Below, one piece after another: positions 1 to 64,000 of a DNA stretch of 64,000 nucleotides. Under the pieces are notes generated by a model. That model was not told the origin of the DNA and did not search any database. It saw only the letters and a list, made by a program, of their open reading frames with translations. The DNA comes from Gilliamella sp. Pra-s52. GTDB taxonomy: Bacteria > Pseudomonadota > Gammaproteobacteria > Enterobacterales > Orbaceae. Position numbers and translations under genes: made by a program. Numbering within the stretch: position 1 is the first letter of the stretch; each line of letters opens with the position of its first letter. Location: assembly GCF_009795805.1 (NCBI RefSeq), contig NZ_WTEY01000001.1, forward strand, positions 248,001 to 312,000, in the 5' to 3' direction.

Positions 1-1
1 A

Positions 2-223
2 TACTCTGATGGTTCAAGAAGATATCACAAAGTTGTTGTTCCATCTGGATCGGTTTTTATTATAAGAGATTTTGAAACAAAGCAACTTAAGTATTTAAAA
101 AAGTGGATTAATGAAGAAAAAATTGAATATTCAAGAGTTTACAAGAAAAGAAATGTTGTACAAACAGAGCAAGCAACACAAGTAGAAGAACAAGTAGAAC
201 AAACAACAACAGCAACTATTTAA
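2..223 (+). CDS. C-terminal part of an unknown protein (5' truncated by window)
   Basis: The last 73 codons of an open frame enter from the left edge and end with TAA. The visible part begins YSDGSRRYHKVV and has a basic middle (KYLKKW, YKKRN) followed by a tail rich in Q, E, V and T (QTEQATQVEEQVEQTTTA). Codon use is AT-rich like the next two genes, and it lies in the same direction as them. The basic segment would fit a nucleic-acid-binding protein, but no family is recognised. Confidence 0.55.
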   Translation, partial: YSDGSRRYHKVVVPSGSVFIIRDFETKQLKYLKKWINEEKIEYSRVYKKRNVVQTEQATQVEEQVEQTTTATI

Positions 224-229
224 TAATAA

Positions 230-249
230 AAGCCCCATTACTGGGGCTT
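230..249 (+). terminator. Hairpin after the truncated first gene
   Basis: The arms AAGCCCC and GGGGCTT are separated by six bases and begin 6 bases after the stop codon. The T-run expected of an intrinsic terminator is weak (TATAAG), so it may be only a partial terminator. Confidence 0.5.
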
Positions 250-279
250 ATAAGAATATAAGAATAAAAGAGGTAAGCA

Positions 280-576
280 ATGAAAATAGAAAATTTAATT
301 AATGATATAAAAACATACAACAGCTTAAAAGATAAAGAAAATCACACAGTTAGAGAAAATAACATATTAGAGAGTATAAAAAATACAATAAATATAAAGT
401 TATTAAGTTTAACAAATTTCATAATCGACAATGATTATAAAATATACAAGATTGACTTAGTAAACTTAAACAAAGCTGAAAAAGAAGACAATTTATTACT
501 TTATATTAATGTTTTATATAACATTATTTTAAAAAACAGTAGAGTACATTACAAAGCATTAAATAAAAGTATATAA
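280..576 (+). CDS. Small hypothetical protein of the island
   Basis: A 98-residue protein preceded by a strong AAAAGAGG ribosome binding site 8 bases before ATG. It is rich in Asn, Lys, Ile and Leu, with no clear signal peptide, membrane span or cysteine motif. Predicted character is helical and soluble. It lies 32 bases ahead of the primase-like gene on the same strand, so the two are probably co-transcribed and it may serve in the same replication or transfer step. No family is recognised. Confidence 0.6.
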   Translation: MKIENLINDIKTYNSLKDKENHTVRENNILESIKNTINIKLLSLTNFIIDNDYKIYKIDLVNLNKAEKEDNLLLYINVLYNIILKNSRVHYKALNKSI

Positions 577-608
577 ACAACAACAATAATAAAAAAGAGG
601 ATTAAAAA

Positions 609-1544
609 ATGGAATATGAAAAGTATGAAAATCAAATAGATACGTTGTTAGCAAAAAAATACAGAATTACCACCATTAATAGAACTAATAATTGTGTTAA
701 TACAAAAATATATAATAGTTCAGAAATTAAAGAATTTAAAATATATAATGAGTTATACAATTTAAATAAAAATGGTTCAGATATTTATATAACACCGCTT
801 AGTAATTATTGTTATTATTTAGTAATTGATGATATAAAAACAGAAGAAGCAGTTAATGAACTAAAAATGGAATTTGGAAAACCTATACTTCGTTTAGAAA
901 CTTCTGAAAAAAATTATCAATTTATTTATACAGTTAGCAAAAAAGAAGCGAATCAAAAGCTTGCTAATTTTTTTGTGCGAGCAATGAACAAAAAATATGG
1001 TGATCCGAATTTTTCTGGAGCTGAACATGCATTTCGAGTTGCTGGATTTAGAAATAAAAAAGAGGGTAGAAATGATTTTTTAGTCAGAGCAATTAAAGAA
1101 GATGATATACGTTTTAAAGTTTTTAATTTTCTAAAAATTATGGATGAAAATGAATATATTCAAAATTGCATTAAAAATCCAAACATTTTACTTACTACAA
1201 ACAATACTAACAATAATAACGATATTGAAATTAACGAAATAAAACAAGTGGATAGAAATAGTGAAGAATATTTAGAAATTAGTAAATTCTTTAATAAAGA
1301 AAAAAATCGATTTATAGGTTTAGCTAAAAAACAAAAATGGGTTTTAGATGATAGTGTAATTGATTTTAACGCAATAAAAAACACGCTGAATAAATATTCA
1401 GAATATAAGAATATTTGTGCAGCTGTTTTAGATGATAATAAAAGAGAACATACAGAAGATTACACAACAAGAACTATTAACAAAGTTTTGGATAAATTAG
1501 AAGAAGAACACAAAAAAGAAAATAAAAAAGGTTTTAGTATATAA
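609..1544 (+). CDS. RepB/MobA-type DNA primase domain protein
   Basis: A 311-residue protein. Residues about 70-170 resemble the primase domain found in plasmid RepB' and MobA-RepB proteins (DNA-primase RepB-like family): an acidic VIDDI segment, then LETSEKNYQFIYTVSK, then YGDPNFSGAEHAFRVAGFRN. In that family the domain makes primers for replication of transferred single strands. The C-terminal third is charged and Lys/Glu-rich with no recognised domain. The start is supported by an AAAAGAGG site. It lies inside a conjugative-type island, which fits priming during transfer or episomal replication. No helicase or initiator gene is seen beside it. Confidence 0.7.
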   Translation: MEYEKYENQIDTLLAKKYRITTINRTNNCVNTKIYNSSEIKEFKIYNELYNLNKNGSDIYITPLSNYCYYLVIDDIKTEEAVNELKMEFGKPILRLETSEKNYQFIYTVSKKEANQKLANFFVRAMNKKYGDPNFSGAEHAFRVAGFRNKKEGRNDFLVRAIKEDDIRFKVFNFLKIMDENEYIQNCIKNPNILLTTNNTNNNNDIEINEIKQVDRNSEEYLEISKFFNKEKNRFIGLAKKQKWVLDDSVIDFNAIKNTLNKYSEYKNICAAVLDDNKREHTEDYTTRTINKVLDKLEEEHKKENKKGFSI

Positions 1545-1564
1545 AAATTAACCTGTTTTTAAGT

Positions 1565-1590
1565 AAAAGCTCCAATTTTTTGGAGCTTTT
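1565..1590. terminator. Bidirectional intrinsic terminator
   Basis: A 10-bp perfect stem, AAAAGCTCCA with TGGAGCTTTT and a six-base loop, flanked by A-runs and T-runs. It lies between the converging primase-like gene and the recombinase gene and can end both transcripts. Confidence 0.85.
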
Positions 1591-1596
1591 TTATTA

Positions 1597-2736
1597 TTAG
1601 TACAATATAGTAATATTCTTTTTATATTTATTAATAACACTATTACTATTACTATAGTTAAAATCAAAATTATAATTTTTAGTGTGTTTTATTTTATGCG
1701 TTGCTGTTGCTTCAAACTTTCTACCGCCACCGCCACCCCGCTGGTAGTTGCCGTAATAAGTTTGTGACTTATCGACACGATGTCCTAAAAAAGCAGCTAT
1801 AGTATCTTCATCCGTTTTTGTGCGCTTTAAGTCACTTGCAACTTTATGTCTAAAACTATACAAACTTACAGCAGTTCCATATTTTCTATAAAAAAATTTG
1901 CTTAGACTTTTATAAGTTTTTTCATTTTGCTCTATTTTATAAACACCGCCATTTTTAAGTTGTTGTCTAAAAACATTTTTATAAAATTCATTATGTAATT
2001 CATTATCTTTTTCAAGCGTTGTAGTACAAATTCGAACATCTTGACCCGAATGTTTGCCGATTTTTGCGCCTTTTATCGTCGCTTCAATTACATTTTCTCC
2101 ATTTTCATCCTGCTTTAATTTTAAACTAACACCCTTTTTAAATTCAGCAGGTCTTAACCCAAAAAGTTCATAAACTATTAAAATATCTTTATATTTTTTT
2201 ACACAAACTTCATCCATGTTTTTTAAAATATTTTTAAGTTCAGGCATTTTATTTAGCGTTTTTCTTTTACTATTCACTCTTTCAAAAATTATACTTTCTT
2301 TATTCAGCTCAAAATTATCTTTTAAAATTATTGCTAAATCAAAAGCTTGATTAGTTAACTCTATCATTTCATTCGTTTTTTTGTTTTTTCGTGCGTAATC
2401 CGATTTTTTTTGTAATTCTTTGATTTCGTTAATTAGTCCAAACTTCAGCGAAGTTCTATACAAATCATAAGTTGATCTCGTTTTTGCTTTATGTAGCAAT
2501 AAATTAATTTCAGATTTTTCAACATTTTTATTGTTATTTATTAATCTATTATATACTTTCAAATAAGTTTCATAAGTTGCTTTATTGCTTGTATAATGCT
2601 CATTTAGCTCATTTACAATTTCATTAATTTTTTTGTTTTTACAAATACCTACAACTGTATTTTCTAATTTTGCTTGTTGTTCAATTTCGCTTAAATATTC
2701 ATTTTTTAGCTTGTTTTGTAATAATGTAAGTTTCAT
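1597..2736 (-). CDS. Tyrosine recombinase, divergent integrase-like
   Basis: A 379-residue protein. The N-terminal half is helical and charged. The C-terminal catalytic domain shows the first arginine in LFGLRPAEFKKG (about residue 195), a box II of the form YSFRHKVASDL, LGHR, and a tyrosine pair in QTYYGNYQ. The usual box-II HxxR reads YxxR, so one catalytic position differs. A run of five glycines (RGGGGGRK) and a tail rich in Asn and Lys follow the tyrosine. The start is supported by AAGGGGG 5 bases upstream of ATG. It is separate from the integrase beside the tRNA and may resolve or invert element DNA, or be a second integrase from a nested element. Confidence 0.8.
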   Translation of the reverse strand: MKLTLLQNKLKNEYLSEIEQQAKLENTVVGICKNKKINEIVNELNEHYTSNKATYETYLKVYNRLINNNKNVEKSEINLLLHKAKTRSTYDLYRTSLKFGLINEIKELQKKSDYARKNKKTNEMIELTNQAFDLAIILKDNFELNKESIIFERVNSKRKTLNKMPELKNILKNMDEVCVKKYKDILIVYELFGLRPAEFKKGVSLKLKQDENGENVIEATIKGAKIGKHSGQDVRICTTTLEKDNELHNEFYKNVFRQQLKNGGVYKIEQNEKTYKSLSKFFYRKYGTAVSLYSFRHKVASDLKRTKTDEDTIAAFLGHRVDKSQTYYGNYQRGGGGGRKFEATATHKIKHTKNYNFDFNYSNSNSVINKYKKNITILY

Positions 2737-2781
2737 AATGCCCCCTTATTTTTGTTATTATTTTTCTTAATTTTTGTTTTG

Positions 2782-3336
2782 TTTTTCTCGCTTTTTTGCT
2801 CAAAAAACAAAGTCCAAAAATTAAAAAAATTCATTGTTTTTATTGATTTTTTCACTTCGTTTTTAAGCTTTTTTGCTCAAAAACTCTTTTCAAAAATCAC
2901 TAAAAATTCCATTTTTTTTTAATGAAAAATTGGGGCATATTCACTTTTTTTTATTTTATTTTTTTTGTATTTTTCTCGCTTTTTTGCTCAAAAAATCCAA
3001 CAAAAAATAAAATTAATGCTTACATTTTGCTTATTTATTTTTGCTTACATTAAGCATTTTTAGCCTTATTAATTTTTTATGTTTTTTTGCTTTTCGCTCA
3101 AGCTTCAAATCAAAAAAAATAGAAAAATTAAACGGCTAATTAGTTAATTAAAAAATTGCTTTTCGCTTCAGCTTCAAATCAATATTTTCAATTAACTAAC
3201 ATTATTCTATCTTCGTTAAGTTCTTCACTTGCTCGCTTCGCTTGCTCGTTCATCTCAAAACTCGATACAATAATGGGGGCAATTTTGGCTCATCGCCAAT
3301 CCGCTATCTTTCGCTTTTCACTTCGTTCAAATCAAA
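2782..3336. repeat. Dispersed degenerate repeat, core GCTTTTTTGCTCAAAAA
   Basis: Near-identical copies with TTTTTCTCGC before the core are at about 2782-2807 and 2970-2996. A shorter one is at about 2867-2884 (AAGCTTTTTTGCTCAAAAAC). Related forms with GCTTTTCGCTCAAGCTTC and GCTTTTCGCTTCAGCTTC lie near 3088 and 3158, and a shorter GCTTTTCACTTCGTTCAAATC near 3312. The spacing is irregular. They could be iteron-like binding sites or decayed repeats. Confidence 0.5.
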
Positions 3337-3350
3337 ATATAGCAGACCAT

Positions 3351-3590
3351 TGCCCACATTATTAGGACAATAAAATTGTCCGAATGAATGTATATTTTGT
3401 GTCCAATTAATTTGTCCAATTAATTAGTCCACTTTCATTATGCCCACATCTATTTATTTAATCAGTTTTAGCATTTTGTCAACGCTAACCTGTTACTTTT
3501 TATTAATTTTTTCACAAAAAAATTGAAGCTATTCGCATCAATTTTTCACCTCAAAATTATTAAAAAGCTATAAAAAGTGGTGGGCATAAT
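3351..3590. repeat. TGCCCACAT sites in direct and inverted orientation
   Basis: TGCCCACAT occurs at 3351 and 3441 in the same orientation, and its inverse appears as GTGGGCATAAT at 3580-3590. Weaker relatives are TGGGGCATAT at 2931 and ATGGGGGCAATT at 3272. GC-containing words of this length stand out in such AT-rich DNA. They may be protein-binding sites of the element. Confidence 0.4.
3365..3439. repeat. GGACAAT palindrome followed by 13-bp GTCC iterons
   Basis: A perfect palindrome GGACAAT-AAA-ATTGTCC (3365-3381) is followed by three 13-base units beginning at 3401, 3414 and 3427. The first two read GTCCAATTAATT plus one base, and the third keeps only GTCC at its start. The exact 13-base register suggests iteron-like binding sites. 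Confidence 0.5.
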
Positions 3591-3765
3591 TCAAAATTTG
3601 AGCTATTTTTTTTAATTAAAAATAGCTTTTTTTTGCTTATTTTTTTTTAAAAATTTTGGTGAAATTTGCTTATTTTTTTTAATCAAAAATTAGTAAAATT
3701 TAATAAAACTAATTGGTTTTTTTTGACAAAAAAACACACAAAATAAATAAATTAAACACAAAAAA

Positions 3766-3786
3766 AAAGAGGCTTTTAACCTCTTT
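3766..3786 (-). terminator. Intrinsic terminator of the DotA/TraY-like gene
   Basis: Arms AAAGAGG and CCTCTTT with a seven-base loop lie 16 bases after the stop codon. Read on the minus strand the stem is followed by a run of eight or more T. Confidence 0.85.
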
Positions 3787-3802
3787 TTATTTAGTATTTA
3801 AA

Positions 3803-6472
3803 TTATTTTTTAGTATTTCTATTGTTGTAATTTATCAAAGTTTCATCCAATCCAGATTCTCTTGCTTGATCTACTGGTAATTGTTTACCTAAATCTTTTG
3901 CTTGTTGCATATAAGCATTAGCTTTTGTTCTGTCACCTGCTTCAAAAGCAAGCTTGGATAATGCTAATTTACTATTTGCTTGTTGCGCTAAACTGTCGAA
4001 CTCTTGCTTTGTAGCAGTTTCATTATATGCATTTTCAAGCATATTCAGATCTTCTTTTTTATTCATTTTTTCTTGTTGCTGTGCTTGTTCTTTTTGCTGT
4101 ATTTCTGCTTGTTTTGCTTGTTGTTTTTTATTAGCAACAGCGTTTGCTTTAAAGGCATTTACTTTATTTCCTGCTCCTCTTGCTACACTACCCATTTGAT
4201 CTAAACCAACTTTTGCCATTGCTGCTTTTGCCATTGTTGTGTTTTGAGATTCTTTTGCATAAGAAGCTAAGCTTTGTCCAGCATTGACATTTAACCATTT
4301 CATAATTTCATCGGGAATAACATGTATTAATGAAAATGATTTGTTTATAATACTGTACAAAACACCAAAGTATACAAATAAAATTGCTATTGTTTTTATT
4401 ATACTACCCCCCGCAATTCCCGTTAAAGCTAACATAGCAGGGAAAGTTTCTGATAATAGACCACCCAAAATATTTAACATTTCAATTGCGCAGATTAAAC
4501 CTATGATCATTAAAGTCGGTCTTAAAGCAAGCGACAAAACAAGCCCATATCCAGTACTTCCTTTACCAGTGAAACCGTCGGCATCAGGTTGTAATTGTGT
4601 CACTACCCATAGCGGAGCAGCTACCATAGCTTCTAACACTAATATCATCCAACCGCCGACCATACCAAGCCATAGCATGTAAGGAGTAAGTGGTAATAGT
4701 ACAGACAGTGAATTACCGACGATCCAAAGGCTAATAGAAATTGGCATAAAAGCGACAACAGCTATAAGCGCATTACCAACAATAGATCCCGAAAAAATCC
4801 CAGCAACCCCAGCTACTCCTGCGCTTACACCAATTACAACACTACCTAAATTTATTGCTAAATCTCCATAGTATTTTGCTATAGTAATCGGATTTATTGA
4901 ACCTGCTGAGTCCTGCATCGTCTTCACCAGACTGTGCGCAGAAGCATTGCCGTCACTGCTAAACGGGTTAATTGAAAACGAAAAAGTATTACTTGCTTCT
5001 TTATTTATACCATTAAAAATTCCTGTAATTGCTCGACTTCCTGCGTCACCATCTTTCTTATTTTTTTGCTCGTATTGTTCATATTTTGCCAACGCTTGTT
5101 GAGTTAATCCATTGACATGCTTACTATTAGCTGAACTTGCTTCTAAATCACTACTTGCTTTATTCATCACCGACGATAATTCAGTTCCTTGCCAAAGTTG
5201 TTCAAAACTAAAGCTTGGTTCCACGCTAACTGGTGTTAAATTAGCTAATTGCCCTAAAATTTCTTGTATTTGAATTAATCTTATACTCCATGAACCTGCT
5301 AACATCCATCCATCTTTTTTGACTGACTCAGTAAAAGAATCCCAAGCATTAGTCTTTTTAAATGCTTGTTCAATAACAAACGCATTATTTTTTTTGTACG
5401 CATCTATTGCTTCATCAATTTTTGCTTGTAAATCAACGCTGTTAGTATCTTTATAATACTGACGTGCTAACAAAGACATATCTGAATGTAGTTTATTCAA
5501 AAAATAAACTTGATTTTGTAATACAGTATCAAATAAAGGTGCTAAGTTTTTGTAATCTCCCAATTTTTTATCTAAATCATTGCTTTTAGTTTGTACTATA
5601 TAAGCACCGCAAGCACGCAAATCCCTGCCAATTTTATAATTTTTATTGTCGATTTTTATTGAATTAGCCATGCCATTTATAGAACCGCTAACGCCCGCTA
5701 TTTGATCTGCACCAAAACTTAGGTATTGAAATGGTAATTCAAAAATTTCAGGTTTTAAACTATAACCATAATAACCGCCAGTGCTTACATAATTATATGA
5801 TTTTCTAGAAATTTCTTTATTTATTTGATTAACGTTAGATTTTGGTGAAACCCACTTGCTTGACAATTCAACATCTTCTTTACCAATCTGTTTATACAAA
5901 TCATTTGTTGCTACAACGCAAAGATTTGATAAAAAAACCTGCTTAGCTAACGTGTCTATTTTTTGGTTTGAAATATTAGGAACAACTACACCATTAGCTA
6001 CCCCCATATTTGCTACATATTCTTGCCATACATGGGAAGCCGCCCCAATACTCATTTGAATAACCCAAAGCATAAACATTTGTATAGCACAAAAACCACC
6101 TGACACAGGGACTAAAAAAGCAGTACTTGTAGCCATTCTTATTGGCAACCACATAGATGACCATTTTTTACCTAGAATTTCACCGTCATGCGCTGTAGAC
6201 ATTGTTCCAGCCATTAACGTATAAGCTACAATAATACCGCCAACCATTAACACAACACTATTAAAAGCTAACAAAGCGGCGGAAAGTGGACTTTTAGACA
6301 TATCATCCTCGGGAAAATAGATATCTAAAAATAATTTTTTTGATATATCAGTGTCTTCTATGTTAAATAAATCTACATCTACAGCATTAGCAAACGCATT
6401 GCTAGTAAACATTAATAATAATGTTATTAGTGTTATAAACACTAAATTCTTTTTATAAATACTAATATTCAT
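3803..6472 (-). CDS. DotA/TraY-like conjugation (type IVB secretion) inner-membrane protein
   Basis: An 889-residue protein with a signal peptide (cleavage near SNAFANA), membrane spans near residues 65-90 and 125-150, a large soluble domain to about 530, then several spans to about 750 and a Gln/Lys-rich coiled-coil C-terminus. The segment TAHDGEILGKKWSSMW followed by LVPVSGGFCAIQ is typical of the DotA/TraY family, polytopic proteins of I-type conjugation and Dot/Icm systems. In IncI plasmids TraY also interacts with the exclusion protein ExcA. The start has an AAGAGGTAAG ribosome site. No other Dot/Icm or Tra genes are in the window, so they would have to lie to the left or be missing. Confidence 0.82.
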   Translation of the reverse strand: MNISIYKKNLVFITLITLLLMFTSNAFANAVDVDLFNIEDTDISKKLFLDIYFPEDDMSKSPLSAALLAFNSVVLMVGGIIVAYTLMAGTMSTAHDGEILGKKWSSMWLPIRMATSTAFLVPVSGGFCAIQMFMLWVIQMSIGAASHVWQEYVANMGVANGVVVPNISNQKIDTLAKQVFLSNLCVVATNDLYKQIGKEDVELSSKWVSPKSNVNQINKEISRKSYNYVSTGGYYGYSLKPEIFELPFQYLSFGADQIAGVSGSINGMANSIKIDNKNYKIGRDLRACGAYIVQTKSNDLDKKLGDYKNLAPLFDTVLQNQVYFLNKLHSDMSLLARQYYKDTNSVDLQAKIDEAIDAYKKNNAFVIEQAFKKTNAWDSFTESVKKDGWMLAGSWSIRLIQIQEILGQLANLTPVSVEPSFSFEQLWQGTELSSVMNKASSDLEASSANSKHVNGLTQQALAKYEQYEQKNKKDGDAGSRAITGIFNGINKEASNTFSFSINPFSSDGNASAHSLVKTMQDSAGSINPITIAKYYGDLAINLGSVVIGVSAGVAGVAGIFSGSIVGNALIAVVAFMPISISLWIVGNSLSVLLPLTPYMLWLGMVGGWMILVLEAMVAAPLWVVTQLQPDADGFTGKGSTGYGLVLSLALRPTLMIIGLICAIEMLNILGGLLSETFPAMLALTGIAGGSIIKTIAILFVYFGVLYSIINKSFSLIHVIPDEIMKWLNVNAGQSLASYAKESQNTTMAKAAMAKVGLDQMGSVARGAGNKVNAFKANAVANKKQQAKQAEIQQKEQAQQQEKMNKKEDLNMLENAYNETATKQEFDSLAQQANSKLALSKLAFEAGDRTKANAYMQQAKDLGKQLPVDQARESGLDETLINYNNRNTKK

Positions 6473-6712
6473 AATAACTTACCTCTTTTCTTTATTTTTA
6501 TTATTTGTATAGTTTTTAACTACTTATAGTTACTTATAAAATATTTAAATAATGTCAACTATTAACTTCATTATTTTTTCATTATTTTTATTAAAAAATT
6601 TAAATATAAAAATCTTGTAAAGTATTGACATTATTAAAATATTTTATAAATAAATAATATTAATAATTTAAAAATGAGACTTTAAAATTGGACATTAAAA
6701 AAGAGGTGATGA
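6473..6712. promoter_or_regulatory. Divergent AT-rich promoter region
   Basis: 240 bases separate the DotA/TraY-like gene (minus) from a small membrane protein (plus). It is almost entirely A and T and must hold both promoters, but no unambiguous -35/-10 pair or operator is visible. Confidence 0.4.
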
Positions 6713-6958
6713 ATGAATAAGAAAACAAATAAATTTAGTAGTATAAAATATGATTTAGCTAGTAATTTTTTAACATTATTTTATGTATTAGCTACGTTTG
6801 TAATTACTGTATGCATATATTTTGGCGGTACAAACATTATTAAAGTTCTAACTTGGGACTGGTTTTGGTTGTTTATTGTGTGTTGGTCATTTTTATTTGC
6901 TGTGCCGTGTCAATTACTAGCTCACTTTACACTAAACATTATATATAAATCAAAATAA
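6713..6958 (+). CDS. Small two-span membrane protein
   Basis: An 81-residue protein with a basic N-terminus (MNKKTNKFSSIKYD), a first hydrophobic span at about 17-40 and a second, Trp-rich span at about 47-74 (WDWFWLFIVCWSFLFAV). It has a strong GAGGTG ribosome binding site. It is divergent from the DotA/TraY-like gene and followed by its own terminator. No family is recognised. Its position beside a TraY homologue makes an entry-exclusion role possible, but that is only inferred from location. Confidence 0.6.
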   Translation: MNKKTNKFSSIKYDLASNFLTLFYVLATFVITVCIYFGGTNIIKVLTWDWFWLFIVCWSFLFAVPCQLLAHFTLNIIYKSK

Positions 6959-6978
6959 TAGATTAATAAATTAAATAT

Positions 6979-7002
6979 AAAAGGGCTTTTTAGCCCTTTT
7001 TT
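6979..7002 (+). terminator. Intrinsic terminator
   Basis: Arms AAAAGGGCT and AGCCCTTTT with a four-base loop are followed by further T, 20 bases after the small membrane protein gene. Confidence 0.88.
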
Positions 7003-7207
7003 ATTGATTACATTTTTTATTTTTAACTTAACTTGTTACTTTTTAAAAATTTTTGAAAGATTACAACGATCAGTAAGGTTAATTACGATAGATAAAACCT
7101 ATTATAATATATTTTATTGATCTGTGAAACCGATCATAATACAATAGTCAACCTTTTTAACTCAACCTTTACTTTAGTTTTAATAAATTTTTATAGATAA
7201 GGAGAAA

Positions 7208-7531
7208 ATGATGCTTGGTAGAATTTTGAACGGTTATTATTCTGATCTTGACGGAGATTATTATATTACAACGAATCCTTTAGTTAGAGATGGTATAGCT
7301 TTGCTTTATTGGATTGGGTTTACTTCAATTATTCTTAGTAAATTTTTGGGACTAGATAATCCTATTAAAATTTTTAAGGAATTTTATAATATGTTTCATA
7401 ATTTAGGCTGTTTACAAGGGTTTGGGATTTTGATTATTTACTTTTTCTTTACTAGCTTTATTTTTGGTTGGCTTCCAAGCATGTTTACATTAAGAATTTT
7501 AAAAATTGTAGAAAACATATTTGGTAAATAG
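7208..7531 (+). CDS. Small membrane protein, three predicted spans
   Basis: A 107-residue protein with hydrophobic segments at about 27-48, 65-92 and a C-terminal hydrophobic stretch, beginning MMLGRILNGYYSDLDGDYY. AAGGAG lies 5 bases before the first ATG, and the next codon is also ATG. About 250 bases of untranslated AT-rich DNA precede it, so it probably has its own promoter. A lipoprotein pair follows within 50 bases, suggesting a small envelope-protein operon. No family is recognised. Confidence 0.55.
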   Translation: MMLGRILNGYYSDLDGDYYITTNPLVRDGIALLYWIGFTSIILSKFLGLDNPIKIFKEFYNMFHNLGCLQGFGILIIYFFFTSFIFGWLPSMFTLRILKIVENIFGK

Positions 7532-7579
7532 TTATTTAAATAATAAGGCTTATTTGTGTTAATTACAAGGAATAAAAAA

Positions 7580-7873
7580 ATGAAAAAAATAATTAGTTTT
7601 GTGTGTGTTAGTGTTTTAGGTTTTGTTTTAGTTGGTTGTGGCGATAAAAACACAATTATTTATGATTTAAAAGCAGGTAAAGCAACAGCAAGCGGTTTTG
7701 ATTCTCAAGCTCCAAATGTAAGTGGTTTGAATTATATGAAAATTATGAATGAGATTAGTAAAAATTGTAATATTGATACTGTAACACTTGCTATAAATTT
7801 AAATACTGATGGTAAATATACTACAGGAGTATGTAAAAACGGCATTACTTACAAATTAATTAATGCTAAGTAA
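7580..7873 (+). CDS. Small lipoprotein, first of a tandem pair
   Basis: The chosen ATG gives 97 residues and follows AAGGAA; an in-frame start 24 bases upstream is less likely because it spoils the signal peptide. The N-terminus MKKIISFVCVSVLGFVLVGC is a lipoprotein signal with lipobox LVGC, so Cys20 would be lipidated. The mature part has two further cysteines (near KNCNIDT and GVCKNG), possibly a disulfide. The next gene is a paralogue with the same two cysteines and a C-terminal TCKNG/VCKNG-Y-K-IN pattern. Function unknown; possibly a surface protein of the element such as an exclusion lipoprotein. Confidence 0.7.
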   Translation: MKKIISFVCVSVLGFVLVGCGDKNTIIYDLKAGKATASGFDSQAPNVSGLNYMKIMNEISKNCNIDTVTLAINLNTDGKYTTGVCKNGITYKLINAK

Positions 7874-7892
7874 AAAAGAAAGGGGTTAAATA

Positions 7893-8201
7893 ATGAAAAA
7901 AATAATTAGTTTTGTGTGTGTTAGCGTTTTAGGTTTTGTTTTAGTTGGTTGTGGCGATAAAAACATAATTACTTACGATTTTTTAACAGATAAAGTTACG
8001 TTAAGCGATAATTTTGATGAAAGTATACAATTACCAGCTGATAAACATTATGCTGTACTACTTAGTGAAATGGTTAAACACTGTAATTTAACAGAAGAAG
8101 ATTATAATAAAGCTACTACTCAAATGCTAAAAGAGGGAGAATATACATCGAGTACTTGTAAAAATGGTGCTGTTTATAAGTTTATTAACATGAATAAATA
8201 A
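7893..8201 (+). CDS. Small lipoprotein, second of a tandem pair
   Basis: A 102-residue paralogue of the preceding gene, 19 bases after it, with ribosome site AAAGGGG. The first 20 residues are identical to those of its neighbour, including lipobox LVGC, and the DNA of this part is almost identical too, while the mature domains have diverged strongly apart from KHCN-like and TCKNGAVYKFIN segments. This implies tandem duplication with recent conversion or purifying selection of the signal region. The two mature parts may have different partners. No known family is recognised. Confidence 0.7.
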   Translation: MKKIISFVCVSVLGFVLVGCGDKNIITYDFLTDKVTLSDNFDESIQLPADKHYAVLLSEMVKHCNLTEEDYNKATTQMLKEGEYTSSTCKNGAVYKFINMNK

Positions 8202-8220
8202 AATTAAAAATTAGTTAATA

Positions 8221-8249
8221 TTATAAAAGAGGGGTTCCCTCTTTTATAA
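8221..8249. terminator. Bidirectional intrinsic terminator
   Basis: A perfect 13-bp stem (arms at 8221-8233 and 8237-8249, core AAAAGAGGG and CCCTCTTTT) with a three-base loop separates the converging lipoprotein and AlpA-like genes. Confidence 0.9.
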
Positions 8250-8250
8250 T

Positions 8251-8739
8251 TTATAATGTTATTGGGAGTTTTACCTTTTTATTTTGTTTTTCAATTTTAA
8301 ACTTATTTAATAAGTATTCTTTTTCTTTTAAATTACATTTTTTAGTAATTTCACTTCTATTAAAATATAAAAAACTTCCAATTTTATAACATGTTAACTT
8401 TAATTCTTTATTTTCAAAAAATTCTTTACTTTTATTAAGTAATATAATTGCTTCTTTTTTTGTTATTAAATTTTCTAAAATTATTTTTTCATTAACTTCT
8501 TCTTTATTATTTAAATTAAATATTTTATTATTTGTATACATAGCAACTAATCGTTGATTTTCTAGCCATTCCTCTATTTCTACCCTTTTAAATCTGCTAT
8601 TTTTCCCAATTTTTATTTTTTTTGGAAAGTCAATATCAGGATTTTTACAATATTTATCTATAGTTCTTCTTGTTATTTTTAATAAATTTTCTACATCATT
8701 TACTGTTAATAATTCTATATTTTTATATTCTTCCATCAT
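8251..8739 (-). CDS. AlpA/excisionase-like protein with two helix-turn-helix units
   Basis: A 162-residue protein. Residues about 8-60 (LLTVNDVENLLKITRRTIDKY to FKRVEIEEWLENQR) match the AlpA/MerR-like winged helix of phage and island excisionases. Residues about 88-132 (LITKKEAIILLNKS to LYFNRSEI) look like a second, weaker copy of the same fold. Family members bind att DNA or activate the integrase promoter and so control excision. It lies 44 bases downstream of the integrase on the same strand, fitting an int-xis type unit. Either of the first two ATG codons could be used. Confidence 0.7.
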   Translation of the reverse strand: MMEEYKNIELLTVNDVENLLKITRRTIDKYCKNPDIDFPKKIKIGKNSRFKRVEIEEWLENQRLVAMYTNNKIFNLNNKEEVNEKIILENLITKKEAIILLNKSKEFFENKELKLTCYKIGSFLYFNRSEITKKCNLKEKEYLLNKFKIEKQNKKVKLPITL

Positions 8740-8783
8740 ATATACAAAAACCTTTTAAAACTTTGTAAATTAATTAAATGTAA

Positions 8784-9992
8784 TTAAAAAATAGAAAATT
8801 TACCAGCGTTTTTTATGTAATCAGCCCACCACTCCAACATTTCACGCCGTTTATCTAAATAAAGAGCTTTATTATAAGTTGCTCGAACAGTGTTTTTATC
8901 TACATGCGCTAACGATAATTCAATAATGTCAGGATTAAATAAACCGCTTTCGTTTAACGCAGTACTTGCTAAACTTCTAAAACCATGCGCAACTAAAATA
9001 CCTTTATAACCAAGCCTTTTTAAAGCGTTATTAGCTGTTTCCAAGCTTATATGCCCTGATTTTGTTTTAGTACTACTAAAAACATAGTTATTTTTAAAAT
9101 CAGCTTCTTTCATTTCATTTAATATATTAATGGCAAGTTCGGGTAATGGAACGATGTGATCACGGCGCATTTTCATTTTTTTAGCTTTAATAGTCCATAT
9201 TTTGTTTTCAAAATCGATCTCGCTCCATTCGCATTTAACAGCTTCAGCAGGGCGAGATAAGGTAATTAGCTGGAAATACATCAAAAGCTTCGTAGAACGC
9301 TCTAAATTCGCATTATTAACCGTTTTTAAGATATTTGGTAGCTCAGCAGGGGGCAGGGTAGGGCGTGGCGTTGGTGTGTGCGTAGGTAATATCTTTTTTA
9401 AGTGTTGTATTTTGTTATACTCAATATAATTTTTAATAACAGCAAAATCAAAAACATTATTTAAGTATTCACATAATCTTTTTATTAAATCAGTTTTTCC
9501 ACAACTTTTAATTAATTCATCAAAATCGGTTGCTTTACAGTCTTTTATTTGTTTATGTGCTAATTCAATATCTTTATTTAAAATATATTTTGTAAAAGAA
9601 CTTTCTATTTTTCTCAAGTGTTTTTCGGTCACTTTATTTTCTTGCTTTTTTAACTCAAACCATTCTTTAAATACATTCCTTAATTGCGATGCTTCATTAC
9701 CTATTTTTTTTAGCTCTTCATTTTTTTCAAAAGCCATCGGATCTATTTTTTCTTTTAACAAATCTAAATATTGTTGTTTCTTTACTCTCACATCAGCAAA
9801 ACTTACAGCAGGATATTTTCCCAAGCTCATCATTTTTTGTTTTTTAGTTATTGGATGTACATATTTAAAACGCCACAACTTAGCACCAGTTGTTTTAACT
9901 AATAAATATAATCCATCCCCATCATTTAAGTAATAATCTTTATTTTTAGGTTTAGCATTACGCAAATTTAAATCTAGCAATTTCTTTTTCAT
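8784..9992 (-). CDS. P4-type tyrosine integrase next to tRNA-Arg
   Basis: A 402-residue site-specific recombinase. The N-terminal domain (DYYLNDGDGLYLLVKTTGAKLW) is the DUF4102-type arm-binding domain of P4-like integrases, followed by a SAM-like core-binding domain and a catalytic domain. Catalytic residues visible are R in LSRPAEAVKCEW, the HGFRSLAST box, H in LAHVDKN, and tyrosine in ATYNKALY. It integrates elements into tRNA 3' ends, and the nearest tRNA 3' end is about 200 bases upstream of its start. The protein is full length and appears intact. Confidence 0.93.
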   Translation of the reverse strand: MKKKLLDLNLRNAKPKNKDYYLNDGDGLYLLVKTTGAKLWRFKYVHPITKKQKMMSLGKYPAVSFADVRVKKQQYLDLLKEKIDPMAFEKNEELKKIGNEASQLRNVFKEWFELKKQENKVTEKHLRKIESSFTKYILNKDIELAHKQIKDCKATDFDELIKSCGKTDLIKRLCEYLNNVFDFAVIKNYIEYNKIQHLKKILPTHTPTPRPTLPPAELPNILKTVNNANLERSTKLLMYFQLITLSRPAEAVKCEWSEIDFENKIWTIKAKKMKMRRDHIVPLPELAINILNEMKEADFKNNYVFSSTKTKSGHISLETANNALKRLGYKGILVAHGFRSLASTALNESGLFNPDIIELSLAHVDKNTVRATYNKALYLDKRREMLEWWADYIKNAGKFSIF

Positions 9993-10017
9993 TATATTAT
10001 TTATCCGTTTTTAAAAG

Positions 10018-10081
10018 ATATACAAAAAAACAACTTAAAAACGAGTATAACTCTTAAAATATACAAAATAAATATACAAAA
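10018..10081. repeat. Direct repeats ATATACAAAA between integrase and tRNA
   Basis: Identical copies of ATATACAAAA are at 10018, 10059 and 10072, in the same orientation and within 130 bases upstream of the integrase start. A fourth copy is at 8740, just ahead of the AlpA-like gene. Their place between int and the tRNA end suits arm-type integrase sites or AlpA-like binding sites. Binding is inferred. Confidence 0.5.
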
Positions 10082-10190
10082 AAGCATGCTTAGTGCTTCT
10101 CAAGTGTTCCTTTTAGTTCTCATTAAACTTAAATAAATTGTTATTTTTTAATTGGTTACAACGAATTGAAAAGGGTTTGTAAGTAGTGAA

Positions 10191-10215
10191 TGGCGCACCC
10201 GAAGGGATTCGAACC
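10191..10215. other. Probable attachment-site core at the tRNA-Arg 3' end
   Basis: This is the acceptor and T-arm end of the tRNA-Arg that borders the island. Its acceptor 3' strand (CGGGTGC, discriminator G) differs from that of the two neighbouring tRNA-Arg copies (CGGATGC, discriminator A), while the T-arm is identical. That pattern fits replacement of the tRNA end by element DNA at integration. The matching second att site lies outside the window. Confidence 0.5.
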
Positions 10216-10267
10216 CCTGACCGCTCGGTTCGAAGCCGAGTGCTCTATCCAGCTGAGCTACGGATGC
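10191..10267 (-). tRNA. tRNA-Arg, anticodon TCG
   Basis: A 77-nt cloverleaf including encoded CCA. The anticodon stem closes a CTTCGAA loop, giving anticodon TCG (codons CGA and perhaps CGG). It differs from the two copies beside it, which have CTACGAA (ACG). The acceptor stem pairs GCATCCG with CGGGTGC, including one T-G wobble. It is the last tRNA of the transcript and the island's insertion site. Confidence 0.93.
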
Positions 10268-10286
10268 GTGTAAGTTCGTTAAAAAG

Positions 10287-10363
10287 TGGTGCATCCGAAG
10301 GGATTCGAACCCCTGACCGCCCGGTTCGTAGCCGGGTACTCTATCCAGCTGAGCTACGGATGC
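10287..10363 (-). tRNA. tRNA-Arg, anticodon ACG
   Basis: A 77-nt cloverleaf with encoded CCA and anticodon loop CTACGAA. The ACG anticodon is normally edited to ICG to read CGT, CGC and CGA. It is identical to the next copy in its visible arms and is one of three tRNA-Arg genes in a row, as in the E. coli argVYZQ cluster. Confidence 0.96.
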
Positions 10364-10381
10364 GTTTTGAATTTTTTAAAA

Positions 10382-10458
10382 TGGTGCATCCGAAGGGATT
10401 CGAACCCCTGACCGCCCGGTTCGTAGCCGGGTACTCTATCCAGCTGAGCTACGGATGC
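10382..10458 (-). tRNA. tRNA-Arg, anticodon ACG
   Basis: A second tRNA-Arg(ACG), 77 nt with CCA encoded, 18 bases from its neighbour and 19 bases from the tRNA-Ser. Short spacers of this size imply one polycistronic tRNA precursor on the minus strand. Confidence 0.96.
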
Positions 10459-10477
10459 ATATTTTAAATTTTTAAAA

Positions 10478-10570
10478 TGGCGGTGAGAGAGGGATTCGAA
10501 CCCTCGATGCAGTTTTTGACCGCATACTCCCTTAGCAGGGGAGCGCCTTCAGCCTCTCGGCCATCTCACC
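10478..10570 (-). tRNA. serV: tRNA-Ser, anticodon GCT
   Basis: A 93-nt class II tRNA with long variable arm and encoded CCA. The anticodon loop CTGCTAA gives GCT (codons AGC and AGT). It is the first gene of the tRNA transcript and lies next to csrA, the same order as serV-argV in E. coli. Confidence 0.95.
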
Positions 10571-10691
10571 AAGACATTATGACTTTTTGAACAACAAAAT
10601 CATAATGTGTGGCGCACATATTACTTTTTACAAAAAATAAGTCAAACATTTTTTTGCTTATGCGTGCTGGTTGTTTATTTACTGCCCAATA

Positions 10692-10892
10692 TTACCCTTT
10701 GGGCTCGGGGAATTCATCATTTGAATCTTGTGTCTGATGAATTCTGTTATATATCTCTTCTCTATGAATAGAAACATCTTTAGGTGCATTAATACCAACT
10801 CTGACTTGATTGCCTTTTACGCCTAAGACGGTAATAACTACATCATCCCCAATTATTAGTGTTTCACCTACTCTCCTAGTTAAAATTAACAT
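10692..10892 (-). CDS. csrA: Carbon storage regulator CsrA
   Basis: A 66-residue RNA-binding dimer that binds GGA motifs in mRNA leaders and controls translation of carbon-storage, motility and biofilm genes. The N-terminal [18 protein letters not shown] strand, with Arg6 and Arg7, and the [17 protein letters not shown] segment with the RNA-contacting arginine are fully conserved. Its C-terminal tail is slightly longer than in E. coli (61 residues). It sits between alaS and the tRNA-Ser gene, the ancestral gammaproteobacterial order. Confidence 0.97.
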
Positions 10893-11030
10893 TAGATCTC
10901 CTAATATCAGTTAAGTATATATCCAAACTATTTTAAGATATAGCTTCGTCAGCCTCCATCCATAAGAATGTAAGACGGAATTTACAGAAAAACTCTAATA
11001 TTTAATTAACAAACACTTGAGTATATATGG

Positions 11031-13664
11031 CTAACTTGCTTGTAATTTGTTACTGATTTCCTTTTTCACAGAAGACAACGCTTCTGGTAATGCCGAGAGA
11101 TCCATTCCACCTGCTTGAGCAAAATCAGGCCGCCCACCACCTTTACCACCTATTTTCAATGCTAGCTGAGAAACTAGTTCACCAGCTTTAATATTTTTGA
11201 TTAAATCATTAGTTACACCGGCAGCTAAATTGATTTTTCCATCGTTGACAGCCGCTAAAATAATTACAGCTGTTTTTAATTGATTTTTAAGATCATCAAT
11301 CATAGTGCGTAATACTTTTGCTTCAATGTTATCAAGTTTGGCAATAAGTATATTGGTGTTGTTAATTTTTTCGCATTGGTTAAGTAATTGAGCACTTTCT
11401 TGACTAGCTTTTTGTGCTTTTAATTGTTCAATTGTTTTCTCAAGTTGTTTAGTTTGATCAAATAATTGTTCAATACGCGCTAAAACTGCAGACTTGTCAC
11501 TTTTAACAATTTGTCCAATCTGAGTCAATAAATTTGATTCATTATGTATTAGATCCATTGCATTTTGCCCTGAGGTCGCTTCAATACGGCGTACACCAGA
11601 TGCAATGCTTGATTCTGATACTATTTTAAATAAACCAATATCACCTGTTCTATCTACGTGAGTACCGCCACAAAGTTCGATTGAAAAATCGCCCATAGTA
11701 AGCACTCGTACTATATCGTCATATTTTTCACCAAATAGTGCCATAGCACCTTTGTTTTTTGCTTCCTTGATTGGCATAAGTTCAATATCAACCGGTAAAT
11801 TACGACGAATTTGTCGGTTAACAAGGTTTTCTATTTCAATAATTTGTTCTTGCGTTATCGCTTGGTTATGTGAAAAGTCAAAACGCAGATAGTTATCATT
11901 GACTAAAGATCCTTTTTGATGAACATGATTACCTAAAATACGTTGTAATGCAGCTTGTAATAGATGTGTAGCTGAATGATTGCGACGAATTCGTTCACGT
12001 AGTTCAATGTCAATTGCCGCTGTAACTGTGTCTCCAACTTTTAAAGAGCCTTTAACGATGTTACCTATATGCCCAATACTTTTACCATATTTTTGGCTAT
12101 CTAAAACAGTAAATTCAACATTTGCAGTTGTTAATAAGCCTTTATCACCAATTTGGCCACCAGATTCACCATAAAATGGAGTTTTGTCTAGAATGATAAT
12201 GGCTTCATCGCCAGCATGAATACTTTCAATTTTTTGGCCATTTTTAAATATGGCAATAATTTTTCCTGAAGATTCAGTTGCTTGATAACCTAAAAATTCA
12301 GTTTTATCATCAAGTTTTATAACGTTGCTATAATCAACACTAAATGAACTCGATTCACGAGCACGCTTTCTTTGTTCTTCCATGCATTGATTAAAGCCTG
12401 CTTCATCAATAGTGATATTTTTTTCACGGCATACATCTGCGGTTAAATCTAGTGGAAAGCCGTAAGTATCATAAAGTTTAAATGCAACATCACCTGGTAA
12501 TATTTTGTCTGTGATTTTTGTTAACTCTTGATCAAGCAAAAATAATCCACGTTCTAATGTTTTTAAAAATTGCTCTTCTTCTAATTTAAGCGCGTCTTCG
12601 ACCAATTTACGGTTATTAGCTAATTCAACCGCTGCACTTTCCATTACATCAATTAATGGTTTTACAAGTTTGTAGAAAAATATGCCTTTTGCGCCAAGCA
12701 TATGTCCATGTCGCACTGCCCGTCGAATTATTCGGCGTAACACATAACCTCGACCTTCGTTTGAAGGTAATACTCCATCCGAAATGAGGAAAGCACAAGA
12801 GCGGATATGATCAGCAATAACTCGTAGTGATTTATTTTCTAAATCTTTAGTTTGAATAATGTCTGCTGCATCTTTAATTAATTTCTTAAATAGATCTATT
12901 TCATAATTAGAATTAACATGTTGCAAAACAGCCGCAATACGTTCTAGTCCCATTCCTGTATCAACAGATGGTTTAGGTAATGGTTCCATCGTTCCATCAG
13001 GATGACGATTAAATTGCATAAAGACGATGTTCCAAATTTCGATAAATCTATCACCATCTTCTTCAGCACTACCTGGGGGCCCTCCCCAAATGTGATCACC
13101 ATGATCGTAGAAAATTTCGGTACAAGGACCACAAGGACCTGTATCACCCATTTGCCAGAAATTATCAGATGCATATGCTGCGCCTTTATTATCACCAATA
13201 CGAATTATACGTTCTTTAGGAATTCCAATTTCTTTTTCCCAAATTGCATATGCTTCGTCATCTGTTTCATAAACAGTGACAGTAAGTTTATCTTTAGGTA
13301 GATTAAACCATTCTTTACTAGTTAATAATTCCCACGCAAAATGGATTGCATCACGCTTAAAATAGTCTCCGAAACTAAAGTTTCCTAACATTTCGAAAAA
13401 AGTATGATGTCGAGCTGTATAACCAACATTATCTAAATCATTATGTTTACCACCAGCACGGACACAACGTTGTGATGTTGTTGCTCTAGAGTAAGAACGT
13501 TTATCAACACCAAGAAATACATCTTTGAATTGATTCATTCCTGCATTAGTAAACAATAGCGTTGGGTCATTGTGTGGAACAAGGGAACTACTTGAGACAA
13601 CTTCATGTCCTTTGCCACGAAAAAAGTCAAGAAAATTTTGACGAATTTCTGCAGTACTTTTCAT
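11031..13664 (-). CDS. alaS: Alanine--tRNA ligase
   Basis: An 877-residue class II aminoacyl-tRNA synthetase, close to the E. coli length of 876. The N-terminal catalytic domain begins [18 protein letters not shown]. The editing domain carries [11 protein letters not shown] and CGGTH zinc-binding residues near 565 and 665-670, and the C-terminal C-Ala domain ends with [15 protein letters not shown]. It charges tRNA-Ala and clears Ser-tRNA-Ala. It lies between recX and csrA, as in E. coli, each with its own intergenic gap of 140-200 bases. Confidence 0.98.
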
Positions 13665-13866
13665 TTATGCTTCCATATAAAACGATAGATTTTTAAACAT
13701 ATTAATATACTCGTTACAACTAAAGTTGAAAAGTAAATATTGTTACTATTGGAGTGGATCTAGTTAATTTTACAAGTAATAAGGAAAAATAAAAAAAGAA
13801 TTAGTGAGTTTTATTTGTAATTATTTTTCTAACTTTTATATACTGCATTGTAGATACTCTCATTAT

Positions 13867-14367
13867 TTAAGTCAATAAATCGTATGCGGTTTTAATATCA
13901 TCTTGTGTATAACCTCTTGCGATCAGAAACTGAATACCTTTTTGTTTTTTATTATTATTTTGTGGTTTGATTTGTTTTAGCTTTTTTAGCAATTGTTCAT
14001 GAGCAATACTTCCCCAGTTGATATCAGACATTTGTAATAGTTGATGGCTTAAATCAGTTGGTAAACCGCGTTGTTTAAGTTCTATTGCGATTTTATATTT
14101 TCCATAACCTTTATTGGCACGCATAACAATATACTTTTCAATGTATTGTTCATCATTGATCCACTTTTGATTGATACAATACCCAATAACATCTTGTATT
14201 TCAGTTTTTAGTTTAGTTAGTTGATCGTGATAATCTTCGTCTAGAGATGATAGTTTTTTAGCAAAAAAAAATGTTATTTTTTGAGATAGTTCATGCGAAG
14301 AGTGATCACGCTGTGCAAGTAGTTGCACAGCTTTATTTAGAATTGATTTATTAAGGTTTTTATTCAT
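13867..14367 (-). CDS. recX: Regulatory protein RecX
   Basis: A 166-residue all-helical protein that inhibits RecA filament growth and ATPase activity. RecX hallmarks include the N-terminal helix repeat with [12 protein letters not shown] and the WINDEQY and [15 protein letters not shown] segments. The start ATG overlaps the end of recA by 8 bases, so it is co-transcribed and translationally coupled, placing it under the same LexA control. Confidence 0.92.
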
Positions 14368-15412
14368 TATTCAAAATTTCATCTTCTGATGAAATATCTT
14401 CTTCATCTGCTGCAAAAACAGCAGGGCTATTTAGTAGTAAATCGCGTAGCTTAGTTTCAAGCTCTTTAGCAATTTCAGGATGTTCTTGTAAAAATTTAAT
14501 TGAATTAGCTTTTCCTTGACCAACTTTTTCACCATTGTAGCTATACCACGCACCAGCTTTATCTACTAATTTGTTTTTAACTCCTAAATCAATTAGTTCA
14601 CCTTCTTTCGAAATTCCACAACCATAGAGAATTTGGAATTCGGTTTGTCTAAATGGTGCTGCAACTTTGTTTTTAACTACTTTTACTCGAGTATCACTAC
14701 CAATAATATCTTCACCTTCTTTGACTGAACCAATACGACGAATATCAAGACGAACAGAGGCATAAAATTTAAGCGCATTACCACCGGTTGTTGTTTCTGG
14801 ATTGCCAAACATGACACCGATTTTCATACGAATTTGGTTGATAAATACAACTAAACAATTGGCATTTTTAATATTTGCAGTAAGTTTACGTAAAGCTTGT
14901 GACATTAAGCGAGCTTGTAATCCCATATGAGAATCACCCATTTCACCTTCGATTTCAGCTTTTGGTGTTAAAGCTGCAACAGAGTCAACAATAATCACAT
15001 CAACGGCGCCAGAGCGAACTAATGCATCACAAATTTCAAGTGCTTGTTCTCCTGTGTCAGGTTGTGATACTAATAAGTCATTGACTTGTACACCTAATTT
15101 AGCAGCATAAATAGGATCAAGTGCATGTTCAGCATCAATAAATGCGCAAGTTTTACCTTCTTTTTGAGCTTGTGCTATTACTGATAAAGTAAGCGTTGTT
15201 TTACCTGATGATTCTGGCCCAAAAATTTCAACGATCCGACCCATTGGTAAGCCACCAATACCTAATGCAATATCTAACCCTAAAGAACCAGTAGATACGG
15301 CATCCACATCTAACGTTTGAGTATCTCCCAAACGCATAATTGAACCTTTACCAAATTGTTTCTCGATTTGACTTAATGCAGCTGAAAGTGCGCGTTGTTT
15401 GTTTTCGTTCAT
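14360..15412 (-). CDS. recA: DNA recombinase RecA
   Basis: A 350-residue RecA beginning [10 protein letters not shown]. An in-frame TTG 15 bases upstream is a less likely start. Walker A is GPESSGKTT (about 66-74), Walker B region [10 protein letters not shown], and the L2 loop region is [17 protein letters not shown]. RecA forms filaments on single-stranded DNA, drives strand exchange and triggers LexA self-cleavage. The C-terminus is acidic ([10 protein letters not shown]), as usual. A consensus LexA operator lies 38 bases upstream. Confidence 0.98.
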
Positions 15413-15449
15413 ATTATAAAATTCCAATGAGTGAGGATGTAGAATATTA

Positions 15450-15469
15450 TACTGTATCGTTATACAGTA
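15450..15469 (-). promoter_or_regulatory. LexA operator (SOS box) of recA
   Basis: TACTGTATCGTTATACAGTA contains the exact CTGT-N8-ACAG consensus and is nearly a perfect palindrome. Its place just before recA shows SOS repression and induction of recA-recX. Confidence 0.95.
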
Positions 15470-15773
15470 TCAAGTTTTTTTTATATACGATAATCATTTA
15501 GTTAGTTATTACAATTTTCTTATGCTTTTTATAACTAACTCAGTTTTTATAATAACTGAAACTAACAAATGGTGATAAAATATTGGTATTCAAGATTAAA
15601 TCTATTAGATTATCTTATTAATTTTTCAATTATGCTCTTTGACCAGATGTGTTTCTTATTAGTTGTTATTATTCTTCGACTAACTGTTTAAAATAATTTA
15701 TTAGTTTTTGCGTTTCAATGTTATTCTAACTTGAATATTTTTGTTGATTAAAGATATCGAATAAAGGGAAATA
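15470..15773. promoter_or_regulatory. Intergenic region between divergent recA and pqiA
   Basis: About 300 bases of AT-rich DNA with no gene. It must carry the recA promoter near the LexA box and the promoter of pqiABC. No second operator was recognised. Confidence 0.4.
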
Positions 15774-17027
15774 ATGGCCATTGATAAGCAACATTATGTT
15801 TTATGCTCACACTGTGATTTGGTCGTAGAATTATCTGATATAATGATAGGGCACAAAGCTGTTTGTCCTCGTTGTAATACAACATTAGTCAAAAATAATC
15901 ATGATATGAAGTTTAGATCTGCCATGTATGCAGTTTGTTCGTTGATTATGATTGTTGTTGCTTTCGGTTTTATCTTTATTGATATTCGTCTTGTGGGTAA
16001 TTTTATTGGCGTTAGTGTATTAGATATACCTAAAACCCTTTTTTTTGATAAATATGGTTATATTTCTGCACTTTTTATCTTATTTGTTTTGCTTTTTCCT
16101 ATAGTAAATTTATCAATTATCACCTTACTTTGTTCTAAATTACGATTAACAAAGTACCGAAAGCGAGATTTACTTATTGTTTATGAAAAGTTTCAACATT
16201 GGTGTATGCCTGAAATCTTTCTTGTTGGGATTTTAGTCAGTTTTGTTAAATTAATGAGTTATGGCAGCATTGGTGTTACTAACTCGTTTTTTGCATTTTG
16301 CTTATTTGTCTTTTTTTATATCAAGTCGTTAGTTATTTTTTCACCAGAAATTATTTGGAACGAAATTCACCGTAATAATTTTTCTTCTAATACGTTAAAA
16401 GCAGGTAAAACCGGAATAAGTCAAAATTTAAAATTATGCAATTGTTGTCAGGCTATATTACCTATAAATTATAAAAAGTGTCCTCGGTGTAAACAAAAAA
16501 GTAAAATTAGAAATCGAGATAAAATACAATGGACTATAGCGTTATTGGTAACATCATTAATTCTTTATATTCCCGCTAATTTATTTGGTATTATGATAAC
16601 TGTTGTTTTTGGTGCACCATCAACTTCAACCATTATTGATGGTGTTATTTATATGTGGCAATCAGGTGATGTTCCTGTTGCGCTTATTATTTTTATTGCA
16701 AGTGTTGTGATTCCGATTTTAAAAATTATTTCGCTTAGTTGGCTTTGTTATTTTGCACTAGCAGTAAAGCAAAAAAATAAGCGTAATTGCATAAAAATGA
16801 AAAAATTATATACTGCTGTTGAATTCATAGGTAAATGGTCAATGATAGATATATTTGTGGTTTCAGTTATTTGTTCTTTAGTTAGAAATCAACAAATGAT
16901 GGGGGTTTACCCTGATATTGGTGTTACATTTTTTGCAAATGTCGTTATTATCACAATGATTGCATCACAGAAATTTGATCCTCGTTTAATTTGGGATCGT
17001 CCGCAAAATAAAAAAATAGGTCAATAG
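15774..17027 (+). CDS. pqiA: PqiA, membrane component of the PqiABC lipid transport system
   Basis: A 417-residue protein, the same length as E. coli PqiA. It has two zinc-ribbon units, CSHC...CPRC (residues about 12-35) and CNCC...CPRC (about 222-240), each followed by a four-helix membrane domain. PqiA family proteins (LetA/PqiA) work with MCE proteins to move lipids between the inner and outer membranes. The start has AGGGAAAT upstream. pqiB begins 7 bases after its stop codon. Confidence 0.95.
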   Translation: MAIDKQHYVLCSHCDLVVELSDIMIGHKAVCPRCNTTLVKNNHDMKFRSAMYAVCSLIMIVVAFGFIFIDIRLVGNFIGVSVLDIPKTLFFDKYGYISALFILFVLLFPIVNLSIITLLCSKLRLTKYRKRDLLIVYEKFQHWCMPEIFLVGILVSFVKLMSYGSIGVTNSFFAFCLFVFFYIKSLVIFSPEIIWNEIHRNNFSSNTLKAGKTGISQNLKLCNCCQAILPINYKKCPRCKQKSKIRNRDKIQWTIALLVTSLILYIPANLFGIMITVVFGAPSTSTIIDGVIYMWQSGDVPVALIIFIASVVIPILKIISLSWLCYFALAVKQKNKRNCIKMKKLYTAVEFIGKWSMIDIFVVSVICSLVRNQQMMGVYPDIGVTFFANVVIITMIASQKFDPRLIWDRPQNKKIGQ

Positions 17028-17034
17028 GAACAAT

Positions 17035-18672
17035 ATGGTAACATCAAGTAAATTAGCAAAAATAACCAGAATTAGAGCTATTTCCGCAATATGGATTATT
17101 CCCATTGTTACAGCAATTGTCGGTCTTTGGATAATTTACTCTTATTTAGCCGATAGGGGAACCTCTTTCACTTTGCTTGCAAAAGATGCAAGTGGCATCG
17201 TTGCAGGGAAAACGACCATTAAAAACCGTAGTGTTGATGTTGGTATCGTTGATGAAGTTACTTTATCTGATGATTACAAGCAAGTGGTAATAAAAGGGCG
17301 TATTTATAATGATATGGAACCTTTATTAAAAAATGATTCAATTTTTTGGGTTGTTAAGCCTGAGATTGGGCGAGATGGGGTGACTGGATTAGGAACTATT
17401 TTATCAGGCGTTTATATAGAATTAGTTGCCGGAAACGATACGCACAGTTTTCAAAACAAACCTTTTACGCTTTCTGATACCCCACCATTGTCAGATCCAA
17501 GTATTAAAGGGATTCGCTTAAATTTAGAAAGTGAACAAAATGGTGTGATCCCAAGAGGAGCTTCTGTCATGTTTCATGGTTATCGTGTAGGTAATGTTGA
17601 AACTTCAGAATTTGATGTTGAAGCACGTAAAATGAAATATCAAGTTTTTATTACTAAACCTTACGATGTACTAGTAACACAAAATGTTCGTTTTTGGAAA
17701 GAAGGCGGGGTTAATTTAACTCTTTCTCCTCAAGGAGCAAATTTAGACGTTCCTTCTTTAGATGTCTTAATGTCAGGGGGGATTAGTTTTGATTTGCCTG
17801 AGGGGTCTAAATTAGGTGCACCTGCAGAACAAAACGCAGTTTATAAATTATATGAAGATAAAAAATCCATTAAAGATTCTCAATATACTGAATATAAAGA
17901 ATTTCTTGTTATGCTTTCTGATTCAATATCTGGGTTATCAGAAGGCGTTCCTGTTGAATATCATGGTATTAGGCTAGGAACAGTATCTAAAGTGCCATTT
18001 TATACAGCCGAGATGTTAGAAAAATCTTCGATTTTAAATAAAAAAGTACCAATATTAATTAGGATTGAACCTGCTCGTTTGTCTGAATTAGTTGATGAAA
18101 AAGTCGATATTGCGGCATTAATTATGAAAGAGCAAGAAAATGGATTAAGGGCTTCGTTAAAAACCTCAAACATGTTCACTGGTGCAATGTATATAGATCT
18201 TGATTTTTATCCTGATTTGAAAAATAAATATGACTTTAAAATGGCAAAACAGTTTGGTTACGACACAATTGAGGCGACTTCAACAGGAATTGCACAAATT
18301 CAATCCAAGGTTATGCAATTATTAGATAATTTTAATAGCTTGCCTCTTACCAATACTGTATCACAACTCAATCAATCGCTTGCTTCAAGTCAACATTTAA
18401 TGGATTCATTAAATCAGGTTATGTCTAGTAAAGAAATGCAGAATATGCCGAAAGATCTACAAAAGACATTACGTTCATTAAATAAAACATTAAAAGGATT
18501 ACAGCCAGGCTCTGAATTAAACAATCAAATGAAAGAAAGTTTGCAAAAAGCTCAACAAATGATGGATGAACTAACTCCATTACTTAATACTCTTAATAAT
18601 AAGAGTAATGCTTTGATCTTTTCTGCTTCTTCAAAGGAAGATCAAGAACCTAAAGCAAAAGGTAAAAAATAA
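17035..18672 (+). CDS. pqiB: PqiB, MCE-domain lipid transport tube
   Basis: A 545-residue protein with a single N-terminal membrane anchor (residues about 18-38) and three MCE domains starting near 45, 160 and 280, then a long helical C-terminal region (about 420-520) rich in Gln, Leu and Ser. In E. coli the hexamer forms a syringe-like channel across the periplasm. Its stop codon overlaps the ATG of pqiC by one base (TAATG), so the two are coupled. Confidence 0.96.
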   Translation: MVTSSKLAKITRIRAISAIWIIPIVTAIVGLWIIYSYLADRGTSFTLLAKDASGIVAGKTTIKNRSVDVGIVDEVTLSDDYKQVVIKGRIYNDMEPLLKNDSIFWVVKPEIGRDGVTGLGTILSGVYIELVAGNDTHSFQNKPFTLSDTPPLSDPSIKGIRLNLESEQNGVIPRGASVMFHGYRVGNVETSEFDVEARKMKYQVFITKPYDVLVTQNVRFWKEGGVNLTLSPQGANLDVPSLDVLMSGGISFDLPEGSKLGAPAEQNAVYKLYEDKKSIKDSQYTEYKEFLVMLSDSISGLSEGVPVEYHGIRLGTVSKVPFYTAEMLEKSSILNKKVPILIRIEPARLSELVDEKVDIAALIMKEQENGLRASLKTSNMFTGAMYIDLDFYPDLKNKYDFKMAKQFGYDTIEATSTGIAQIQSKVMQLLDNFNSLPLTNTVSQLNQSLASSQHLMDSLNQVMSSKEMQNMPKDLQKTLRSLNKTLKGLQPGSELNNQMKESLQKAQQMMDELTPLLNTLNNKSNALIFSASSKEDQEPKAKGKK

Positions 18673-19256
18673 TGAATAAAATACATAGAAAATTGTTTAT
18701 AGTTGTATTTATACCATTACTTGCTATATTAGTAGGTTGCTCAACTAGCACTCCAAGTAAAAGCTATTTTCAACTAACTAGTAATTTACCACCCCTTGTA
18801 TCGCAAAAAATAAAAACGACTAATCGTTTTATTTGGATTGAATCAGTCGATGTTGCGAGTTTTTTAAGTAAGCCGGGTATAGTATTACAAACAGACAATA
18901 TTAAATATGAAACGGCAACCCAGCATTTATGGGCTTCAACACTATCTCAGCAACTTCAAGAGAGGCTATCGCAAGATTTAACTGTTTTGTTGCCTAATTA
19001 TTTAGTATCGAGCCAGTCAATTACAGCACCTACACTAACAGTAAAATTATTTATTGATGGTTTTCATGGCAGTTATACTGGCGATGCGGTCATCAAAGGA
19101 CGATGGGTGATCACTGACTGTAAAAATAATATTGAAACAAAACCATTTGAGCGCTATGTTCCTTTAGAATCCAATGGATATAGTGCTTTAGTTAAAGCAC
19201 TATCAAAAGGTTGGCAAGATGAAGAACTGGACTTTGCTGGTTCAATAAAACATTAG
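18672..19256 (+). CDS. pqiC: PqiC, outer-membrane lipoprotein of the Pqi system
   Basis: A 194-residue lipoprotein with signal peptide ending LAILVGC (lipobox LVGC, Cys about 23) and an ABC-type transport auxiliary (DUF330/YmbA) domain, including YFQL and a conserved WIESVDVASFLSKPGIV segment. It is thought to anchor the PqiB tube at the outer membrane. It is the last gene of pqiABC and ends just before a hairpin terminator. Confidence 0.93.
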   Translation: MNKIHRKLFIVVFIPLLAILVGCSTSTPSKSYFQLTSNLPPLVSQKIKTTNRFIWIESVDVASFLSKPGIVLQTDNIKYETATQHLWASTLSQQLQERLSQDLTVLLPNYLVSSQSITAPTLTVKLFIDGFHGSYTGDAVIKGRWVITDCKNNIETKPFERYVPLESNGYSALVKALSKGWQDEELDFAGSIKH

Positions 19257-19266
19257 TGTTATAATC

Positions 19267-19297
19267 ATACTCTGTCAGAGTTTTGACGGAGTATTTT
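19267..19297. terminator. Hairpin terminator of pqiABC, shared with the pab genes
   Basis: Arms ATACTCTGTCA and TGACGGAGTAT pair over 11 bases with one wobble pair, followed by TTTT. It separates the converging pqiC and pabB genes. Confidence 0.8.
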
Positions 19298-19304
19298 AAA
19301 TCAA

Positions 19305-21065
19305 TTATTTTAATTGCAACTTAAAGTGACTAAAAACTTCATCATCAATCGTTATCCATTTGCGAACACTATTGATAAATGCAATTTTATCAGCATTGAT
19401 AAGATCGTCTTTTAAAATCGTTTTTTCTAACAATTGATTATGATCTAAATAAAATTGCCGCATGGTGCCTGCAAGTAATCCACACTCTTTTTTAGGTGTA
19501 ATCCATTGATCGTCAATTAGTAGTGCAAGATTACCATTAACAAATTCAGTTATTTCATTGTATTGATTAAAATTAATATATTCTTTTCCAGTAGTTAAAT
19601 CAGGAAAGTGCTTACGATTTGATGTTTTATGATACAAATAGATATTTTGATTATGAACACACTTTGTTGCTAATCGAATTTCATTAATTTTTATTGATGT
19701 GTTAATTATATTCTCGCTAATGGTATATAACCCATTTTTTTGCAGTAACACTCTGACTTTGTAGGTATTTACAATATTTTGAGTGGTTGTATTTGCTAAC
19801 TTAATAAGTTGTAACTTAATCGCATTAATATCACATTTAAAATCAAAATAATCAGCTGATTGTGCAAGCCGACTTAAATGTTCATTCAATAATAAAAATT
19901 GTCCTTTTTCTAGCAATAGCGATTCAATAATATATTTTGGTGAAGAAGTAGTGCGACTTAAAATTGCTGTTTTAGCTAAGATTTCGTTATATTCATCTTT
20001 TGATGTTGAGTCCCAAGTGATTCCCCCACCAACACCATAACGCATTTTTTGATTATGTATGGTTAATGTGCGAATTGGGATATTAAATACAGCTTTATTC
20101 ATATATGGTCCAATATAACCAATTGTTCCACAGTAAACACCACGTGGTGAATTTTCAGTATCTGCAATAATTTGCATGGTACTTGTTTTAGGCGCACCAG
20201 TGATTGAACCACAAGGAAAAAGAGCTTGAAAAATTTTAAATAAATTAAGATCTTCATTTAATTCTCCCTGAATTGTTGACGTTAATTGCCAAACGGTGGG
20301 ATATTTTTCGGCTGAAAATAGTTTGGGTACAGTCACTGATCCTGGTTTCGAAATTCGACTTAAGTCATTACGTAATAAATCAACAATCATCATGTTTTCA
20401 GCTTGGTTTTTTTCAGAAAATAAAAATTTTAATTGTTGCTTATCTTGTTGATTAGTTAAGCCCCGAGCAGTGGTCCCTTTCATTGGTTTTGTGGTAATGA
20501 TTTTATTATCTAATTTAAAAAATAATTCTGGTGAAATCGATAAAATATAATAATCGTCAAACTCAATGTAGGCGCAATAATCAGCTTGATTATTTTTTTG
20601 TAGAAAATAGTAATAATCAATAGCATTTTCATTAAATGGAGCGGTAAATTGAATAGTATAATTAGTTTGATAAGTATTGCCGAGTTCGATTTGTGATCGA
20701 ATAAAATCAATCTTTTTATTATATTCCTCAATTGATGTATCGCTTATCAAAGCAAAACTTGGTGGTATATAATCACTTATTTCTATCTGTTTTTGTTCAA
20801 CAATAGAAAATTTATCAAAAATACCAAATAACAATAGTGGCAACTCATGATTTTGTTTTGTTTTATGTTCACTATTGAAGCCCATTGCACTTTCATAAGC
20901 CAGATATCCGACTGCATAATAGCCTTGTTGTGTGAATTTTTCTATTTCATCCAATTGTTGTTTAATTGAAGAATAGTCATTTGTAGCAAAAACTTTTATT
21001 GGATTGCAAAAACATTTGTGTTGACCTTCAAAGTCGATATGAATTTTCATTTTAGTATTACTCAT
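19305..21065 (-). CDS. pabB: Fused aminodeoxychorismate synthase component I and aminodeoxychorismate lyase
   Basis: A 586-residue bifunctional protein for 4-aminobenzoate synthesis. The N-terminal part (to about residue 340) is a chorismate-binding PabB domain with KPMKGTTARG, RNDLSRI and GSITGAPK motifs. The C-terminal part (about 355-586) is a PLP-dependent PabC-like lyase of the class IV aminotransferase fold, with LYHKTSNRKHF holding the likely PLP lysine and EFVNGNLALL replacing the usual E-T-R-GN motif. E. coli has separate pabB and pabC. The chosen ATG overlaps the pabA stop (ATGAGTAA). A start 15 bases further in (MKIHIDF) is also possible. Confidence 0.92.
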   Translation of the reverse strand: MSNTKMKIHIDFEGQHKCFCNPIKVFATNDYSSIKQQLDEIEKFTQQGYYAVGYLAYESAMGFNSEHKTKQNHELPLLLFGIFDKFSIVEQKQIEISDYIPPSFALISDTSIEEYNKKIDFIRSQIELGNTYQTNYTIQFTAPFNENAIDYYYFLQKNNQADYCAYIEFDDYYILSISPELFFKLDNKIITTKPMKGTTARGLTNQQDKQQLKFLFSEKNQAENMMIVDLLRNDLSRISKPGSVTVPKLFSAEKYPTVWQLTSTIQGELNEDLNLFKIFQALFPCGSITGAPKTSTMQIIADTENSPRGVYCGTIGYIGPYMNKAVFNIPIRTLTIHNQKMRYGVGGGITWDSTSKDEYNEILAKTAILSRTTSSPKYIIESLLLEKGQFLLLNEHLSRLAQSADYFDFKCDINAIKLQLIKLANTTTQNIVNTYKVRVLLQKNGLYTISENIINTSIKINEIRLATKCVHNQNIYLYHKTSNRKHFPDLTTGKEYINFNQYNEITEFVNGNLALLIDDQWITPKKECGLLAGTMRQFYLDHNQLLEKTILKDDLINADKIAFINSVRKWITIDDEVFSHFKLQLK

Positions 21066-21627
21066 GGACAAAATTATCAATCATTTGTAAACCAAATTCG
21101 GTTTTAATTGCTTCAGGGTGAAATTGAACTGACTCTATAGGTAGCATTTTATGACGTAATCCCATAATCAATCCTTGATTGTTTCTAGCTGTTACAATCA
21201 GTTGAGAGTCTTTTGGTAAAAGCTTATCACAAGCAATTAATGAATGATAACGAACTACCGAAAGCGGACTTTTGATTCCTTTAAAAATTCCTTGACCATC
21301 ATGGGTTATTTCATCGACTTTTCCATGCATAGGTGTTGGTGCTTTGATGATTTTATAACCATAAGATTGAGCAATCGCTTGATGGCCTAAACAAACTCCT
21401 AATATTGGGCAAACACGACTAAATTCGGCAATTGTAGCAAGTGATATTCCAGCATTGATTGGAGAGCTAGGACCAGGTGAGATGATAATCTTAGAAAATT
21501 CGAGCTTTTTTATTTGTTCAATTGTCATTTCATCATTTTTTATTACTTTCACTTTTGCACCAACTTGGCACAAATAATCGTTAATATTGAATGTAAAAGA
21601 ATCATAATTATCTATTAATAATATCAA
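21058..21627 (-). CDS. pabA: Aminodeoxychorismate synthase, glutamine amidotransferase subunit
   Basis: A 189-residue class I amidotransferase that supplies ammonia to PabB. The catalytic triad is visible as Cys in GVCLGHQAI (about residue 79) and His-Glu in QFHPEAIKTE. The MILLIDNYDSFTFN start and GPSSP oxyanion segment are conserved. It could be mistaken for TrpG, but the coupled overlap with pabB assigns it to folate synthesis. It is divergent from rspA. Confidence 0.93.
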   Translation of the reverse strand: MILLIDNYDSFTFNINDYLCQVGAKVKVIKNDEMTIEQIKKLEFSKIIISPGPSSPINAGISLATIAEFSRVCPILGVCLGHQAIAQSYGYKIIKAPTPMHGKVDEITHDGQGIFKGIKSPLSVVRYHSLIACDKLLPKDSQLIVTARNNQGLIMGLRHKMLPIESVQFHPEAIKTEFGLQMIDNFVHE

Positions 21628-21826
21628 AATACAGTCCGTTAATTACATAGAGTATTGTTTTTAAAATACTGGCACTTGTAACAGTCAAATTCCAGCCATA
21701 ACAGAATGTATTATACCGTCAATGCAATTAAAAGAAGATATTATTGCTAGTTTATGATCTTTTATTTCTTTGTTTATACTAAGACACAAATTTTTCTTGA
21801 ATTTTTTGATAAAAAGCCTCTTTTTT

Positions 21827-21842
21827 TGTGACAGATTTCACA
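21827..21842 (+). promoter_or_regulatory. Consensus CRP-cAMP binding site upstream of rspA
   Basis: TGTGACAGATTTCACA matches TGTGA-N6-TCACA exactly. Its centre is about 86 bases before the rspA start, consistent with class I activation. It indicates catabolite control of the sugar-acid operon. Confidence 0.85.
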
Positions 21843-21846
21843 TAAG

Positions 21847-21866
21847 CATACAACCATTCTTGTATG
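21847..21866 (+). promoter_or_regulatory. Perfect inverted repeat, candidate RspR operator
   Basis: CATACAA and TTGTATG are separated by six bases and lie 5 bases after the CRP site. GntR-family FadR-type regulators bind short dyads like this, and the regulator gene ends the same cluster. Binding is inferred. Confidence 0.5.
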
Positions 21867-21879
21867 GTAGTATTTGTGT

Positions 21880-21895
21880 TGTTATTTTGATAACA
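21880..21895 (+). promoter_or_regulatory. Second inverted repeat ahead of rspA
   Basis: TGTTAT-TTTG-ATAACA is a perfect 6-bp dyad located 26 bases before rspA, where it would overlap the promoter or transcription start. It may be a second operator or an mRNA leader hairpin. Confidence 0.35.
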
Positions 21896-21920
21896 CCAAA
21901 TTCCACAAAAGAGGTATTGA

Positions 21921-23135
21921 ATGAAAATTGTAAAAGCAGAAGTTTTTGTATGTAGTCCAGGAAGAAACTTTGTCACATTAAAAATTACTACCGATGAAGG
22001 AGTATACGGTTTAGGAGATGCAACACTGAATGGGCGTGAATTATCGGTTGCTTCTTATCTAAAAGATCACCTTTGCCCACAGCTAATTGGTCGCGATCCG
22101 CAACAAATCGAAGATATCTTCCAGTATTTTTATAAAGGAGCTTATTGGCGCCGCGGTCCTGTTACCATGTCTGCAATTTCGGCAATTGATATGGCACTTT
22201 GGGATATTAAAGGTAAGTTAGCAAACATGCCATTATATCAACTACTCGGAGGTGCATCACGAACAGGCGTAATGGTGTATTGCCACACAACTGGTGCCAG
22301 TATTGATGAAGCACTTGATGATTACGCTAAACATAAAGAAATGGGTTTTAAAGCTATTCGTGTGCAATGCGGTATTCCCGGTATGAAAACGACTTATGGT
22401 CAAAGTAAAGGGAAAAATCTTGCTTATGAACCCGCAATACGGGGAAATTATCCTGAAGAGCAATTTTGGGCAACAGAGAAGTATCTTGATTTTATGCCTA
22501 AATTGTTTGAAGCAGTGCGGAATAAATTTGGTTTTAATGAACATTTGCTACATGACATGCATCACCGTTTAACACCAATAGAAGCGGCTCGTTTTGGGAA
22601 AAGTATTGAAGATTATCGACTATTTTGGATGGAAGATCCAACTCCTGCTGAAAACCAAGAATGTTTCCGTTTAATTCGTCAACATACTGTAACACCAATT
22701 GCTGTCGGTGAAGTATTCAATAGTATTTGGGATTGTAAACAACTGATCCAAGAACAATTAATTGATTATATTCGAACCACCATTACCCATGCAGGTGGTA
22801 TTACCCATATGCGTCGTATTGCAGATTTTGCTGCTCTTTATCAAGTGAGAACAGGTTCCCACGGACCATCTGATTTATCCCCAATCTGCCATGCAGCTGC
22901 ACTACATTTTGATATGTGGGTGCCTAATTTTGGTGTGCAAGAATTTATGGGGTATTCACAGCAAATGTTGGAAGTTTTTTCTCCGAATTGGACTTTTAAC
23001 GATGGTTACATGCATCCAAGTGACAAACCAGGGTTAGGTATCGATTTTGACGAAAAACTAGCTGAAAAATACCCATACAATCCAGCATATTTACCGATTG
23101 CTCGTCTTGAAGATGGCACATTGTGGAATTGGTAA
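21921..23135 (+). CDS. rspA: RspA, D-mannonate dehydratase-type enolase-superfamily enzyme
   Basis: A 404-residue ManD-type enzyme. The N-terminal lid domain ([27 protein letters not shown]) and barrel domain with HDMHHRL (metal-binding Asp and general-acid His), MEDPTP and GEVFNS (metal-binding Glu), and [11 protein letters not shown] are all present. The characterised family members dehydrate D-mannonate or related sugar acids to 2-keto-3-deoxy sugar acids. Ribosome site AAAAGAGGT. It heads a four-gene operon matching E. coli rspA-rspB-ydfJ-ydfI. Exact substrate cannot be told from sequence. Confidence 0.93.
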
Positions 23136-23150
23136 TTTAAAGGAGTTTAT

Positions 23151-24167
23151 ATGAAAAGTATTGTAATCAAACAACCCAATGAGTTAGTAATCGAGGAACG
23201 TGAAGTTCCTCAACCTAAATCAGGAGAAGTTAGAGTAAAAGTAAAATTAGCAGGTATTTGTGGGTCAGATAGTCATATTTATCGAGGTCATAATCCTTTT
23301 GCTAAATATCCAAGAGTAATTGGTCATGAATTTTTTGGTGTGATTGATGCAGTAGGTGAAGATGTTGAGCAATCAAGAATCGGCGAGCGTGTTTCTGTTG
23401 ATCCTGTAATTAGTTGTGGACATTGTTATCCTTGTTTAGTGGGACGTCCTAATGTTTGTACATCTCTTATTGTATTAGGTGTCCATAGAGATGGAGGATT
23501 TAGCCAGTACGTGATAGTTCCAAGTAAAAATGCTTATGTTATTCCAGATGAAATTAGTGATGAGTTTGCAGTGATGATTGAGCCATTTACTATTGCAGCA
23601 AATGCAACCAATCATTTAAAACCAACTGAGAATGATATTGCATTAATTTATGGTGCGGGTCCAATGGGATTAACGTCAGTACAAGCATTAAAAGGCGTTT
23701 ATAATGTTAAAGAAGTCATTGTTGTTGACCGGATTGAAGAACGCTTAAATATGGCAAAAAATAATGGTGCTGACAGAGTAATAAACAACACCTCTTTATC
23801 TTTAAAAGATGAGCTAGATAAACTTAATATTAAACCAACAGTTATTATAGATGCAGCTTGTCATCCATCCATTTTACAAGAAGCAATAACGATTGCATCG
23901 CCAGCAGCAAGAATTTTGATAATGGGCTTTTCAAATGAATCTTGTCAAATAACTCAACAAGGTATTACTAGCAAAGAATTATCTATTTTTTCATCGCGAT
24001 TAAATGCAAATAAATTTCCAGTTGTAATTGATTGGCTTAAGAAAAAATTAATTGATCCGCAAAAGTTAATCACACATAAATTTGATTATATACAAGTCAT
24101 TCAAGCGATAGAAACTTTTGAAAAAGATCAAAAACAGTGTTGTAAGGTGTTACTAACTATTATTTAG
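23151..24167 (+). CDS. rspB: RspB-like zinc-dependent alcohol dehydrogenase
   Basis: A 338-residue medium-chain dehydrogenase. Catalytic zinc ligands are Cys in GICGSDSH (about 37), His in GHEFFG (about 60) and the later Glu. The structural-zinc cysteines are in CGHCYPCLVGRPNVC. NAD-binding glycines are in YGAGPMG. It probably oxidises a sugar acid such as L-gulonate or a related substrate to the keto acid used by its neighbours. It starts 15 bases after rspA with AAGGAG. Confidence 0.88.
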   Translation: MKSIVIKQPNELVIEEREVPQPKSGEVRVKVKLAGICGSDSHIYRGHNPFAKYPRVIGHEFFGVIDAVGEDVEQSRIGERVSVDPVISCGHCYPCLVGRPNVCTSLIVLGVHRDGGFSQYVIVPSKNAYVIPDEISDEFAVMIEPFTIAANATNHLKPTENDIALIYGAGPMGLTSVQALKGVYNVKEVIVVDRIEERLNMAKNNGADRVINNTSLSLKDELDKLNIKPTVIIDAACHPSILQEAITIASPAARILIMGFSNESCQITQQGITSKELSIFSSRLNANKFPVVIDWLKKKLIDPQKLITHKFDYIQVIQAIETFEKDQKQCCKVLLTII

Positions 24168-24230
24168 GATTTTTTAAACACAGTTTTATTGATGATCTTT
24201 TTATATATAAAATTATAAGGCGAGTAATAT

Positions 24231-25580
24231 ATGAATAACATAGGAAATATTAAATGTGAAAGAAATTCTTCAGACTTAGTTAAAGCAGCTGTTTCAGGAT
24301 GGCTTGGAACAGCATTAGAATTTATGGATTTTCAGTTATATTCTTTAGGGGCAGCACTAGTATTTCGTGAAATATTTTTCCCTGAACAATCGGCAATTAT
24401 GGCTCTAATCTTAGCTATGGGAACCTATGGTGCAGGATACATTGCCCGCATTGTTGGCGCTTTTATCTTTGGAAGAATGGGCGATGCCATAGGTAGAAAA
24501 AAAGTATTATTTATAACAATTACTATGATGGGAATTTGTACAACACTTATCGGTATATTGCCAACTTATGCTCAAGTAGGTATTTTAGCTCCTTTAATGT
24601 TGGTTCTCTTACGTATAGTCCAAGGTTTGGGAGCTGGTGCTGAAATTTCTGGAGCGGGTACCATGCTTGCAGAATATGCACCTATAGGGAAAAGAGGTAT
24701 TATTTCTTCATTAGTTGCAATGGGTACTAATTGTGGCACATTAAGTGCTACTGCAATTTGGGCAGTTATGTTTTTTTTATTAGATAAGGAACAGCTAATT
24801 GCATGGGGATGGAGAATACCTTTTCTTGCTAGCGCGATTGTTATGATCTTTGCTATATGGCTCAGAATGAACTTAAAAGAAAGCCCTGTATTTGATGGTG
24901 TTAATGATGTAAATACCCAATCAATCAATGATAAACAACCAATCAAACACATTTCATTAATTGAAATGATAAAAAGTAAGTCATTTTGGTTAGCAACTGG
25001 TTTACGCTTCGGACAAGCAGGAAATTCAGGGCTAATTCAAACTTTTTTAGCAGGTTACTTAGTGCAGGCTTTATTATTCGAAAAAAGTATACCGACAGAT
25101 GCTTTAATGATTAGTTCAATTGTAGGATTTGTTACTATTCCTTTCTTAGGATGGTTATCTGACAAAATTGGGCGACGAATTCCATATATTATTTTGACAG
25201 TTTCTGCAATTATTCTTGCTTATCCAATGTTATCTATTGTTGTTGATAAAAGTCGTTCTGTTAACACTATAATGTTATGCTTGATTATTATTCATAACAT
25301 TGCAGTACTAGGGTTATTTGCACTAGAAAATATTACTATGGCTGAAATGTTTGGTGCTCGTAATCGCTTCACTCAAATGGCGATATCTAAAGAAGCTGGA
25401 GGTCTTATTGCTGTAGGATTTGGTCCTTTGTTAGCTGGAATTTTCTGTAATATTGTCAACGATTGGTGGCCAATTGTTGTTATGATTATTGTGTATTCTT
25501 TTATTGGCTTGATATCAGCGATTTTTATGCCTGAAGTTAAAGATCGTGGTTTATCTGATTTAAATGATGCCGCATTATGA
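24231..25580 (+). CDS. ydfJ: MFS metabolite:proton symporter, YdfJ-like
   Basis: A 449-residue, 12-span major facilitator of the metabolite:H+ symporter group. Landmarks are the GRMGDAIGRKK loop between helices 2 and 3 and GWLSDKIGRR in the second half. It is likely the importer of the sugar acid degraded by RspA, RspB and YdfI. In E. coli K-12 the matching gene is broken by a prophage, whereas here it is intact. A gap of 63 bases separates it from rspB. Confidence 0.85.
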   Translation: MNNIGNIKCERNSSDLVKAAVSGWLGTALEFMDFQLYSLGAALVFREIFFPEQSAIMALILAMGTYGAGYIARIVGAFIFGRMGDAIGRKKVLFITITMMGICTTLIGILPTYAQVGILAPLMLVLLRIVQGLGAGAEISGAGTMLAEYAPIGKRGIISSLVAMGTNCGTLSATAIWAVMFFLLDKEQLIAWGWRIPFLASAIVMIFAIWLRMNLKESPVFDGVNDVNTQSINDKQPIKHISLIEMIKSKSFWLATGLRFGQAGNSGLIQTFLAGYLVQALLFEKSIPTDALMISSIVGFVTIPFLGWLSDKIGRRIPYIILTVSAIILAYPMLSIVVDKSRSVNTIMLCLIIIHNIAVLGLFALENITMAEMFGARNRFTQMAISKEAGGLIAVGFGPLLAGIFCNIVNDWWPIVVMIIVYSFIGLISAIFMPEVKDRGLSDLNDAAL

Positions 25581-25603
25581 TTTAAGGTTTTTAAGGAAAA
25601 ATA

Positions 25604-27085
25604 ATGAAACTATCAACAAAAGCTATATCACAACTACCTAAAGAGGTAGTTGTACCAAACTATGATAGAAATAAGCTTAAAACTAAAATTGCCCATCTTG
25701 GTTTTGGTGCATTTCATCGAGCCCATCAAGCGGTTTTTACCGATATTTTAGCGGCTAAATATGGTAGTGATTGGGGATATTGTGAAGTCAATTTAATCGG
25801 TGGTGAAAAGCAAATTGAAGATTTAAAACAGCAAGATTGCTTATTTAGTGTTTGTGAAATGGCTTATGACAATTGGTCAACTCGAGTTGTTGGTGTCGCT
25901 AAAGAGGCATTACATGCCGATATAGACGGTATTGCCAAAATATTAGAAGTTATGACGTGCCCTGAAATTGCCATTGTGTCAATAACCGTTACCGAAAAAG
26001 GTTATTGCTATTTACCAGCAACGGCATCAATTGATACTAATAATACGCTAATTAAACACGATATTGAAAACCCAACTAAACCAAAAACTGTTCCTGGGGT
26101 AATTGTTGAAGCATTATACTTACGTAAAGAAAAAGGGTTAAAACCTTTTACTGTTATGTCTTGTGATAATATGCCAGAAAATGGTCATGTAACGCGGAAT
26201 GTTGTTTTGGCTTTAGCAAAACAGCGTGATCCAAATTTGGCTAATTGGATAGAACAAAATGTAACGTTTCCTTCGACAATGGTTGATCGAATAGTGCCAG
26301 CAGTAACTCCTGAAACTATGGTAAAAATACAAAACCAACTCGGAGGTATAGAAGATCCTGCTGGTGTTGCAGGCGAACCTTTTAAGCAATGGGTGATCGA
26401 AGACAATTTTGTTGCTGGTCGACCTGATTGGCAAAAAGCTGGCGCTGAACTAGTTAGTGATGTTTTGCCTTATGAAGAAATGAAATTACGGATGTTAAAT
26501 GGTAGTCACTCATTTCTAGCTTATTTAGGCTATTTAGCAGGATATTTACATATAGACGAATGTATGCAAGATCTTTTTTATGTTAAAGCTGCAAGGCATT
26601 TGATGATAAATGAACAGGCAAGCACACTACGAGTAAAAGGTGTTGATTTACAGGCTTATGCCGATTCGTTGCTTGATCGTTACCGTAATACAGGTTTAAA
26701 ACATCGTACTTGGCAAATAGCCATGGATGGCACTTTAAAGTTACCTCAGCGTATGCTTGATTCAGTCCGTTTTCATTTAGCAAATAATACACCATTTGAT
26801 TGCTTAGCTTTAGGTATTGCAGCTTGGATGCGGTATGTAAGCGGCACAGATGATGCAGGTAAGGTGATTGAAATAAGTGATCCAATTGCTCATAAGTTAA
26901 AAGAGCTAGTAGCAAATAGCCAAGATAATCAAGAACGAGTAAAATCGTTATTGTCATTATCACATGTATTTGGCGATGATCTACCTAACAATCAATATTT
27001 TGTTGAGCAGGTGACTAAAGCTTATTTATCTTTGCGGGATATTGGTGCTAAACAGTCAGTAAAACGGTTAGAAAAAATTTTTTAA
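25604..27085 (+). CDS. ydfI: Mannitol dehydrogenase-family D-mannonate oxidoreductase (YdfI/UxuB-like)
   Basis: A 493-residue polyol-specific long-chain dehydrogenase that interconverts D-fructuronate and D-mannonate, or a similar pair, with NAD. The N-terminal Rossmann region (IAHLGFGAFHRAHQAV), the central NDNMPENG-like segment (SCDNMPENGHVTRN), and the catalytic Lys and Asn-His pair in KLRMLNGSHSFLAYLG are present. Placement after the transporter gene supports YdfI rather than UxuB. Ends just before an intrinsic terminator. Confidence 0.9.
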   Translation: MKLSTKAISQLPKEVVVPNYDRNKLKTKIAHLGFGAFHRAHQAVFTDILAAKYGSDWGYCEVNLIGGEKQIEDLKQQDCLFSVCEMAYDNWSTRVVGVAKEALHADIDGIAKILEVMTCPEIAIVSITVTEKGYCYLPATASIDTNNTLIKHDIENPTKPKTVPGVIVEALYLRKEKGLKPFTVMSCDNMPENGHVTRNVVLALAKQRDPNLANWIEQNVTFPSTMVDRIVPAVTPETMVKIQNQLGGIEDPAGVAGEPFKQWVIEDNFVAGRPDWQKAGAELVSDVLPYEEMKLRMLNGSHSFLAYLGYLAGYLHIDECMQDLFYVKAARHLMINEQASTLRVKGVDLQAYADSLLDRYRNTGLKHRTWQIAMDGTLKLPQRMLDSVRFHLANNTPFDCLALGIAAWMRYVSGTDDAGKVIEISDPIAHKLKELVANSQDNQERVKSLLSLSHVFGDDLPNNQYFVEQVTKAYLSLRDIGAKQSVKRLEKIF

Positions 27086-27121
27086 AGCATTACTAATAAA
27101 ACTAACATAATTAATAAAAGC

Positions 27122-27155
27122 AAAGTGTAATTGTCTGCAATGGCGTTACACTTTT
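27122..27155 (+). terminator. Terminator of the rspA-ydfI operon
   Basis: AAAGTGTAA pairs with TTACACTTT over 9 bases, with a 15-base loop and a short T-run. It lies 37 bases after ydfI and ahead of the regulator gene, which has its own promoter region. Confidence 0.75.
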
Positions 27156-27280
27156 CACTTGTACCTCAATTTAGCCCAAACAATCTTTTTTATATTGATA
27201 GCCATTTATCAAAAAAACTTTTCTTATATTTAAAAATCCCCTACTATTCTTCATAATTTAATTTTTACCTAAGATGATAT

Positions 27281-27964
27281 ATGTTTAAATCTGCCGACTT
27301 AAATATTTCAGAACCCGTTAATCAACAAATTTACCGTAAATTAAGAAAAGCTATTATTACTTGTCAGGTATTGCCTGGTGTTTTACTTTCAGAAAAAGAA
27401 ATTTCTAGCCAATTTAATGTTTCAAGGCAACCGGTCAGAGAAGCATTTATTAAGTTAGCCGAAGCAGGACTTGTACAAATTCTTCCCCAACGAGGAACAT
27501 TTGTCACTAAAATTTCGGTAAAAAAAGTGATGGATGGGCAATTTATTCGAGATGCTGTTGAGTGTGCAATTATTAGACAAACCGCATTAAAAATTAATGA
27601 CTCAGATATTTTATTACTGCAAAAAAACATTGATGAACAAAAAGAGGCCAATAAACATAAAAATATTCAATCTTTTCTAGAAAAAGATGATGAATTCCAC
27701 CAAATTTTAATGAACGTAATAGACTGCCAAATGGCATGGGAAACAGTTGAAAATATTAAAGCCATGATGGATCGAGTAAGATTTCTTTCATTAGAAGCAA
27801 TTTCTCCCCCAGAAGATCTTGTTAAACAACATGAGAAAATTTTAGTAGCTTTAAAAAATCATGACCCAGAACTAGCCGTAATTGCCCAGCACGAACATTT
27901 ATCTACGATTTTAAAAACAATACAAATTGTTGCTCACCAAAAAAGAGAATGGTTTGTTGATTAG
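27281..27964 (+). CDS. rspR: GntR/FadR-family transcriptional regulator RspR-like
   Basis: A 227-residue regulator. The winged helix (residues about 10-75: IYRKLRKAIITCQVLPG, FNVSRQPVREAFIKLAEAGLV) is followed by an all-helical FCD ligand domain with a metal-binding pattern (EKDDEFHQILM and HEHLSTI). E. coli RspR (YdfH, 228 residues) sits at the same place and represses rspAB. A sugar-acid intermediate would be the likely inducer. The gene follows the operon in the same direction but after a terminator. Confidence 0.88.
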   Translation: MFKSADLNISEPVNQQIYRKLRKAIITCQVLPGVLLSEKEISSQFNVSRQPVREAFIKLAEAGLVQILPQRGTFVTKISVKKVMDGQFIRDAVECAIIRQTALKINDSDILLLQKNIDEQKEANKHKNIQSFLEKDDEFHQILMNVIDCQMAWETVENIKAMMDRVRFLSLEAISPPEDLVKQHEKILVALKNHDPELAVIAQHEHLSTILKTIQIVAHQKREWFVD

Positions 27965-27987
27965 TCTTATTTACAATGATTAGTTAT

Positions 27988-28012
27988 TGTGTAGACTTTT
28001 TAAGTCTACACA
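27988..28012. terminator. Hairpin after rspR
   Basis: An 11-bp perfect stem TGTGTAGACTT / AAGTCTACACA with a 3-base loop lies between converging rspR and the CHAP gene. The T-tract is poor, so termination strength is uncertain. Confidence 0.65.
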
Positions 28013-28054
28013 ACAGATCTATTAACTTTTAAGCAATAATTTTTATTCGCTATT

Positions 28055-28651
28055 TTAGGATATTTTGCGTAAATAACCTAAAACGCCAAAACCTTCTATT
28101 GTCCATTTTCCATCTTTAAAAATTAAAGGAAACGTTGCTCTACTGTTTGCATTTGGTCCCGAATTTTGTTGCACAATTTCAATTTCGTTATCAGTCACGT
28201 TACTTACAATGGCAACATGTCCATAACTTGTCCAGTTAAGAACAATGATATCTTCAACTTTTGGTTTTGTTGGGGAACCATTGTGGAATTGTAATAAATT
28301 GCGTTGTCGATTAATTTTTCCATCAGCAACTAACGGATCGAAGAAATCTTTTGCATGTCCATAACTATTAGGCATTTTGTGATTGAATCGTTGATAATAA
28401 TAACGTTTTATAAATTCAACACATTGATATTTCAGACCTAAGTTATAGCCATCTTTAGCAATATTTCTTCCACTTACATTATAAATACTACCGTTATAAT
28501 ATACTTTCACCCCATTAAATTCATCGATGACATTTCCAATTTTTTGTTCATTAATTTCAATATTGGCAAAAGTACATGAATTAAGTGTATAGTAGCTTAA
28601 TACTGATAATAGCCAAATTCCAAAAAAAACTTTTTTATATTTCAACAACAT
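28055..28651 (-). CDS. Exported CHAP-domain amidase-like protein
   Basis: A 198-residue protein with an N-terminal hydrophobic export signal (KKVFFGIWLLSVLSYYTLNSC) and a CHAP domain. The catalytic Cys is in KYQCVEFIKRYYY and the His is in YGHVAIVSNV, with a later EQN-like polar residue in VQQNSG. The domain resembles the amidase half of E. coli glutathionylspermidine synthetase, and other CHAP enzymes cleave peptidoglycan peptides. Secretion suggests a cell-wall or periplasmic target. An upstream ATG four codons earlier is possible but has no ribosome site. Confidence 0.75.
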   Translation of the reverse strand: MLLKYKKVFFGIWLLSVLSYYTLNSCTFANIEINEQKIGNVIDEFNGVKVYYNGSIYNVSGRNIAKDGYNLGLKYQCVEFIKRYYYQRFNHKMPNSYGHAKDFFDPLVADGKINRQRNLLQFHNGSPTKPKVEDIIVLNWTSYGHVAIVSNVTDNEIEIVQQNSGPNANSRATFPLIFKDGKWTIEGFGVLGYLRKIS

Positions 28652-28796
28652 GTTTATTTCCATTACTTTAATTATATATTATTAATTATAATTGTTTATT
28701 TTTATTAAAAAATAGAATTTAATCAATAATAAAAACATTATTATTCATATATGTAAAATTAAGCTTACAATTTGAAACAAAAATGGGAATTATAAA

Positions 28797-29075
28797 GTGA
28801 TTAAAAAAATTAAAATAGATGTTAGTGGCCTTGTTCAAGGTGTTGGATTTCGATTTTTTACTTATCAACAAGCCCAAAAGCTTGGTTTAGTCGGCTATGT
28901 TCGAAATTTAGATAATGGTAATGTTGAAATTATTGCACAAGGTGATAGTTTACAAATAGCGAAGTTAACACAATGGATCGAAAATGGTGGTCCTGTTTCG
29001 TCGAGAATTTCACATGTCAATATTTGTGAATTATCGCCACAAAACGATTTAACTTCTTTTAATGTTCGATATTAA
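28797..29075 (+). CDS. yccX: Acylphosphatase
   Basis: A 92-residue enzyme hydrolysing acyl phosphates. The signature GLVQGVGFRFFTYQQAQKLG contains the catalytic Arg, and GYVRNLDNGNVEI holds the catalytic Asn. GTG start with GGGA upstream. Length and motifs fit the family closely. It stands alone ahead of the lpt operon. Confidence 0.93.
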   Translation: MIKKIKIDVSGLVQGVGFRFFTYQQAQKLGLVGYVRNLDNGNVEIIAQGDSLQIAKLTQWIENGGPVSSRISHVNICELSPQNDLTSFNVRY

Positions 29076-29157
29076 TTTGACAAAAAATAAAGTAAAATAC
29101 ATAAAATCTTGAACGTTATAAATAATAACATTCTTATTAATGTGATTAACATATGTT

Positions 29158-29721
29158 ATGAATAAAAAAAATCTGATTTGTCTTTTACTTCTTATTATTG
29201 TTATCGGTGCTTATTTTAATTATCAAAAGGGAGATGAGCCTGCAAACCTATCTACTCAAAATACATTAGATAAGCCGATTTATCAAAGTGATGATATGTT
29301 AACCGATATTTATGACTTATCAGGTGAACTTATTTATAAAATTTATTCTAGTCATGTTAGGCATTTTGATGATTCAGGCAATACTGAATTTGATTTACCC
29401 AATTTTACATTTTATGATCAAGAACATTTAGCTACATGGCATATTAAAGCAAAAAAAGCGACGCTAACGAATGATAAATATCTTTATCTTTATCAGGATG
29501 TTCAGTTAGATAATTTGACGCAAGACGCTCAATTAAAACAAGTAAAAACAGATAATGCAGTGATAGATTTAACTTCACATCTAGTTACATCAAAAGATCC
29601 TGTCATTATTAACGGGGTAGGGTTTTATTCAACAGGCATTGGGTTAGCCAGTGATTTGCATACCAAAACGGCTGATATACTTGAAAATGTAAAAACATAT
29701 TATAATACTGAGGCAAAATAA
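29158..29721 (+). CDS. lptC: Lipopolysaccharide export protein LptC
   Basis: A 187-residue bitopic inner-membrane protein with an N-terminal anchor (residues 5-22: LICLLLLIIVIGAYF) and a periplasmic beta-jellyroll (YDLSGELIYKIYSSHVRHF). It receives LPS from LptBFG and passes it to LptA. No strong ribosome site is visible upstream. lptA follows after three bases. Order lptC-lptA-lptB-rpoN is the ancestral gammaproteobacterial layout. Confidence 0.93.
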   Translation: MNKKNLICLLLLIIVIGAYFNYQKGDEPANLSTQNTLDKPIYQSDDMLTDIYDLSGELIYKIYSSHVRHFDDSGNTEFDLPNFTFYDQEHLATWHIKAKKATLTNDKYLYLYQDVQLDNLTQDAQLKQVKTDNAVIDLTSHLVTSKDPVIINGVGFYSTGIGLASDLHTKTADILENVKTYYNTEAK

Positions 29722-29724
29722 AAC

Positions 29725-30279
29725 ATGGGTTCGTTAAAACAAATTGTTTTTTCATTAATTTTATTATTACCTATCTCTTTGAGTAGTTTTGCGAATGAGC
29801 CTTCTAAGCAATCGACAGACACTAAAGAAGAACATAAAATATTTGCTGATAATAAGCCTATTACGATTGATGCAAATAACCAACAAATTGATATTGAAAA
29901 TAATACAATTACATTTATTGGTAATGTTATTATTGTTCAAGACGGGTTAACCATAAATGCTGATAAAGTTGTTATTACCGACATGCAGGATACGGAAAAA
30001 CAGAAAATTACAGCTTATGGTAATCCTGTAAACTATAAGCAAATTTTTCCAGAAAAAAATAAAATTGTAACAGGTCATTCTGCTCAAGTGATTTACGATG
30101 TAAAACAAAATAATGTTGTTTTACAAGGACATGCTGAGTTATTTCAGCAAGATAATCATATTGTTAGTGATCTGATTACTTATGATGTTAAAAAGCAGCA
30201 AATACTTGCGCAACCGGGTAAAAATAGGCGAGTAAAAAGCACTATCATCCCAAATCAAGTTAAAGGGATGAACAAATAA
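29725..30279 (+). CDS. lptA: Lipopolysaccharide transport periplasmic protein LptA
   Basis: A 184-residue protein with a cleavable signal peptide (to about residue 25, SLSSFANE) and an OstA-type beta-jellyroll beginning [25 protein letters not shown]. LptA monomers polymerise into the bridge carrying LPS across the periplasm. It lies 3 bases after lptC and 1 base before lptB, in one operon. Confidence 0.94.
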
Positions 30280-30280
30280 A

Positions 30281-31006
30281 ATGTCAATTTTAAAAGCAGA
30301 AAACCTAGCCAAAGTATACAAAAAACGACGTGTAGTTGAAGATGTTAGCTTAACAGTTAATTCAGGTGAAATTGTAGGACTCTTAGGACCAAATGGTGCG
30401 GGAAAAACCACCACTTTTTATATGGTGGTTGGTATAGTGACATTAAATGCAGGTAAAATTTACCTTGATGATCATGATATCAGCATTTTACCTTTACACG
30501 AACGGGCTCAAAAAGGTATTGGTTATTTACCGCAAGAAGCGTCTATTTTTAGAAAACTGTCTGTAATTGATAACATTATGGCAATTTTAGAAACACGCAA
30601 AGATATTGATAAAAATGAAAAAATTGATCGTGCTGAAGAATTACTTGAAGAGTTCCATATTACCCATATTCGTGACAGTATAGGGCAATCTTTATCGGGG
30701 GGGGAAAGACGGCGAGTTGAAATTGCCAGAGCATTAGCGGCTAATCCAAAATTTATTCTGCTTGATGAGCCTTTTGCTGGTGTTGATCCTATTTCAGTCA
30801 TTGATATCAAAAGTATTATTAAACATTTGCGTGATCGTGGATTGGGTGTATTAATAACAGATCACAATGTGCGTGAAACATTAGATGTTTGTGAACGCGC
30901 TTATATTGTCAATAAAGGACATTTAATTGCTGAAGGTTCGCCTAGTGATATCTTAAGTAATGAATATGTAAAACGAGTCTACTTAGGAAATGAATTTAGG
31001 TTATGA
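30281..31006 (+). CDS. lptB: LPS export ABC transporter ATPase LptB
   Basis: A 241-residue ABC ATPase that powers LPS extraction with LptF and LptG. Walker [10 protein letters not shown] (about 37-45), Q-loop LPQEASIF, signature LSGGERRR, Walker [14 protein letters not shown] and the H-loop TDHNV are intact. Stop codon and the rpoN start overlap (ATGA). The lptF and lptG genes are not in this window. Confidence 0.97.
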
Positions 31007-32421
31007 TAAAACCAAGTTTGCAACTGAAAGTTTCGCAACAACTTTCGATGACACCACAATTACAATTGGCGATTCGATTACTCCAGTTGTCAACTTTAGA
31101 ACTTCAACAAGAGATTCAAACTGCTTTAGAAAATAATCCATTACTTGAAGTTGCCGATCAATATGACGAAATTAACGTTGAACAAAACAATGAAATTGAA
31201 CATCTTGACACACGTGAAGCTCTAGATAGTCAGGAAATACCCGATAATATTCCACTTGATGCATCGTTAGATGATATTTATACAGCAGGAACTCCCTCTG
31301 GAACAAGTTCAGATTACCGTAATGATGAATTACCTATTTATCAAGGTGAAACTCACGAAACATTACATGATTATTTAGAATGGCAATTAGAGCTAACGCC
31401 TTTTAGTGATGCAGATAAAGCAATAGCCATTTCAATTATAGAGGCGATTGATGAACGAGGCTATTTGACGGTTTCATTAGATGAAATTTTAGAAGAACAG
31501 GGTAATGATGAAATTGAAATTGCCGAAGTTGAAGCTGTATTAAAACGAATTTGGCATTTTGACCCCATTGGTGTTGGTGCAAGATCATTACAAGAATGTT
31601 TATCTATTCAAATTCAAAATTTATCCCCTCCACCGCTTGTTAATCAAATAATTAATCAATATTTAGATTTATTAGCGAGTCGTGATTATAGAACCTTAAA
31701 AAAAGTATTAAATGCTAGTGATGAACAGTTAAAAGAAGCGGTCAATTTTATTCAACATTTACACCCTTATCCTGGCGAATCAGTAAATACTACGCCACCA
31801 GATTATGTTCTACCTGATGTGTTAGTCAAAAAATTGAATGGAAAATGGATTGTTGAATTGAATAATGACACAATGCCTAATCTACGTATTAATCAGCAGT
31901 ATGCAGCAATGGAAAAGGTAGTAAATGAAAGTGATAGTCAATATATTCGCTCACATTTGCAAGAGGCCAATTGGTTTATTAAAAGTATCAAAAATCGTAA
32001 TGAAACCTTATTAAAAGTTAGTCAGTTCATTGTTGAGCATCAACAAGCATTTTTTGAGAATGGTGCAGAACATATGAAGCCGATGATTTTATCTGATGTA
32101 GCTACTGCTATTGAAATGCATGAATCGACGATTTCTCGCGTAACAACTCAAAAATATCTACAATGCCCGAATGGAATCTATGAACTTAAATTTTTCTTTT
32201 CAAGTCATGTTAATACAGATTCTGGTGGTGAAGCTTCATCTACAGCTATTCGTGCTTTAATTAAAAAATACATATCAACAGAAGATAGTAAAAAGCCTTT
32301 AAGTGATAGTAAATTGGTATCAATGCTTGAAGAACAAGGTATTATAATTGCAAGAAGAACTGTCGCTAAATATCGTGAGGCGTTATCCATTCCACCATCA
32401 AGCCAACGTAAACAGCTTTAA
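31003..32421 (+). CDS. rpoN: RNA polymerase sigma-54 factor
   Basis: A 472-residue sigma-54. Region I is Gln/Leu-rich ([23 protein letters not shown]), region II acidic, and region III contains the core-binding part, the HTH ([17 protein letters not shown]) and the RpoN box [12 protein letters not shown] near residue 455. Sigma-54 needs AAA+ activators. The hpf and ptsN genes that usually follow rpoN are absent: the next gene is a methyltransferase on the other strand. Confidence 0.97.
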
Positions 32422-32451
32422 ATGTAAAGCTGTTTATAACAACAGATCATT

Positions 32452-33216
32452 TTAAATGACTTTTTCAGTTTCAATAATCATCATATCTGTAGTAAAAGAA
32501 CCATCTGCTTGAAGTTCAAAATATTTTTTTGTATCGTCGGCTGCTGTTTTTTGGTAAATTCGTATTGCCTCGATTAACTGTTCAGGAGTACGCATCCGTT
32601 TAACCCATGTATCAAAAGAAAGTGTTAAACGATGGCGGGCTATATTATTAATGACGAAACCGGCTTCAGTTAAAAAAGTTAACCACTCACCGGGAGTATA
32701 GTCGCGAACATGTGAGGTGTCACGCATGGCTTCAACGGTTTGTAGCCAAATATCTAATACAGGATGACCTGGAGAAACAACATCCATAATAATTAATTTA
32801 CCACCAGCTTTAGTGATTCGATGGAGCTGACGAATACTTTTGCCCACATCGTGCCAGTGATGTGCTGAATAACGACTTACAACAATATCAAACTGATTAT
32901 CTGCAAAAGGTGGAAATTCAGCATAACCTTGTTTTACAGAGATATTTTGTAAATCACGGTCTTTAGCTGTTTGCGCTACAATCGATAACATTTCATCTGA
33001 AAGATCATAGGCTGTAACATGTTTAACATGTTTTGCTGCAATAAAACTGACATGACCTGCACCACATCCCATATCAAGTAGATTTGCTTCTGAATGTGGA
33101 ATAAGGAAGTTAGATAAATATTCAAGATCTGGACCTTGAGCATGTACTTGACTGGTCAAATAAGCATTGGCTTGTTCACCAAACTGTTGTTTCACATTGT
33201 CATGATGTGTTGCCAT
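32452..33216 (-). CDS. Class I SAM-dependent methyltransferase (YafE-like)
   Basis: A 254-residue methyltransferase with SAM-binding motif I LLDMGCGAGHVSF (about residue 43), an Asp in TAYDLSDEML and motif IV FDIVVSRYSAHHW. It resembles E. coli YafE and UbiE/COQ5-type enzymes. Substrate unknown. It lies 49 bases after leuD in the same direction and may be read through from the leucine operon; a GGACGC/GCGTCC hairpin in the gap lacks a T-run. Confidence 0.85.
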   Translation of the reverse strand: MATHHDNVKQQFGEQANAYLTSQVHAQGPDLEYLSNFLIPHSEANLLDMGCGAGHVSFIAAKHVKHVTAYDLSDEMLSIVAQTAKDRDLQNISVKQGYAEFPPFADNQFDIVVSRYSAHHWHDVGKSIRQLHRITKAGGKLIIMDVVSPGHPVLDIWLQTVEAMRDTSHVRDYTPGEWLTFLTEAGFVINNIARHRLTLSFDTWVKRMRTPEQLIEAIRIYQKTAADDTKKYFELQADGSFTTDMMIIETEKVI

Positions 33217-33265
33217 TGTTGATGTTCCTTATTATCGGACGCAAATATGCGTCCAAAATTTAAAG

Positions 33266-33868
33266 TTAAGCTAAAAATGAAGGAATTTTATGTTCAAAAT
33301 TACTAATCGCATCTTCATGTTGTAGAGTTAAGCCAATATTATCTAATCCATTTAACAAACAATGACGCTTAAAAGCATCAATTTTAAATGAATATTGTTT
33401 ATTACCAGCAATAACGACTTCATTGACCAAATCAATGGTAAATTCAATACCTTCATTGGCTTCAACGATTTTGAATAATTCATCAACATCTTCTTCTGAT
33501 AAATTGACCAACAATAACTGATTGTTAAATGAGTTATTGTAAAAAATATCGGCAAAGCTTGAACCGATAATCGTTTTAAACCCATAATCAGCAAGCGCCC
33601 AAGGGGCATGTTCACGCGATGATCCACAACCAAAATTTTCACGCGTAAGTAAAATGCTAGCACCTTTGTAGCGTGGTTTATTTAAAACAAATTCAGGATT
33701 AGGTTGCTCGCCAGCATCATCTAAAAAACGCCATTCATGAAAAGCATGTTTACCAAATCCAGTGCGTGTGACTTTTTGTAAAAACTGTTTTGGAATGATC
33801 GCATCTGTATCGACATTAGCCGCATCTAAAGGAACAACTAATCCGGTATGTTTTGTAAATTTAGCCAT
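33266..33868 (-). CDS. leuD: 3-isopropylmalate dehydratase small subunit
   Basis: A 200-residue swivel-domain subunit that with LeuC isomerises 2-isopropylmalate to 3-isopropylmalate. The aconitase small-domain motifs [13 protein letters not shown] and [17 protein letters not shown] are present. It is the last gene of leuABCD and starts 11 bases after leuC. Confidence 0.97.
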
Positions 33869-33879
33869 GACAAGTCTCC

Positions 33880-35280
33880 TTAAAATGGTTTACGAATATC
33901 AGTAAAATGACCAGTAATTGCTGCTGCTGCGGCCATTGCTGGGCTAACTAAATGGGTTCTTGCATCGCGCCCTTGGCGACCTTCAAAGTTACGGTTACTG
34001 GTTGAAGCACAGCGATCTCCTGGTGCTAATTTATCATCATTCATCGCAAGGCACATTGAACACCCCGGTAAGCGCCACTCAAAACCTGCTTCGATAAAAA
34101 TTTTATCTAATCCTTCTGCTTCGGCTTGTTCTTTCACCGGTCCTGAACCTGGAACAACTAAAGCTTGCACACCATCAGCTACTTTACGACCTTTAGCAAT
34201 TTGTGCTGCAGCTCGTAAATCCTCAATACGTGAATTTGTACATGAACCGATAAATACTTTATTAATTTTAATATCAGACATGTTTGTTCCTGCTGTTAAT
34301 CCCATATAAGCAAGTGCTCGCTCTGCTGAGTTTTTTTCAATAGGATCAGCAAATTCATTTGGGTTTGGTACTTTTGCATCAATTGATGTAACTTGTCCAG
34401 GATTAGTTCCCCAAGTGACTTGTGGGGCGATATCTTTTCCTTCTAGTGTAATAACAGAATCAAACTGGGCACCTTCATCAGTTTTTAGCGTCTTCCAATA
34501 GGCAACAGCTTTATCAAAATCTTCACCTTTAGGTGAAAATTGACGACCTTTTAGGTATTCAAACGTAACCTCATCTGGTGCAATAATACCGGCTTTCGCC
34601 CCCATTTCAATTGCCATATTACATAATGTCATGCGTCCTTCCATGGATAATGATGTAATAGCATCACCACAAAACTCAACCACATGACCTGTACCACCAG
34701 CACTAGTGGTTTTACCAATAATGGCTAATATAATGTCTTTGGCCGTAATACCGTCAGCGACTTGCCCTTTAACTTCAATTTTCATGGTTTTAGCACGACC
34801 TTGTTTTAAAGTCTGAGTAGCTAACACATGTTCCACTTCGGAAGTTCCAATACCAAAAGCTAAGGCTCCAAATGCACCATGAGTGGCAGTATGAGAATCA
34901 CCACATACAATCGTCATGCCCGGTAAAGTCATACCTTGTTCTGGTCCTACAACATGCACAATTCCTCGTAATGGGCTTTGCAAATCATATAACGAAACAC
35001 CAAACTCTTTGGCATTTTTTGCCAGTTCAGTTAACTGAATTCGTGCCATTTCGCTACATGCGCTAAGATCATTACTTTTTGTTGAAGTGTTATGATCCAT
35101 GGTTGCAAATGTTTTTTGTGGTTGACGCACTTTACGGTTCATAGCACGTAAACCATCAAACGCTTGAGGTGAAGTTACTTCATGCACTAAATGGCGATCG
35201 ATATATAAAATAGGCGTCTCGTTTGGCGCTTCATAAACGACGTGTGCATCATATAATTTTTGATACAGTGTTTTTGACAT
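33880..35280 (-). CDS. leuC: 3-isopropylmalate dehydratase large subunit
   Basis: A 466-residue aconitase-family protein, identical in length to E. coli LeuC. The 4Fe-4S ligands are Cys in GSCTNSR (about 347) and the pair in [10 protein letters not shown] (about 407-410). Substrate motif HVVGPEQG and [12 protein letters not shown] are conserved. It forms the active isomerase with LeuD. Confidence 0.97.
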
Positions 35281-35367
35281 TGCATATTCCTTATTATTTT
35301 TACAACAAGTACTAAAGACTCAGTTTTATCACATTATTTTATTTTCAGTTATCATTAAACAATGCGC

Positions 35368-36450
<1,083 letters not shown>

Positions 36451-36514
36451 TTATTCCTTTACAATCTCATTTAATTTGCTTGTTTTGCTATTAAGCGAGC
36501 AAAACAAATTATTT

Positions 36515-38062
36515 TTAATCTTGGTGTAATTTTTGTTTTTCTTGTGCAACTTGGTTTGCTCGATAGACATTATTTAACACATTAATTAAGGCCAAAGCGG
36601 ATGAGTGAACAATATCGGTTGCTAGTCCAACGCCATGGAATTTACGGCCTTTATAATCAGCAACAATATCCACTTGCCCTAAAGCGTTTTCACCTTGTCC
36701 TTTAGAGGCTAATTGATATTTAACGATCGAAATCGGCTCGCCAGTAATTCGGTTGATTGCTTGATAAACCGCATCAACAGGGCCATTACCGGTTGCGGCA
36801 TCAGAAAATTTTTCATCTCCAATGATAAGGCTGACTGATGCGGTAGACACAACAGTAGAGCCTGATTGCACATTAAAGTAATCTAAAACATAATGCTCTT
36901 TTTCATCTTTTAATTGATTGATAAAGATTAACGCTTCTAGATCATAATCAAACACTTGACCTTTTTTATCTGCAAGCTCTAAAAATGATGCATAGACTTG
37001 ATCCAAGTTATAGTCTTTATCGTGATAACCAAGTTCTTCTAAACGATGTTTAACAGCAGCACGCCCAGAGCGTGAAGTTAGGTTCAATTGGATTTGATTT
37101 AAGCCAATTGATTCAGGTGTCATAATTTCATAGGTTTCACGATTTTTAAGCACACCATCTTGATGGATGCCAGAAGAATGAGCAAAAGCATTGCTACCTA
37201 TAACGGCTTTATTTGCAGGGATTGGAGTATTCGTGATTTGGCTAACAATTTGGCTAGTACGATAAATTTCTTGATGATTAATATTGGTGTGAACATTTAA
37301 GATATTTTGGCGAACTTTTATTGCCATAATGACTTCTTCAAGTGCGGTATTACCCGCACGTTCACCTAAACCATTCATCGCACCTTCAATTTGCCGAGCA
37401 CCTTCTTGAACCGCGCTAATCGAGTTAGCCACCGACATGCCCAAGTCATCATGGCAATGAACAGAGATAATCGCCTTATCAATGTTCGGGACACGTTCAA
37501 ATAGGGTATGAATAATGCCACCAAATTGATAAGGGACAGTATAACCGACAGTATCTGGAATATTGATCGTTGTTGCCCCTGCTTTAATTGCTGCTTCAAC
37601 GATCCGACATAAGTTATCAATTGGGGTACGGCCTGCATCTTCACAAGAAAACTCCACATCATTAGTATAATTACGTGCACGCTTAATACAGTGCACAGCC
37701 CGTTCAATGACATCCTCAAATGTCATTTTTAATTTATCTTTAACATGTAATGTTGAGGTCGCCATAAAAGTATGAATACGAAACTGATCGGCCACTCTTA
37801 AGGCTTCTGCTGCAACATCAATATCTTTATCAACACAACGAGACAAAGCACAAACACGACTATCTTTAATAGTTTTTGCAATGGTTTGAACCGACTCAAA
37901 GTCACCAGGCGATGAAACAGGAAAGCCAACTTCCATCACATCGACTCGCATTCTTTCTAACGCAAGTGCGATTTGTAACTTTTCTTTAACACTTAAACTT
38001 GCTTGCAATGCCTGTTCGCCATCACGTAATGTTGTATCAAAAATAATGACTTGATCGCTCAT
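36515..38062 (-). CDS. leuA: 2-isopropylmalate synthase
   Basis: A 515-residue enzyme catalysing the first committed step of leucine synthesis from 2-oxoisovalerate and acetyl-CoA. The TIM barrel starts with [11 protein letters not shown], carries the metal-binding HCHDDLGM and GLGERAGN motifs, and the C-terminal LeuA regulatory domain (about 395-515) gives feedback inhibition by leucine. It is the first structural gene after the leader peptide and attenuator. Confidence 0.98.
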
Positions 38063-38116
38063 TGTTTTTCCTTTTATATATTTTAGCGCTAGCTCGGTAT
38101 TTCAAGTTATGAAAAC

Positions 38117-38143
38117 AAAAAAACCCGCACTTTAGCGCGGGTT
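38117..38143 (-). terminator. Leucine operon attenuator
   Basis: On the minus strand AACCCGC and GCGGGTT form a GC-rich stem followed by a T-run, located between the leader peptide stop and leuA. Low charged-Leu tRNA would stall ribosomes in the leader and favour the anti-terminator. Confidence 0.9.
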
Positions 38144-38177
38144 CTTGATTTGTTGAGATATTTATTAAATAACTTCT

Positions 38178-38255
38178 TTACTCCACACACAAGCTATCCG
38201 CGCAAGTTGATGCGAGGAGGAGGCTGAGGTTAAGTGATAAAAAGCTAATAAACAT
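38178..38255 (-). CDS. leuL: Leucine operon leader peptide
   Basis: A 25-residue peptide beginning MFISFLSLNLSLLLAS, with seven Leu codons, four of them CTC in the run NLSLLL. It ends 35 bases before the attenuator stem. E. coli leuL also has a run of Leu codons (28 residues), but the sequence is not conserved. It senses leucyl-tRNA supply and so controls leuABCD. Too short for routine gene finders. Confidence 0.9.
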   Translation of the reverse strand: MFISFLSLNLSLLLASTCADSLCVE

Positions 38256-38302
38256 AATAATCTCTGATTTCGTTTTTATTAAAATAGACTAAACTAGTAA
38301 TA

Positions 38303-38331
38303 CTTTTACCAAATGATATTATTTATGTCAA
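38303..38331 (-). promoter_or_regulatory. Probable leucine operon promoter
   Basis: On the minus strand TTGACA (38326-38331) and TAAAAG (38303-38308) are 17 bases apart, about 50 bases before leuL. The -35 box is perfect and the -10 box weak. Confidence 0.6.
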
Positions 38332-38509
38332 TGATTATTTCCTTCAATCTTAATACAGCCTAATTTTTTAAGTCATAAAAATTTTTAAATCATAAAAATT
38401 AAGTAACAAGCGTAGATAGATTATTTAACAAATCTATTAAAATGATAAGTTGAGATGTAATTTAACCTAATTATAATAATTAAAAGCACAACATCATGAG
38501 GGGATAACC

Positions 38510-39154
38510 ATGAATATCGTTGATATTTCACAAAACCGCTATACCACCAAACATTACGACGAAACAAAAAAAATTCCTGCCAATCAGTTGGAACAATTGT
38601 TAACAGTTTTAAGAAACAGTCCATCGTCTGTAAATTCTCAGCCGTGGCATTTTTATGTTATTGATAATGATGTGGCAAAAAATAAAATTTTACCGGCTAT
38701 ACTTGAATTTAATCAACCAAGAGTGACGGGTGCTTCACATACTATTGTTTTTTGCATTAAAACACCATTAGACGACGCCCATTTAGTTAATCTACTCAAT
38801 CAAGAAGATAAAGACGGTAGATACCCGTCAGCCGATCTTAAACAAGCTCAAGATCAAGGTCGTAGGCACTTTGTAAAGCTCAATAGTACAACCAGTGAAT
38901 CACAACAATGTTGGGAAAGTAAACAAGCTTATATTGCATTGGGGCAACTGCTTTTTGCTGCAGCGGCAATTGGTATTGACTCAACAGCTATTGAAGGATA
39001 TGACGCCGAAAAAATGGATGAAATATTAGATCTTAAAAGCAAAGGATTGAAAAGTGTAGTTGTTGTAACATTAGGCTATCGCGCTGAAAATGACGGCAAT
39101 GCACATCGTCCAAAATCACGCCTACCTAAAGAACAAATTATCACGTTTTTATAA
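38510..39154 (+). CDS. nfsB: Oxygen-insensitive NAD(P)H nitroreductase
   Basis: A 214-residue FMN-dependent reductase with the conserved SPSSVNSQPWHFYV and LNQEDKDGR segments and a C-terminal KSRLPKEQ tail like E. coli NfsB (217 residues). It reduces nitroaromatics and quinones by two-electron transfer. The region upstream is AT-rich; the gene is followed by a hairpin terminator and stands alone. Confidence 0.9.
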   Translation: MNIVDISQNRYTTKHYDETKKIPANQLEQLLTVLRNSPSSVNSQPWHFYVIDNDVAKNKILPAILEFNQPRVTGASHTIVFCIKTPLDDAHLVNLLNQEDKDGRYPSADLKQAQDQGRRHFVKLNSTTSESQQCWESKQAYIALGQLLFAAAAIGIDSTAIEGYDAEKMDEILDLKSKGLKSVVVVTLGYRAENDGNAHRPKSRLPKEQIITFL

Positions 39155-39163
39155 AATAAATTG

Positions 39164-39208
39164 AAATATCCTCCGTATTAATTGTACTAAGATATGGTGG
39201 ATATTTTT
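39164..39208 (+). terminator. Terminator of nfsB
   Basis: AAATATCC pairs with GGATATTT across a long loop, with an inner CC/GG pair, and ends in TTTTT. Confidence 0.65.
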
Positions 39209-39388
39209 GTTTACTATTCTAACTAAATATACTCGCTGTTATTAAAATAACAACATAATATTTAAATTTTTATAAATATTTGCAATAATTTTGGGGTTAT
39301 ATAATAGTATTTAGTTAAAACTAACTAATTGTTTTTATGAATATAATTTATTAATAATATTTTACCTAATCATTTTAGGAATTTTGTT

Positions 39389-40582
39389 ATGAATTTATCC
39401 CAACCGCATAAACCTATACTTTCATTTGGAATGATACTTTTAATGGCTATTGCTGTTGGTATCACCGTTGCCAGTAATTATTATGCTTTACCATTATTAC
39501 ATTCAATAACCGAAGATTTAAATATTTCTGTTGATCGTGCTGGTTCTATTATGACAACGGCTCAGTTTAGTTATGCTTTAGGTCTATTATTTATTGCACC
39601 TTTAGGCGATAAAATTGAGCGTAAAACTTTAATTATTGCTTTAATGTTATTAACAATAGTAGGTTTGTTAATTAGTGGGCTTTCTCATTCATTGACATTA
39701 TTAATTGTTGGCACGGCAATCACAGGGCTATTTTCGGCAGTAGCACAAGTATTATTGCCATTTGCTGCAACTTTGGCTAAGCCTAGTCATAAAGGTAAAG
39801 TTGTAGGTGTGATAATGAGTGGAATGTTATTAGGCATTTTACTTGGACGTACTTTTGCTGGTGCAATTTCTACATTAATGGATTGGCGAATGGTCTATTT
39901 AATTGCTGCCAGTTGCATGGTGGTAATTACATTGTTATTTATATATTTACTGCCACGTTATAAAAGTAACAACACTATTGAATATTGGCCGCTTATTGGC
40001 TCTATTTTTATGCTTCTATTACGCAATAGTTCTTTGCGAGTTTTCGCCATAATTGGTAGTTTATCTTTTGCTTTATTTTGTTTATTTTGGACGCCATTAA
40101 CATTTTTATTGAGTCATCCTCCTTATAAGTATTCCGATTTTATTATTGGTCTATTTGGACTAGCAGGTAGTGTAAGTGCATTAGGATCACCCATCGTCGG
40201 TAAATTATCAGATAAAGGAAAAGGTAGTTGGTTAATTCTTTCTGGATTAGGAGTACTGTTATTTTCATGGCTACCAATATCCTTCGCCCCGTCATCAATC
40301 ATTGTCTTAATTATTGGTATTATGCTAATCAATTTAGCCGCACAGATAACACATGTATCTTGCTTAAATGCAATTTATCAAAACGATCCACATATGGCGA
40401 CCAGAATGAACGTAGGTTATATGTTATGTTATTTTATTGGTGGAACAGTAGGGTCATTATGTTCCACTTATTTATTTAACCATTATGGATGGCTCGCTGT
40501 GGCTATTGCTGGTGCTTTACTTTCTCTTATGGCAATTTTCATTTGGATATTCTATTTAATCAAAAATAGAGTAAAAGAGTAA
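39389..40582 (+). CDS. MFS transporter, drug-efflux-like
   Basis: A 397-residue, 12-span major facilitator. The helix 2-3 loop is GDKIERKT rather than the classic G-x-x-x-D-R-x-G-R, and the second half has GKLSDKGKGS. The profile is that of the drug:H+ antiporter group with a short N-terminus. Substrate unknown. It has its own ribosome site (AGGA) and about 230 bases of AT-rich upstream DNA. Confidence 0.8.
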   Translation: MNLSQPHKPILSFGMILLMAIAVGITVASNYYALPLLHSITEDLNISVDRAGSIMTTAQFSYALGLLFIAPLGDKIERKTLIIALMLLTIVGLLISGLSHSLTLLIVGTAITGLFSAVAQVLLPFAATLAKPSHKGKVVGVIMSGMLLGILLGRTFAGAISTLMDWRMVYLIAASCMVVITLLFIYLLPRYKSNNTIEYWPLIGSIFMLLLRNSSLRVFAIIGSLSFALFCLFWTPLTFLLSHPPYKYSDFIIGLFGLAGSVSALGSPIVGKLSDKGKGSWLILSGLGVLLFSWLPISFAPSSIIVLIIGIMLINLAAQITHVSCLNAIYQNDPHMATRMNVGYMLCYFIGGTVGSLCSTYLFNHYGWLAVAIAGALLSLMAIFIWIFYLIKNRVKE

Positions 40583-40693
40583 ATAGATATACATAATATT
40601 CCATTAAATCAAACGATAATAAATTATCACTAGATTCGAATAAAAGAATCGTTACAATATCATTCTTATTGTTTTTAAATTACGGAAAATGAC

Positions 40694-42361
40694 ATGGCGC
40701 AATATGTTTATACTATGAATCGAGTGGGGAAGATTGTTCCTCCTAAACGCTATATTTTAAAAGATATTTCTTTAAGCTTTTTCCCGGGGGCTAAAATTGG
40801 TGTGCTGGGTTTAAATGGTGCGGGTAAATCCACTTTACTGCGAATTATGGCAGGGGTTGATACCGAAATCGAAGGCGAAGCACGCCCACAGCCGGGAATT
40901 AAAATTGGTTATTTACCCCAAGAACCGAAATTAGATCCTAAACAAACCGTGCGCGAAGCTGTAGAGCAAGCGGTTGGTGATGCTAAAAGAGCGCTAGCTC
41001 GATTAGACGAAGTCTATGCTGCTTATGCTGATCCTGATGCTGATTTTGACAAATTAGCCAAGGAACAGGCTGAGCTTGAAGCCATTATTCAAACGCAAGA
41101 TGCTCATAACCTTGATAACCAATTAGAGCGAGCTGCCGACGCACTACGTTTACCTGATTGGGATGCTAAAATCGAAAACTTATCGGGCGGTGAGCGTCGT
41201 CGAGTGGCAATTTGTCAATTATTACTTGAAAAGCCAGATATGTTACTTATTGACGAACCAACTAACCATTTGGATGCCGAATCGGTGGCTTGGCTCGAAC
41301 GATTCTTACATGATTATGAAGGTACGGTAGTTGCCGTTACCCATGACCGTTACTTTTTAGATAACGTTGCAGGTTGGATTTTAGAGCTAGACCGTGGCGA
41401 AGGTATTCCATGGGAAGGTAACTACTCGTCTTGGTTAGAACAAAAAGATCAGCGTCTAGCGCAAGAAGCGGCAACGGAATCAGCTCGTCGTAAATCAATC
41501 GAAAAAGAACTTGAATGGGTGCGTCAAAATCCAAAAGGTCGTCAAGCTAAAAGTAAAGCCCGTTTAGCGCGCTTTGAAGAATTAAACAGCAACGATTACC
41601 AAAAACGTAACGAAACTAACGAGCTCTTTATTCCACTTGGGCAACGTTTAGGCGATAAAGTGATTGAGGTAAACAACCTGACTAAATCGTATGGCGACCG
41701 TGTACTGATTGATAACTTATCTTTTAGTATTCCTAAAGGAGCGATTGTCGGTATTATTGGTCCAAATGGTGCAGGAAAGTCAACGCTATTTAGAATGCTA
41801 TCAGGCAAAGAACAACCCGATTCAGGTACTATTAGCTTAGGTGACACAGTGCAGCTTGCTTCGGTTGACCAGTTCCGTGACAGTATGGACGACAAAAAAA
41901 CCGTTTGGGACGAAATTTCAAATGGTCAAGACATTATGCGCATTGGTAATTTTGAAATACCAAGCCGTGCTTATGTAGGGCGTTTTAATTTTAAAGGTGT
42001 TGATCAGCAAAAACGAGTGGGTGAGCTATCGGGTGGTGAACGTGGGCGAGTGCATTTAGCTAAATTATTACAAGTGGGCGGTAATGTATTATTACTTGAC
42101 GAACCGACGAATGATTTAGATGTCGAAACCTTACGAGCACTTGAAAACGCACTCCTTGAATTCCCGGGTTGCGCTTTAGTGATATCACATGACCGTTGGT
42201 TCTTAGATCGCATTGCCACACATATTTTAGATTACCAAGACGAAGGGCATGTAGAATTCTTTGAAGGTAACTTTACCGAATATGAAGAATGGAAAAAACG
42301 CACGCTTGGTGCTGAAGCGCTTGAACCAAAACGAGCTAAATATAAGCGAATTGCTAAATAG
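40694..42361 (+). CDS. ettA: Energy-dependent translational throttle protein EttA
   Basis: A 555-residue ABC-F ATPase. Two ATPase domains carry Walker A motifs GLNGAGKST (about 40) and GPNGAGKST (about 355), signatures LSGGERRR and LSGGERGR, and Walker B MLLIDEPTNHLD and LLLDEPTNDLD, with the arm and linker between. EttA binds the ribosomal E-site and gates the first translation steps according to ADP/ATP ratio. Length matches E. coli EttA (555). Confidence 0.97.
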   Translation: MAQYVYTMNRVGKIVPPKRYILKDISLSFFPGAKIGVLGLNGAGKSTLLRIMAGVDTEIEGEARPQPGIKIGYLPQEPKLDPKQTVREAVEQAVGDAKRALARLDEVYAAYADPDADFDKLAKEQAELEAIIQTQDAHNLDNQLERAADALRLPDWDAKIENLSGGERRRVAICQLLLEKPDMLLIDEPTNHLDAESVAWLERFLHDYEGTVVAVTHDRYFLDNVAGWILELDRGEGIPWEGNYSSWLEQKDQRLAQEAATESARRKSIEKELEWVRQNPKGRQAKSKARLARFEELNSNDYQKRNETNELFIPLGQRLGDKVIEVNNLTKSYGDRVLIDNLSFSIPKGAIVGIIGPNGAGKSTLFRMLSGKEQPDSGTISLGDTVQLASVDQFRDSMDDKKTVWDEISNGQDIMRIGNFEIPSRAYVGRFNFKGVDQQKRVGELSGGERGRVHLAKLLQVGGNVLLLDEPTNDLDVETLRALENALLEFPGCALVISHDRWFLDRIATHILDYQDEGHVEFFEGNFTEYEEWKKRTLGAEALEPKRAKYKRIAK

Positions 42362-42372
42362 TTCACTTTTAT

Positions 42373-42404
42373 ACCATTTCGTCAATTAATCTTGACGGAA
42401 TGGT
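42373..42404. terminator. Hairpin between ettA and the OLD-family gene
   Basis: ACCATTTCGTCAA pairs with TTGACGGAATGGT, 13 bases with one wobble pair, a six-base loop, then TTTGATC. It separates converging genes. Confidence 0.8.
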
Positions 42405-42436
42405 TTGATCTTCCTGATATTGATCTCAAAAAATAG

Positions 42437-44065
42437 CTAAACAAACGCTTTAGACGTTTTAATAATTTTGGCAAAAGTATCCATTAGCAAACGAGGTATA
42501 GCATCTATACCTCGTAATTTGGCATCGTCACAAACCGCAATAGCTAAATCAGGTTTTGAGCTTTTATGGATCGCTTTTTGTATAATTTGGTGTACCGGCA
42601 GATCAATATGCTGTGTGGTATTATAAGCAGCAAGTTTATAGACATGACTAAATCCATGCTTAAATAAAAAATTTTCAATATCTCTTGCAGGTAAAACGGT
42701 TAAGTGATCATTAGGATTTTTATCTTCGCCACATAACGATTTTACGGTATCGGCATATTTTTTACCTGCCATATCTCCATCGGTAATAACATACCAATGA
42801 ATACCCATTTTATTGGCATATTTTATAAGCGGTTTTAAACCACACTGAGCAAACTCAATAAGTTGAACACCCTCTGAACTCAAATGATAACCACTCTGTT
42901 CCGCCAATTCACGCAATAGCCAAACTTCGGTTTCCCCCTCAACTAACAGCCAACAACGGGCAAATAAAGCACTGGCACGACGGTAAAAAATATGGAATAA
43001 AATTCGCCGACTATCATCAACGCCAAAAGATTGGGGAGTAATATATTTGGGCACAATTTTATCGGGTAGGCGAATTAATCGATACAGACACTCTAAAGGA
43101 AATAACGAAACCAAATCACTCGAATTAGACGTAATGATTTTTTGCGTTGGTAGATGTTTCAACAACCGAAAGCCAACCGACAAAATAATCGGATGCAACT
43201 GGCTTTCAGGCTCTTCTAAAATTAAAATAGGCACAGCGTGTTGTGAAAGCGTATTATGCCCTTTGGCATTAACAATCGCCCCTAAAATGCCCAGTAATGC
43301 GGTACGCAAATAATCGTTATCAAGATCATCTAATACATTATTAATACGCTCCAGCGAATCCCAATCTTCGCTACGTGGTGAGCTGTTTTGGGCTACATGC
43401 TTATAATGGTAACGGTGCTCCTGATCGGCAAAATAATACTCCAAAAGTGCTCTTGCAGCTTGCAAACCGCGGTGCAACTCATCAGGTGTTATTTGGGTCG
43501 AATAGGCTTTTAATTGCTCACAGAGTTGCGAAGTATAGTATTCCGATAAAGGTTGATTGGTTATGGGTAAGTTTTGTGGACTAATCGAACTTTTCAACGC
43601 CATAACAGGATTAAGACCTATTAAATGGGCAATTAATGATTTATGATCAGCAAACGCTAATGCCCTTTGTTGTAAGTCCACCAACGCATGTTGAGTTATA
43701 ATCTTATTGGTTTGTTTATTTGCGGTAATAAGATAAGTAATTCGGCGCAGTTTATCTTGATCAACAGGGAAAGCCGCGGGTAATAATGGTTGATAAATGG
43801 GATTGTTAAGCTCATTAAAATAGGATTCACAATAGGTAATTTTAATCACAATCTTATTGCCATAGACATCGTATTGATCGTGATAAAAATCAGAATCCAC
43901 AAATTGATAAAACTGATTATCAAGCGACAACAATTGCAACGCACTAATTAAACTTGAACGCCCCCAACGGTTTTCACCCATTAGCACGCTAGCGCTTGGA
44001 TTCAAGGTTAAAGATAGTGCTTTGATACCTTTAAATCCTGAAATATCCATTTGCTCAATAAACAT
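42437..44065 (-). CDS. ybjD: OLD-family ATP-dependent endonuclease-like protein (YbjD type)
   Basis: A 542-residue protein. The N-terminal ATPase shows Walker A GENRWGRSSLISAL (about 32-45), where the usual GKS lysine is replaced by Arg, and ILILEEPESQLHP as Walker B. The C-terminal TOPRIM-like part holds LLVEGETE and VITDGDMAGK. OLD-family proteins are nucleases implicated in phage exclusion or repair. The odd Walker A is seen in YbjD relatives. It lies 15 bases after waaP in the same direction. Confidence 0.85.
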   Translation of the reverse strand: MFIEQMDISGFKGIKALSLTLNPSASVLMGENRWGRSSLISALQLLSLDNQFYQFVDSDFYHDQYDVYGNKIVIKITYCESYFNELNNPIYQPLLPAAFPVDQDKLRRITYLITANKQTNKIITQHALVDLQQRALAFADHKSLIAHLIGLNPVMALKSSISPQNLPITNQPLSEYYTSQLCEQLKAYSTQITPDELHRGLQAARALLEYYFADQEHRYHYKHVAQNSSPRSEDWDSLERINNVLDDLDNDYLRTALLGILGAIVNAKGHNTLSQHAVPILILEEPESQLHPIILSVGFRLLKHLPTQKIITSNSSDLVSLFPLECLYRLIRLPDKIVPKYITPQSFGVDDSRRILFHIFYRRASALFARCWLLVEGETEVWLLRELAEQSGYHLSSEGVQLIEFAQCGLKPLIKYANKMGIHWYVITDGDMAGKKYADTVKSLCGEDKNPNDHLTVLPARDIENFLFKHGFSHVYKLAAYNTTQHIDLPVHQIIQKAIHKSSKPDLAIAVCDDAKLRGIDAIPRLLMDTFAKIIKTSKAFV

Positions 44066-44080
44066 GGTACCTCCTTATTT

Positions 44081-44884
44081 TTAAAGATGATACTTTTCTG
44101 TCCTTTTACGAATTCGTTCAACTTTTCGATGTATGCTTGCCATTAGCTTAGACTCATTGCGCAAAATTGTTTTTAAAGGTTGATTAAAATACACTTTCAA
44201 AAAACGCCAAATATCACGATCGATTAGTCCAATATTCATGGCTGAAAAATAAAGTCCAATTAAATCTTTATCACGCCAGCGAACAGGAACCGTTTTACGG
44301 ATCTGAGCACGGTGTAAATCAATTACCGACAGTTTTATTTGCTGATGATCTTCAAACAGCGGAATATCAAGCAAAAAGTGACACAAATAACAATCACGAT
44401 GATTCACCCCAGCAGCGTGCATTTGAGCCACCATTTTTGCCAAATAAATCACTAAAGAACGTTTTATATGATAGCTAGGTGGATTAGTTAACCACGGTTT
44501 AGTAAAGTCTTCTAAACTGATGGTAGGGTTAAGATCTTTTGTCACAATAAATGAATGACGAGTCAGCGGATTTAGCCCCTTACGACCAAATGCCCGCCCA
44601 TCCATCGTATTAACGCCCACTTGTGCTAAACGCTCAATCGCATTCCACTCTTGCTTGGCATCTAAAACAGGCAAACGTAACGAAATAAGATTTTTAACAA
44701 TCTCTTTCACGGTGGTACCGCGATGAATTTTAATAAAATACGATTCGCCACCAAGCTCAAAATTCAACGTCTTACGTTGCTTTACTGCGCGATAGACTTT
44801 GCCCGATATTAACTCAACTTCTGCAAAGGGATCTTTATCAGCCCATAACTGCTCAAAAGGCGCTTTTAACTTAATTTCATTCAT
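44081..44884 (-). CDS. waaP: Lipopolysaccharide core heptose(I) kinase
   Basis: A 267-residue protein kinase-like enzyme that phosphorylates heptose I of the LPS inner core. Catalytic HRD is in GVNHRDCYLCHFLL (about 155) and the metal Asp in LSVIDLHRAQ. The chosen ATG overlaps the end of waaG (ATGAATGA), an 8-base coupling. Confidence 0.94.
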   Translation of the reverse strand: MNEIKLKAPFEQLWADKDPFAEVELISGKVYRAVKQRKTLNFELGGESYFIKIHRGTTVKEIVKNLISLRLPVLDAKQEWNAIERLAQVGVNTMDGRAFGRKGLNPLTRHSFIVTKDLNPTISLEDFTKPWLTNPPSYHIKRSLVIYLAKMVAQMHAAGVNHRDCYLCHFLLDIPLFEDHQQIKLSVIDLHRAQIRKTVPVRWRDKDLIGLYFSAMNIGLIDRDIWRFLKVYFNQPLKTILRNESKLMASIHRKVERIRKRTEKYHL

Positions 44885-46001
44885 GATTATCACAACCTAA
44901 AATAATCTCTGTGGCACGCTGTGCTAAATGGTATAAATCAGCGGTTTTACCATAATATATTGCATTTTGATGCCATGTTAATAACTGATCGTGATTTGTT
45001 ATGGCATTTTGCAAAGCATTGTTTAGCGCCGATTGTACAAAAGGTTCATCAAGCACAACACCAGCATTGGCATCATTAATATGATAAGCATAGCCACAAA
45101 TGCTTGACACAATCATTGGCACCCCAGCGGCTAATCCCTCAATAAGCACCATACCTGCCGCTTCTTGCCTTGCAGGGTGCAATAGCAAATCAGCCGCAAA
45201 CAAAAAATCAGGGATATCATTCCGCCCTGCAAAAAAACGTACTTGATGCTCAATGCCGAGTTGCTTAGCCTGTTTTTGATAAGCATCGGGATTATCTTGT
45301 CCCACCACTAAAAAAGTCACTTTTTGTTTTAAATTGCAAGGTAGTGCAGCAATGGCGGTTAAAGAACGATCCACACCCTTACGTTTAAAATCCGATCCAA
45401 TTTGCACAATAACAAAATTGTGCTCATCAATTTGATTGGCTTGCCTAAATTGCTTACCTTTAGCACTTGATTGAGAATGATATTGGCGATCTTGCGCAAT
45501 GCCTGGTGGCAATAGGTAAAAGCGTGATGGATCAGTATGGTAATAACGTTCAAAGTCACTGATCTGCTGTTTTGTTAGTACCATAACTTTGGTCTGGCTT
45601 TGTTGATTAAATACGGCATCTTCAAAAGCTAAATAGTGTTTACAGCGTTTTGACCATTTATACAAAAAGCCCTTGTGTGACACCTTTTCGGCATAACAAG
45701 TATCACCCGCAAAATAAACATCCAAATCAGGCATTTTATTAAAGCCAACCACACAATCAACAGGATTTGCTTGTAAATGAGCCTTCACCCAACGGTAATA
45801 AGATTGGTTACGGCTATGGTTAGACCAGCCTTTTTTAGGCACCAAAACTACATCAAAGTCTGTTGGTTTATCGCCTTGCCATGACATCACATAAACTCGT
45901 ACATGGTGACCTTGAGCTTGGCAAGCTTTAGCAATTTGCAAAAAATCACGTTGCAAACCACCAAAAGGAAAATATTTATAAATACAAAACGCCAGTTGCA
46001 T
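44877..46001 (-). CDS. waaG: LPS core glucosyltransferase I
   Basis: A 374-residue GT-B fold, family GT4 enzyme. The N-terminus LAFCIYKYFPFGGLQRDF and donor-binding EAAGMVLIEGLAAGVPMI motif (about 283-300) are typical of WaaG, which adds the first outer-core glucose to heptose II. It is the first gene of a waaG-waaP-ybjD unit. Confidence 0.94.
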   Translation of the reverse strand: MQLAFCIYKYFPFGGLQRDFLQIAKACQAQGHHVRVYVMSWQGDKPTDFDVVLVPKKGWSNHSRNQSYYRWVKAHLQANPVDCVVGFNKMPDLDVYFAGDTCYAEKVSHKGFLYKWSKRCKHYLAFEDAVFNQQSQTKVMVLTKQQISDFERYYHTDPSRFYLLPPGIAQDRQYHSQSSAKGKQFRQANQIDEHNFVIVQIGSDFKRKGVDRSLTAIAALPCNLKQKVTFLVVGQDNPDAYQKQAKQLGIEHQVRFFAGRNDIPDFLFAADLLLHPARQEAAGMVLIEGLAAGVPMIVSSICGYAYHINDANAGVVLDEPFVQSALNNALQNAITNHDQLLTWHQNAIYYGKTADLYHLAQRATEIILGCDNHE

Positions 46002-46094
46002 GCAGATTGCCTCAAGTTTTAAAGGGGTATTATATACTTGTTAATAAGCAACGTGCAAAAATAGCGAAAGACGCCACAAAACGCACAAAAAACA

Positions 46095-46130
46095 GTCAGG
46101 AAAGGTATTGATTTTATTGAAGTTTTTTTG
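46095..46130. repeat. Direct repeat flanking the yhcC/CRISPR segment, left copy
   Basis: About 32 of 36 positions match a second copy at 48394-48430 in the same orientation. The shared core is TATTGATTTTATTGA followed by a T-run. The pair brackets yhcC, the CRISPR array and a GC-rich segment. Confidence 0.5.
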
Positions 46131-46215
46131 AGGCGAAAAACGTAATTCAACACACCCAACTTGAAGTCAACTCACTAACTCCGTAAAATACCCAAAACGC
46201 TTATTCTGGTCTATT

Positions 46216-47142
46216 ATGCAACTTCATCTTGTGGTTAACACTTTTGGTTCTGATCTCCAACGTCGATACGGTGAAAAGATCTACAAACTTACTCTACACG
46301 GCGGTTTTAGCTGCCCTAACCGAGATGGCACGATTGGCGTTGGTGGGTGTACTTTTTGTAATGTAGCATCGATCATTGATGAATCAATACAAGTTAAATC
46401 GATTGCCGATCAACTTGTATCGCAAGCTCATCAAATGAAAAAGTCCAAACGCTACCTAGCTTACTTTCAAGCCTATACTAGCACCTATGCCGAAGTTGCC
46501 ATACTCAAAGACATGTACCAACAGGCGCTAAATAGTGCTGATATTGTCGGGCTTTGCGTGGGTACACGCCCTGACTGCGTTCCTAGTGAAGCACTTGAAT
46601 TACTGGCAAGTTACCAATCGCAAGGTTTTGAAGTATGGTTAGAGCTTGGTTTGCAAACTGCACATGACAAAACGTTACACGATATCAATCGTGGACACAC
46701 CTTTAATGATTATCACCAAACGGTTCAAAAAGCCCGCAAACTGGGCATAAAAGTATGCACACACTTAATTATTGGTTTGCCTAAAGAAACCAAGCAGGAC
46801 AATATCATCACCCTTGAGCGCGTATTAAATAGCGGAGTCGATGGCTTAAAGCTGCATCCATTACATATTGTTGATGGCAGTATTATGGCAAAGGCATGGC
46901 GAGCAGGACGGCTTGAAGTTTTGTCGTTAGCGCAATATGTTGATATTGCTGGCGACATCATCAGACAAACCCCAGCAGATATTGTTTATCACCGTATATC
47001 TGCTAACGCCAGAAAGCCAACCTTACTTGCGCCAGAATGGTGTGAAAACCACTGGCAATCAATGAATGCCGTTGATCATAATTTGCGTCAATATGGTGTT
47101 CAAGGCAGCGCCATTGGGGATGAGTATTGTTTTAAGGGATAG
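46216..47142 (+). CDS. yhcC: TIGR01212-type radical SAM protein (YhcC-like)
   Basis: A 308-residue radical-SAM protein. The 4Fe-4S cysteines are in CPNRDGTIGVGGCTFC (about 33-48), and barrel motifs follow (LELGLQTAHDKTL, THLIIGLPKET). E. coli YhcC is the relative; reaction not established here. The promoter region is GC-poor with a repeat. The gene lies directly ahead of the CRISPR leader region and is not obviously linked to it. Confidence 0.9.
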   Translation: MQLHLVVNTFGSDLQRRYGEKIYKLTLHGGFSCPNRDGTIGVGGCTFCNVASIIDESIQVKSIADQLVSQAHQMKKSKRYLAYFQAYTSTYAEVAILKDMYQQALNSADIVGLCVGTRPDCVPSEALELLASYQSQGFEVWLELGLQTAHDKTLHDINRGHTFNDYHQTVQKARKLGIKVCTHLIIGLPKETKQDNIITLERVLNSGVDGLKLHPLHIVDGSIMAKAWRAGRLEVLSLAQYVDIAGDIIRQTPADIVYHRISANARKPTLLAPEWCENHWQSMNAVDHNLRQYGVQGSAIGDEYCFKG

Positions 47143-47444
47143 GGAAGTGATTTTTTAAAACATGATAAAATAAAAATTTTAATAAAATCAATTGCATTTC
47201 TAACTTCTTTTTTATAAAAAAGCATGCGATTACTGCCTAAAAATTATTTAGAAAAAGTGTTAATTTGATTAAATTTATTTTCTGTCTATTTTTTTTAAAT
47301 GCAAAACTCGACGAACCCTTTTTTTTACGATAATTTAAAATTCAATAAAATCAAAATATTAAAAAATAGCTTAAAAAAAGGGTTTTCAAAGCCAAAATTG
47401 TTGTTTATCTTTATATAGCAAGATTTATCAAATCTTGAGCTCTA
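47143..47444 (+). promoter_or_regulatory. AT-rich CRISPR leader region
   Basis: About 300 bases with no gene lie upstream of the first repeat. The array's degenerate repeat is at the opposite end, so this side is the leader. It contains AATCAAAATATTA at 47349-47361, matching the IHF consensus WATCAANNNNTTR, and a perfect dyad near the first repeat. In I-F systems IHF helps spacer integration; its role here is inferred. Confidence 0.6.
47419..47437 (+). repeat. Perfect inverted repeat at the leader-repeat junction
   Basis: CAAGATTT-ATC-AAATCTTG, an 8-bp perfect dyad, ends 7 bases before the first CRISPR repeat. It may be a leader-anchoring or protein-binding site. Confidence 0.55.
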
Positions 47445-47953
47445 CTTTAACGCCGTGTAGGTGGTTTAGAAAAATTGATGACTTACGTCTCGCAATGCTT
47501 CAAGCTTTAACGCCGTGTAGGTGGTTTAGAAAGTTGCCAACGTTGAAAGCAAAGCTACATTAAGCTTTAACGCCGTGTAGGTGGTTTAGAAAAAAGAAAA
47601 AAGCTCAATTAAGAGCCTTGAGGGTCTTTAACGCCGTGTAGGTGGTTTAGAAATATGATTCCGTAATGAACAGTTAACGCAACGCCTTTAACGCCGTGTA
47701 GGTGGTTTAGAAATCGCACCTCTACTTATTTTGGTCAAGTAGCAGCTTTAACGCCGTGTAGGTGGTTTAGAAATGAACTCCAAAGAATGATTGCTGATTT
47801 GCAAACTTTAACGCCGTGTAGGTGGTTTAGAAAATCAAAGCAATACGAATCAAGCCAAAACTGTTCTTTAACGCCGTGTAGGTGGTTTAGAAATGATGTG
47901 ACAACAAGCGATGCCGTTTTATTCACTTTAACGCCGTGTAGGTGGTAATTAAA
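47445..47953 (+). CRISPR. I-F-like CRISPR array, 9 repeats and 8 spacers
   Basis: A 28-bp repeat starting CTTTAACGCCGTGTAGG and ending GGTTTAGAAA occurs at 47445, 47505, 47565, 47626, 47686, 47746, 47806, 47866 and 47926. The first eight are identical; the last has four mismatches near its 3' end (GGTAATTAAA), marking the leader-distal end. Seven spacers are 32 bp and one (47593-47625) is 33 bp. The GCCGTGTAGG core and 28-bp length point to type I-F. No cas gene is seen in this window, so interference proteins must be elsewhere or absent. Confidence 0.95.
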
Positions 47954-47999
47954 AAATAAAATTAATCAGATAATTATAAATAATAATCGGCTATATTGT

Positions 48000-48300
48000 C
48001 TGTCGTATTTCGGCGTCAGAATGTGCCGACAACAGAGCGAGGTTAGCACGCTAAACAGGATGTTTGGCGAGGCTATTCTCTGTCTGGAGCGACAAATTTG
48101 TCTGGAACAAATTTGAACATCTGAGCATAGCGAAGATGGCCTCGTAGAGGCGAGTATCAGGATGATATGAGTAATCCCACAAACGGGTGCGTTAAGAGCG
48201 AGCGACGGCGGAGGGTAGCCGTAGACCACATTATGCAGACAATGCGTGGGGTTTTTAGGGGATTTTGAACTGCCCCCCAAAATTGGACGTGACCACAACA
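48000..48300. other. GC-richer non-coding segment, similar to 'Ash-like' dispersed sequence
   Basis: This stretch is about half G+C, far above its surroundings. Minus-strand frames give peptides such as LHNVVYGYPPPSLALNAP and IMWSTATLRRRSLLTHP, which recall sequences annotated as the phage Ash family (Phage_ASH) in other gammaproteobacteria, where they often look like translations of a repeated element. It also contains GACAAATTTGTC (12-bp palindrome) and a CAAATTTG direct repeat. I see no good gene start, so it is left as a non-coding element or remnant. The family recollection is unverified. Confidence 0.45.
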
Positions 48301-48393
48301 GCTATTTTGATCACCAAAATCCCAAACGTTCGAAACTACTATACCAATCCACTCTATCAACCAACAAAAAAACATTATATCCCACACAAAATT

Positions 48394-48469
48394 GTCAGAA
48401 AAGATATTGATTTTATTGATGTTTTTGTTTTGTTGTGATTTTAATAACTTAAATAAAATCAATATTCTT
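48394..48469. repeat. Right copy of the direct repeat with an inverted partner
   Basis: 48394-48430 repeats 46095-46130. AAGATATTGATTTTATT (48401-48417) is also nearly inverted at 48452-48469 (AATAAAATCAATATTCTT), giving an imperfect hairpin about 230 bases before glyA. Confidence 0.5.
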
Positions 48470-48702
48470 ATGAGTGGCTTTGAGTTGTTTAAATGATACT
48501 GTTAAGCAGTACTATTTATGTCAGTTATTCTTTTTAAAAGTTACGCTACTATTTTTATTGCTGTTTATTAATATTACTTATAACTAATAAAAAAAGATTG
48601 AAATGATTTGGTTGTTAAGTAACCATGTGAGTGTAACATCCATTTTTGCTGCCAATAAAGCAAAATCCGACAAACTGTATAATTAGATGATAAGGAGCCA
48701 AT

Positions 48703-49959
48703 ATGTTTAGCAACAAGATGGCTATTGCCGAGTACGATAAGGAACTTTGGGATGCGATAAAAGGTGAGGAGCAGCGTCAAGAAGATCACCTTGAATTGAT
48801 CGCATCTGAAAACTACACCAGTCCACGCGTAATGCAAGCACAAGGTTCGCAATTAACCAATAAATATGCCGAAGGTTATCCTGGTAAACGTTATTATGGT
48901 GGTTGTGAATATGTTGATATTGTTGAAAAATTAGCAATTGAACGGGCTAAGGCTCTATTTGGTGCAGACTATGCCAATGTGCAACCACATTCTGGTTCTC
49001 AAGCGAATTTTGCTGTTTATATGGCGCTTTTAAATACCGGTGATACTGTTTTAGGTATGAATTTGTCTGAAGGTGGACATTTGACGCACGGTTCACCCGT
49101 TAGCTTTTCAGGTAAGCTTTATCATATTGTGGATTATGGAGTTGATGATTCAGGGCGTATTGATTATGACAAGTTGGCTAAAACAGCCCAAGAATCTAGA
49201 CCAAAAATGATTATTGGTGGGTTTTCGGCTTATTCTGGGGTAGTGGATTGGCAACGTATGCGTGAAATCGCCGATAGTGTGGGGGCTTATTTATTTGTGG
49301 ATATGGCGCATGTCGCTGGGTTAGTTGCGGCAGGAGTTTATCCTAATCCTGTCCCTTATGCGCATGTGGTGACGACAACAACGCATAAAACGCTTGGGGG
49401 TCCTCGTGGTGGTTTGATTTTGGCTAAAGGTGGTAGTGAAGAGTTATATAAAAAGTTAAATTCTGCTGTCTTTCCTGGTGCGCAAGGTGGACCTTTAATG
49501 CATGTAATAGCGGCTAAAGCCGTTGCGTTAAAAGAGGCGATGGAGCCTGAGTATAAAACTTATCAACAACAAGTAGTGAAAAACGCTAAAGCTATGGTTG
49601 AGGTGATTTTAAAACGTGGTTATAAGGTGGTTTCTGGTGAAACACACAATCACCTATTTTTAATTGATTTAGTTGATAAAAATATTACTGGTAAAGAAGC
49701 CGATGCTGCGTTAGGCAGTGCGAATATTACCGTTAATAAAAATAGTGTGCCGAAAGATCCGCAAAGTCCGTTTGTAACATCTGGTGTGCGTATTGGTACG
49801 CCGGCGATTACTCGTCGTGGTTTTAAGGAAGCCGAATCGCGTGATTTAGCCAATTGGATTTGTGATGTTTTAGATAATATTGATGATGAGCAAACGATTC
49901 AAGCCGTGAAAGAAAAGGTGTTAGCTATTTGCCGATGTTTGCCGGTTTACCAGCATTGA
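48703..49959 (+). CDS. glyA: Serine hydroxymethyltransferase
   Basis: A 418-residue PLP enzyme interconverting serine and glycine and feeding one-carbon units to tetrahydrofolate. [18 protein letters not shown], and the PLP-lysine motif [14 protein letters not shown] (Lys about 230) are intact. Length matches E. coli GlyA (417). Start has AAGGAG 8 bases upstream. Confidence 0.98.
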
Positions 49960-49970
49960 TTGTTGTTTAA

Positions 49971-50001
49971 TTTCGCCGACAGTCGACAATTGTCGGCGAA
50001 A
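49971..50001. terminator. Strong hairpin after glyA
   Basis: TTTCGCCGACA pairs with TGTCGGCGAAA over 11 bases around a nine-base loop. It lies between convergent glyA and the next gene and probably stops transcription or RNA decay, though the T-run is short. Confidence 0.75.
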
Positions 50002-50019
50002 TGTGTTGTTAAGTTGATT

Positions 50020-52197
50020 TTATTTATCAATGTTGGCGTTTGTCTCGGTTTTATTTTGTATCTGTTCTTGTTTGTGTTCCTTAATGTAATGGTCAAGGTA
50101 ACCCTCATGCCATAACCAACCTCCTGTAGCCCCAATACCGAGTAAAATTGCTAACCAAAAAATAATAGCGAGTTTGTGGTGACGTTGTTTCATTGGATCA
50201 CGCAAATTGCGTTTTGCATCGGCAGGGAGCTGGGCTTTACTGGTGAGTAAGCTTCCTAACATTAAGTTAATTTTAACTTGCCCATTAATTGCCCAACCTG
50301 ATGCTTCTAGTAATGGTCCAAGTGTTCTTCGACGTAATTTTAACCATGCCAAAATAACAGAAGGGCCAGAAATAATCAGGAATAATCCTATAAAAACCAA
50401 AGGTACTTGCCACCAAGCTAGTGCAAAAATGGCTTGGAATATTGTGGCTAATGCTGTGCCGATTGCGCCAATTGCTAACCCAATTGCGGCAAAAATTCCC
50501 ACACTTTTGCCAATGTCAAATTTGTTGTTTGGGTTTTGTAGTGCCTGTTCACTTGATTTTTCAATGTTGGCATCTTTACTGCTTGCCCATTTATTTATTT
50601 GTTCAGTAATTACGCGCCCCATTCGTTGATAAGGTGCCGAAATTGCTTGTTGTATGCTGATGGGTTTAGTGATGATTTTGACCACATTGGCATCCCAGTC
50701 GTTGCCGTCGTTGTCAATAAATACGCCATTACGTCCTTCAATCAATAAATCACCTTGTCCTGCGGTTATTGCAGCAGCAATGGTCTTTTTTTGTCCATTT
50801 CTTGTGCATTCACAATAGAGTAAGCAGAGCTCGGAATAGTTTGCCATTACTGTGTGTTTGGCAATGTTATCAACAGCAACACAGAGAGTAGCACAACGTC
50901 CATCAATATACAGCTTTCCTAGCTGAAAGGCAGCTCGTGTTTTTAGCGAAAAGAAGTCCGCAAAAGAAACAAAGTTAACCAGTAAGCGGTAAAGATGTTT
51001 GTGAAATAGAACTAACTTTTCTAATGTGATTATGTCTGATGCGGATATCGGTGTTTGATTGTCTTGTTCAACCATTTGTTTAAATTCGTTAAGTAAGTCA
51101 CCGTTGGCTAAGTTAACGATGGTGTTGTTGGGGATGTCTTCTATGCTAGCCGATGGTTTTGTTGCAACAGTTAATTGCGCTATTTCGGGTTTTGCGCTGA
51201 TTAGTGTGGCATAAGTTTTTAAATTTTGTTGAATATCTTGCCACTCTTGTTGGGTGAGTTGGTCGGGATTGGATAGCGATGATTCTACTAATGTTTTGAA
51301 GCGGCTAATTTTTGCTTTCCAAAGTGGGTTAAGCCCATTGACAAGATCAAGTGTGTTGTTGATGTCGATTTTTGATAGGGGTAGTTCAGTTAAGTCTTTG
51401 TCTGATAATAGTCCATTTTGTGTAGGCACAATGAATTTTTCATCGACATTGAGCGAGGTTTGTGCTTGCGGTGCATATTGTGCAAGTTCAACCCGTAAAA
51501 AATAATCATCAATTTTAGGTTTGAGTTGTTCGATTAACTTCCAAATTTCGGCGCTGTTTTCCCTAAATGGAGTTGGTGTGGTGCTGATTTGTGTTTGCCA
51601 TTGTAACCATGTTTTTAGGTTGTCAACGAAGGTGGTGGCAATATTTAGATCGATGCCATCTTGTCCACTCATATCTTTTTGTGCACCCGTTGTGTCGATG
51701 GCGGTTTGGATAAAGGTTTGCATGTCAGCCGATAATTCGCTTGAGGCAGGGAAGATTAAATCACCATTATAAAGTTTGTTTGCATTGCTTTGTATTGATT
51801 GCTGTATATCATCTTGCGTTAAATAATCTATGCCGTTTTTATTTAAGCTAGCTAAGATGCTGTGTGCGGTAATCGATAGCTTTTGCCCCTGTGGGGTCGA
51901 GGTGTTAATTTCGGATAAAGGCAGTGTTTCACTGGACTGTAAAATACTGTCAAATGAGGTGATTTTGTCTTGTGTCCAACTAATAGCATCAAGGATATCA
52001 GGAATACGGATACGTCCGTCTTTATCTGAATCAAGTAGTTCTAAGGTTCTTTCGTCAAAATCAAGACCTGTGGTTGGGCAACTTAGTGCTACCCATAATT
52101 TAGGATCTAAATTAGGTAAATTGATAATGTCATTGGCGTTTTTAAATACAACTTGATCAAGCCCACCGACACGCTGAAATGTCCACATGTGACTCAT
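50020..52197 (-). CDS. Large membrane protein with EF-hand-like loop, function unknown
   Basis: A 725-residue protein with start MSHMWTF chosen for its AGGA ribosome site. Residues 56-67 (DSDKDGRIRIPD) form an EF-hand-like calcium loop. The middle is a long soluble region. Two hydrophobic zones near 560-620 and 670-700 give about three to four membrane spans, and the C-terminus is short and polar. Membrane anchoring at the C-terminal end with a large N-terminal domain is inferred. No known family name can be given. Nothing in the neighbourhood, glyA or uup, explains its role. Confidence 0.75.
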   Translation of the reverse strand: MSHMWTFQRVGGLDQVVFKNANDIINLPNLDPKLWVALSCPTTGLDFDERTLELLDSDKDGRIRIPDILDAISWTQDKITSFDSILQSSETLPLSEINTSTPQGQKLSITAHSILASLNKNGIDYLTQDDIQQSIQSNANKLYNGDLIFPASSELSADMQTFIQTAIDTTGAQKDMSGQDGIDLNIATTFVDNLKTWLQWQTQISTTPTPFRENSAEIWKLIEQLKPKIDDYFLRVELAQYAPQAQTSLNVDEKFIVPTQNGLLSDKDLTELPLSKIDINNTLDLVNGLNPLWKAKISRFKTLVESSLSNPDQLTQQEWQDIQQNLKTYATLISAKPEIAQLTVATKPSASIEDIPNNTIVNLANGDLLNEFKQMVEQDNQTPISASDIITLEKLVLFHKHLYRLLVNFVSFADFFSLKTRAAFQLGKLYIDGRCATLCVAVDNIAKHTVMANYSELCLLYCECTRNGQKKTIAAAITAGQGDLLIEGRNGVFIDNDGNDWDANVVKIITKPISIQQAISAPYQRMGRVITEQINKWASSKDANIEKSSEQALQNPNNKFDIGKSVGIFAAIGLAIGAIGTALATIFQAIFALAWWQVPLVFIGLFLIISGPSVILAWLKLRRRTLGPLLEASGWAINGQVKINLMLGSLLTSKAQLPADAKRNLRDPMKQRHHKLAIIFWLAILLGIGATGGWLWHEGYLDHYIKEHKQEQIQNKTETNANIDK

Positions 52198-52395
52198 AAT
52201 TATCCTCATATAAAAATCTAAATAATATTTTGTTAGTTAATATAAACAGTAATTGTTTTTTTTGATAGAGCTGAATAGTGATTTCTAATATTTGTGAGAC
52301 CTATTAGTGTATCTTTGGTATTTGATTTAGTTGACTTGGGCAACTTTGTGATAGAATAGCGTCTTATTACTTAATATCCAATAAAAACCAATAAT

Positions 52396-54327
52396 ATGTC
52401 ATTAATTAATCTTACCAATGCTTATCTTTCATTTAGCGATGCACCGCTACTTGATCATATCGATATGTCTATTGAGCCAAGCGAGCGTGTTTGTCTTGTT
52501 GGCCGTAATGGTGCTGGCAAGTCGACGTTACTTAAAGTACTAAATAAAGAAGTGCCACTAGATGAAGGGCAAATTATTTATGAAAATAATGTGATTGTGT
52601 CACGCTTACAGCAAGATCCTCCACGTGATGTGCAAGGTAATGTATTTGATTTTGTTGCTGAAGGTTTGCACGAACAGGCGCAGTTGTTAAGAGATTATTA
52701 CGATTTATCCCACCGTATTGAGCAAGATCCTAGTGAAAGTAATTTAACTAAATTAGCCAAATTGCAAGAACAGTTAGATCATCAAAATGGTTGGCAATTA
52801 GATAGCCGTATTCGTAATGTGATTTCGTCATTGTCGTTAGATGGCGATGCGTTGTTGTCTTCGTTATCGGGTGGGTGGTTGCGTAAAGCGGCTTTAGCAA
52901 AGGCGTTGGTTTGTCAACCGACAGTCTTATTGCTTGATGAACCAACAAACCATTTAGATATTGAGACCATTAAATGGCTAGAAGAGTTTTTAAAAAGCTT
53001 TAATGGCAGTATTGTGTTTATCTCTCATGATCGTTCGTTTATTCGTCAAATGGCAACACGTATTATTGATTTAGATCGAGGGCATATTTCGTCTTGGAGT
53101 GGTAATTACGATAATTATCTGTTGGGCAAAGAGGAAGCACTACGCGTTGAAGCGTTACAAAATGCAGAATTCGATAAAAAACTTGCTCAAGAAGAGGTCT
53201 GGATTAGACAAGGTATTAAAGCTCGCCGTACACGTAACGAAGGGCGAGTACGTGCGTTAAAGGCAATGCGTCAAGAGTATAATGAGCGTCGTCAAGTTAT
53301 GGGTAATGCCAAGATGCAAATTGAAGAGGCGTTACGTTCAGGGAAGATCGTTTTTGAGCTTGATAATGTAACTTATCAAGTTGAAGATAAGTTGCTCGTA
53401 AATGATTTTAGTGTGCAAGTGTTGCGTGGTGATAAGATAGCGTTGATTGGGCCTAATGGTATTGGTAAAACAACGTTGCTTAAGCTGATGTTAGGTAATT
53501 TGCAACCGACATCAGGTAGTGTACATTGTGGTACAAAGCTTGAAGTAGCTTATTTTGACCAGTATCGGTTAGAGCTCGATCCCGAAAAAACAGTGATGGA
53601 TAATTTGGCTGAAGGTAAACAAGAGGTGATGGTAAATGGTCGATCACGTCATGTATTGGGATATTTGCAAGACTTTTTGTTTCCACCTAAACGGGCAAGA
53701 ACACCTGTGCGAGCGCTATCTGGTGGGGAGCGTAATCGTTTATTGCTAGCTAAGCTGTTTTTAAAACCCAGTAATTTGTTAGTCCTTGACGAACCCACCA
53801 ATGATCTTGATATCGAAACGCTCGAGTTGTTAGAGGAGTTAGTCAACGATTATCAAGGAACCGTTTTGTTAGTTAGCCATGATCGGCAATTTGTTGATAA
53901 TGTGGTGACTCAATGTTGGTTTTTTGAAGATCAAGGCCGTATTGGTGTTTATGCTGGCGGTTATGCCGATGCACTTCAACAACAACAGCAAGCTCAGCCA
54001 GTTAAAGTGGCGACGGTTAATCAGAATGCTGAGTCAGCCAAAAAAGAAGCTAACAACGTTGCAACTTTGCCTCGTCATGAACAAGCCACTAAAAAACGTG
54101 TTAAGCTGAGTTATAACGAGCAACGCGAGCTAGCACAATTGCCAAGTCGGTTAGAGCAGTTAGAAAGCGATATTGCCGATTTGCAACAGCAAGTGAGTCA
54201 TCACGACTTTTTTAATCAACCTCACGAGGTGACTAACGCCATATTGCAGCAGTTAGCCGACAAAGAAGCCGAGCTAGAGGCTGTCTTTGAAAGGTGGGAG
54301 CAGTTAGAGTCGTTAAGTCAGTCATAA
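52396..54327 (+). CDS. uup: ABC-F family ATPase Uup
   Basis: A 643-residue soluble ABC-F protein with two ATPase domains: Walker A GRNGAGKST and GPNGIGKTT, signatures LSGGWLRK and LSGGERNR, Walker B VLLLDEPTNHLD and LVLDEPTNDLD. A C-terminal coiled coil (about 570-643) is rich in Gln and Glu. Uup is linked to ribosome function and to limiting precise transposon excision in E. coli. It is transcribed away from the EF-hand gene. Confidence 0.95.
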   Translation: MSLINLTNAYLSFSDAPLLDHIDMSIEPSERVCLVGRNGAGKSTLLKVLNKEVPLDEGQIIYENNVIVSRLQQDPPRDVQGNVFDFVAEGLHEQAQLLRDYYDLSHRIEQDPSESNLTKLAKLQEQLDHQNGWQLDSRIRNVISSLSLDGDALLSSLSGGWLRKAALAKALVCQPTVLLLDEPTNHLDIETIKWLEEFLKSFNGSIVFISHDRSFIRQMATRIIDLDRGHISSWSGNYDNYLLGKEEALRVEALQNAEFDKKLAQEEVWIRQGIKARRTRNEGRVRALKAMRQEYNERRQVMGNAKMQIEEALRSGKIVFELDNVTYQVEDKLLVNDFSVQVLRGDKIALIGPNGIGKTTLLKLMLGNLQPTSGSVHCGTKLEVAYFDQYRLELDPEKTVMDNLAEGKQEVMVNGRSRHVLGYLQDFLFPPKRARTPVRALSGGERNRLLLAKLFLKPSNLLVLDEPTNDLDIETLELLEELVNDYQGTVLLVSHDRQFVDNVVTQCWFFEDQGRIGVYAGGYADALQQQQQAQPVKVATVNQNAESAKKEANNVATLPRHEQATKKRVKLSYNEQRELAQLPSRLEQLESDIADLQQQVSHHDFFNQPHEVTNAILQQLADKEAELEAVFERWEQLESLSQS

Positions 54328-54340
54328 CCCTTTGCCAATC

Positions 54341-54392
54341 AGCCATGTTGAGCATTATTTATCATTGTGGTTAATAAATAATGCTGTTTGGC
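54341..54392 (+). terminator. Terminator of uup, shared with sotB
   Basis: AGCATTATTTAT (54351-54362) pairs with ATAAATAATGCT (54374-54385), and the stem extends outward as AGCCA/TGGCT with mismatches. It lies between converging genes. Confidence 0.75.
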
Positions 54393-54402
54393 TTGTGGGG
54401 GA

Positions 54403-55596
54403 TTAATTCTGTTGTGATTCTTCCGTTTTGATGTTCCACAGCTTTCTAGAATGAAAGGCGAACAATAGTAGGGCAATGATGACAAAAATTGCCCCTACAA
54501 ATCCGATGTCTTTGGTTGATAGGAAAATGAGTACCTTACTGCCAATAAATGCGCCCCCTCCAATGCCGATGTTGTAGATGCCCGAATAAACCGATGTGGC
54601 AATGTCGGTTGCGTCAGGTGCAGCGTCAATGACTTTGCTTTGCATAACCATGCCGATAATGGTCACTGAAAGCCCCCATACCAAGCACTGAATAATGGCG
54701 GTGTAGATGCTGAGCGAACTAACGTCAAGCGATAATAAGCAAATGCCTAATGTTAATACGGGAATAAACAAAATGGCCGTTGGGTTTTTGTTGGCATATT
54801 TGGCAAAAATCACACTGCCAATCATGCCTGAAAATCCAACAACCAGTAATAAACCGACAATGACGTGTTGATCAAATCCACCAACATTTGTCATAAATGG
54901 GGTGATGTAGGTGTAAGCCGTAAAGTGTCCTGCAATAATGATCGCAGTGAGTAGGTAGATGTTAAGCAGTACTGGGCGTTTTAGTACCTGTGGTATGTTT
55001 TTCATCGAAATGATGTTGGTGCTTGGTAACTTAGGTAATAAGTTAATCAGTATTAGCATGACACAAAAGGCGAAGAAGCCAATACATAAAAAGGTTACGC
55101 GCCAGCCGACCCATTGCCCGATTATTGTTCCAATCGGAATGCCGAGTATGGTAGCCATTGAAACACCAATCACAATAAAGCCCATGGCTTTGGCTTTTTT
55201 GCCATTGGGTGCTAGTTGAACGGCGAGTGGCGTTGTGATAGCCCAAAAGACGGCATGTGCACAAGCGATGCCAATTCTGGCTGCCACTAAGCTGTAGAAA
55301 TTCCACGCTATCCCAGCTAATAGGTGACTACCAATAAATAAGCAGAATAGTAATATGAGTAGCTTTTTTCGTTCCATTTGGGAGGTTAATACCGTTAGTG
55401 GCAACGATAGTAGCGAAACCGACCACGCATAAATTGTTAGTAACAATCCGGCATGAGCATTATCCATCGAAAAACTTTTTGCGATATCAGGCAGTAGACC
55501 AACAGGTATAAATTCTGTTGTGTTAAAAATAAATGCAGCAAATGCAAGGCATAGAATAGATGACCAAATACGAGATCGGGTAATGTTATTATTCAT
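54403..55596 (-). CDS. sotB: Sugar efflux MFS transporter SotB-like
   Basis: A 397-residue, 12-span facilitator. The N-terminus AAFIFNTTEFIPVGLLPDIAKSF and YAWSVSLLSLPL segment align with E. coli SotB (396 residues), which exports arabinose and IPTG-like sugars. The helix 2-3 loop reads TSQMERKKL. No regulator is adjacent. Confidence 0.88.
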   Translation of the reverse strand: MNNNITRSRIWSSILCLAFAAFIFNTTEFIPVGLLPDIAKSFSMDNAHAGLLLTIYAWSVSLLSLPLTVLTSQMERKKLLILLFCLFIGSHLLAGIAWNFYSLVAARIGIACAHAVFWAITTPLAVQLAPNGKKAKAMGFIVIGVSMATILGIPIGTIIGQWVGWRVTFLCIGFFAFCVMLILINLLPKLPSTNIISMKNIPQVLKRPVLLNIYLLTAIIIAGHFTAYTYITPFMTNVGGFDQHVIVGLLLVVGFSGMIGSVIFAKYANKNPTAILFIPVLTLGICLLSLDVSSLSIYTAIIQCLVWGLSVTIIGMVMQSKVIDAAPDATDIATSVYSGIYNIGIGGGAFIGSKVLIFLSTKDIGFVGAIFVIIALLLFAFHSRKLWNIKTEESQQN

Positions 55597-55686
55597 GATT
55601 AAGATTGTGGCGGGAAGATTAGATTACTTTTGATTATAACTGAATATTTTTGTCTATTAAATAGTTGCTATAAATTAATCTTAAAG

Positions 55687-55720
55687 TATATCGCTACCAA
55701 TATTATTAGGTAGCGATATA
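55687..55720 (-). terminator. Hairpin after tpx
   Basis: TATATCGCTACC pairs with GGTAGCGATATA, a 12-bp perfect stem with a ten-base loop, 12 bases after the tpx stop on the minus strand. Confidence 0.75.
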
Positions 55721-55732
55721 TTATATCGTGAT

Positions 55733-56245
55733 TTATGCTAATACTTTAGCTGCCGCTAGGGCTTTGTCATAATCAGGTTCTAAAGAGGTCTCTTTTACAT
55801 ATTCAACGTAAACAATCTTGTCATTTTTATCAATGACAAATACGGCTCGAGTAAGTAACCGTAGCTGTTCAATAACAACGCCATATTTTAAACCAAAGTT
55901 GAGTTCTTTATGATCTGAGGTGACTTTAACGGCATCAATCCCCTCAGCTGCACAATAACGGTTTAATGCAAAAGGTAGATCAACACTAATTGAAAATATT
56001 ACGGTATCTTTTAGTTTTGCTGCTTCGACATTGAAATGGTGAACCTGGGCACTACAGACCGATGTGTCAATTGATGGTACTGAATTTATTATTCTTACTT
56101 TGCCGCTAAAATCGGATAATTTTATCGGTTTCATCTCTAGATCTTGCACAGTAAAATCAGGTGCCAAATCACCGACATTGATTTTTGGACCTAATAAAGT
56201 AATTGGGTTACCACGCATTGTGACTTCATTCGCTCTTTTTTGCAT
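55733..56245 (-). CDS. tpx: Thiol peroxidase Tpx
   Basis: A 170-residue atypical 2-Cys peroxiredoxin. The peroxidatic cysteine is in PSIDTSVCSAQ (about 64) and the resolving cysteine in NRYCAAEG (about 98). The start ATG follows AAGGAA; a longer in-frame extension to 56305 adds residues unlike the family and is rejected. It reduces peroxides in the periplasm or cytosol with thioredoxin. Confidence 0.93.
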   Translation of the reverse strand: MQKRANEVTMRGNPITLLGPKINVGDLAPDFTVQDLEMKPIKLSDFSGKVRIINSVPSIDTSVCSAQVHHFNVEAAKLKDTVIFSISVDLPFALNRYCAAEGIDAVKVTSDHKELNFGLKYGVVIEQLRLLTRAVFVIDKNDKIVYVEYVKETSLEPDYDKALAAAKVLA

Positions 56246-56559
56246 AATTGTTTCCTTAGTGTTGTGACAAATTATGGGGGGATAGTGTAACGACTTCCAA
56301 TGCATTGAAGCTTTTGCACATGATAGCGTTAGTTGAATATAGAACTAAATGAGCAGATCAGCAATAGCATTATCTGTTTTTATCGAATGAATTAGCCGAT
56401 TACTGTTATCGTTGATAACGTTGCTGTTAACACATTGAGGAATTTCTATATTAATCAAATTTCATTAATAAATCATCGAGGAAATTAGTCAGTATTGTTT
56501 GTTATAAAATTTATCTAATTTTGGCTGTGGTTTTTACAGCCAATAGTTTGGTTTTTAAG

Positions 56560-57633
56560 TTACAATGTTTTAAACGCTATATCAGGCAAAATCGTTTTGC
56601 CTTGCCAATATAACTCGCTAGCAATATGTTCGGCAATTTGGCCATAAAGTTGAGTAAATTCGCTATCAGGATGGCTAATGACGGTGGGTTTTCCTGTATC
56701 AAGATCTTGGCGTAAGATTTTATGAAGTGGTACTTGTCCAAGCAATTTTGTTTGATATTGATTGGCCAAACGTTGTGCGCCTCCTTCACCAAATATTGTT
56801 TCGTGGTGACCACAATTTTCACAAATGTGGTAACTCATGTTTTCAATAATTCCTAGTGTTGGAATGTTGACCTTATTAAACATGGTAATACCTTTTTTGG
56901 CATCAATTAATGCAATGTCTTGTGGGGTGCTAACAATTATGGCCGCCGTTACTGGAATATTTTGAGCAAGCGTTAATTGAATATCTCCAGTACCTGGTGG
57001 CATATCAATAACAAGATAATCAAGTTCAGGCCAAAGCGTATCTTGTAATATTTGTAGTAATGCTTTGCTTGCCATTGGTCCACGCCATACCATTGCACCA
57101 TCAGGGTCAACTAAATAACCTATGGAGTTACTGGCTAATCCATATGCCATAATTGGGGTCATGTGTTTATTGTCTGGTGTTAATGGGTGCTCTTTTTCTG
57201 TACCCAACATGGTTGGAATCGAGGGGCCATAAATATCGGCATCTAAAATACCTACTTTAGCGCCTTGCTTTTGTAAAGCTAATGCTAAATTGATTGCTGT
57301 TGATGATTTACCCACGCCTCCTTTACCAGAACTGATGGCGATAATATTTTTTATATTATTAATGGCCTGTTGGTTATTAGCACGTTTTAAGGTGGCAATT
57401 TTATATTCAAGGCACCAATCAATATCGTTAATACCGTTAAGTTTAAGTAATTCAGGAGTAGTTGTTTTTTTTAAGGCGTCAAAACCGCTTTGCCAAACAA
57501 AAGGCATGGTTAGGTTAATAGATAAGCGGTGGTTTAATATTTCGATTTTTTGTATTGCGCCAAGTTCAAATAAATTTTTTTGCAAAGTTGGATGAGTAAA
57601 ATTCTCAAGAATTTTTTTTACTTCAATATTCAT
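56560..57633 (-). CDS. mrp: Iron-sulfur cluster carrier protein Mrp/ApbC
   Basis: A 357-residue P-loop ATPase starting MNIEVKKIL; an upstream in-frame TTG is less likely. An N-terminal DUF59-like domain is followed by the ATPase with ISSGKGGVGKSST (about 100), and a CxxC cluster site in HICENCGHHE. It carries 4Fe-4S clusters to target proteins. It is divergent from metG, as in E. coli. Confidence 0.93.
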   Translation of the reverse strand: MNIEVKKILENFTHPTLQKNLFELGAIQKIEILNHRLSINLTMPFVWQSGFDALKKTTTPELLKLNGINDIDWCLEYKIATLKRANNQQAINNIKNIIAISSGKGGVGKSSTAINLALALQKQGAKVGILDADIYGPSIPTMLGTEKEHPLTPDNKHMTPIMAYGLASNSIGYLVDPDGAMVWRGPMASKALLQILQDTLWPELDYLVIDMPPGTGDIQLTLAQNIPVTAAIIVSTPQDIALIDAKKGITMFNKVNIPTLGIIENMSYHICENCGHHETIFGEGGAQRLANQYQTKLLGQVPLHKILRQDLDTGKPTVISHPDSEFTQLYGQIAEHIASELYWQGKTILPDIAFKTL

Positions 57634-57871
57634 TATTGTGATCTCTTTATGTATCAATATTTATGCTTGTTTGCTTTTTAGTTTGATTCGTTAAAGGTTT
57701 AGCGCATGATAAATAGTTAGGCGTTATTTGGCATTTTTTAACAAAATTATTTAACTACCAACAAAGCTAATTGGGCATAGAAATTTTATTAAATTATGGC
57801 ATAAATCTAGCGATAATCCCACGTTTGATGTACTATTTCTGCCATTATGTAAAAAAGGGTAATAAATCAAC

Positions 57872-59899
57872 ATGACAACTCAACGCAAAATATTGGTGAC
57901 TTGTGCACTGCCTTATGCCAATGGTGCAATTCACTTAGGTCATATGCTTGAACACATTCAAGCTGATGTATGGGTACGCTATCAACGTATGCGTGGTAAT
58001 GAGATCTATTTTATTTGTGCTGACGATGCCCATGGCACGCCAATTATGCTCAAAGCACAACAACTTGGTATTACGCCAGAACAGATGATTAGTGAAGTTA
58101 AAACCGAGCATCAGCGCGATTTTGCTGGGTTTAATATCAGTTATGATAATTACCATTCAACCCATAGCCCAGAAAACCGCGAAATATCAGAACAGATTTA
58201 TAAACGTTTGAAAGCAAATGGCTATATTAAAACCAAAGTCATTTCGCAGTTATTCGATCCCGAAAAACAGATGTTTTTGCCCGATCGCTTTGTAAAAGGC
58301 ACTTGCCCACGTTGTAAAGCGCCCGATCAATATGGTGATAACTGTGAAGTGTGTAGCGCTACTTATAATCCTATTGATTTAATTGATCCTAAGTCTGTGG
58401 TTTCGGGCGCCACGCCGATTTTAAAAGAGTCTGAACACTTCTTTTTTGATTTGCCTGCTTTTTCAAATATGTTGCAAGAGTGGATTCGCTCAGGAACACT
58501 TCAAGACCAAGTGGCGAATAAAATGCAAGAGTGGTTTGAATCTGGTTTGCAACCTTGGGATATCAGCCGTGATGCCCCTTATTTTGGTTTTGAAATCCCT
58601 GATGCGCCAGGCAAATATTTCTACGTTTGGTTAGATGCGCCAATTGGTTATATGGGGTCTTTTTTAAATTACTGCAATAAACAAAATAAGCCGATTTTTG
58701 ATGAGTTTTGGCGTAAAGATTCAAGTACTGAATTATATCATTTTATTGGTAAGGATATTGTCTACTTCCATAGTTTGTTTTGGCCGGCAATGTTAGACGG
58801 CAGTGAATATCGTAAGCCTTCTAATATCTTTGTACATGGTTATGTGACGGTTGACGGCGCAAAAATGTCGAAATCGCGTGGTACTTTTATTCAAGCAAGT
58901 ACCTATTTAAAACACTTAGATCCTGATTGTTTGCGTTATTATTATGCAGCTAAATTGTCGTCACATATTGATGATATTGATTTGAATTTAGAAGACTTTG
59001 TTCAACGTGTAAATAGCGATTTAGTCAATAAAGTTGTTAATATTGCTTCGCGTTCGGCTGGTTTTATTCATAAACGTTTCGACGGTAAATTATCAGCCAA
59101 AGTGGCAGAGCCTGAATTGTATGCCTTGTTTGTTGAAAAATCTAAAGTAATTGCTGACTATTTTGAACAACGCGAATCAGGTAAGGCTATTCGTGAAATT
59201 ATGGCACTCGCTGATGAAGCGAATCGCTATATTGACGAAAAAGCCCCTTGGGTGGTTGCTAAACAAGAAGGGCAAGATCAAGCATTGCAAGATATTTGCT
59301 CGATGGGTATTCACTTATTCCGCATTTTGATGACCTATTTAAAACCAATTGTGCCTTCGTTAGCTGAGCGCAGTGAGGCATTTTTAAATAGTCAATTAAC
59401 ATGGAATTCTATTGATAACGCTTTAACAAATCATAAGATTAATCAGTTCAAAGCCTTATTTAACCGTATTGATATGGATAAAATCACCGCTATGATTGAC
59501 GAAACAAAACAACAAGCTGCACTAGCGCAACCAACAAAACCACTCGTTGCTGAACCTATCGCTGAGACGATTAATTTTGACGATTTTGCTAAAGTCGATA
59601 TGCGTGTAGCGTTGATTAAACATGCCTGTTTTGTTGAGGGATCTGATAAATTACTTCAATTGACACTTGATATTGGCGATGAAACCCGTAACGTGTTTTC
59701 AGGTATTAAGCAGTTTTACCCTGATCCTGATGTGTTAATTGGTCGTTTAACCATTATGATTGCTAACTTAGCTCCTCGTAAAATGCGTTTTGGTGTTTCA
59801 GAAGGTATGGTGCTTTGTGCAAGTGGTAAAGATGATGGTGACGGTGTGTACTTGTTATCTCCAGATAGTGGCGCTAAACCGGGAATGCGAATTTCGTAA
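57872..59899 (+). CDS. metG: Methionine--tRNA ligase
   Basis: A 675-residue class I synthetase (E. coli 677). HIGH-type motif HLGHMLEH (about 21), zinc-binding CPRC and CEVC (about 146-162), KMSKSRGTF (about 333), and a C-terminal tRNA-binding domain (about 575-675) with [14 protein letters not shown] are present. It charges initiator and elongator tRNA-Met. Confidence 0.98.
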
Positions 59900-59925
59900 C
59901 TGATATCTTTATTATAAATAAACGG

Positions 59926-59957
59926 CATCTTAACAAGTTGATATGCTTGTTAAGATG
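59926..59957 (+). terminator. Terminator of metG
   Basis: CATCTTAACAAG pairs perfectly with CTTGTTAAGATG around an eight-base loop, followed by TTT, 27 bases after the stop. Confidence 0.85.
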
Positions 59958-60040
59958 TTTCAGGAAACTATACGTTTCGGTATGAAATTTGTTAATTTGA
60001 TAAATAATTGTAGCATTTGTTTTTTAGTATTGTTTTTCTA

Positions 60041-60709
60041 TTATAGGTGTTTAGCTAACCAACTATCATGTAACCATTTTTGAGTTTGTCTTCCTGCTCG
60101 AATAAAATCCCATTCAATATCTCTTTCAAAAACCATCACTGTTTGATCAGGTCCTATGATAGTCCAAAAATAGAGGCCAGTATTTAAATCACGACATTTG
60201 ACTTTCATACCAGTTAGTGTGTTTTTTTTGCCATCAACAATAATAGTTTCGTTATGGGTATTGATCCACTTATTATTATAGTTATCTAATAAATCTGGTG
60301 CATAGTCTTTAAGAAAATTTAGAGTAATTTGTAATGCGGTTTCTTTGGAAACTTGTTGGCTAGAAGACTGATATTTAGGTAGTAATCTTACTAATCCTTG
60401 TAAATTTTTAGTGGTATCATTTATTAATAATGAAACATGTTGTTGTTCAAGATGTATGCTTTCATTGGGTTCAAAACGATAAAGAGTGACAGGCTGTTTA
60501 TTGTGGAGTCCCTGTTTAGTTAATACTAAATTAAAATCACGTTCTGCATTTTGTAATAACTTTTGAAAGCTTGGTACAAGTATGTTTTTTGCTTGTTGTA
60601 TTTGTGTTGAGTTCATAGTTTGTTCCTTTATTGTACTCATTTCTTTGGCGTAACAACTTGAATTTAAAAAACTTGTTATAAGTATTAAGCTAATAAATAT
60701 TTTTTTCAT
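60041..60709 (-). CDS. Secreted hypothetical protein
   Basis: A 222-residue protein with signal peptide (KKIFISLILITSFLNSSCYAKE). The mature part resembles no family I can name; KETALQITLNFLKDYAPDL recalls PepSY/YcdB-type periplasmic repeats only weakly. A conserved-looking pair of cysteines is not evident beyond KCRD. It lies 12 bases downstream of an MFS transporter gene on the same strand, so it may be co-expressed. Confidence 0.7.
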   Translation of the reverse strand: MKKIFISLILITSFLNSSCYAKEMSTIKEQTMNSTQIQQAKNILVPSFQKLLQNAERDFNLVLTKQGLHNKQPVTLYRFEPNESIHLEQQHVSLLINDTTKNLQGLVRLLPKYQSSSQQVSKETALQITLNFLKDYAPDLLDNYNNKWINTHNETIIVDGKKNTLTGMKVKCRDLNTGLYFWTIIGPDQTVMVFERDIEWDFIRAGRQTQKWLHDSWLAKHL

Positions 60710-60721
60710 TATAAAAAAACC

Positions 60722-61879
60722 TTAATGGTAATTTCTTTTATTTAATATTAGTTGCAATGCACAAATAAATAGAAAAAGGGTGATGAGTAAAATTAAATTA
60801 TTCATTTCAAAAATGGTTGGTAAAAAGGCGCCTATACTCGCACCAATAAATAAAACACAGGTGTATAGCGATACGGCAATGCCACGACTTTCAGCTTCAG
60901 ATTCGATTGTAATACATGTAATCATTGATGGAATGGCATAGGCTAGTCCAAAAACAAATATAAAATGGATAATAAATAAAAGACTAACAAAATTTAATTG
61001 GTCATTAATATAAAAACAGTGAATTAATAACGAAGTGCTCATTAGGCATAATGCAATGAATAATACGTATAATGGTTTGATTAGCTTAAATAGATAACCA
61101 GCTGTTAGACTAAATAATATAGCAATAATGCTTATATTACGTAGTGTTGGTACATAAATAATTAATAAACTATGGTGTAATATTGAATAAAGACTAACAA
61201 AACTAAGTAGAACAAAGAGCGAACAACAATAGATAGGAAATAATTTTTTATTAAACAAAATGTTGGGAAGTTTACTAAAAATTGAAGTTATTGATGTTTT
61301 TTGTAGTGTTGGTTTTTTCTTATTGCTTTTTGAACTGTTGAAATAAAAGCATACACCGCCTAATGTGTAAATAGTACCTAAAAACCACATAGATTTGTGC
61401 AGTGAATCAACAATCATTATTGAACCAAACCATTGCCCAATGGTTGTTGCGAGTAGAAACGTACAACTAATAATTGAGATTGCTTTAGATTTTGTTGCAT
61501 CAGCAAGGTTAACCGAAATCCACGCTAATGCAACAGGTGGAAATGAGGCTGCACAAAAGCCTTGGATGGAACGTGCTAACAACAATAAATAATAACCACT
61601 TATCAATGGAATAATAAAAGTGATTAATGCTAAAAGTAGTAAGCCTATTGCTAAAGTAAAATCTTTGCCTATTTTATCCGATAAAATTCCCCAAATAATT
61701 AGTCCAATCGCGTAAAAAATACCAAATATACTTGTTAATAAGCTGACATTACTTGGTGTACTACCTTTGATAAAAATTAGTAAATTTTCTGGAATGGGTA
61801 AAAAAATGTAGAGAAGGGTGACAACAGCAAGCGCTATAAAAGGAATTAATGTTGTTCCTACGATTAACTTATATTTCAT
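60722..61879 (-). CDS. MFS transporter
   Basis: A 385-residue, 12-span facilitator with WGILSDKIGKDFT between helices 2 and 3 and RSIQGFCAASFPPVALAW in helix 4. The pattern resembles the YnfM/arabinose-efflux type. It is divergent from a MerR-type regulator about 150 bases away, so regulation by it is likely. Substrate unknown. Confidence 0.82.
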   Translation of the reverse strand: MKYKLIVGTTLIPFIALAVVTLLYIFLPIPENLLIFIKGSTPSNVSLLTSIFGIFYAIGLIIWGILSDKIGKDFTLAIGLLLLALITFIIPLISGYYLLLLARSIQGFCAASFPPVALAWISVNLADATKSKAISIISCTFLLATTIGQWFGSIMIVDSLHKSMWFLGTIYTLGGVCFYFNSSKSNKKKPTLQKTSITSIFSKLPNILFNKKLFPIYCCSLFVLLSFVSLYSILHHSLLIIYVPTLRNISIIAILFSLTAGYLFKLIKPLYVLFIALCLMSTSLLIHCFYINDQLNFVSLLFIIHFIFVFGLAYAIPSMITCITIESEAESRGIAVSLYTCVLFIGASIGAFLPTIFEMNNLILLITLFLFICALQLILNKRNYH

Positions 61880-61903
61880 TGATAAGTCCTTTAAGTTTAA
61901 TTG

Positions 61904-61920
61904 TTGTATTTAAACTACAA
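61904..61920. promoter_or_regulatory. Candidate MerR operator between the MFS and MerR genes
   Basis: TTGTA-TTTAAAC-TACAA is a dyad with 5-bp arms located 25 bases before the transporter start. MerR proteins bind dyads in promoter spacers; binding here is inferred. Confidence 0.35.
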
Positions 61921-62027
61921 TAATTGCAGTATATATCCATTTCGGTTTTTAAATCAACATAATTTGTTGTAACAATATAATTTAATCGATAAAATATAGA
62001 AAAATAAATGATGAAAAAGGTTTTGCT

Positions 62028-62330
62028 ATGGAAGATATTTCTGTTAAGAATTCATATGATGACTTTTTATCAACCGTGATTGTTGGTATTGGCGAGGTTT
62101 CTGAAATGACAAAAATTCCAGTTAGAAAATTACGATATTGGGAAGAAAAAGGCATCATTAAAACAGTTGATCCACAATCTAAGTCTCGTCAATTTGATTT
62201 AGCGAATATAAAAAAAATTGTTTTGATTCAAGAATTAATGGAAGATGGATATTCGTTGGATGGTGCTGCCAAAAAAGTTGAAGATAGAATTGCAAAAATA
62301 GAATCATTAATGAATCTAATTCAAATGTAA
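62028..62330 (+). CDS. MerR-family transcriptional regulator
   Basis: A 100-residue protein with the MerR winged helix (IGEVSEMTKIPVRKLRYWEEKGII) and a short dimerisation helix, without a metal- or drug-binding C-terminal domain. It most resembles truncated GlnR-like MerR proteins. It likely controls the divergent MFS gene. Confidence 0.85.
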   Translation: MEDISVKNSYDDFLSTVIVGIGEVSEMTKIPVRKLRYWEEKGIIKTVDPQSKSRQFDLANIKKIVLIQELMEDGYSLDGAAKKVEDRIAKIESLMNLIQM

Positions 62331-62764
62331 TTGTATGTATATTTGTTTTTTTATATTGTAATAATATTAATTTAAGTTCTAGTCATTAATTGGTTTTATA
62401 ATCATATTTTCAATATGAGTATTTTATTATTTTGCTTATCAATTGATGGCTTTATTAAGTTTATTATTGATAGGTTTTTATTAATATTTTAGTAAGCCTT
62501 TTTTAGGATAAACAGATAAAACCGATATCTAATGTCACATTAAAATAATTACCTCAAGGTAAATCGTTTGTTGACGTTGATGGTGTTTGCTGTGGTGAAA
62601 AGTTAGAAGGCTGTTATTTAGAAATGGCCTTTAATTATAATGGCTGTTATATTTTTATTTTTAACTTAAAATGGGCAATCAAAATAACGATTGCCAAAGT
62701 TTAATTTTGTTAAAAATCATATGTTGCTGTTTGATTTAACATTGCATGTAAATTCGTTATTGTT
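62331..62764. other. Intergenic region with a possible gene remnant
   Basis: Mostly AT-rich. At 62549-62704 an open frame of 51 codons without ATG reads FVDVDGVCCGEKLEGCYLEM and then a hydrophobic tail. Upstream it is closed by TAA. It could be a decayed gene, but no family is recognised. Confidence 0.3.
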
Positions 62765-63550
62765 TTAATTTTGATTTTCTGACGGATTTCCTGAATAAGG
62801 AAATATGCTGTCTTTTAGTGAAAAAGAGAAATCTTTAGTATTAATCTCGCCAATAATGTTGTTACTATCGTATAAAGCCAGTAAAAATTCGGCCATTTGC
62901 TTGGCTGTATGGTACTTTGTAAAACTCGTATCGTAGTTGTATTCACTGACATTATTGGCTTTTTCACCAAATTCTGTTTTTGTTGCAGCGGGAGCTAATA
63001 CCTTTGCGGTTAATTGGGCATTAGCTTGCTTTAATTCCTGTGCTAGCCCTTCGGTAAAGGCGTTGACATAGAATTTTGTTGCGCAATAGGTTACTGCATT
63101 GGGAACGATAGTATATCCGCCTCGTGAGGAGATATTTATGAGTTGTGTTCCGGGTTCATTTTGATATTTACGTACATATAGTGTTGAAAAAATCGTTAGA
63201 GTTTCAATATTTAAATGAAGCATTGATTCTATTTTTACTAAATCTTGATCACGAACACTGCCGTAATGACCAAAACCAGCATTATTAATCCATGTTTCAA
63301 TAAAATAGTTGCTTAAATCATTAAAAAGGGAATAAGCGTTGGTTGGCTGTGATAAATCACAAACTTTTATAATTACTTCTAATGTTGGGTTAATTTTTGC
63401 TATTTCTTGTCGTAAATGTTCTAAATTTTCTTGTCTTCTTGCTGTAATAATAAGGTTTTTATTTCGTTTGGCAAAGGCAAGGGCGGTTGCATAACCTATG
63501 CCAGAACTGGCGCCGGTTATAACAGTATATCTTTTATTTGGATTGATCAT
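62765..63550 (-). CDS. Short-chain dehydrogenase/reductase
   Basis: A 261-residue SDR with TGASSGIGYATA (cofactor), NNAGFGHYG, ISSRGGY and catalytic YCATK. Related to DltE/YdfG-type broad reductases; substrate unknown. A reductase-like gene follows upstream in the same direction, perhaps in one unit. Confidence 0.87.
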   Translation of the reverse strand: MINPNKRYTVITGASSGIGYATALAFAKRNKNLIITARRQENLEHLRQEIAKINPTLEVIIKVCDLSQPTNAYSLFNDLSNYFIETWINNAGFGHYGSVRDQDLVKIESMLHLNIETLTIFSTLYVRKYQNEPGTQLINISSRGGYTIVPNAVTYCATKFYVNAFTEGLAQELKQANAQLTAKVLAPAATKTEFGEKANNVSEYNYDTSFTKYHTAKQMAEFLLALYDSNNIIGEINTKDFSFSLKDSIFPYSGNPSENQN

Positions 63551-63665
63551 TTTTATTTCCTTTAATTAATATTTCAAATTTCTTTTTAAGTAACACTATT
63601 TAACCTATTGAATAGGCGATAAATGTGTCTTCATTATGATAGAAGAAAGGGCTTATTTTGATTTT

Positions 63666-64000
63666 TTATCTTTGTTGATTATTTGTTTGCCATGAATTAT
63701 GCGGTACTTCAAATTCTCTTGTGGTTTGTGCTATAGCATCACTTAACTGCTGACGATTTAGTGGTATGCAATAGGCTGGTTTTGCTCGTTCAAATCGCCA
63801 ACTGTCTGATAAAGTACCTACATCAATATAATCATAGCCGATATTTTCTAGTAGATTGATAACAGTCTGTTTGGCGGCTAAATCGTTTCCAGCGATAGGA
63901 ATTGCTCTTCTATCGGATTGATCATTAGGTTTTGCATCTTTAACAACATCTTTAGCAAGAATTGCATTGAAGACTTTAACGACTTTGGACTTATTAAGAT
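63666..64000 (-). CDS. C-terminal part of an NADP-binding F420-reductase-like protein (5' truncated by window)
   Basis: The last 111 codons of a gene entering from the right edge. Segments KVFNAILAKD, SDRRAIPIAGNDLAAKQTVINLLENIGYD and DSWRFERAKPAYC match the NADP-dependent oxidoreductase family of the coenzyme F420-dependent type, often annotated as NADPH-dependent F420 reductase or dinucleotide-binding protein. Bacteria without F420 use these as redox proteins. Same strand as the SDR gene, 115 bases upstream of its start. Confidence 0.8.
   Translation of the reverse strand, partial: LNKSKVVKVFNAILAKDVVKDAKPNDQSDRRAIPIAGNDLAAKQTVINLLENIGYDYIDVGTLSDSWRFERAKPAYCIPLNRQQLSDAIAQTTREFEVPHNSWQTNNQQR

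Follow-up and report, generated by a model that had tools for sequence, protein, structure and literature searches.

The window analysed here, a stretch of 64,000 nucleotides from Gilliamella sp. Pra-s52, reaches into an element of 13.26 kb that is integrated at a tRNA-Arg(TCG) gene of this Gilliamella genome (a 2.49-Mb assembly). The right attachment repeat of the element, AATGGCGCACCCGAAG (16 bp), lies in the 3' end of the tRNA-Arg(TCG) gene at 10189-10204, and its left copy is found outside the window at L006:16930, 13,259 bp away. The left flank of the element is present in 33/35 genomes of the genus. Six loci were scanned, and in four of them tRNA-Arg(TCG) directly abuts this flank; the remaining ones are the occupied locus itself and that of G010, in which no tRNA is in reach. 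Measured in 2-kb steps, most of the element has a G+C content of 23-27%, which rises to 34% in the DotA gene; the surrounding DNA has 28-41%.

From the left, the element encodes a protein of 190 aa without a family assignment, a Rep_3 initiator (L006:17892-18686, about 4 kb from the segment under study; Rep3_N, E 5.9e-39), proteins of 144 and 98 aa, a RepB_primase-domain protein (609-1544, plus strand) and a tyrosine-recombinase-like (TR-like) protein of 379 aa (1597-2736, minus strand), for which a role as a MobK-type relaxase is proposed below. Beyond the segment at 2737-3802 follow a DotA/TraY family channel protein of 889 aa (3803-6472, minus strand; TIGR04346, 363 bits with the cut-off at 100), small proteins, an AlpA/excisionase-like HTH protein (8251-8739, minus strand) and an integrase with Arm-DNA-bind_3, Phage_int_M and Phage_integrase domains (8784-9992, minus strand). 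Another stretch that is largely non-coding, about 1.1 kb long, lies between the Rep_3 gene, which it adjoins, and the gene of the 144-aa protein (L006:18687-19788). Two of the small proteins (7556-7873 and 7893-8201) are tandem and similar, look lipoprotein-like by eye and are possible exclusion proteins. Twelve element proteins were scanned with Pfam (the 144-aa protein in part, the protein at 7893-8201 left out), and no classical relaxase was found among them. An integrase, attachment repeats at a tRNA gene, empty relatives, a putative relaxase and no full secretion system mark this as a predicted integrative and mobilizable element. In another Gilliamella genome (G006, locus L017), Rep_3, TR-like, AlpA-like and integrase genes have the same order next to tRNA-Lys, and DotA is absent. 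There, a 3'-5' exonuclease/RNase_T-like gene adjoins the TR-like gene (L017:13207-13764), as it does beside the MobK-like genes of two Citrobacter plasmids (L072:607-1338 and L076:1074-1787).

Repeats and predicted folding of the segment

On one side the segment is bounded by the start of the TR-like gene, and on the other by the 3' end of the DotA/TraY gene. The first-pass annotation had described it as a gene-free kilobase with several types of repeats, and both parts of this description stand: the only open reading frames between the two genes are of 40-69 aa and are read as chance, all of the repeat types were recovered, and the folding of the segment beats dinucleotide shuffles. Three 64-nt units are built around GCTTTTTTGCTCAAAAA (2757-2820, 2834-2897 and 2945-3008). 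A GGACAAT/ATTGTCC palindrome at 3365-3381 forms the centre of a core site on the minus strand (3357-3389) with imperfect 13-bp arms and a 7-bp spacer, ATTCATTCGGACA-ATTTTAT-TGTCCTAATAATG. Next to it, at 3400-3430, are two exact 13-bp direct repeats (3400-3425) and a partial third, assigned to the minus strand and reading TGTCCAATTAATT on the plus strand; they resemble the core arm, with two mismatches against the arm pattern, so that the GTCC iterons of the segment look like half-sites of the core. The sequence TGCCCACAT is found at 3351 and 3441, and its inverse, GTGGGCAT, at 3580. The core is the proposed binding site of the relaxase, with the putative nick presumably in or near it.

The GCTTTTTTGCTC units of the segment are the tips of predicted hairpins, and the repeat types, together with two long hairpins, make up one ordered structure; neither the structure nor the long hairpins were part of the first-pass annotation. 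In the direction of the TR-like gene, the direct half-sites and the core palindrome come first, then a three-way junction and the two long hairpins, and last the three A/T-rich hairpins and the ribosome-binding region. Folding was predicted as for single-stranded RNA, with z-scores against dinucleotide shuffles. On the TR-sense strand, z is -4.47 for 3256-3446 (0/200 shuffles as good), -7.10 for 2737-3056 (0/100) and -3.00 for 3056-3256 (1/200). Folding of the opposite strand is better than expected by chance as well (-2.74, 2/200; -6.92, 0/100; and -3.71, 0/200, respectively), and the z-scores therefore cannot point to one strand.

The predicted three-way junction (3277-3355, minus strand) lies directly 3' of the core and consists of an outer stem, GGGCAAT/ATTGCCC, a hairpin A (3300-3347) and a hairpin B (3285-3299, TTGGCGATGAGCCAA). 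The core hairpin itself has seven predicted pairs, because CATTATTG at 3268-3275 is an alternative partner for the remainder of the right arm. The two long hairpins, likewise predicted on the minus strand, carry the tips GAA-GC-TTGA-GC-GAA (3069-3131) and GAA-GC-TGAA-GC-GAA (3140-3199). The three A/T-rich hairpins, predicted on the same strand, coincide with the 64-nt units; the first and third have the tip GA-GC-AAAAAA-GC-GA and the second has a degenerate copy, GAGCAAAAAAGCTT. In the third (2945-3008), an inner C-G pair is replaced by T-A in the close Gilliamella element of genome G033 (L016), a compensatory change, and these hairpins (2757-3008) are seen as such only in these two elements. 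Finally, the ribosome-binding region of the TR-like gene (GGGGGCATT, 2737-2745, minus strand) is predicted, from sequence and fold, to be sequestered by AATATGCCCC at 2932-2941 on the same strand, and a comparable pairing is predicted in L016 and L017. Known RNA families in the window amount to four tRNAs and nothing else.

The motif AGCGA occurs seven times on the TR-sense strand in 760 nt of the segment and not at all on the other strand. G-runs in the segment comprise only GTGGGC, beside the core, and GGGGGC, in the ribosome-binding region. The core right arm joined to GTGGGC is found without mismatch in 2/35 genomes of the genus, both times within this element. With two mismatches allowed, the same 35 genomes yield five more matches, compared with 15 for a reversed control; orphan origins of transfer (oriTs) of this kind elsewhere in the genus were accordingly dropped as a candidate, the DNA pattern giving none above control. 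A search of the element's own genome with the whole segment returned elsewhere only weak matches of 43-66 bp.

The TR-like protein and its relation to MobK

Three TR-like relaxases have been described (PMC8152469). One of them is MobK of the Klebsiella pneumoniae plasmid pIGRK, the oriT of which lies upstream of the mobK gene, and Tyr179 of MobK is needed for transfer and nicking (PMC8152469). A family HMM built from ten members, with MobK left out, matches MobK over the catalytic domain with 86.1 bits, and it scores about 0 bits against two integrases, the element's own and that of L017. A profile-profile comparison with MobK gives a probability of 99.1 and an E-value of 1e-18, with 29% identity in the aligned catalytic region. 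The catalytic domain of the window protein is a DNA_BRE_C domain in which the catalytic R, K, H/Y, R and H and the Tyr nucleophile are all kept. R195, K225, Y293, R296, H297, H319 and Y328 are invariant in ten aligned sequences, and Tyr179 of MobK aligns with the invariant Tyr328. The first-pass annotation rightly placed the repeats beside a recombinase, but the relaxase is most likely this very protein.

At its N terminus (residues 1-145, block pLDDT 62-93), the window protein carries an additional helical domain that is absent from MobK. MobK, TcpM and MpsA are reported to be without the core-binding and arm-binding domains of recombinases (PMC8152469). In a structure model of the window protein (mean pLDDT 70.6, residues 320-379 below 50), the best structural matches are the Tn1549 integrase and Cre, which cover both domains at TM-scores of only about 0.3. 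The model suggests that the N-terminal domain is likely a core-binding domain, and on the same grounds the branch of the family to which the window protein belongs could consist of true recombinases instead of relaxases.

Relatives are found mainly on very small plasmids. A tblastn search with the window protein matched 27/72,556 plasmid records, 17 of them at a coverage of at least 80% and all below 60% identity; 26 of the 27 are 2.3-3.8 kb long, and a like layout is seen in very small plasmids from hosts that include E. coli and Klebsiella. MOB-suite calls all 27 non-mobilizable, a verdict that it also gives to pIGRK. Within the genus, the TR-like gene is present in 3/35 genomes. Among the matches listed for 394 genomes of the order, those above 28.2 bits outside Gilliamella are G256 (73.7 bits, with a core upstream) and six from g40 (44-58 bits). 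A search of 50,697 phage records at E 1e-5 gave no match and viral_contigs gave no confirmed match, and with both searches empty a phage origin was set aside. A separate Rep protein accompanies the TR-like gene in pIGRK (annotated as RepL), pSM76 (Replicase, PF03090) and pW11NP1 (protein rep), and a separate Rep_3 does so in this element and in G006, where it lies beside the TR-like gene. ColE1 RNAI was sought in 11 plasmids, with one match, below threshold (L023, 36.6 bits against 47). In pPZG500 (L024), the TR-like gene is annotated in two pieces (1991-2365 and 2362-2991), and its close relative L015 has one open frame; an E. coli record of 17,603 bp (L057, NZ_JBYPZB010000004.1) contains several copies of a TR-like plasmid unit, either a multimer or an assembly artefact.

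Conservation of the upstream architecture

For the oriT of pIGRK, whose minimal form is 186 bp long, PMC8152469 describes inverted repeats, a pair of identical direct repeats, four copies of AGCGA and a G-rich run, the last being a putative G-quadruplex that is needed for transfer. In the pIGRK sequence (NC_011405.1), positions 884-1250 hold exactly four AGCGA on the sense strand and none on the other, identical direct repeats GAGCAAAGCGAA, which contain AGCGA, at 1074 and 1192, and the G-rich GGGGGGAGGG at 1156. These contents agree with what is published for oriT1, and its parts can therefore be matched to the description in PMC8152469. The same stretch of pIGRK has a core palindrome, which we infer to be the IR2 of PMC8152469, an adjoining stem and hairpin tips like those of the window; hairpin B is absent.

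Other relatives show the same arrangement. A 2345-bp E. coli plasmid, whose one annotated gene is the TR-like gene (the protein is 33% identical to that of the window), has TGTCCCAATAATGTGGGC upstream of this gene, where the window has TGTCCTAATAATGTGGGC. In other plasmids CATTATTG...CAATAATG is kept, the G-run is mostly kept, and the inner arm bases vary together on both sides. The site of the Polaromonas plasmid pW11NP1 reads CCATTATCG-TACACAGTG-CGATAATGG, followed by a GGTGTTTG...CGAACACC stem. The core spacer is 7 bp in the window and 4-9 bp in the other sites read.

For folding, 16 upstream regions were chosen because a core palindrome had been seen in them (pIGRK and 15 others, some of them near-copies). 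Among these chosen regions, the core hairpin is predicted in 16/16, the adjoining stem in 14/16 (not in L014 and L030) and the full three-way junction in 11/16. Outside these counts stand seven loci in which no core was seen upstream of the homolog, namely L025 (pSM76), L026 (pH6NP1), L059 (Roseomonas) and L052-L055 (f26 and g40; 53-58 bits), in the last four of which the TR-like homolog lies behind another recombinase gene. Also outside them are L029, at a contig end; L019, L023, L024, L027 and L057, in which the core was seen and which are kin of counted rows; the MobK-like plasmids L072, L073 and L076, again with the core; and L075, with a core-like palindrome. Pairs were counted on stem halves chosen by eye, because the MAFFT alignment was judged by eye to misplace the hairpins, and the hand-picked halves bias the following figures upward: 74/76 cells are paired in the outer stem (12 rows), with changes on both sides at 6/7 positions, and 42/45 in hairpin B (nine rows), values that 0/2000 shuffles reach in either case. 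The near-copies L016, L058, L030 and L056 were left out of both counts, and L060, L051 and L071, which are without hairpin B, were left out of the second.

The candidate hairpin tips favour one strand. The pattern GA-XX-loop-YY-GA, which marks candidate tips only, was found 17 times on the TR-sense strand of 11 regions and once on the other strand (L014), compared with a mean of 2.1 and a maximum of 6 in 300 shuffles; it is present in 8/11 regions, five times in the window, and absent from L013, L020 and L051. Similarly, AGCGA occurs 42 times in sense and twice in antisense over 16 partly related regions (the L060 row being taken after the gene start), with a shuffle mean of 7.25 and a maximum of 16 in 300. 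In the leader of an E. coli plasmid (L013:560-628), a hairpin is predicted in which GA/GA and TT/TT 2x2 mismatches alternate every few pairs, and better folding is consequently expected of one strand than of its complement.

The closest comparison is that with L016. The intergenic kilobase is 92.7% identical over 1078 columns (83-100% per 60-column block), and the TR-like gene is 89.4% identical in nucleotides and 94% in protein, with 49/86 fourfold sites identical (57%). The non-coding DNA is therefore held tighter than silent sites. Absence of conservation in related islands, or a scatter of the repeats over the genome, had been named beforehand as what would speak against a functional site; the segment is instead conserved in L016, and the exact core pattern was matched in this element only.

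The segment as a probable origin of transfer

Taken together, these observations make it probable that the segment is the oriT and leader of a mobilization module of the MobK type, carried by a mobilizable element that derives from a plasmid and has integrated. What the sequence itself shows is homology to MobK, catalytic residues that are intact, a pIGRK-like architecture, constraint on non-coding DNA and precise integration, and from these we infer nicking, the strand that is used, transfer and a role for each hairpin. Like the pIGRK oriT, the segment is non-coding, lies directly upstream of the putative relaxase gene and contains inverted repeats, direct repeats and AGCGA. By this reading, the TR-like protein would bind the core (3357-3389) and the adjoining half-sites (3400-3430), Y328 would cut one strand in or near the core, and the protein would remain on the DNA. 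The TR-sense strand would then adopt its folded form, with the core hairpin followed by the three-way junction and the GA-tipped hairpins in a row. These folds might serve as marks for the relaxosome, shield the single strand or hold it in position, or be the place where second-strand synthesis begins. The last of these roles is proposed because a tyrosine recombinase is expected to hold the 3' end and so to block priming, an argument made in PMC8152469. The secretion channel would come from a co-resident conjugative system.

The main rival is that the segment is a recombination site, in which case the TR-like protein would be a resolvase, or else the second integrase of the element, and the core would serve as its crossover site for multimer resolution or integration. 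The complete set of recombinase catalytic residues, the best matches of the structure model (Cre and the Tn1549 integrase, at low TM-scores) and arms around a 7-bp spacer, which look like such a site, are consistent with this notion. We nevertheless consider it unlikely: among the characterised homologs found, the closest is a relaxase, and a like core lies in its oriT region; ordinary resolution would have no use for DNA that is structured to one side of the core and has its tips on one strand; and the element already has its own integrase and attachment sites. The repeated plasmid units of the 17.6-kb E. coli record would also be odd given an efficient resolvase, although they may be an assembly artefact.

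It is less probable still that the segment acts as RNA only, as a leader that regulates the TR-like gene or yields a small RNA like sgm-sRNA, with the oriT elsewhere. The predicted sequestering of the ribosome-binding region and the covarying stems fit such a function, and SGI1 requires an sRNA encoded between mpsA and oriT, in a like position (PMC9299015). The core palindrome and the direct half-sites, however, suit a dimeric DNA-binding enzyme, and the corresponding stretch of pIGRK works in cis as an oriT (PMC8152469). A role for RNA may exist on top of that of the oriT.

The weakest alternative, and the second half of the earlier label "candidate oriT or oriV", is an oriV at which A/T-rich DNA is melted by the TR-like or the Rep_3 protein once it is bound to the iterons; the A/T-rich DNA with its iterons, the Rep_3 initiator and RepB primase of the element, and the 2345-bp E. 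coli plasmid annotated with a TR-like gene alone would suit it, but separate Rep proteins are present in pIGRK, pSM76, pW11NP1, this element and G006, like sites lie beside the TR-like gene in plasmids without an annotated Rep_3, and the catalytic residues are strictly kept, rendering it highly improbable. The separate Rep genes and this strict conservation argue against the TR-like protein as an initiator, and the idea of an oriV served by a TR-like Rep, which arose from 2.3-kb plasmids with the TR-like gene as the only recognised one, was set aside because of the former. The element's own oriV is likelier to lie in the non-coding stretch beside the Rep_3 gene than in the segment. The oriT half of the label is well supported by the homology to MobK and the pIGRK-like architecture.

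Considered as an oriT, the segment can be compared with known systems. It shares with pIGRK the same catalytic set in the protein encoded directly downstream, the core palindrome, the adjoining stem and GAGC-N-AGCGA tips on the same strand. It differs in that MobK has 242 aa and no N-terminal helical domain, compared with 379 aa in the window, and in that pIGRK is a 2.3-kb plasmid rather than an integrated 13-kb element; the window also has more hairpins and direct half-sites, and it has no G-run comparable to the GGGGGGAGGG of pIGRK. Tiny cryptic plasmids, among them pMTY13867_untypable2, pPZG500 and pSTN0717-72-4, encode proteins of the same family (about 28-34% identity) behind a like upstream architecture, but they are free plasmids with no annotated integrase, Rep_3 or DotA and with other arm sequences. 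TcpM (MOBM) of the Clostridium perfringens plasmid pCW3, likened here by description, is also a TR-like relaxase with an oriT upstream of its gene (PMC9299015 and PMC12857230). SGI1 is an integrated mobilizable element with a TR-like relaxase and an oriT upstream of the relaxase gene (PMC6414798, PMC9299015), and it carries genes for subunits of the helper's secretion channel (PMC11389934). Unlike the Gilliamella element, it uses IncA/C helpers and encodes TraN/G/H rather than an I-type DotA/TraY, and it has a separate MpsB that resembles a core-binding domain; MpsA is likened by description.

TR-like relaxases are a poorly understood way to start conjugation, and the family described here ties the proven case of pIGRK to integrated elements of a bee symbiont and to plasmids typed as non-mobilizable. 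It suggests a common oriT anatomy, natural variants of which would be useful for locating the nick site and the roles of the hairpins, and, if the reading is true, many small "cryptic, non-mobilizable" plasmids can be mobilized. Among the matches listed from titles and abstract openings of the open-licence literature, there was nothing on the TR-like family in Gilliamella, nothing on a common structure of TR-relaxase oriTs and no mobilizable element with DotA/TraY.

Identity in the DotA/TraY protein is strikingly uneven between the two elements that encode it. Compared with the homolog at L016:3064-5748, the identity of the protein per 50 columns is 0.96-1.00 in columns 1-150, 0.64 in 151-200, 0.12-0.36 in 201-400, 0.36-0.60 in 401-600 and 0.72-0.98 in 601-900, in elements whose TR-like proteins are 94% identical. 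From this profile, the middle of the protein (about aa 200-400) may differ through exchange or fast divergence. In the Dot/Icm system of Legionella, the central channel assembly is made up of DotA and IcmX (PMC12857230). According to PMC8004404, traY and excA co-vary in IncI1 plasmids, one variant pair constituting a different entry-exclusion system, and PMC11389934 reports that an SGI1-encoded TraG reshapes the apparatus of the helper. By analogy, the element may insert its own DotA/TraY into the channel of a helper, and the divergent middle suggests an SGI1-like remodelling of an I-type helper. A broader and quite tentative idea, to which we give distinctly less credence than to the oriT itself, is that TR-like relaxases form a family, some members of which have a second domain like that of recombinases, and that folded single-stranded DNA (a crossover-like core, a conserved three-way junction and GA-tipped hairpins) is read as structure by the enzyme or its partners. 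The Gilliamella element would then add a DotA/TraY with an exchanged middle, rebuilding the I-type channel of its helper and escaping entry exclusion, as an I-type counterpart of the TraG of SGI1.

An I-type helper was sought in the element's own genome by TraY only, with no further TraY match. In the genus, a TraY match is found in 3/35 genomes, two of which represent this element and the third of which, G029, has it beside IncI1-like genes. G029 encodes IncI1-like TraO, TraW and TraY, this TraY being about 25-27% identical to the protein of the element. In G029, a genome of a single contig (L078/L079, G029:C1:2192001-2232000), TraO, TraW and TraY lie within about 20 kb of genes of a Bacteroides-type conjugative transposon, which include MobC (1084 bits), a TraG ATPase (1449 bits) and TraM.
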